Origin: a virus
Virus record (IMG/VR): IMGVR_UViG_3300025030_000425
Span: 1-23,011 of that record
Strand: one strand, 5' to 3'
DNA: 23,011 nt
The notes beneath the pieces are model-generated. The model was not told where the DNA came from and searched no databases. It worked only from the letters and a program-made list of their open reading frames with translations. The position numbers and the translations under genes were made by a program. Positions 1 to 23,011 of this stretch are shown one piece after another (positions within the stretch are counted from its first letter, which is position 1; every line of letters begins with the position of its first letter).

Positions 1-1
1 T

Positions 2-502
2 CCTTTTGTAAAAACATATGGAAAGCTGTTTGATCAAAGCATGGTAGCGATTCACTCATCTTGGGAAATCTGTCCTCACGACGAAATCCCCAAGCAACTC
101 CACCGCTATTCAGCAAAATTCATCTGTGATCGTGGAGTCAGTCATGAGTTGGTAAGACACAGGCCATGTTCGTTTGCTCAGGAGAGCACGAGGTATGTAA
201 ATTATGGTGGTAAGGATATGGAGTTTATTGAGCCAACTGGGTTTGAGGATTGGGATTGGTTTGCTCAAAGCATGTTTTGTACATTATGTGAAAATGCAGA
301 GGATACGTATAAACAGCTTCTCGAAGAAAATCTCAAGCCCCAACAAGCCCGAGCAGTTCTGCCCAATGCCCTGAAGACTGAGATCGTAGTCACAGCAGAT
401 GCAACTGAATGGTCACATATCAGAAAGCTACGTACAGCTAAAGCAGCTCATCCTGATATGCAGCGAGTAATGAATATGATGCCTTGGGAAAGTTTTCTAT
501 GA
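2..502 (+). CDS. thyX: FAD-dependent thymidylate synthase ThyX (5' end outside window)
   Basis: Converts dUMP to dTMP using methylenetetrahydrofolate, FAD and NAD(P)H, supplying thymidylate for phage DNA synthesis in the cytoplasm. The frame is open from the left edge, so the N-terminus is missing; the ATG at 41 is internal, because the residues before it (PFVKTYGKLFDQS) read as ordinary ThyX sequence. The signature is ELVRHRPCSFAQESTRY, matching RHRxxSxxxxSxRY, where the Arg/His/Ser residues bind substrate and flavin. It uses AQE where the textbook motif has NEx; a QESTRY variant is, from memory, common in phage and Firmicute ThyX. The C-terminal part (VLPNALKTEIVVTADATEW, then RKLRTAKAAHPDM) fits the family's last helices, including the AHP/AQP turn. 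It ends 96 nt before the next + gene. The family assignment is secure; the true start cannot be seen. Confidence 0.93.
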   Translation, partial: PFVKTYGKLFDQSMVAIHSSWEICPHDEIPKQLHRYSAKFICDRGVSHELVRHRPCSFAQESTRYVNYGGKDMEFIEPTGFEDWDWFAQSMFCTLCENAEDTYKQLLEENLKPQQARAVLPNALKTEIVVTADATEWSHIRKLRTAKAAHPDMQRVMNMMPWESFL

Positions 503-596
503 AAAGCGGGTGGCCTTTATATACTAGTATGCGTTTATTTGGGTAGGCTAACTCGTGTTTTTTGTAGTGTTTTCAAAGGGTTATCGGGATTTTAAA

Positions 597-647
597 GGTT
601 GAAATTTTTCGACCAAAGGCACCAAAAAAGGTTGAAATTTTTCCACC
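597..647. repeat. Tandem pair of 18-bp near-palindromes, possible operator or iterons
   Basis: GGTTGAAATTTTTCGACC at 597-614 and GGTTGAAATTTTTCCACC at 630-647 differ at one base and start 33 bp apart, close to three helical turns. Each is an inverted repeat: GGTTGAAA pairs with TTTCGACC or TTTCCACC around a TT centre, with one non-Watson-Crick pair. They overlap the proposed TTG start of the winged-helix gene and 33 is a multiple of three, so the frame is kept. This layout is typical of a dimeric regulator bound to two sites on the same DNA face, or of replication iterons. Binding is inferred. Confidence 0.6.
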
Positions 648-1195
648 ACTATGGTAAAATCCCTTATAGTGAAGTTCCGATAAACCTTTTCACCTCATTT
701 ATTATGGAAGAAAATCACTTAGCAAAAACAATCAGTTTCTATTCAAACGATAATTCCATCTACAAAGTAACTAGGCAATCCATAGCTAAGGAAAACTATG
801 CTCCGTTTGGAATGATCGGACCATATAGAAGAAACAATTCAAGGAAAACATACATGGATATCTTTGACCTAATCTTGTCTGTGCCAAGAGCCACAGGACT
901 TTTATTCAATGAGATCAAAGAAAACTCTGATCCAGAACTTGGGATTGCTGTGATGAGGCAATTTGAAAGTTATGACAAGTCTAAGATGGGCACAACTTAT
1001 CAAAGGCTGGCAGCATTGCAAAAGGCAGGATTAATTAGAAAGATTATTCCATTTGAACTTCCTGTAGAAGAATTAAGCCAACTAAAGACTCCATTTATAA
1101 CGCCTGAAAAGTTTTCCTATATGATAAATCCCCACCTGTTAAAGCCTTATAAATATTCGTTGGCTGTACAGATTTGGGACTTACTGCAGAGTTAA
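599..1195 (+). CDS. Winged-helix-like DNA-binding protein, possibly a replication or transcription regulator
   Basis: 198 residues from a TTG that follows an in-frame TAA by one codon. A Shine-Dalgarno-like AAAGG abuts the TTG with no spacer, so the start is uncertain; the first in-frame ATG is at 704, which would give 163 residues. Residues about 131-150 (TTYQRLAALQKAGLIRKI) look like the recognition helix and wing entry of a winged-helix fold. The end (YMINPHLLKPYKYSLAVQIW) resembles the MINPxLxxPxK tail that I associate with plasmid and phage replication or maintenance proteins of the RepL/RepA winged-helix kind. That comparison is from memory and not proven. The N-terminus is basic and carries an 11-codon duplication (KFFD then KFFH) produced by the palindromic repeats in the DNA. 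It lies downstream of thyX and converges on the structural operon. A DNA-binding role is likely; the process it serves is unknown. Confidence 0.6.
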   Translation: MKFFDQRHQKRLKFFHHYGKIPYSEVPINLFTSFIMEENHLAKTISFYSNDNSIYKVTRQSIAKENYAPFGMIGPYRRNNSRKTYMDIFDLILSVPRATGLLFNEIKENSDPELGIAVMRQFESYDKSKMGTTYQRLAALQKAGLIRKIIPFELPVEELSQLKTPFITPEKFSYMINPHLLKPYKYSLAVQIWDLLQS

Positions 1196-1200
1196 AACAA

Positions 1201-1234
1201 AGCCAGAACCTACGTTAATTTGTAAGTTCTGGCT
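1201..1234. terminator. Bidirectional intrinsic terminator between convergent genes
   Basis: A 9-bp perfect stem, AGCCAGAAC (1201-1209) with GTTCTGGCT (1226-1234), continues inward through a C/A mismatch into TAC/GTA and an 8-nt loop. On the + strand it is followed by CTTCATTTTTA. On the - strand it is followed by TTGTTTT. It sits in the 47-nt gap between the stop of the winged-helix gene (1195) and the stop of the giant - strand gene (1243), where both transcription units should end. Confidence 0.85.
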
Positions 1235-1242
1235 CTTCATTT

Positions 1243-4200
1243 TTATTGCCCCATATCTGTAACTTCAAAATATCTTTTCAATATCATTTCCCGTTGCTGC
1301 TGCAACTGCCCAAGCCTTTCCCGAACATTTGTTGTCTGATCAATCTTTTTCAACTTATTAATTACTGCCTGGTTCCGGTTGAGAGCACTTTGAAAATTTT
1401 CATGCAACTTCATTTGCTTGAACCCATCCAGGTTTGAGTTCAAGAAAGTTCTCTTATCTTCAGAGTTTTCGAGCTGTCTCTTGAATAGCGTTACCTCCTT
1501 TCCAACCTTACTAAACTCTTGCTCGTTACCACTCTTCTTATAGTCAGCTCCTCTTCCCCAATGCCAATAATACAACTTACCCATCCCTGGTATAGATTCA
1601 ATTATTCTAGCATGATTAAAGTTCATTGTATCACCAGCTATATAATTGTCATAAGTTTCTCCTACATCCTTAGTAGCAGAATTAAAAAATCTAAATGGAG
1701 GCATTAATTGACTAGCAATTCCACTGCCTATACCTTCTTGACTAACTTTAGTTCTAATATATCTAGAAGCGCCACCAAGAACTAAGAAATTCTCAATTAC
1801 ATTATCACTAAACTTTGTTTCTTTCCCCAGCATCCAATCTTTAATCTCATCCGCACCAGCATTGGCAAGTACTAATAAACTTGCCAGCTTAATCATATTA
1901 GTTATACCTTCAATAATTTGTGCTTTATTACTCTCATTATATCCGTTTTCTTGAGCATTCATATAACCATTCTTCATATTGTGCCAAGCTTCTCTACGGA
2001 AGACATCAAACTGTTGAATAGTATATGTCTTGAGCATATAAGCTACTCTACCGTTTCCACCATTTAAGTATGGTGTAGGCATTGAAGATAAAGCAACCGG
2101 ATGAAAGTCCAACACTTTATGATACAGTAACATCTTTACATTATCACTCGGGTTGTTTGATAGCAAATCATTAATTACTGACTCTGAGGAAGGCCCAAAA
2201 ATTGGCTTAAGCTGTGTCATTAATTTTGCCCTTCCTGCATCTGAACTAGCCATTTGTTTATAGCGATCATGAGCTACGTTAATTAATGTCTCTTTGCCGA
2301 TTGAATCCATTTTTTCAAGACCAACTTTTCTAAAAACCCAACTGACTGCATTGCTTAAAGTAGTTCCATCTGCAAATTCTTGAGCTATTCGATCTAGGTA
2401 TAGATCTTCTTTTGTAATTTCTGATCCACCAAATAGTTTCTTAGTAGTTTTAAATTGTCCACTTGTAGCTTTTGCAGCATTTTTAATATAGTTAGCCAGT
2501 CCTTTAGGTGTCCAGACTTGAGCTACATACATCGCCCAAGCATGATCACCAATCTGTGTTACAGCTGCTAATGGCGATCCCAATACATCAATGTAAGATG
2601 CATTCTTAAAGGCAGTAACTAAGCCAGTTGTTCCATGCTCGTTAAATCTAGCATGTAGAATCTCCTTAACCATATGTTCATGATCTTGATTTAATTCTCC
2701 TGATAAGATTTTTTCTGTTACATATGCTCCAATATTTTCAGTATAATCGCGATCTTGATATTTGTATTCATCTAAAATTTGTTCGATTTGAATTATTTCT
2801 CCAGACAAATCATCTATTGTCTTATTAGCTATAGCTGCTTCTGCTGGATTAATATCACGTGCATTTTTAGCAACCAATTCCAGTTCTCTAATTCTTGCTT
2901 CTTTACGTGACCTATCTGCCTTAAGGCCAGCTATTCTCGGAGGAACTTTTCCAAAGAATTTTCTAGCTTCTATTTTTTTAGTCATGCTATAGATATAGCT
3001 CATTAATGCTGCATTACTATCCATGTAAAACTGAGCTAAATCTTTATCAACAATATCATACTTTCTTGCTTGAATGTTGCCTGGTCCTCCAATACCAAAA
3101 CCAGGATTAAGAATTTTATGACTAATCAAATCTGCTGCTCTTTCTGGGTAGTTACGAATAAAGTTTTCTTTATCCAATCCAATCTTTGCAGCTTCCTTAT
3201 CTAAAAGATTACTAAATTCTGGTTGGTTAGATATCTCTTTAGTGGCTTGTAAAAATCCAGCAACATCTTTAATTATTCGTGGCCAATATTCTTCTATATA
3301 GCCAACTTTATAACCTACATCTTCAGCATTTTTATGTATTTGATCTAAAACTTTTCTAACTTCTTGCCATTCATTAATCATATTATATTTAGTGGCTAGC
3401 TTTTCAATCTTAATTTTATCTGCTGATTGCGTAGCTTCATTCCAAATAAATTGATCTTCTTTACTCATTAACTTAATTTTTTCTAGCAATGGATGTGCTG
3501 CTTTAAGGGCATGAGTAATTTCTCTGGCTGTTTTAATGTCTATGTTTCTATACTCCATTGCAAGTTGCTTATCTACATTTAACAATCTTGTATAGGATGA
3601 TCCTCCAAATTTATCTATAAACTGCTTAACTTCACTAGCCCTCATGTGAAGAGTCTTTCCGATTCTACGAACTATATTATTCTTATCTTTATATCGTTGT
3701 TGATATTCCTCATCGCTAATCTTCTGCACTGGGGTTTCACGAACCTCGAACATAGGCATACCTTCACGGAGTGCCTTAGATTTCATGCGGTTCGTGATTG
3801 GAATAGATAATGCATCAAAAAATATATTATCTCCTGCATGATAAGCACTTGTATCTACTTCGATTGATGTAGTTTCAACTCTTGCATTACCCCACTTGTT
3901 CTTATTGAACTCTGCATTAAAAGTATTCGGGAGTATTTTATCATAAAATTCTTGCATCCCATGAAGTCTTTTAGCCTTTTCTTCTTCAGTGCCTTGAGCG
4001 TAACGATCAAACTGTTGCTGCCCAGTAGTCCATGCAATCTTATCAAAACCATTCTCAGCAGCATACCTGACCATTCGCTTCATGGCAAGTAGTGACCATT
4101 GAGTGGAGTTCTTGAATGGCGCATTGGGAACACCCATTAGCATTTCATTATCTTGATACCATTTCTTTTCTTCTTCAGTAAGTTTTTCTCCGGATAATAT

Positions 4201-7200
4201 TTTTGCATCTAGCTCTTTAAATCGTTTATCTAACAGTTCTTTATAACCTATTTCTCTTCCTGCCTGATGCCAATCACTTTGAATCTCTTCAATAAACAAA
4301 ACCTTTTGTAATTCTCCTACCCCAAACGAAGAAGCAGATTTTTCACCAGCTGCAACAGCTCTACGATCTTCTTCACGTAAATCATTAAGAGTTTTAATAA
4401 CTTCTCGTTCATTGAACCTGATATGAACTAAAGGATTTACAACACCAGGCCAATGAACTTCATGAGTATAAGTACTTTTATCTTGCCTTGCTGGTAAAGT
4501 TAATATTAATTCTTTATAATTCTTTCCTCCAGGAAGTTGATAATTTTCATGTTCTGTGGCAACTCCTGATGTTTTTGGTAAAGATTCTTCATTAATTAAA
4601 CTATTATATTCATCTTGTTCATCAACAGATAAATTACCAGTTTCTCGTAACTTATTATCAAGCTCATCTAATCTTCGTTCTTTATCTACAGTCCAACCTT
4701 TAACAACTTCTTCAAGCTGAATATTATTCTCCTGAACAAACTTCAACAATTCTGCCTGGCTAACTTTTCCTTCCTGTTTATCAAGCCAATCATATAAACC
4801 AACCCAATCAAGTTCATCCTGCTTAATTCCTGGAAAGTTCTTAATCATTCCTTTCCATTGATCAGGTGTTGCTTGCTTCTGGTTAAATCCAGCAACTGCA
4901 TTCTCAAGTGCTGAGTACCATTTGTTTGCTACTTCTTCAGCCTGAGGAACAGTAACTTGAACAGTTTGTCCATTAACTTGACGCTCATAAATCTTTCCAC
5001 TTTCTACTTCACGAGCCAGGCCAGAAACAGTCTGCTTGCCAAAACTTAGCAATTGCTGAAAAAAGTCCATTACTCGTTGAATCACTTTACCGAAAGCAGT
5101 GTTTCTGTATTCAGCTCTGTTGACCATAATCTGAGCAAACATGTTCGCACGATTTTCAACCATCCTTTGCTTCGGGTCTTTGTGAGTACTCAGGGCAAAA
5201 TCAAGCTTACCTGCTTTACGAAGTTTATTAAACTCCTTATTCAAAGCACTATTATCTGCTTCTGTAACCAATCCTAAGTTGTCAAGGACATGCTTGTTCT
5301 CATGCCAAAGAGTCTTATTGTCTGCAAAGTTCTGGTCTAGAAGAATTTCATTCCCTATTGTAATTCCAAGGATCTTTCCATCCTTTGACATCTGGCCAGT
5401 TTCAATTGCTAACTTAATGAGGTCTTGTCCAGCAGCCTGAATGCTATTGATTGTTAAGCCTTGACCATTTTTGAACTGAACAAATACTGAACCATTTTCA
5501 TGCTGAGTGATTGTTTGATTTGGAAAAGCTTTCTTAATATCTTCAAGATTTACTTTGGTTAAGGCATCTTGATTTTCAGTTGCTTGAAACTGTGTAACAC
5601 TACCTACTTGCCGTTCATTAGTGAACCCACTCGGCAAACCTCCTGGCAAGTTTCTAGGAATCTCAGGTTCAACTGCCTGTCTATTTGCTATCTGAACATC
5701 TCCGAGATCTTTAGCAATTTGTTGAAACCATACTTGTCGTTTATTTTGTTCAGTTAAAGACGGAACAACATTTTGTTTTGCTTCACTTTGAGCTGCTGTA
5801 TCACTTTTGACATTACCTTCAATATTAGCAAGTTGTGTCTCAAAGAATTTCTTCCTCATAAATGCTTCTGTCCCAGGAGTCATTTCTTCCTGGCGAAGAT
5901 TCAATTCCTTTTTAACGCCCTGCCAATAATTTTCAATAACCTTTCTTTCTTCAGGAGTAAAACTGTTGTTTATATAGGCCTTTACATAATTTACATAATC
6001 TTCAATCTGTCTTAGATTATGTTCTTCTTCAGGAGTTCTTGAAGATACCTGATCATTTAAAGCTGATTGCTCTTGAGACTTATTTGCAATTATTTGATTT
6101 GCATAATCAGCTATAGATTTTGGAACTATTTCACTTGCTATAATTTGTGCAGATTCAGCAGCATCTTTTTCAAGCCCAACCTTCTCTCCTACATTTACTG
6201 TTCCGAAAAGTTCTTCAAGATACTTCTGCCTATCTTCTCTAGTAGTGTATGGAGCAAAAGCCTTCTTAACTTCAGGCAGTTCTTTATCAAGTAACTCATT
6301 ACGCCGTTTGTTTAATTGAATAAGTTTATCTTCAATTACTTTTCTTTCTTCTGCACTTGGTGAAGTTTTAGCATCTAATGAATACGGATCAAACTTTTTA
6401 TTATATTGATCAGAGAGAGTTGTAATCTCATTATCAATATTTGTAATCCTTTCATTAAGTTGGCTTGCAGATTCATACCTGTGAGTAGCTAACTTATCTT
6501 CAATTTCTTTTACTTCCTTCTCTTCAGGAGAAAGTGCTTCATACTCTTTCTTAGCAAGTTCTTCTTTCTTCTGAATTCCAGAATTAATCCGATCCAGGAG
6601 GCTTTGATTATTTTTATTTTCCTCAAGAGTCTTTCTGATTAATTCAGCCGGATCAACATTTTCTTCTCTTGCTTTTGTTTCAAGTTTATCAAGATCATTA
6701 ATGAGTTCTTGATTCGACTTAATATTTTCATTTAAAGTTTGAACACTCTTACCAAGTTCATCCTCTTTCAAATTGAGAATATTTGCTGCTCTTCTGTCAA
6801 GTTCTAATTCTTGCTCAGTCTTTTCAGCTGTCTTATTTACTCCTGGAAGTAAATTTGCCCCAGCTCCCATTACTCCGCCAAGAATAATAGCTTGTGCAGC
6901 TCCTTCAGGAACTCCATCCAGCAAAGGCTTATCAAGAGCTGCATTAGTAAATATTGTCTCCTGAACAGTTTGTGGTAATTCCTCAAATACACCCTCAGTT
7001 ATACCACCACCAATAATAGATTTCACAACACCTTTAAATCCTTCCTTCTTAGCAGGATTTAATCCAGAAACTATCATTGTATCAATATCAGCAAAACCAA
7101 GTTTCTTAGCTAACGATCCACCGACTAGACCAAAAGCTGCTGTTCCTAATCCTGATGCTGCTGCAAGTGCAGATTGTTCAGCAGTCAAAAGATCATTAGG

Positions 7201-7755
7201 CGTAGCATTTCTTATTTGCTCTGCAGTTTGTCCAGCAGATATTGCACCCTCACCAACTGATCCAGCAGCAATAGTCGATCCTGTTTTGCCTAATGCAGTT
7301 ACAGCCTTTGGTAATATTTTGCTACTAAGCGCAAGAGCACCACGCCCCAACACACCACCAGCAGCAACAGATGGCAATGTCTCAACAATACCATGAGCAA
7401 TAGTACTTGGATTTTCCAACATTGCTTGTGCTGTATCAGCAAAGCCTTTTGCCGCATCAACCTTTTTATTTGCCTCTTGTTGTGCTGGAGAATATTCTTC
7501 AGAAAGATCTTTCTGCCATTCTTCTGGTTTTATCCCAATGGATTCAAGTCCACGACCAACTCTACCACCAGTTGGAATATCAGCAAGGCCTACAATTCCT
7601 TGGCCTGCCCCAATAACACCTTTAGCAAGAGATATACCAGTGTCTTTTAATGTAGAACCTAAAGTACGTTCAGGCACAGGATTATCGAAAGAATCAAACT
7701 GAGCATAAGGATCTTCTTCTGCATCATCAAACTGATCGTAAGGATTTATATCCAT
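1243..7755 (-). CDS. Giant polyvalent phage protein (2170 aa) with zincin motif; probable ejected internal virion protein
   Basis: The last gene of the operon. It starts at ATG 7755 behind AAGGA, 36 nt after the previous gene. Residues 1-30 are acidic with a doubled PYxQFD motif, a pattern seen at the start of other large phage ejection proteins. Residues ~35-310 contain Gly/Ala-rich hydrophobic segments that could enter or form a channel in the host membrane, and ~310-450 are coiled coil. A zinc metallopeptidase motif HENKH (H818, E819, H822) is followed by VENRANMFA with E867, the HExxH...ExxAxxFA layout of IrrE-like zincins. Around 1156-1164, EEIQSDWHQ is the hallmark of a domain found in large polyvalent phage proteins. 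The C-terminal third is helical, with hydrophobic stretches at ~1715-1745 and ~1935-1970. It is probably packaged and injected with the DNA, where it may aid passage and cleave a host protein. No transglycosylase motif was recognised. The gene is certain; ejection and protease activity are inferred. Confidence 0.85.
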   Translation of the reverse strand: MDINPYDQFDDAEEDPYAQFDSFDNPVPERTLGSTLKDTGISLAKGVIGAGQGIVGLADIPTGGRVGRGLESIGIKPEEWQKDLSEEYSPAQQEANKKVDAAKGFADTAQAMLENPSTIAHGIVETLPSVAAGGVLGRGALALSSKILPKAVTALGKTGSTIAAGSVGEGAISAGQTAEQIRNATPNDLLTAEQSALAAASGLGTAAFGLVGGSLAKKLGFADIDTMIVSGLNPAKKEGFKGVVKSIIGGGITEGVFEELPQTVQETIFTNAALDKPLLDGVPEGAAQAIILGGVMGAGANLLPGVNKTAEKTEQELELDRRAANILNLKEDELGKSVQTLNENIKSNQELINDLDKLETKAREENVDPAELIRKTLEENKNNQSLLDRINSGIQKKEELAKKEYEALSPEEKEVKEIEDKLATHRYESASQLNERITNIDNEITTLSDQYNKKFDPYSLDAKTSPSAEERKVIEDKLIQLNKRRNELLDKELPEVKKAFAPYTTREDRQKYLEELFGTVNVGEKVGLEKDAAESAQIIASEIVPKSIADYANQIIANKSQEQSALNDQVSSRTPEEEHNLRQIEDYVNYVKAYINNSFTPEERKVIENYWQGVKKELNLRQEEMTPGTEAFMRKKFFETQLANIEGNVKSDTAAQSEAKQNVVPSLTEQNKRQVWFQQIAKDLGDVQIANRQAVEPEIPRNLPGGLPSGFTNERQVGSVTQFQATENQDALTKVNLEDIKKAFPNQTITQHENGSVFVQFKNGQGLTINSIQAAGQDLIKLAIETGQMSKDGKILGITIGNEILLDQNFADNKTLWHENKHVLDNLGLVTEADNSALNKEFNKLRKAGKLDFALSTHKDPKQRMVENRANMFAQIMVNRAEYRNTAFGKVIQRVMDFFQQLLSFGKQTVSGLAREVESGKIYERQVNGQTVQVTVPQAEEVANKWYSALENAVAGFNQKQATPDQWKGMIKNFPGIKQDELDWVGLYDWLDKQEGKVSQAELLKFVQENNIQLEEVVKGWTVDKERRLDELDNKLRETGNLSVDEQDEYNSLINEESLPKTSGVATEHENYQLPGGKNYKELILTLPARQDKSTYTHEVHWPGVVNPLVHIRFNEREVIKTLNDLREEDRRAVAAGEKSASSFGVGELQKVLFIEEIQSDWHQAGREIGYKELLDKRFKELDAKILSGEKLTEEEKKWYQDNEMLMGVPNAPFKNSTQWSLLAMKRMVRYAAENGFDKIAWTTGQQQFDRYAQGTEEEKAKRLHGMQEFYDKILPNTFNAEFNKNKWGNARVETTSIEVDTSAYHAGDNIFFDALSIPITNRMKSKALREGMPMFEVRETPVQKISDEEYQQRYKDKNNIVRRIGKTLHMRASEVKQFIDKFGGSSYTRLLNVDKQLAMEYRNIDIKTAREITHALKAAHPLLEKIKLMSKEDQFIWNEATQSADKIKIEKLATKYNMINEWQEVRKVLDQIHKNAEDVGYKVGYIEEYWPRIIKDVAGFLQATKEISNQPEFSNLLDKEAAKIGLDKENFIRNYPERAADLISHKILNPGFGIGGPGNIQARKYDIVDKDLAQFYMDSNAALMSYIYSMTKKIEARKFFGKVPPRIAGLKADRSRKEARIRELELVAKNARDINPAEAAIANKTIDDLSGEIIQIEQILDEYKYQDRDYTENIGAYVTEKILSGELNQDHEHMVKEILHARFNEHGTTGLVTAFKNASYIDVLGSPLAAVTQIGDHAWAMYVAQVWTPKGLANYIKNAAKATSGQFKTTKKLFGGSEITKEDLYLDRIAQEFADGTTLSNAVSWVFRKVGLEKMDSIGKETLINVAHDRYKQMASSDAGRAKLMTQLKPIFGPSSESVINDLLSNNPSDNVKMLLYHKVLDFHPVALSSMPTPYLNGGNGRVAYMLKTYTIQQFDVFRREAWHNMKNGYMNAQENGYNESNKAQIIEGITNMIKLASLLVLANAGADEIKDWMLGKETKFSDNVIENFLVLGGASRYIRTKVSQEGIGSGIASQLMPPFRFFNSATKDVGETYDNYIAGDTMNFNHARIIESIPGMGKLYYWHWGRGADYKKSGNEQEFSKVGKEVTLFKRQLENSEDKRTFLNSNLDGFKQMKLHENFQSALNRNQAVINKLKKIDQTTNVRERLGQLQQQREMILKRYFEVTDMGQ

Positions 7756-7791
7756 ATTTAATATTCCTTATAACTATATTAATAATATAAA

Positions 7792-8868
7792 TTATTTACC
7801 TTCTGCCCAAGATGGTAAATACTTATATCTTGCTTTAAACTTAGCGGCTGTTTGAGGATTATTTCGTAAGTAAGCAAGTGCAGGATGATTTTCTGGAAGT
7901 TCCCTTGGTTGCTCAAGTTGCTCTGGTGATCCATCAACATATCCAGTCTCGTCAGCATTTGGCATTAGAAGTCTTTGTCTTTTAGTATTTCCAGTAGGAT
8001 CAATAGGATCAGATTCCTCAATTATCATAGGCTTTAATCTAGCTTCTTTAATCGGAGGATTCTGCAATACCTCTCCTTGAATAACACGTAACTTATTTTC
8101 TGCAATAACTCCTTGCTCATCAATACGATTTTTATCTTTATCTATAATAAATCGCTGTCTTTGTTCTTCAAGATTAGCTAAATTATTTTCTCTTGATTGC
8201 TGATTAGATAAATCTTGTATCATAAGATCCTTACGTGTTCTCCATCCCATAGGAGGTGCAGGAGTATTATCAATCTTAGTAACACCAAAATTCTGCCCTC
8301 GCGGAGTGTTCATATACTTTTCATATTGTGCCATCTGTCCAGTCGGAGCAACAGGATTTTTTAAGAATCTTTTCCTTGCTTCAGGAGATACACTAGAATC
8401 AAATGACACATCCATGTTTGACATTTGTCCTTGATTTGTTCCAGCCAGCCTGCTTAATGCTCTAGTAGGTTTTTCTCCTTCAAATGAAAGAGTATTTCCA
8501 CCAATATCATAAGTGGTTGTATTTCCATTTTTTGCTACAGTCATTGCTCCTAACTCTGCATCTCTTTGTGCATTAGAAGTTTCATTAATCTTAGGACCTT
8601 CAATACTTACTGAAGGTAACATATTTCTTTCAACTATTCTAGTTCCTTGCCCAATTCTATCAGGACGAGAGTTAATATTTTTTAACGGATTACTTCCACC
8701 ATAGAATGATTCATTCATTGGATCACCAGGAGTCATTGGTGCTTGCTTTTTTATATGTGCAGGAACATTATAAGCTTCACCTGTAAATGCTTCATCCGTA
8801 GTAGGAAGAAGAGCCAACTTTCTTTTTTTCTTCTCTTCTTCAGCTGCTGTTTGAAAATCATTAAGCAT
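7792..8868 (-). CDS. Disordered, Gln/Asn-rich phage structural-region protein (358 aa), function unknown
   Basis: Polar protein rich in Gln, Asn, Pro and charged residues, with almost no hydrophobic core sequence, so probably largely disordered. Two charged helical stretches stand out: AAEEEKKKRKLALLP near the N-terminus and about residues 225-265 (QSRENNLANLEEQRQRFIID). The C-terminus (LRNNPQTAAKFKARYKYLP) looks like a short folded or binding segment. Two starts are possible. ATG 8874 overlaps the previous stop as ATGA but has the AAGGAG almost touching it. ATG 8868 has AAGGAG at a normal 7-nt spacing and is preferred. It lies between a propeller-like protein and the giant ejection protein, where podophage-like genomes often encode small internal virion proteins or scaffolds. 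That role is a guess from position; no family was recognised. Confidence 0.75.
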   Translation of the reverse strand: MLNDFQTAAEEEKKKRKLALLPTTDEAFTGEAYNVPAHIKKQAPMTPGDPMNESFYGGSNPLKNINSRPDRIGQGTRIVERNMLPSVSIEGPKINETSNAQRDAELGAMTVAKNGNTTTYDIGGNTLSFEGEKPTRALSRLAGTNQGQMSNMDVSFDSSVSPEARKRFLKNPVAPTGQMAQYEKYMNTPRGQNFGVTKIDNTPAPPMGWRTRKDLMIQDLSNQQSRENNLANLEEQRQRFIIDKDKNRIDEQGVIAENKLRVIQGEVLQNPPIKEARLKPMIIEESDPIDPTGNTKRQRLLMPNADETGYVDGSPEQLEQPRELPENHPALAYLRNNPQTAAKFKARYKYLPSWAEGK

Positions 8869-8870
8869 AA

Positions 8871-10760
8871 TCATTCTCCTTGAGTATAAATTGTTTTCTT
8901 AATAATTTTATTTGTTTGCGTCCAGAGTGGTGAATCGTAATCTCCTTCACTTGGTGTTGAGATAGTTGCTGTCACGGTAGTCGTATTAACAGTAACATCA
9001 TCGTGCCAAGTAAACTCATATCCTGGTGTTCCTTCACCTTCTCCAGGATCTTGATGTACAGGAATATTTGCTTGATCATCATAAATTGACAAAGTCGGAT
9101 TAGTAAATACCAACCCCATTTGATTACCAATAAAGCCACCACTACCAGGAAGCTTAGCTGTAAGTGGAGACTTATCAGCAATTATTGATCCAGCAAAATA
9201 AATATCGGCACCTACAGTTCTAATTGCTCTAGGAATGACTCCTGTATTTCCAGCAACTTGTGATTGAGTAAGTTCAAGGGCCATGTGTTTTTTCCAAAGA
9301 ACATCTCCTGCTTGTGGTGCTAATGGATTAACAGAATCAGACTTTTGGAACTTAATTATATATGCACCCCATCCATCAGTTCCATTGGGAAAACTAGGGA
9401 AAATAATATACACTCCATCGAAAGCAACATCTAACTGAGTAACACAAAGAAGCGCATCAGCATCATCATAGTATTGCACTTCTGCAAATCTTTGCCATTG
9501 CAATGCTCCAGCAGAAGATACTTTAGAAAAATGAAAATGCCACCAACCACTATCAGTAGCAATTTCAATCTTTGCCATTGAAACACAGTAAATATCTCCA
9601 TTGCTGTCAATAGCACATCCTCTGATGCTCAGTCCGCTCATGCTGGTGCCAACACCATACCAACCGTAAAGTCCATTCGCTTGCAAGAACCTTCCTTCAA
9701 GAACTCGATGCCACTGAACAACTCCACTACTATTAAGTTTAGTTAATAGTCCCATCGGATGAATCGAGCTAGTCGTAGACTCTTGAATACTTCCACCTAT
9801 AACAATGTCTCCTGTAGACTTAACAGCAACATCATATGGATTAACCATATTCTGTACAGTCGGATCACCAAACTCATCAAGCAAACAATCACCAAGTTGT
9901 AGAGTCCATCCTAGTGTACCATCGTATTGCAAAGAAGCAACATAAGCAGCATTATAAATTAAAGTATAACTTTCATCATAGGCATCATGCCTGCCAATTA
10001 CTACTGCATTACCAGCAGCATCAGCATCAACGCCCCAACTGAACAAATCATCAATTCCAGTAGTGCCAAGAGAAAATCGTTTCTTCCACTTAATTGTTAC
10101 ACCGTCTGAAGCATATTTAATCAGACTCATATCGTAGCAATTATCATCTCGCAACTTATAAATATCTGCTGTGACATAAACACCACCATAATCAGTATCA
10201 AGTTCAGTCGGAACAGTCGGGTCAATTGCAACTCCAGTTCCTGACTCATTACGATTCACTCCACTTAACAATCCACCTTCCAATACTCGACGGCGTTGAA
10301 ACAATCCATCATTATTATAATATTGTACGTATGCTTCATTTGATAATTCTGACGAAGCATCTGTAAAATCTCTTGTTCTAGTATAACCAACTACAATTAC
10401 GTTACCAATTGGATCAACATCAATATCTGATAATCCACCTCCTGATATAAGAGTCTCTGTAGTATCTATAGAAACTGCTATGGCATACCAATACCATTCA
10501 TAAAGCTCTTTGATTGTTACTGGTTTACTAAACTTCTTTTCAACTAAAGGTGTGACATGAACCCTTGCTTCATCAAATCCAAAGACAGATCGAGCCTCAA
10601 TGGTCACACCCGGAGCTACAGGTACAAATCGCCTGCCTTGTTTAAGTCCAAGTCGAGCCATATCGTCTTTCAGCATACCGACTTGAACTCTCGCTTGCTT
10701 GGCAAAATTCTTACCAGTAAAAATATCTCCAGTATATGTTATCTTAATAGGAACTGTCAT
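8871..10760 (-). CDS. Beta-propeller-like virion protein with SBBP/WD-like repeats (629 aa)
   Basis: Contains many repeats of the form GxxxDxxGNxxVxGY...YxxxGxxxWxxxL, for example DIDVDPIGNVIVVGYT, GVDADAAGNAVVIGRH, DVAVKSTGDIVIGG and GCAIDSNGDIYCVS, each followed by a strand ending in LQW, VQW or IKW. This is the pattern of SBBP-type beta-propeller blades; about six or seven blades span residues ~105-540. The N-terminus (1-75) is a short basic domain that may attach to the particle, and the tail (~570-629) is a Thr-rich beta-segment. It starts at ATG 10760 within ATGA, overlapping the previous stop, so translation is probably coupled. Beta-propellers occur in phage tail and fibre-tip proteins. 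A surface structural role fits the neighbours, but the ligand is unknown. Confidence 0.75.
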   Translation of the reverse strand: MTVPIKITYTGDIFTGKNFAKQARVQVGMLKDDMARLGLKQGRRFVPVAPGVTIEARSVFGFDEARVHVTPLVEKKFSKPVTIKELYEWYWYAIAVSIDTTETLISGGGLSDIDVDPIGNVIVVGYTRTRDFTDASSELSNEAYVQYYNNDGLFQRRRVLEGGLLSGVNRNESGTGVAIDPTVPTELDTDYGGVYVTADIYKLRDDNCYDMSLIKYASDGVTIKWKKRFSLGTTGIDDLFSWGVDADAAGNAVVIGRHDAYDESYTLIYNAAYVASLQYDGTLGWTLQLGDCLLDEFGDPTVQNMVNPYDVAVKSTGDIVIGGSIQESTTSSIHPMGLLTKLNSSGVVQWHRVLEGRFLQANGLYGWYGVGTSMSGLSIRGCAIDSNGDIYCVSMAKIEIATDSGWWHFHFSKVSSAGALQWQRFAEVQYYDDADALLCVTQLDVAFDGVYIIFPSFPNGTDGWGAYIIKFQKSDSVNPLAPQAGDVLWKKHMALELTQSQVAGNTGVIPRAIRTVGADIYFAGSIIADKSPLTAKLPGSGGFIGNQMGLVFTNPTLSIYDDQANIPVHQDPGEGEGTPGYEFTWHDDVTVNTTTVTATISTPSEGDYDSPLWTQTNKIIKKTIYTQGE

Positions 10761-12208
10761 GCTGTCGGATCATGTGTATAATCGTGTGATTCAGAAATAC
10801 TGGAATGGAAACTATGCTGTTCACTAATTGATTCACTCTTGTTATAATCTTCTGATCTGCTTTCATTTTCAGTTGCCCCAACTGATGCAGAAACATTAAC
10901 TGCATTCAGAGCAGAAGCAACTGATTGAGCAGCGATCTGAGCTAAGTCATTACTGACTTTTTCCTTCAAAGAAGACTCACCTATATATGCACGAATTGCA
11001 GCATCAATCTGAGCAATCATAAGTCGTAATTCAAGATCAGCTTTTTCAATCTTCGCCTTATTATCTTCAACCAAAGCCATTTGACTTGCAGTCAGTGCTT
11101 TAGTTTCAGCTTCATAACCAGTTATCTCAGCTTCAAAGCCTTTAATAATTGCATCGTTAATACTAGCTTTGGCTTCAACACCAATCTTGAATACTTCAGA
11201 TTGTGCCTTATACACATCAAGCAAGCCTTTGTTACTTTCTATGACTCCGCGCAGAACTTCAACCTGTGCTTGGATATATGCTTTCTTTGCTTCAAGAGTA
11301 GCAACATAACCTTTGACACTTTCTGAATATAATTGAATAACAATCTCTGCTGAAATCTTAGAATAATCAAGTGCTCGCTGTGATTCACCGTCTCTAGTAG
11401 CACGAATTAATTTTTCTAATTCTGTTGCCTGCTGAATGATGAACTGAGCATTTTTCTGAGCCAAGTCGGCTCGCTCGATCATTACCTTTTCAGTAACATC
11501 CGTTTCGTTTCTAGCAATTTCTGCTGACGCCTCAAGAAGTTTTCCTTCAAGAGCACCTTGCGGTTCATCCCACCCACGGACCGAGAAATAAGACTCGACC
11601 TCATTATACATCTTACTATTAGTAGTCAAGTTTCTTGCAATAGCGCGATCATAAATCGCTTGCTCTACTAACGAATCAAGCCCAGTTGAATCATCTGCCA
11701 TCGTTGCAAGAATCTTCGCTAACAATGGTGTATAAACAGAAGTAACAAGTGCAGTCTCAGACCAAGTGACACTCGCCTCTGGGGCAACTGGAGCAGTACC
11801 TGGAGTCAACAATGTTGTGTCAATGGTTGGCATTGCTGCCATTGTCGGAGCTACTTCAGAAAACGTACCAAAATCAGTAATTAACGAGGCAAGCCCAGTA
11901 GGTAATGGACGTTCAGGAATAGTTACAGCAGTTGTAGAAAGAGTAATTGAAAGTGGATCAAGAACTGGTTCAGAATAAGTAGTAATCAATGAGTTAAGTG
12001 TTCCAAGATATCCACTCGCACCATCAAGTCCAACCAATCTCACCATCATGTCATCGGCCAATTGCATGGTCGAGGTCAGTTTTGTTTCAACTAAAGTACG
12101 CGTACCACCAATGATGATAGGCGGATCAGGAACATTAATATCAGCAAGGTTTGGAGTAACTGTTGCAACAGGCAGAACTACTCCTGCGGATGATACAAAA
12201 TCTGCCAT
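10757..12208 (-). CDS. Long coiled-coil phage structural protein (483 aa)
   Basis: The first ~165 residues are Thr/Pro/Val-rich with little helix (a beta-rich or extended anchoring region). From ~165 to ~440 the protein is Ala/Glu/Lys-rich with heptad patterns, including EAKKAYIQAQVEVLRG and EAEITGYEAETKALTASQ, so a long parallel coiled coil is likely. The final ~45 residues are Ser/His/Glu-rich (ESISEQHSFHSSISES) and polar. The AGGAG at 12213-12221 places the start at ATG 12208, 9 nt after the propeller-like gene. Coiled coils of this size in a phage structural operon usually form fibre shafts or internal core rods; which of these applies cannot be decided from sequence. No enzyme motif was seen. 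Confidence 0.75.
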   Translation of the reverse strand: MADFVSSAGVVLPVATVTPNLADINVPDPPIIIGGTRTLVETKLTSTMQLADDMMVRLVGLDGASGYLGTLNSLITTYSEPVLDPLSITLSTTAVTIPERPLPTGLASLITDFGTFSEVAPTMAAMPTIDTTLLTPGTAPVAPEASVTWSETALVTSVYTPLLAKILATMADDSTGLDSLVEQAIYDRAIARNLTTNSKMYNEVESYFSVRGWDEPQGALEGKLLEASAEIARNETDVTEKVMIERADLAQKNAQFIIQQATELEKLIRATRDGESQRALDYSKISAEIVIQLYSESVKGYVATLEAKKAYIQAQVEVLRGVIESNKGLLDVYKAQSEVFKIGVEAKASINDAIIKGFEAEITGYEAETKALTASQMALVEDNKAKIEKADLELRLMIAQIDAAIRAYIGESSLKEKVSNDLAQIAAQSVASALNAVNVSASVGATENESRSEDYNKSESISEQHSFHSSISESHDYTHDPTA

Positions 12209-12217
12209 AACTATCTC

Positions 12218-13603
12218 CTATGAAATTCCACTTGATTTAATAATTGGTAATACTGCATTTGTATCTATAGAGAAATCACTCCCAAGAACATTTGATATCT
12301 TAGGAGTCCAATATCTTCCATACAAATTTCTTCCTATTGGTGTTCTGACAACCTGGTGTACATTCCTTGGAGGTGAAATCCTAAATGATTTAGTATTCGT
12401 CGTCTTACCTTCTGCTGTCAAATCAAGTTGTATCTTGCCATCAGTTTTTACTCCCATGTACCAGAAGCGAAGATGCTTGTTATTTTGTGATCCTAAATCA
12501 GTAGTTGGTAAGGTAAATGTAGAAGAAATCAAAGTAGTATTATCAGTGCTACCACTAGCAATCTGGAACAGTCCATCACTCTTTGCCCCGTACAATCCAC
12601 CATTAAACTTAACCATTGAATTAAATCCATAATTCTGGTACTTACTAGATGCTGCTCCGCGCAAATTAGTTCTTATGCAAACTGAATCATCAATCGTATT
12701 GATAACTGTACTTCCGTTGAAAACTGTAGCACCTCTAGTTCCAGCCTGATAATTAAGTTTGTCCTTAGTAACTACAATCAACTGCCCCTGTGGTGTGCCA
12801 ATACACAATCCATCATTGCACGACCAGGCTGCACATTCTCCTGTATCTGGTGAAAGCCCAAATTTCTCACCATCTATATAACCGATAGCTTCTGAATGTT
12901 CATGAGCAGGACATTCTAAACGTGGATGCCTGATGAGTTCTCTAACATTTGAGCCTTCAAGAAAGTAAGTTCGCTTACTATCTGATGCCCACACTCCACC
13001 ATCAACTGGCTTGAACATTTTCACATTACTACCAAATCTCAATCTTGATCTAGCATTATCAAACAATCCATATCCTAATGGTTCTGAATAATTAACAATT
13101 GCTCCATTGACTACACACATACTTGAAGAGAACAAAGCAAGATGAGTACCAAGCGGAGGAGTTCCAAATGTCCTTGTGGTTGGTGGACCAACATAAGTTT
13201 GTGCTGCCCAAGCATATGATACCCCAGCCGTAATGCGACCACTTTCTACTCCGTTACTATAATAAGTTCCAAGACTTGTCTGACACCACCCCATCCTGAG
13301 ATTCTTAGTCAACCCAGATCGGACACCAACAAGAACATTGTTTGTGCCAACTTTATAAATTGCTGCATCATTTACAGTTTCAAGAATAACGAAGCAATCT
13401 CCACCATCACAAAACAGCGAATGATAACTACCTGTTGCAATTCTGACTTGTCCTAACCTTCTGGATATCCGACCATTATCATCTATATCAACATCAAGAG
13501 CCTCTGCCAATTCGACGATGCCAGTTTCAAAATCAATCTTGAGTCTAGTTGGATCAGCTATATTATTCCAACCCGTAGTTCCAGAGAATAGTTTTATAGT
13601 CAT
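12218..13603 (-). CDS. Propeller-like tail/connector accessory protein (461 aa)
   Basis: Opens with KLFSGTTGWNNIADPTRLKID and ELAEALDVDIDDNGRISRR, an N-terminus I recognise in phage structural proteins next to head-tail adaptor and fibre genes. Further on it has repeated short beta-strand units such as SLFCDGGDCFVIL, GVWASDSKRTYFLEG, LCIGTPQGQLIVVTKDK and GLYGAKSDGLFQI, which suggest a beta-propeller of about six blades over residues ~30-350. This is followed by a beta-sandwich-like end with a basic patch (RISPPRNVHQVVRTPIGR). Start and stop overlap as ATGA with the upstream 113-residue gene (13600-13603), so the two are translationally coupled. A virion role at the tail or connector is likely. 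The exact part is unknown and the blade count is by eye. Confidence 0.75.
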   Translation of the reverse strand: MTIKLFSGTTGWNNIADPTRLKIDFETGIVELAEALDVDIDDNGRISRRLGQVRIATGSYHSLFCDGGDCFVILETVNDAAIYKVGTNNVLVGVRSGLTKNLRMGWCQTSLGTYYSNGVESGRITAGVSYAWAAQTYVGPPTTRTFGTPPLGTHLALFSSSMCVVNGAIVNYSEPLGYGLFDNARSRLRFGSNVKMFKPVDGGVWASDSKRTYFLEGSNVRELIRHPRLECPAHEHSEAIGYIDGEKFGLSPDTGECAAWSCNDGLCIGTPQGQLIVVTKDKLNYQAGTRGATVFNGSTVINTIDDSVCIRTNLRGAASSKYQNYGFNSMVKFNGGLYGAKSDGLFQIASGSTDNTTLISSTFTLPTTDLGSQNNKHLRFWYMGVKTDGKIQLDLTAEGKTTNTKSFRISPPRNVHQVVRTPIGRNLYGRYWTPKISNVLGSDFSIDTNAVLPIIKSSGIS

Positions 13604-13941
13604 TTCGTATTATCCTGAACTATATCAAATTTTGCCTTTTGAACAGTCCTTACATCCGTTCCACTAGTCAATTGAATGTCATAAAAATAATTTCCAATTG
13701 TTGCTGTATTTACTGTAGTCGGTTTAAAGACTACTATCCCAGTCGTAGGATCTGCATCAACAGTACCAGTCATATCAAACAATTTGGTAGTAGCATCTGG
13801 TGGATCTTTAATCGTCGTAACAGTCATCTTCAATGTTGCTCCATTAAGAGATACAGGAAGAGCTGTATCACTATCAGTAATAGTAAAAGTAAGGTCATAT
13901 GAATCACCTCTATACATCCTGATATCGTTTTCATTTGCCAT
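13600..13941 (-). CDS. BppU-N-like beta-sandwich baseplate/appendage protein (113 aa)
   Basis: Begins MANENDIRMYRGDSYDLTF. The pattern RGDSYDLTFTITD, then a Val/Ser-Leu-Asn-Gly-Ala strand, then GNYFYDIQLT and a closing VQKAKFDIVQD strand is that of the N-terminal immunoglobulin-like domain of baseplate upper proteins (BppU_N, about 100 residues), which in other phages docks receptor-binding proteins. The start is ATG 13941, with AGGGAG seven bases upstream; an ATG at 13998 would add 19 residues but lies inside the upstream gene and lacks a ribosome site. Only one base separates the upstream TAA from this ATG. It is a single domain with no fibre, so it may act as an adaptor between the fibre-like proteins on either side. 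The domain match is moderately strong; the partner is unknown. Confidence 0.72.
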   Translation of the reverse strand: MANENDIRMYRGDSYDLTFTITDSDTALPVSLNGATLKMTVTTIKDPPDATTKLFDMTGTVDADPTTGIVVFKPTTVNTATIGNYFYDIQLTSGTDVRTVQKAKFDIVQDNTK

Positions 13942-13942
13942 A

Positions 13943-14132
13943 TTATTCTCCCTTTGTTGCGATGTATGTAGATTGACTGAGAGTTGCAACAACTTCACCA
14001 GCCGCTAGAGCTTCTATTTTAGGTGTATCATGAATAGCAGTAATTTCATTCTGACTGAAAATTGCCTCTAGCTCATTATCTTGCAATGTTCCCATAATTG
14101 TCTCACTGTTAAAAAGTGCTTCTATTGCCGGA
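13943..14132 (-). repeat. C-terminal 9-10-residue beta repeats (IEAxF type)
   Basis: About six units close the 1181-residue protein: IEALFNSET, IMGTLQDNE, LEAIFSQNE, ITAIHDTPK, IEALAAGEV and VATLSQSTY. Each has a hydrophobic-x-Ala/Gly-x-hydrophobic core followed by polar residues, as in a beta-solenoid or stacked-strand trimer tip. They are degenerate at DNA level, so the repetition is old or kept by structure rather than a recent duplication. Confidence 0.6.
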
Positions 14133-17100
14133 ACAAACAGAGTAGCTGTATATGAAGTTTCTCCATAAGTGACAGTCATCTCAGGAAAATAACATTCAAC
14201 TCTGATAGCTGAATAACCATCAAGAACAGTAAACAACTCTATCCTTGCTGCGTTCATGATGGCAGTATTAGTCGGCACATCAGTGGCAAATGAAGTCTCA
14301 ACTGTGAAGCCCCAACTAACCATTATTGTAGTCGAGTCATCATCTATCTCCATGCTTTCAGCAATTACTCCTGAGGCAGCATTATAAGCCGAAACAAGCT
14401 CTTCAATGGTTGCTGTATCTGCCAGAGAGACATAAAGTCCTCGCCATGCAATAAGCTCTTCACTGGGAATTAATGTATCAATCACTGAAGAATCAGCTGT
14501 CTTATGACTATTCTGTGTTGCCCTAATTATAGCCCATGCGTAACCTGTACCATAAACATATCGACTAGCTATTTGATCAGTAGCAATTATTAAACTATCT
14601 GTAACTGTTCCTCCATAAGATTGTGTTCCAACTTGTGCTTCAGCAATTGCAGCACTATCAGTTCTATCTGCTTCTTCGGTAATAGAAGAAATTCCATTAT
14701 GTGCCTCAGTTACTTCTAAAGAATCAGTTCTATCCGCATCTTCAGCATGAAGGCTAGTACTAGTTAGAGTATCAGATGGAGTGAGTGATCCTGCCTCGGT
14801 GGCTGCTGGTGATGCAATCCAACCCTCAAGTTTTACCTTAAGAACTAGAGCCATCATATAAATATAATCCTGCGTTGCTCCATCTGCAGTAGTAGCAACA
14901 ATGCTACTTGCACCCCAAGGAACTGCACCTACTGTTGTTCTGATCGACCATCCATAAGAACTATTATATGCTCCACCACTAATCAAGTTAGGCTGCCTAC
15001 CTACATCGCACCTAACTTCACCATATGCCCCACCACCCATACCATATTCAATGCCAACTATCATATCTCCTTCATTATATGAAATATCAGAAAGAGTAAG
15101 TGAAGAAGCATTAGTTACACCTTCTGGAGATATGATACTGCGAAAAGGATCTCCTGAAATATCAACATTAGTGAACTGACAAATTTTAATAATATCAGCG
15201 TATTCTTCAACTCCACCAAAGTTCGGATTAGGAAAATTCCAAGCAATATTCCCTGATTCCGGATTTTTGAAATATGCTACCATCACATTATATCCGGCAG
15301 CATTAGTATTGGCAAGATGCACGAATGGTACACCACCCAAAGTCAGTGTGTAATTTCCTTCCTGAATCCATGCAGGATTATAGAAAAGAGTGTGATAAGC
15401 AAAAATCAGTAAATTAGTATTCGCATGAATAGTAACTGCCCGACCACCACTAGCTGTATTAGCATAATCATGAATCTGATATGATCGACTATCCGAGAAC
15501 ATTATCTCGGTCGGAATATCAACATATGGCCCATTAATCTGACGAACTGGCAAAGAATCAGCAGCATCTCTTTCAATGGTAACAGTTGATTCTATAGTAT
15601 CACTACATACCGCTCCTTCACCTACTCCGCGATCAAATCCTTCGTTTGTGGCAAAGCTATCCTCTTCATCAGTTATCTGGGCTGTTTCAATTAGCTCAGC
15701 TCCAGAAGAAATAGCTTCTCCATCATGAACTGTGCTTATAATTGATGTATCTGCCAGGTCTACACTCTCAGCATTATTAGAACTCCCAGCTTCAGTTACT
15801 GCAAGAGTTTCTGTTATTGCTGAATGCACATACTGGTTTTGGTCCTGGCCGAGACTTGCGTCAGACACGCTGCCGATTGATTCAGCCTGCGCTGCTCGGT
15901 ACATTTCTCCAACTGATCTTCGCAGAGCAAAAGCGAGGTATCCACCATAAACTAGGTCATCAAAATAGAAACGGTCGGCTGCATCAGATACGTAATCACC
16001 GACCATCATGGCAATTTCATTTAGGGCTGTGCCTCCTTGAAGCACCCTGAGTGTCTGCCCGTTTACCTCTATTGTGGGGGGAGTAGCTCCAGCCATTGTG
16101 GTAACTGCTCCCACAACCAAACCACCTTCCTCATCTACTATGACCAGGTTCCTGTCGGTAAGATCTCCTGTAGTGGTACACCCATCCCGATAATAAAGCC
16201 CATTAGCGGGTTGATATACCAGTGGACTTGTCTGATGAACATTCGCATAAAAAACGAAACTAAAATAATGCACACTCGATATCGGATAAAAACTCCACTC
16301 AAAAACCTGCTCTCCAAGTGGAGGTGCAGCTAAGGAGAAGCCGGCGACATCCCAAATGTACCTATTATTGTTGACGAGTGGATCAAGCTCCAGGCTTCTA
16401 GCGGCAAGAGCGAATGTCTGCCCCCCAAGGGCGAAGAAGTTGGGGCCTGTTTGAGGGCTCCCAAGGAAACCATCGAAAAAAGGAGGAGTAGAAGGAGGGT
16501 TTGCCTCGCGAGAGCCGTGAAACAGGATGCAGAAATCTGCGCCGTCTGGCACTGTAATAATCGTGCTTCCATACCTTCCTGTGTTTTCGGTATCACTATT
16601 GTCTTTGGAAGGAAGATTGACAACACTGACGACCGTGACCTTCTTGTATGGCAAGTATTCTTCAGTTGTCACCGCCGTTTCAGTCTGCGCGGCAGTCGTA
16701 GGGATTACCCCGACAGTTGTTTCGCTAGTGGCCGCAGTCTCGGTTCTGTCTGCCTCGATAGGAGCCCCACCACCGCCGCCAAGCACATCATTCACGACAG
16801 AGGTTTCCGTTTGAGAAACTCCAAACACCGTCTGAGAAGCCAGAGCGATGGTAATAAATGCTGCCGTAGTGGAATGAGCGGAAGTAACCGATGTTGTGCC
16901 AATATCCCCGGTTGCCGCTCGACTGGCGGTCGCCAAGGCAAGCCCGCCGCCAGCGCCGCTATTAACTGTCTCGTTAGTCCGCTCTGTTATCGAGGTAAGC
17001 CCGGTATTTGTCCAATCGCCTACCTCAGCCGTGGAGTTTCCGTCATAGTCCAGGCCGATACATAAAAGGATAAGACAGTTGCCGACAGTAGTTGTGACGC

Positions 17101-17488
17101 TCGGCAAGGTCCAACTTGTCGATGCCAGGGTATTGACGCTGCCTGCCGTAATATGAATTGGGGTTGTTGGATCGCACCCCCTAAAGCTGAATATCTGCGC
17201 GGTAGTGTGGTTGCCAGTATCTGCTACAGCGACATTGAACTGCGACCCTTCAACCAACTTCCAGAAAACGGCGAGACGGACACCTCCTGCTGAGGCTGCA
17301 TCACCGGTATATTGAGGACTGTTCGCTACTTGGGTCCACCCCGATGGCGTGGCGATATCCTGATTGGCTGACTCCACCAAAAGGACAAGGATATCGTTAA
17401 GCCACGACGATGAAGGGGGTGGCACCGACAGATCTCCAGTACCAGAGGTAAACGCGCCCTTGTTGATGTATGTAGGAACAGCCCCCAC
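13943..17488 (-). CDS. Multidomain fibre-like virion protein with acidic Thr/Glu linker repeats (1181 aa)
   Basis: Starts at GTG 17488 behind AAAGGGG; an out-of-frame ATG overlaps the GTG (ATGTG). The layout repeats: beta-sandwich-like domain 1-~215; linker ~220-285 rich in TETA and TETS units; beta domain ~286-515; long linker ~525-635; third beta domain ~646-880 containing a hydrophobic strand set and Gly-rich turns; linker ~885-965 with two EADRTDS-type units; and a C-terminal region ending (~1119-1181) in about six 9-10-residue beta units of the form IEALFxxxx. Similar Ser/Thr/Glu/Ala repeats join jelly-roll domains in other phage surface proteins. It probably decorates the virion and binds host glycans or receptors, as a guess from architecture. 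Base composition changes inside the gene: the first ~550 codons are GC-rich and the rest AT-rich, so the protein looks chimeric. No depolymerase or peptidase motif was seen. Confidence 0.75.
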   Translation of the reverse strand: MGAVPTYINKGAFTSGTGDLSVPPPSSSWLNDILVLLVESANQDIATPSGWTQVANSPQYTGDAASAGGVRLAVFWKLVEGSQFNVAVADTGNHTTAQIFSFRGCDPTTPIHITAGSVNTLASTSWTLPSVTTTVGNCLILLCIGLDYDGNSTAEVGDWTNTGLTSITERTNETVNSGAGGGLALATASRAATGDIGTTSVTSAHSTTAAFITIALASQTVFGVSQTETSVVNDVLGGGGGAPIEADRTETAATSETTVGVIPTTAAQTETAVTTEEYLPYKKVTVVSVVNLPSKDNSDTENTGRYGSTIITVPDGADFCILFHGSREANPPSTPPFFDGFLGSPQTGPNFFALGGQTFALAARSLELDPLVNNNRYIWDVAGFSLAAPPLGEQVFEWSFYPISSVHYFSFVFYANVHQTSPLVYQPANGLYYRDGCTTTGDLTDRNLVIVDEEGGLVVGAVTTMAGATPPTIEVNGQTLRVLQGGTALNEIAMMVGDYVSDAADRFYFDDLVYGGYLAFALRRSVGEMYRAAQAESIGSVSDASLGQDQNQYVHSAITETLAVTEAGSSNNAESVDLADTSIISTVHDGEAISSGAELIETAQITDEEDSFATNEGFDRGVGEGAVCSDTIESTVTIERDAADSLPVRQINGPYVDIPTEIMFSDSRSYQIHDYANTASGGRAVTIHANTNLLIFAYHTLFYNPAWIQEGNYTLTLGGVPFVHLANTNAAGYNVMVAYFKNPESGNIAWNFPNPNFGGVEEYADIIKICQFTNVDISGDPFRSIISPEGVTNASSLTLSDISYNEGDMIVGIEYGMGGGAYGEVRCDVGRQPNLISGGAYNSSYGWSIRTTVGAVPWGASSIVATTADGATQDYIYMMALVLKVKLEGWIASPAATEAGSLTPSDTLTSTSLHAEDADRTDSLEVTEAHNGISSITEEADRTDSAAIAEAQVGTQSYGGTVTDSLIIATDQIASRYVYGTGYAWAIIRATQNSHKTADSSVIDTLIPSEELIAWRGLYVSLADTATIEELVSAYNAASGVIAESMEIDDDSTTIMVSWGFTVETSFATDVPTNTAIMNAARIELFTVLDGYSAIRVECYFPEMTVTYGETSYTATLFVPAIEALFNSETIMGTLQDNELEAIFSQNEITAIHDTPKIEALAAGEVVATLSQSTYIATKGE

Positions 17489-18200
17489 ATCGCCCCTTTA
17501 AGTCAGAGTGGCGGTGTAGCTGACGTTCAGCGTGTCACCGTTAGCCAAAACCTTGTCGCCGCCGGTGAACAGACCAGCAGAAAAAAGAGTGCCGGTAGTA
17601 CCTGACTTGGTAGATACCGAGTTCAAAAAACAGCCCTTAATCGTCGTACCGTCGCCGTTGATCGAGTAGACACAGGCCGATGACAGCGCCTTGCTGCCTG
17701 CTGCTGCTGCACTCCATGCGGTTGTTACCCTGGCTGACTGTGAATATTCAACGTCCTCAACCCAGCCACCATGCGAAGCCATTGTATCGGTGACTGCCGC
17801 GCCAGTGGTGTAACTGGCAGAACCGATCAAGCCGATATACCATGCAGCGGTGTAAGTAGAGCCAGCCAGATACTTGTCGAGCATGTCGTTCTTGCCTGCC
17901 GTGGTGACAAGGTTGTCAAACGCCTCGGTCCATTTGACTTCCATTGGGATCGTAGCAAATTCAATCATCATTTTGCGGATAGACGATCCTTTCAAGAGGC
18001 GCCGAACCTTGTTCATCTGCTTGAATGAAAGGATTCTATCTCGAAGAAGAACGTACCGTACCCGGAATTCTTCAACCGGTCCAACACACTCAACGCCGTA
18101 CCGACCGATAGCCTTTGACTGTTCTACGGTCTGAGTACCTCTACCAACGCTTGCGCCCTGGTTAGAGATACCGTGTGAAATTTCAGCTCTAATTTCTTCC
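15830..18200. other. GC-rich island (recombined tail/appendage module)
   Basis: Base composition rises sharply here; for example, 39 of 60 bases are G or C at 16921-16980, against 17 of 60 at 3421-3480. The island covers all of the 234-residue gene and codons 1 to ~550 of the 1181-residue gene, and preferred codons change to GCC, CCG and GGC. The right edge falls close to the 64-residue/234-residue gene boundary. The left edge falls inside a linker region of the long protein, with a partial dip near 16.2 kb. A recombination between phages of different base composition explains this best. Confidence 0.7.
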
Positions 18201-18202
18201 AT
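17498..18202 (-). CDS. Phage appendage/head-fibre-like protein (234 aa), possibly altered N-terminus
   Basis: From residue ~89 on (VKWTEAFDNLVTTAGKNDML, then DKYLAGSTYTAAWYIGLIG) it matches a widespread phage structural family. Its strands include DTMASHGGW, AAAGSKALSSA, IKGCFLNS and a C-terminal GTLFSAGLFTGGD...NGDTLNVSYTATLT, a compact beta domain seen in proteins annotated as head fibres or tail components. Residues 31-42 (AIGRYGVECVGP) look like the start of the same family, which from memory normally runs straight on into a D-G-x-V-K-W segment. Here ~46 mostly basic residues (43-88) intervene; see findings for a possible frameshift scar. The start ATG 18202 shares its A with the upstream TAA (TAATG), with GAGG about nine bases before it. 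All of it lies in the GC-rich island. The family match is good; its place in the virion is not certain. Confidence 0.75.
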   Translation of the reverse strand: MEEIRAEISHGISNQGASVGRGTQTVEQSKAIGRYGVECVGPVEEFRVRYVLLRDRILSFKQMNKVRRLLKGSSIRKMMIEFATIPMEVKWTEAFDNLVTTAGKNDMLDKYLAGSTYTAAWYIGLIGSASYTTGAAVTDTMASHGGWVEDVEYSQSARVTTAWSAAAAGSKALSSACVYSINGDGTTIKGCFLNSVSTKSGTTGTLFSAGLFTGGDKVLANGDTLNVSYTATLT

Positions 18203-18396
18203 TATGCTACCTCTTCCAGTTCAGATTCAAGAAACCATCGACGATGAGTTTCTGACACTCCGTCGTTATTGACATCCGTGGTCCATTCGAGACAATGTTC
18301 AAGACATTTCTCCTTCTTATTATATTGCACATCAACGACAATGCCTGCAACGATTGGTTGTTTCAACCTTGCTCTTTTCCCTTCTTCTAATGCCAT
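18202..18396 (-). CDS. Small phage protein, 64 aa, SH3-like barrel suspected
   Basis: 64 residues: a basic start (GKRARLKQPIVAGIVVDVQYN), a central acidic strand and an end HRRWFLESELEEV. Short proteins beginning G(D/K)RARLxQP and ending HxRWFxExxLE are, from memory, common in phage structural operons between the head-tail adaptor and appendage genes. The length and strand pattern suggest an SH3-like or Tudor-like barrel. The start ATG 18396 is behind GGAGG. It is translationally coupled to the 234-residue gene through TAATG. The function is unknown. It has AT-rich codon use, unlike its GC-rich downstream partner, so a recombination joint may lie at this boundary. Confidence 0.7.
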   Translation of the reverse strand: MALEEGKRARLKQPIVAGIVVDVQYNKKEKCLEHCLEWTTDVNNDGVSETHRRWFLESELEEVA

Positions 18397-18420
18397 AGCA
18401 TACCTCCAATTAAAATTTAA

Positions 18421-19089
18421 TTATTTAAGCATAAATCCACGAGTATAAAATGGAAGTGTTAATTCAAATGTTCTTAATGCAGCAAGAAAATTATTTTTAA
18501 ATTTAATAGTATTCGGTATTTCACCTTCTAGACCATCTTCAATATGTTCGTAAGCTTTCCAGGCAGCAAAATTCACCAACAAAGATACATGTAAATGTGA
18601 TGGAACTCCATCAGGAACATCATCATCATCTTCCATATCAACAGGCATTCTATAGTAATGTAATGTTATTGTCTCAGCGCTTGCAGGAATACCTTGATAA
18701 TATAACTTTCTTCCATGCTCAATAGCTTCAGAAATCCTACCAGTCTTATTTAGCAATGGGTACGTTTCTGCAAACTCAATAAATGAATGTGCGATATCAA
18801 TTTCACTTCCAGTAGAAGACACTACTAATTGTAAGTCACGTTGAAAATCAGTTGGCATATCTACATAAGCAACTGTAGTTGAGGTTTCTACAGTATCTAT
18901 AGTAAACAATTCAGGCAATGGTGGCGTAAGTATATTAGGTATTGGATTCTCAATGCCATCTAATAACGAAGGCATACCACCAGCAATTTCAGAAACTCCT
19001 TGATTAATAAAATCTCCCAAATAATCTTCAAAAGAATCATCATTAATAAGAAGCTCAACTTTCTCTTTTAATTCACTAAAAGTAGCCAT
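18421..19089 (-). CDS. Head-tail adaptor-like (connector) protein, 222 aa
   Basis: Begins MATFSELKEKVELLINDDSF and continues with a helical N-terminal part, then a beta-rich centre (VAYVDMPTDFQRDLQLVVSS) and a conserved-looking end: TITLHYYRMPVDMEDDDD, VPSHLHVSLLVNFAAWKAYEH, then a long helix to the C-terminus. This order (helical start, FQRxL strand, YYRxP, DxDxxPDG-type loop, alanine-rich helix) is that of phage adaptor proteins that sit under the portal and join the tail machinery in podovirus- and siphovirus-like particles. AAGGAG stands at normal spacing before ATG 19089. It lies 8 nt after the Cys-rich 79-residue gene. The adaptor assignment is from pattern memory. Confidence 0.72.
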   Translation of the reverse strand: MATFSELKEKVELLINDDSFEDYLGDFINQGVSEIAGGMPSLLDGIENPIPNILTPPLPELFTIDTVETSTTVAYVDMPTDFQRDLQLVVSSTGSEIDIAHSFIEFAETYPLLNKTGRISEAIEHGRKLYYQGIPASAETITLHYYRMPVDMEDDDDVPDGVPSHLHVSLLVNFAAWKAYEHIEDGLEGEIPNTIKFKNNFLAALRTFELTLPFYTRGFMLK

Positions 19090-19097
19090 AAAACTCC

Positions 19098-19337
19098 TTA
19101 AAGATCATCCGGTGTAATTGGAACAGTTATAAAATTTTCTTCAGGTTCTGGCCTATGTACAGGAACATTTTGCTTTTCACCTAATGGTTTCGGATCAGTA
19201 TAATGTGGATGTTTTTCTTCCCAACAAGTATCAGCACAAACAAACAATTTATCCCAAGTCATCCGACATTCAGATGCATATCTTTGGAAGCCACATTGAT
19301 CACAGATTACTAAATAATCACCAGGTTTATATGACAT
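19098..19337 (-). CDS. Small Cys-rich (zinc-ribbon-like) phage protein, 79 aa
   Basis: MSYKPGDYLVICDQCGFQRY is the start of a small protein found in many tailed-phage structural operons. Cysteines at 12, 15, 24, 34 and 38 (CxxC, then ECRMTW, then CADTC) could hold one zinc; the C-terminal half (EKHPHYTDPKP, PVHRPEPEE) is Pro/acidic-rich and extended. It probably binds another virion or assembly protein rather than acting as an enzyme. It has AAGGAG before ATG 19337, starts 12 nt after the endolysin and ends 8 nt before the adaptor gene. The gene family is recognised with good confidence; its function is unknown. Confidence 0.78.
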   Translation of the reverse strand: MSYKPGDYLVICDQCGFQRYASECRMTWDKLFVCADTCWEEKHPHYTDPKPLGEKQNVPVHRPEPEENFITVPITPDDL

Positions 19338-19349
19338 TACTTTACTCCT

Positions 19350-19826
19350 TTATGACAACCACAATCGAATTTCTTTTTCTCGTCGATTAATTAAGCCTTG
19401 AACTACTTTTCCATTATCATACTTCCATCGACGCAATTGAGTAGGAACATTATCATACTGCCCTTGATTAAGTAATCGAAGTAAAGTAGAATTTAAAAAG
19501 CCATCATCACCTACATTAAAAGTAAAACTAACTAAAGCATTAAATTGATTCTGTGTAAGTGTTATTTTAACACCACGATTTACTACTTTAACCACAGTTC
19601 GAATATCTTGTCTGCAAAGAATTAGTATTTGTTCAGCAGTTAATCCGTGCCTATATTCTATAATAGATTTACCAATTACAATCTTTCCTGATCTACGCTC
19701 AGAAAGTGTCAATAAATGTCCAATACCAATAGTTGGTTCACCACCTGAATCAAGATAAACTTGTTTATAGCTTCCCTCAACATGTTTCAAAAACTCATAA
19801 AATTTATCATCAACTTGCATGTTCAT
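19350..19826 (-). CDS. Endolysin, GH24 lysozyme (T4-lysozyme type), 158 aa
   Basis: Hydrolyses the beta-1,4 bond between N-acetylmuramic acid and N-acetylglucosamine in peptidoglycan to release progeny. The catalytic triad is visible: E17 in KHVEGSYKQ, D26 in YLDSGG and T32 in EPTIGIGH. The spacings of 9 and 6 residues are exactly those of T4 lysozyme (E11, D20, T26). The helical domain follows with LTQNQFNALVSFTFNVG and an end RRWKYDNGKVVQGLINRREKE, also typical. The start is ATG 19826, overlapping the upstream peptidase stop as ATGA with AGGAAGG seven bases before it. A longer frame from 19853 is less likely. No signal peptide or SAR segment is present, so export would need a holin, and none was clearly identified nearby. 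Confidence 0.93.
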   Translation of the reverse strand: MNMQVDDKFYEFLKHVEGSYKQVYLDSGGEPTIGIGHLLTLSERRSGKIVIGKSIIEYRHGLTAEQILILCRQDIRTVVKVVNRGVKITLTQNQFNALVSFTFNVGDDGFLNSTLLRLLNQGQYDNVPTQLRRWKYDNGKVVQGLINRREKEIRLWLS

Positions 19827-20548
19827 ATTACTGCCTTCCTGGCAAACGCACACTCACCACCGCGTTTCATGAATACTTCTGCAAAATCATCAAGGTCCAT
19901 CACCCAGTAGCCATTACGCAACAAGTTCCAATCCGGCCATGAGTTTGGACCACCAATAATGTTTTGATGCAAATTAATAAATGTTCCAGCCGTACAGTGG
20001 CCACCAACAACCTCACCACCTGGAGTACTTAGTCCGTCTACTTCACGAGGATACATCATACCCTCGGTCCATTCCAGCCCAAGAATTGCTGAACCATAAT
20101 AATCAATGCCACGAATAACTTCATCAACAGTTCTTGCTCGACAATAGGACTCAATTAAGCCTTCTTGCTTAGCAGTCTGCATCACTGCTGCAAGTGATGT
20201 GCCATAACTAATTGGCTTCGATCCAGGTCGTTCAGAGCCTGGCCACTGATCATTATCTTGACACCTGAAATAAAACTCAAGCGCCCATTCATCTCCAAGA
20301 GTTCTTATTCCAGGCTCATGTTCAAGAAAGGCTGCAAATCCAAATCCACCACAAGCACTCCAATCACCTTGATTAAGCAAAGGATCTTTGAATTTCTTTA
20401 CTCGATATTTGCTAATTAATTCTCGATATCGTAAATCAATACCTTCATCAATCGGTGAAACTGTGAGAAGATTTGGAGCAGTAGGATCAGGCTGAAAGAT
20501 AAGGCCACAACGAGGATCTTGAGTTTCACTGCCATCTTTAAGTATCAT
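19823..20548 (-). CDS. Papain-family (C1) cysteine peptidase, 241 aa
   Basis: Contains the four papain marks with correct spacing: Q60 and C66 in LLNQGDWSACGGFGFAAF (papain Q19 and C25), H184 in EVVGGHCTAG, and N202 in GPNSWPDW followed by GYWVMD, matching the NSWGxxWGxxGY block. GTSLAAVMQTAKQEGL corresponds to the family's helix after the active site. There is no signal peptide and no clear propeptide; the ~55 residues before the domain end in a basic stretch (YRVKKFKD). It overlaps its neighbours by ATGA on both sides, between a membrane-anchored coiled-coil protein and the endolysin. The context suggests action on host cell-envelope or cytoplasmic proteins at lysis, or processing of virion proteins. 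The family call is strong; the substrate is unknown. Confidence 0.85.
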   Translation of the reverse strand: MILKDGSETQDPRCGLIFQPDPTAPNLLTVSPIDEGIDLRYRELISKYRVKKFKDPLLNQGDWSACGGFGFAAFLEHEPGIRTLGDEWALEFYFRCQDNDQWPGSERPGSKPISYGTSLAAVMQTAKQEGLIESYCRARTVDEVIRGIDYYGSAILGLEWTEGMMYPREVDGLSTPGGEVVGGHCTAGTFINLHQNIIGGPNSWPDWNLLRNGYWVMDLDDFAEVFMKRGGECAFARKAVI

Positions 20549-21039
20549 GCTTGTACCTTACGAATTTCGTTAATGAGTAATGCTAAGTTACTTTCTTGAG
20601 CATCTCTTAGATCAGCGATTGATTTCTCCAGATTACCAAACCGCACTTTACTTGCAATATCTCGTTCAGTAGAAAGTTCATGGCAATTTTGCTGCATTCC
20701 CAAACAAGCTGGACGAGTAATAAACCTTGGTTCACCATCAGCTAATTTAAAGAGATTAAGAACATCTTTAATTGCAGCTCTGAGTTCAGCGATATCACTA
20801 GCATGTGCCCCCATTTCCGAATTAAGTTGTGAAATAGAAGCTCGTGCTATGTTAAGGTCGTCAAGTTTTTGAGTAAGTTCTGCAATCTTTTTGTCCTGCT
20901 CATCCACTCGTTCCTTATTTCTAGCTATTGCTTCCTTCTCTCTTTGAATTTTACTTCCCAAACTGATTAATGAAAGCCCCCATCCCACTAAAACTCCGAC
21001 CACAGCGGCAAGTGCTAGGAATCCGCTTGTCTCAACCAT
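20545..21039 (-). CDS. N-terminally membrane-anchored coiled-coil protein, possible i-spanin
   Basis: One transmembrane helix at residues ~6-27 (FLALAAVVGVLVGWGLSLIS) is followed by a charged coiled coil to ~95 (KIAELTQKLDDLNIARASIS) and a second helical end (~125-164). It lacks a cleavage site, so the body would lie outside the inner membrane. This is the design of lambda Rz-type inner-membrane spanins, which bridge to an outer-membrane lipoprotein and fuse the membranes at lysis; the length (164) is close to that of Rz. No partner lipoprotein (o-spanin) was found in the neighbourhood. An uncoupled membrane protein or holin-associated protein is the alternative. The start ATG 21039 overlaps the PLA2-like gene by 8 nt with AAAGGAG before it. 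Confidence 0.65.
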   Translation of the reverse strand: MVETSGFLALAAVVGVLVGWGLSLISLGSKIQREKEAIARNKERVDEQDKKIAELTQKLDDLNIARASISQLNSEMGAHASDIAELRAAIKDVLNLFKLADGEPRFITRPACLGMQQNCHELSTERDIASKVRFGNLEKSIADLRDAQESNLALLINEIRKVQA

Positions 21040-21589
21040 TCATTTCTCCTTTCTCGTCGGCTCTATAAAGACCATCTTCATTATCAGGTAATCTGGAAGC
21101 AAGAATTTTTGCCCAATAATTATTCCTCGCTGTAGCTAGCCTCTTCAGTCGATCTTTCACAGTAGGATTCTCCAATGGATTAACATCTTCTTTACGATTC
21201 TTAGTAAACCATGAAAAGAACAAGATTCCCATCGTACTAACTGCTGTCAAATATATCCCAGTTACCGAAGTCAACATCTTAATCTTAGGCCATACAGCAA
21301 GATCAGTAGCAAGAACTAACTCTACACAATTTAGAAAAAACCTACCATTCGCTCCCATAAATGCGCTTAGGTTTTTGGCTGAACAAGCCCACTCAACATC
21401 ATGACAAAGACCTGCTGGATTGAGATAAACCTTGCCTATCTTATCAGGCACTATTGCATCTCCCCAACCTTGACCAGCACCACAGAATGTTGGCCATGCC
21501 TCGGGAGGCAAATCATGAGGCCATAGAGATTCAAGAAAATCAGGAATAGTAAGATCAGCCCCCCAATATGAAATCTTTACAAAATTCAT
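21032..21589 (-). CDS. Phospholipase A2-like protein with C-terminal membrane anchor (185 aa)
   Basis: Residues 36-69 read CGAGQGWGDAIVPDKIG...LNPAGLCHDVEWAC. This is the CGxG calcium-loop-like start and the Cys-His-Asp dyad (C62, H63, D64) of the phage PLA2-like family, in which His-Asp activates water for cleavage of the sn-2 ester of phospholipids. A second acidic residue expected about 17-20 residues on is replaced by N81/G82 in my alignment from memory, so activity is uncertain; D96 is another candidate. One hydrophobic helix at ~105-128 precedes a basic, helical C-terminal part (KDRLKRLATARNNYW), suggesting a membrane-anchored protein. The start ATG 21589 has GGAGGAAGAA before it and overlaps the nuclease stop as ATGA; an upstream ATG at 21634 is inside the nuclease gene. 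Its position in the lysis region fits membrane disruption. Confidence 0.7.
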   Translation of the reverse strand: MNFVKISYWGADLTIPDFLESLWPHDLPPEAWPTFCGAGQGWGDAIVPDKIGKVYLNPAGLCHDVEWACSAKNLSAFMGANGRFFLNCVELVLATDLAVWPKIKMLTSVTGIYLTAVSTMGILFFSWFTKNRKEDVNPLENPTVKDRLKRLATARNNYWAKILASRLPDNEDGLYRADEKGEMNG

Positions 21590-22053
21590 TTCTTCCTCCA
21601 AACCCACGGCTGGACTGGAGCAGGACCAGCCCATAAACCTACTCTATTACCAGCAGAAATCCCTTGTAGCTTTTCCCAGGCTTGACAAAAGGACTTTCGG
21701 CAATATTGCGGATAAACCCAGGCATATCCAGCAAGCAAAAGCTGCTCTTGTACACATTGCGTTCCTATCATTACAACAGCTACTGTACGGCCATAACGAT
21801 CATAATGCTTAACATCAACAGGTGCAACATCAACAACCTTACCCTTAATCATGACTTCAACAAAATCTTTAGCAGCAAGACCGAATGATTGTTTCTTCTC
21901 AGGAGAATCAATACCATAAAGCCGTACAGTTGTTAGCCCAGTCTTGTCAACTACTTTGATTGTATCACCATCAGTAACACTTACAACTGTAGCTGGCTTA
22001 GCATAAGCAACAGAAGTAATTAATAAGAAAAATAAGATTATAATTTGATACAT
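21586..22053 (-). CDS. Exported thermonuclease (staphylococcal nuclease fold), 155 aa
   Basis: Hydrolyses DNA and RNA phosphodiesters with calcium. It starts MYQIIILFFLLITSVAYA, a signal peptide with an AYA cleavage site before KP, so the mature enzyme would be periplasmic or extracellular. The catalytic set is complete: D30 in TDGDT, R44 and E52 in TVRLYGIDSPE (nuclease R35, E43, with D49 as D40) and R89 in YDRYGRT (R87). Spacings match the Staphylococcus enzyme closely. The end (CRKSFCQAW, GLWAGPAPVQPW) is typical of the bacterial nuclease family. The start ATG 22053 follows GGGGT; a longer frame from 22092 would hide the signal peptide. It overlaps the upstream 62-residue gene by 16 nt and the PLA2-like gene by ATGA. 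Possible roles are clearing host DNA at lysis or blocking competing phage DNA. Confidence 0.9.
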   Translation of the reverse strand: MYQIIILFFLLITSVAYAKPATVVSVTDGDTIKVVDKTGLTTVRLYGIDSPEKKQSFGLAAKDFVEVMIKGKVVDVAPVDVKHYDRYGRTVAVVMIGTQCVQEQLLLAGYAWVYPQYCRKSFCQAWEKLQGISAGNRVGLWAGPAPVQPWVWRKK

Positions 22054-22226
22054 AATTTTACCCCAGTCGGTTGGTAACGAAACCGATCGCAACTCACGCC
22101 GGCTCTACCGTGATCATCAAATGAAAAGCATGGCCCAGGCTCTTTGCAATATCGATCCTTGACAAAATGCAAACCTTCATCATTTTTCTTAAACAACTGC
22201 AAACTGTCTTCCGAAATCACCCTCAT
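22038..22226 (-). CDS. Small Cys-containing protein of unknown function (62 aa)
   Basis: The start is chosen at ATG 22226 because GGAGGGAG stands just before it; the frame is open from 22319, but the extra codons run through the ribosome site and the preceding microprotein gene. Cysteines at 27, 33, 46 and 59 (RYCKEPGPCFSF, SCDRFRYQ, KLCIKL) may form a metal site or disulfides. No signal peptide, membrane segment or known motif was found. Its last 16 nt overlap the start of the exported nuclease, which suggests coupled translation. Not recognised as any named family; it is probably a real but orphan gene of the same operon. Confidence 0.6.
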   Translation of the reverse strand: MRVISEDSLQLFKKNDEGLHFVKDRYCKEPGPCFSFDDHGRAGVSCDRFRYQPTGVKLCIKL

Positions 22227-22254
22227 ATCTCCCTCCAGGAAGTAAAGACAACTT

Positions 22255-22338
22255 TCAATCACAGTCTTCGTTTGGATAATTACATATCGGACATCTTGGA
22301 CCAGTATATTTATATCCACACTGTTTACAAATTACCAT
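22255..22338 (-). CDS. Zinc-ribbon microprotein, 27 aa
   Basis: Reads MVICKQCGYKYTGPRCPIC followed by NYPNEDCD. Two CxxC knuckles (C4/C7 and C16/C19) are separated by an eight-residue loop, with Cys26 as a spare. It starts inside the end of the upstream gene: ATGGTAA joins its ATG to that gene's TAA, a 7-nt overlap. No Shine-Dalgarno is visible, so it would depend on ribosomes arriving from upstream. It ends 28 nt before the next ATG. The fold fits a minimal zinc ribbon, such as those that bind nucleic acids or partner proteins. Expression is unproven. Confidence 0.5.
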   Translation of the reverse strand: MVICKQCGYKYTGPRCPICNYPNEDCD

Positions 22339-23011
22339 TGCATCAACACTTTTTTGCTACTATTTCCATATGGAGCATGAAGATAAATTCCACCATGTGA
22401 TGTACCTCGGTCTGCATCACCTGTGCCATTAGGTAATCCATTACCTGGCTTATAAAGAAAACCATCTTTCTCTGCACGAGAATCCCTATTGCAAGTATCT
22501 TCTCTATCTCGACAATTCTTATTCGGATCTTTCACTACAAATGTAAGGCCATTTGAGAAAGTAAATTTTACTGGACCTGAACCGAGAGAATCTCCTCGCT
22601 TATTAATCCTCCAGGCTTGTCGCCCACCATTACGAACTCCATATGAATCATATTCAGCTTTATTAGTATAGTTTCCTGTCGGATTTGTAGGTGCTGCTCC
22701 ACTCTTAGCAGTACACGTCTGTCCATCAGAAGTTTTAACACTAATTTGTAGTGGACGAGAATATTGTGAATCAGAATTGGCCAGTAAATAAACCGGACAT
22801 CCTTTATAAGGTACTCCTCGCCTAGCAACTTCACCATTCACAATCACAGAAATAACTGCACTATCTTGAAGAGTACGAAGCAATACTGCTGGCTTTCCTC
22901 CATTCTGATCAGCACCCCGTTCAAAAGTTATAGGCATTGTGCATGCTTTTGTTCCATCAGGCAATGGTATAACTGGATCAGTTGGAGGTGTTACAGTTTC
23001 TCCGGGAAAAT
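22332..23011 (-). CDS. Cys-containing protein of unknown function, 5' end outside window
   Basis: 226 residues are visible and the frame is open to the right edge, so the N-terminus lies beyond the window. The visible part starts with a Pro/Thr-rich linker (FPGETVTPPTDPVIPLP), then a beta-rich domain (PAVLLRTLQDSAVISVIVNG, GCPVYLLANSD, PLQISVKTSDG), a Gly/Asn-rich section and an end GGIYLHAPYGNSSKKVLMQW. Four separate cysteine sites (KACT, KGCP, QTCT, NCRDREDTC) suggest an extracytoplasmic protein with disulfides. The linker and beta content would suit a virion-surface or exported protein. No family was recognised. Its last codons overlap the zinc-ribbon microprotein. Confidence 0.65.
   Translation of the reverse strand, partial: FPGETVTPPTDPVIPLPDGTKACTMPITFERGADQNGGKPAVLLRTLQDSAVISVIVNGEVARRGVPYKGCPVYLLANSDSQYSRPLQISVKTSDGQTCTAKSGAAPTNPTGNYTNKAEYDSYGVRNGGRQAWRINKRGDSLGSGPVKFTFSNGLTFVVKDPNKNCRDREDTCNRDSRAEKDGFLYKPGNGLPNGTGDADRGTSHGGIYLHAPYGNSSKKVLMQW

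Follow-up and report, generated by a model that had tools for sequence, protein, structure and literature searches.

Paired putative operators at the promoter of a small phage gene in an apparently mobile accessory cassette

Operators of the lambdoid Cro/CI type consist of multiple dyads on a promoter that are bound by dimers of the gene products, and PadR repressors commonly bind promoter dyads, including those at their own promoters. In anti-CRISPR operons, Aca autorepressors rely on an inverted repeat inside the core promoter, with the helix-turn-helix (HTH) protein repressing its own promoter; several Aca families carry a similar second inverted repeat upstream or downstream of the core promoter (PMC9410906). 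The MarR-type cyanophage protein pMarR turns on a host gene through a site that lies downstream of where transcription begins (PMC9692554). Here, we describe two palindromes that form a conserved pair of putative protein-binding sites, one overlapping the promoter that serves a small phage gene and the other immediately 5' of it (Table 1). The locus lies in a 23,011-bp stretch of viral DNA (IMG/VR: IMGVR_UViG_3300025030_000425), hereafter the window, which in an end-to-end alignment (99.97%) corresponds to positions 59296-36286 of IMGVR_UViG_3300024999_000008, a near-identical complete phage genome of 68,416 bp with a 127-bp direct terminal repeat.

Table 1. Features of the locus, in window coordinates.
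Feature	Position	Strand	Description
thyX (3' part)	41..502	+	Thy1, E=2.6e-30; gene adjoining the cassette insertion
Accessory cassette (control region and gene)	505..1192	+	~690 bp between thyX stop codon and thyX terminator; empty site in L060 and L109
Conserved non-coding element	509..596	+	88 bp, upstream of the operators; found only with the cassette
Operator 1 (O1), putative site	597..614	+	Imperfect 18-bp dyad GGTTGAAATTTTTCGACC; centred at ~-61 relative to the inferred start of transcription
Operator 2 (O2), putative site	630..647	+	Imperfect 18-bp dyad GGTTGAAATTTTTCCACC; centre ~-28, overlaps the -35 box
-35 hexamer TTGAAA	632..637	+	Inside the right-hand dyad (O2)
Extended -10, TGG-TAAAAT (TGGTAAAAT)	652..660	+	17 bp after the -35; conserved in homologous control regions
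163-aa protein gene	704..1195	+	Probable winged-helix DNA-binding protein; alpha-alpha-beta-alpha-beta-beta-alpha over ~residues 53-161
Terminator hairpin	1199..1236		Directly follows thyX in cassette-free relatives; now ends the cassette gene

The initial annotation placed the two palindromes exactly 33 bp apart, and this was borne out: GGTTGAAATTTTTCGACC and GGTTGAAATTTTTCCACC are the sole matches in the window at up to three mismatches (shuffle mean, 0.07). Its description of each copy as an inverted repeat holds for the dyad symmetry in both, although that symmetry is imperfect, at seven of nine base pairs per copy. The full repeat unit is a 22-bp direct repeat (594-615 and 627-648, 95% identical) that contains both 18-bp dyads. 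When dyad symmetry and similarity at a spacing of 30-36 bp were combined into a pair score and compared with dinucleotide shuffles of the same 100 bp, one of 1000 shuffles matched the score of the window pair. The proposed search for further 18-mers, carried out on the complete 68,416-bp genome of the near-identical phage, returned only a single chance-like match with three mismatches. A looser operator pattern was not clearly more frequent than its reversed control, and neither the rest of the complete 68.4-kb genome nor the cassette-free relatives contained a comparable dyad pair. This absence of other operator copies from the genome is as expected for a self-contained circuit. One pattern match in another virus (L009) fell in an unrelated repetitive stretch and was dropped.

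To compare the control region across phages, we searched viral contigs and locally scanned 77 loci that had been retrieved via the neighboring DUF3987-type helicase. The homologs share 31-96% identity with the window protein: L004, 96%; L005 and L019 (clade B), 52%; L079, 48%; the two copies in L080, 37-38%; and L083, 31%. With the -35 box as the alignment register, O1 starts 35 bp before the -35 hexamer in the window and in L004, L005, L019, L079, and L083, and this placement is also seen in L080b, whose O1 is a 16-bp dyad. O2 lies 33 bp beyond O1 in the relatives and 31 bp beyond it in L079, so that L004, L005, L019, L079, and L083 each have two dyads 31-33 bp apart. Shuffle p values for the pair score were 0.1% for the window, 0.9% for L005, 0.4% for L019, 0.1% for L079, and 2.1% for L083. 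The weaker dyads of L080b (GGTAAATAAAATAACC and AGGGTTGACAAAAAGACCCT) gave a score reached in 17% of shuffles, which is not significant. Between the window and clade B, 13-14 of 18 positions are identical in O1 and 15 of 18 in O2 (72-83%), whereas the spacer between the sites retains 4-5 of 15, which is chance level, at unchanged length. Conserved sites around a drifting spacer of fixed length amount to a phylogenetic footprint that covers both sites as well as their helical phase.

Two of the more distant relatives have a half-site that is altered in both copies together (AGTGT; GGTA/GGTT). Both sites of L079 are AGTGT/ACACT dyads (ACTGTAAAAATTTACACT and AGTGTTGACTTTTACACT), and those of L083 are GGTAGAATAAATCGTACC and GGTTGACAAAATCATACC. 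The start of the predicted recognition helix (residues 92-107) reads MGTT in clades A and B, which have GGTTGA sites; MENI in L079, with AGTGT in both sites; and QGAL/QGVI in L083/L080b, with GGTA, GGTT, and GGGT half-sites. This parallel change of helix and half-site, which comprises three independent states only, favors the linked protein as the putative binder. We also ran a promoter-anchored two-dyad scan over 2.3 Mb on both strands, with thresholds set after the sites had been seen. Such pairs were found upstream of the cassette gene, and the other hits (one site shared by L055, L062, L067, and L069, plus L088) were AT-rich and chance-like. The locus therefore has what marks an autoregulated factor, namely dyads at its own promoter that are conserved in homologs and change together with the protein, weakly so in L080b. 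The L080 contig carries two tandem paralogs of the cassette protein (8317-8772 and 9005-9517), with a perfect inverted repeat, TTACACTAA-10-TTAGTGTAA, between them (8825-8852). The first is located directly behind the exonuclease gene without its own operator or promoter, and the start of its recognition helix resembles that of L079 (MSNI/MENI).

The -35 hexamer within the second palindrome had gone unnoticed by the earlier reader. Together with the extended -10, it forms a sigma70-type promoter (TTGAAA-17-TGGTAAAAT) with 10 of 12 consensus matches and a TG before the second hexamer, ranking among the best-scoring plus-strand candidates in the first 20 kb. A promoter scan across the window found no excess of candidates over shuffles, and the match alone is therefore weak; the case for a promoter at O2 comes from the -35/-10 layout being conserved in homologous control regions. 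A TTGA(A/C)(A/T) -35 with an exact 17-bp spacer to a -10-like hexamer occupies the same place in all seven of the homologous control regions found. Because the -35 of a good promoter falls in the right-hand dyad, transcription would begin near 667 and translation at ATG 704, and because the promoter overlaps the second palindrome, both palindromes would lie upstream of the transcription start. The repeats are promoter DNA, neither coding nor leader, contrary to the earlier suggestion that they form a leader.

The relatives likewise point to ATG 704, and not TTG 599, as the true start codon, as the initial annotation had allowed. The reading frame 5' of the ATG-704 equivalent is closed after three codons in L005, L019, L080b, and L083 and after 12 codons in L079. 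In L004 it is closed 17 codons 5' of the ATG, i.e., downstream of the repeats. We reject the TTG start because of these closed frames. In clade B genes, AAGGA precedes the ATG. Rfam returned no RNA element over threshold, and a leader-RNA hairpin in the window scored no better than shuffles. As a separate observation, the mRNA leaders of L083 (7392-7424) and L080 (8969-9004) have a short hairpin (AAGGATT...AATCCTT) ending right at the ATG, which would hide the ribosome-binding site; its folding is only slightly better than that of shuffles.

The 163-aa gene product is probably a winged-helix DNA-binding protein, judging from its predicted structure. An AlphaFold2 model built from eight sequences reached a pTM of 0.51, with pLDDT values of 64-80 for residues 51-80 and 54-76 for residues 81-120. 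Overall confidence is middling and residues 1-51 are of low confidence, but the core is usable, as opposed to a three-sequence model with a pLDDT of 34. The core runs H53-58, H62-73, E81-84, H92-107, E111-116, wing, E137-141, and H148-161, which is the winged-helix order. A topology like that of PadR proteins, in which a winged helix is joined by a C-terminal dimerization helix, is seen in this medium-confidence model, and the weak structural matches span many winged-helix families. VIA-align gave weak matches (Z 4.4-5.7), largely to winged-helix proteins (CodY, pPS10 RepA WH1, LexA, and ArsR types) mixed with unrelated NB-ARC-type entries, none of them decisive. Foldseek found nothing at E<=0.001 for the model. 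Z scores of 4.4-5.7 are common by chance, and a winged helix is therefore likely, not proven.

Sequence profiles did not place the protein in a family. The PadR profile (PF03551) scored 15.2 bits (E=0.022) against the window protein, short of the curated cut-off of 27 bits; it matched two of eight members of the cassette protein's family, at best with a sub-threshold E=0.0045, and reached 15.9 bits genome-wide, also below the cut-off. PHROGs, NCBIfam, PADLOC, and PDB sequence searches yielded no convincing match, and no homologs were found in the annotated phages, bacterial genomes, or plasmids searched. The family matches no curated family above cut-off, and its 50 N-terminal residues are without assignment. 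The original label of a winged-helix-like protein is thus weakly supported by the model and fold matches, without a family above cut-off.

Gene and control region constitute a cleanly inserted accessory cassette that appears to move among related phages. In L060 and L109, whose flank is 91% identical, the thyX terminator, AACAAAATTGCCAGAACC, comes immediately after the thyX stop codon. The two are separated in the window by ~690 bp (about 505 to 1192), so the cassette gene took over the terminator. L035 is without the cassette that its relative L019 has behind the exonuclease gene. Among 51 related loci spanning the exonuclease and the large late gene, a count that includes some near-duplicates, the cassette is present in six and absent from 45. 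In L005, L019, L080, and L083 it follows the exonuclease gene; in L079 it follows a small ORF a short way past that gene; and in the window and L004 it sits at the early/late junction. Five of these phage records yielded no tyrosine integrase (PF00589). In L004, a diverged ThyX-like protein (3155-3790; weak Thy1, E=0.0017) replaces thyX before the cassette. The giant late protein (2170-2381 aa; L004 4539-11684, homologous to window 1243-7755) has swapped-in segments between relatives, and the L004 version carries an ADP-ribosyltransferase domain of polyvalent proteins (ART-PolyVal, E=4.4e-22).

Autoregulation, one of two functions first suggested for the palindromes, is now the leading idea: the conserved promoter/operator layout and the parallel change of site and helix argue for it. 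We think it probable that a dimeric winged-helix protein cooperatively represses its own gene through O1 and O2, and that this circuit moves as a cassette. A dimer on O2 would cover the -35 box and exclude RNA polymerase. It would be stabilized cooperatively by another dimer bound to O1, which lies 33 bp or 3.1 turns upstream on the same face, and the gene would shut itself off once enough protein accumulates. The whole unit of upstream element, operators, promoter, and gene would travel as an accessory cassette among related phages. The sites, promoter match, conserved layout, parallel site change, exclusive linkage to the gene, and clean insertion are observed; from these we infer the linked protein as the binder, repression by binding, and cooperativity.

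Several other readings were weighed against cooperative autorepression. A frame open from TTG 599 in the window, with the TTG inside the first copy and the frame-preserving 33-bp offset, would allow the repeats to encode a duplicated peptide (RLKFF.H) or to act as leader RNA. The frame is closed in L004, L005, L019, L079, L080b, and L083, and a promoter sits inside the second repeat; the coding version is refuted by the closed frames, and the reading as a whole is almost certainly wrong. The other function first suggested, iterons of a replication origin with the protein as initiator, draws on the winged-helix fold, the AT-rich flanks, and a weak structural match to the plasmid pPS10 RepA WH1 dimer (1hkq; Z 5.6, rmsd 3.3, 82 residues). 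Against it, there are only two copies per genome, placed exactly on the promoter and none elsewhere, and the cassette sits at the cumulative GC-skew maximum, not the minimum. The RepL profile (PF05732) had no match at E<=1 in G001, G004, and G005. The cassette is accessory, with 45 of 51 related loci lacking it despite having the replication genes in common, and its position shifts between clades, all of which argues against an origin of replication. We consider iterons very improbable and rejected an iteron-type Rep origin, as the repeats are neither several nor kept in relatives as a replication need implies.

More weight falls on readings that retain the operators. Phage genes controlled by host repressors are well known, and O1 and O2 could serve a host repressor or another phage protein with the adjacent gene merely as target; binding by the gene's own product is, after all, only inferred. 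However, the pair occurs only with the cassette gene and is absent from cassette-free relatives sharing the remaining early genes, and both half-sites vary in parallel with the recognition helix predicted for the linked protein, which makes a different regulator rather unlikely. Positive or biphasic autoregulation, in which a dimer on O1 activates before later filling of O2 over the -35 represses, is unlikely yet plausible. O1, centered at ~-61, stands at the usual distance of a classic class I activator, which would allow activation at low dose, and its position relative to the -35 is identical in L004, L005, L019, L079, and L083, but a near-consensus promoter with an extended -10 (10 of 12) should need no activator. 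It is also conceivable, though quite unlikely, that the protein is bifunctional, its winged helix capping its own expression via O1/O2 while it acts on the host, either in counter-defense, in the manner of fused Acr-Aca proteins, or by regulating host genes. Cassette shuffling would then select for rapid co-divergence of operator and recognition helix, which would keep co-infecting phages from silencing each other.

Simple autorepression does not account for the 88-bp element at 509-596, whose conservation exceeds what two operators explain. In ungapped comparison with clade B, 40 of 60 and 41 of 60 positions are identical, and a profile of the element matches cassette loci only. No consensus RNA fold was found for it. 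Perfect inverted repeats occur in only some members, clade B having one (ACAGCCTAAA-27-TTTAGGCTGT in L005). The element may contain an activator site or further weak sites.

Together, these findings add a probable winged-helix family and its predicted operator, without a confident match in Pfam, PHROGs, or NCBIfam and without a tblastn match to the cassette protein in the phage or plasmid records searched. The natural series of GGTTGA, AGTGT, and GGTA-type sites, in which half-site and predicted recognition helix appear to co-change, offers a handle on how repressor specificity diverges, and the clean empty site points to a cassette slipping in behind a stop codon and borrowing its neighbor's terminator. 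The locus shares multiple dyads on a promoter with lambdoid Cro/CI systems but has a single unidirectional promoter with two sites separated by three turns and lacks a divergent partner gene, and no tyrosine integrase was detected in five of these phage records. With PadR it shares, in the model, a winged-helix topology with a C-terminal helix, while its profile match is far below the curated cut-off. Like pMarR, the protein would be a phage-encoded, promoter-acting winged-helix regulator; unlike those of pMarR, its sites lie on and upstream of the -35 box of the phage gene's own promoter. Membership in Aca, defined by an HTH gene downstream of acr in one operon, was rejected, since the window holds a single-gene unit between thyX and the terminator. 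In contrast to Aca operons, no acr-like partner gene is on the transcript in the window and the former thyX terminator follows the gene, which encodes a 163-aa protein with a probable winged helix in place of a classical HTH and is not positioned behind an acr gene. In common with Aca, it is a compact mobile-element unit with its own promoter; its repeats lie inside the core promoter and 5' of it, where the linked protein would bind, and a gene that switches itself off through paired operators is a familiar kind of circuit.

Follow-up and report, generated by a model that had tools for sequence, protein, structure and literature searches.

A probable lysis cassette with exchangeable enzyme slots in related uncultured phages

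Background

Phage lysis is usually described as the work of three components: holin, endolysin and spanin. The locus considered here raises the question of what a nuclease, a phospholipase-like protein and a peptidase are doing in a single run of overlapping genes that ends in an endolysin. The original prediction offered two answers, an alternative lysis system that replaces a missing holin or o-spanin, or a kit of virion enzymes for entry. The window, by which we mean the whole stretch of DNA that was analysed, is a virus record of 23,011 bases. The same genes are present, at 100% protein identity, in a record of 68,416 bases (G001; IMG/VR 3300024999_000008), whose start sequence is repeated approximately 127 nt from its end.

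Results and discussion

Gene content and organization

The five open reading frames (ORFs) proposed for positions 22053 to 19350 of the minus strand are all present, and the close coupling claimed for them was borne out at each junction. In coding order they specify an exported staphylococcal nuclease-type protein (SNase, slot 1), a phospholipase A2 (PLA2)-like protein (F2, slot 2), a coiled-coil membrane protein (F3, slot 3), a papain-fold peptidase (PEP, slot 4) and a GH24 endolysin (slot 5). SNase and F2 overlap by 4 nt (ATGA), F2 and F3 by 8 nt (ATGGTTGA), and F3 and PEP, like PEP and GH24, by 4 nt. The coupled run begins one gene earlier than had been recognized, with an ORF for a Cys-rich protein of 62 residues (22038 to 22226, minus strand), which is preceded by a strong Shine-Dalgarno sequence, GGAGGG, and overlaps the start of SNase by 16 nt. 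Family searches with this protein gave no match; its gene lies upstream of SNase or slot 2 throughout the main clade of related contigs and yielded dN/dS values of 0.007 and 0.034. For the cassette genes as a whole, dN/dS lay between 0.007 and 0.17 in nearly all unsaturated comparisons, the exception being F3 against a 41%-identical homologue (0.31). These low values are indicative of purifying selection and, hence, of real, maintained genes. The block is located amid structural genes, immediately upstream of an SU10-type adaptor gene.

Recognizable enzymes of the cassette

SNase (21586 to 22053, minus strand) matches PF00565 (2.7e-18), while the endolysin (19350 to 19826, minus strand) matches both PF00959 (1.1e-36) and the endolysin family phrog_7 (7.6e-44); judged from these profiles, both proteins belong to the families to which they had been assigned. 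SNase carries an N-terminal signal peptide, as judged by eye, and its residues R44, E52 and R89, which we take to be the counterparts of R35, E43 and R87 of staphylococcal nuclease, are invariant in 12 homologues.

The assignment of PEP (19823 to 20548, minus strand) to the papain-like peptidases was likewise upheld, by a match to phrog_16701, annotated 'peptidase' (5.8e-19), and by a structural model (pTM 0.68) that matches papain-fold proteases in Foldseek, including cathepsin L (E 2.6e-4, probability 1.00) and xylellain. Among 13 homologues the candidate catalytic residues Q60, C66 and H184 are invariant and N202 is nearly so. No member of PEP set A2 matched the Pfam peptidase C1 profile, even at E 10, and a profile search of PDB sequences returned nothing useful. 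PEP is, according to its model, a papain-fold protein, though one outside the Pfam C1 profile. No export signal is apparent in PEP, F2 or GH24, and some opening of the inner membrane would therefore be needed for these three proteins to reach their presumed targets.

Exchange of unrelated parts within a conserved order

Scans of viral contigs recovered the cassette or a relative in 62 contigs, many of which derive from related samples or the same populations and are non-independent, such that this tally exceeds the number of lineages and the diversity of the cassette is better gauged by its distinct architectures. Members of the main clade share the order Cys-rich protein, SNase, slot 2, slot 3, PEP and slot 5, and several of these positions are filled by more than one kind of protein; the unrelated enzymes that alternate at a position probably do equivalent work. 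Slot 2 contains either F2 or a DUF1353-type protein of one of two kinds (phrog_1158 for L031, L033 and L043; PF07087, 5.4e-12, for L043). Slot 3 contains F3, F5 or F6, three families without detectable similarity to one another but with one hydrophobic segment each. Slot 5 contains a GH24, SleB-type (PF07486), GH108 (PF05838), LT-like or M15-like protein, with its neighbours unchanged; the label LT-like is our own reading of the sequence, and M15-like reflects weak matches to endolysin PHROGs. PEP is constant in the main clade, where it always follows slot 3 and precedes the endolysin. Slots 2, 3 and 5 are combined in at least 13 ways around PEP and in at least five further ways where PEP is lacking.

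In distant relatives both SNase and PEP are missing, while slot 2 persists as F2 or DUF1353. Distant homologues of F2 (33 to 44% identity) adjoin GH24-type endolysins in L124, L247 and L248; in the latter two, an exported GmrSD/HNH nuclease encoded upstream takes the place of SNase (PF07510, 1.9e-8 for L247). The block can thus be regarded as a functional unit, mainly because its order is retained while unrelated parts are exchanged. Recent common ancestry alone was rejected as the explanation of the shared order, since the occupants of slots 2, 3 and 5 alternate with parts to which they bear no detectable similarity. Co-conservation in related phages, one of the checks by which the cassette was originally to be judged, was accordingly found, in the form of an ordered unit with swapped parts.

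F2 and the question of phospholipase activity

F2 (21032 to 21589, minus strand; 185 residues) had been described as PLA2-like with a membrane helix, a description that holds in part. The motif CHDVEW and the loop GAGxGxGD speak in its favour; His63-Asp64 and the loop are invariant, or nearly so, in homologues down to approximately 33% identity, and Asn81 and Asn87 are invariant. Against it, F2 found no match among Pfam, PHROG, NCBIfam or PDB profiles, its comparison with DUF1353 by hhalign was not significant, and the PLA2 family PF09056 had no match in eight virus records. The AlphaFold model has a mean pLDDT of 48. The second Asp of the expected His/Asp catalytic dyad was not found; Asn81 occupies in every homologue the position that we assigned to it, a placement of our own rather than one fixed by a structure. 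The helix, with a hydropathy of 1.52, is a borderline one and is missing from the distant homologues L124 and L125. With its failure in both the profile and the dyad comparisons, we do not file F2 as a PLA2, although it may work like one, and we hold PLA2 activity to be slightly more likely than not. The notion of four enzyme classes, directed at DNA/RNA, phospholipid, protein and peptidoglycan, was consequently too strong with respect to F2, and the activities of all the cassette proteins are predictions.

An invariant Asn where a catalytic Asp is expected, the want of any profile match and a C-terminal segment of moderate hydrophobicity among main-clade members would together suit a catalytically dead PLA2-like membrane protein that acts as a holin-like or regulatory part. 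We think this unlikely, given that His63-Asp64 and the glycine-rich loop are preserved to such low identity, that the hydrophobic segment is unconserved in distant homologues and that F2 exchanges with DUF1353, a family with an active PLA2 among its members. That member, TtaP, was shown by assay to be a PLA2 whose activity is abolished in the D85A variant. The family, which is widespread in phages, has more than 6000 single-domain sequences, and fusions of DUF1353 with domains of the lysozyme, endonuclease and protease types are known as well (PMC11525133).

Slot 3 and the search for a holin and a spanin

As predicted, F3 (20545 to 21039, minus strand) combines a clear N-terminal transmembrane (TM) helix (mean hydropathy 2.4) with a coiled coil, and it weakly matches Rz-like spanin PHROGs (9e-6). 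F5, an alternative occupant of the slot, has its TM segment near the C-terminus, a position that does not fit an i-spanin, and the simple equation of slot 3 with an i-spanin was rejected on this ground. Slot 3 may hold an i-spanin or a single-TM holin, and it appears to be the best candidate within the window for opening the inner membrane. Neither the window nor four related records of 65 to 68 kb yielded a convincing multi-TM holin. Some relatives encode, upstream of slot 2, a small holin-like protein with two hydrophobic segments, for which family and profile searches brought no confirmation and cultured phages no match. A lipobox scan of the coding strand of the window revealed no o-spanin, but beyond the window, at a distance of two genes upstream of the cassette, G001 encodes a lipoprotein, and the other genomes have similar ones near the cassette; this conserved lipoprotein may be the o-spanin. 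The supposition that there is no separate holin-spanin cassette thus finds partial support, in that no multi-TM holin turned up in the four records, and is weakened by the lipoprotein. Given this lipoprotein, the slot 3 candidate and the holin-like gene of some relatives, replacement of the holin or o-spanin, as originally proposed, does not follow.

The same observations invite a more conventional account, in which slot 3 supplies either an i-spanin or a single-TM holin, the lipoprotein the o-spanin and GH24 the endolysin of an ordinary cassette, with SNase, F2 and PEP as passengers engaged in other tasks, for example DNA scavenging or superinfection exclusion. The weak Rz-like character of F3, the upstream lipoproteins and the dispensability of SNase and PEP in distant relatives are all in keeping with such passengers. 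However, relatives that lack SNase and PEP still have a slot 2 protein, either F2 or DUF1353; the TM segment of F5 is misplaced for an i-spanin; and PEP separates slot 3 from the endolysin throughout the main clade. We regard the passenger account as possible, if somewhat doubtful. It and the dead-enzyme reading of F2 do not exclude each other or the remaining alternatives, and both are compatible with a role of the cassette in lysis.

Lysis or entry

Two lines of evidence lead us to conclude that this is most probably the lysis cassette, built of exchangeable slots, of uncultured phages that form a related group and have genomes of approximately 65 to 68 kb. The first is the exchange of five endolysin types at slot 5, which argues for lysis rather than entry, the exchange of complete small endolysin types being usual for lysis genes. 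The second is that members of both the PEP and the DUF1353 family are encoded in lysis cassettes annotated in cultured phages. In the Fusobacterium phages phiRTG5 and FNU_1P the DUF1353 gene has the endolysin gene on one side and the holin gene on the other, and in FNU1 and Carin1 an amidase gene lies two genes away from it; DUF1353 is also found apart from recognized lysis genes. PEP homologues are among the lysins that adjoin the holin in the Gordonia phages Lilbeanie and GMA2. Relatives of F2, F3 and F5 were absent from the cultured phages searched. Together with the co-conservation of the block, these data favour lysis over entry, and we class the block as a variant lysis cassette.

The second answer holds that packaged or tail-borne enzymes open the envelope from outside. 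The position of the block, amid structural genes and directly before that for the SU10-type adaptor, would suit such enzymes. The turnover at slot 5 among five types of small, complete endolysin would not, the signal peptide of SNase would be superfluous in a packaged protein, and the relatives of DUF1353 and PEP adjoin holins in cultured phages. No positive evidence for a role in entry emerged, and we consider it very improbable.

As a lysis cassette, the block has several partial parallels. Like the lambda-type holin/endolysin/spanin cassettes of Gram-negative phages, it is a compact, coupled run that ends in an endolysin, with a TM/coiled-coil protein and a lipoprotein nearby; unlike them, it has additional slots for an exported nuclease, a PLA2-type protein and a papain-fold peptidase, no recognized multi-TM holin, and parts that are exchanged between unrelated families. 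The cassettes of Lilbeanie and GMA2 place a homologous papain-like peptidase beside lysins and a holin, with a lysin B also nearby in Lilbeanie, but their hosts are actinobacterial, the peptidase is only 25 to 29% identical, and neither SNase nor F2 is annotated. In phiRTG5 and FNU_1P the endolysin, DUF1353 and holin form one run, in which neither a nuclease nor a papain-like peptidase is annotated. The parallel with TtaP is that a DUF1353 protein stands in for F2 at slot 2 and that a muramidase, TtsA, is encoded in the same islet as TtaP (PMC11525133); TtaP itself is a bacterial protein of unknown role rather than a lysis gene product, and profile comparison detected no relationship of F2 to it. 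In mycobacteriophage Ms6, the lipid-attacking LysB and a single-TM holin-like protein join the endolysin LysA, but LysB is a mycolyl-arabinogalactan esterase and not a PLA2, the hosts differ, and there is no nuclease or peptidase slot (PMC6116114). A literature search joining 'phospholipase A2', 'phage' and 'lysis cassette' found nothing, which is weak evidence of novelty, as most subscription journals lay outside its scope.

A proposed mechanism

The genomes show which genes the cassette contains, that their order is conserved, that slots are exchanged and that the genes are under purifying selection; the scheme that follows is what we infer, at every step. Late in infection, SNase would be exported by way of its own signal peptide, while F2, PEP and the lysozyme would accumulate in the cytoplasm until the slot 3 protein, or an unrecognized holin, opened the inner membrane. 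The lysozyme would then cleave the peptidoglycan, and PEP might cleave either envelope proteins, perhaps ones that anchor the outer membrane to the wall, or peptides that form crosslinks. Attack on phospholipids by the PLA2-type protein would cause the outer membrane to yield, with or without the slot 3 protein and the lipoprotein acting as a spanin pair. The nuclease, for its part, could degrade DNA in the periplasm and the lysate, thereby lowering viscosity, or destroy the incoming DNA of rivals.

The phages are presumed to infect Gram-negative bacteria; a search of 84,980 prokaryote genomes returned no relatives of F2 or PEP and, consequently, no pointer to the host. That hydrolysis of lipids and proteins takes the place of spanins is a tentative suggestion, which we hold to be possible rather than probable. 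We would say much the same of its wider form, in which F2 or DUF1353, along with the papain-fold protease, disrupts the outer membrane instead of spanins and DUF1353 is a general phospholipase of phage lysis. The presence of nuclease, lipid-attacking and protein-cutting slots beside an endolysin suggests that some phages may attack several kinds of macromolecule in order to open the cell, and the cassette offers both a testable role for DUF1353 and new candidates for disruption of the outer membrane.

A further protein with an export signal is encoded upstream of the cassette (22332 to 23011, minus strand), where it is truncated by the end of the window; its full length is 260 residues in G001 (36183 to 36965). 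It matched nothing in Pfam or in cultured phages. The gene remains upstream of the cassette in distant relatives, and in L051, L195 and L204 its product is fused to the lipoprotein.

Genes at the head of the cassette

Throughout the main clade of related contigs, the gene for a small Cys-rich protein lies 5' of the nuclease (SNase) gene or of the slot 2 gene. In the window this protein (22038-22226, minus strand) has 62 amino acids, four of them Cys; dN/dS falls as low as 0.007, and family searches returned no match to it. Further upstream, a lipoprotein and an exported protein are kept together as a pair, distant relatives included, and are fused into a single protein in three related loci (L051, L195 and L204). 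The pair occupies positions 35785-36965 of the 68,416-base record G001 (locus L073), its last part corresponding to 22332-23011 of the window, on the minus strand. It is a candidate for the o-spanin or, alternatively, for superinfection exclusion.

Variation among related cassettes

In the distant lysis cassettes L247 and L248, a gene for a response-regulator receiver-like protein (5443-5865 and 5452-5874, respectively; PF00072, 1e-5, under the curated cut-off) sits between the PLA2-like gene (F2) and the membrane/coiled-coil gene, and its product is a possible sensor for lysis timing. The PHROG family phrog_1158 is labelled 'tail assembly chaperone', but the members found in this analysis belong to DUF1353 and occur in settings of the lysis type. 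The name may therefore lead annotations astray, such as that of the Fusobacterium phage phiRTG5. In the related locus L031 (11209-12120), the gene 3' of the endolysin occurs twice, as a 14-codon fragment and as a full copy approximately 670 nt further on; the two flank an HNH-like ORF, which suggests insertion of a homing endonuclease. The frame of the F2 homologue in L123 (approximately 5836-6496) seems broken, apparently through decay or assembly error.

Other genes of the window

A 2170-aa protein (1243-7755, minus strand), for which no Pfam match was found, carries a metalloprotease-like HENKH motif and is possibly the true internal virion or entry protein. The Thy1 thymidylate synthase gene (41-502, plus strand; PF02511, 2.6e-30) encodes just 153 amino acids, with the match starting at profile position 63, and is possibly shortened or cut.
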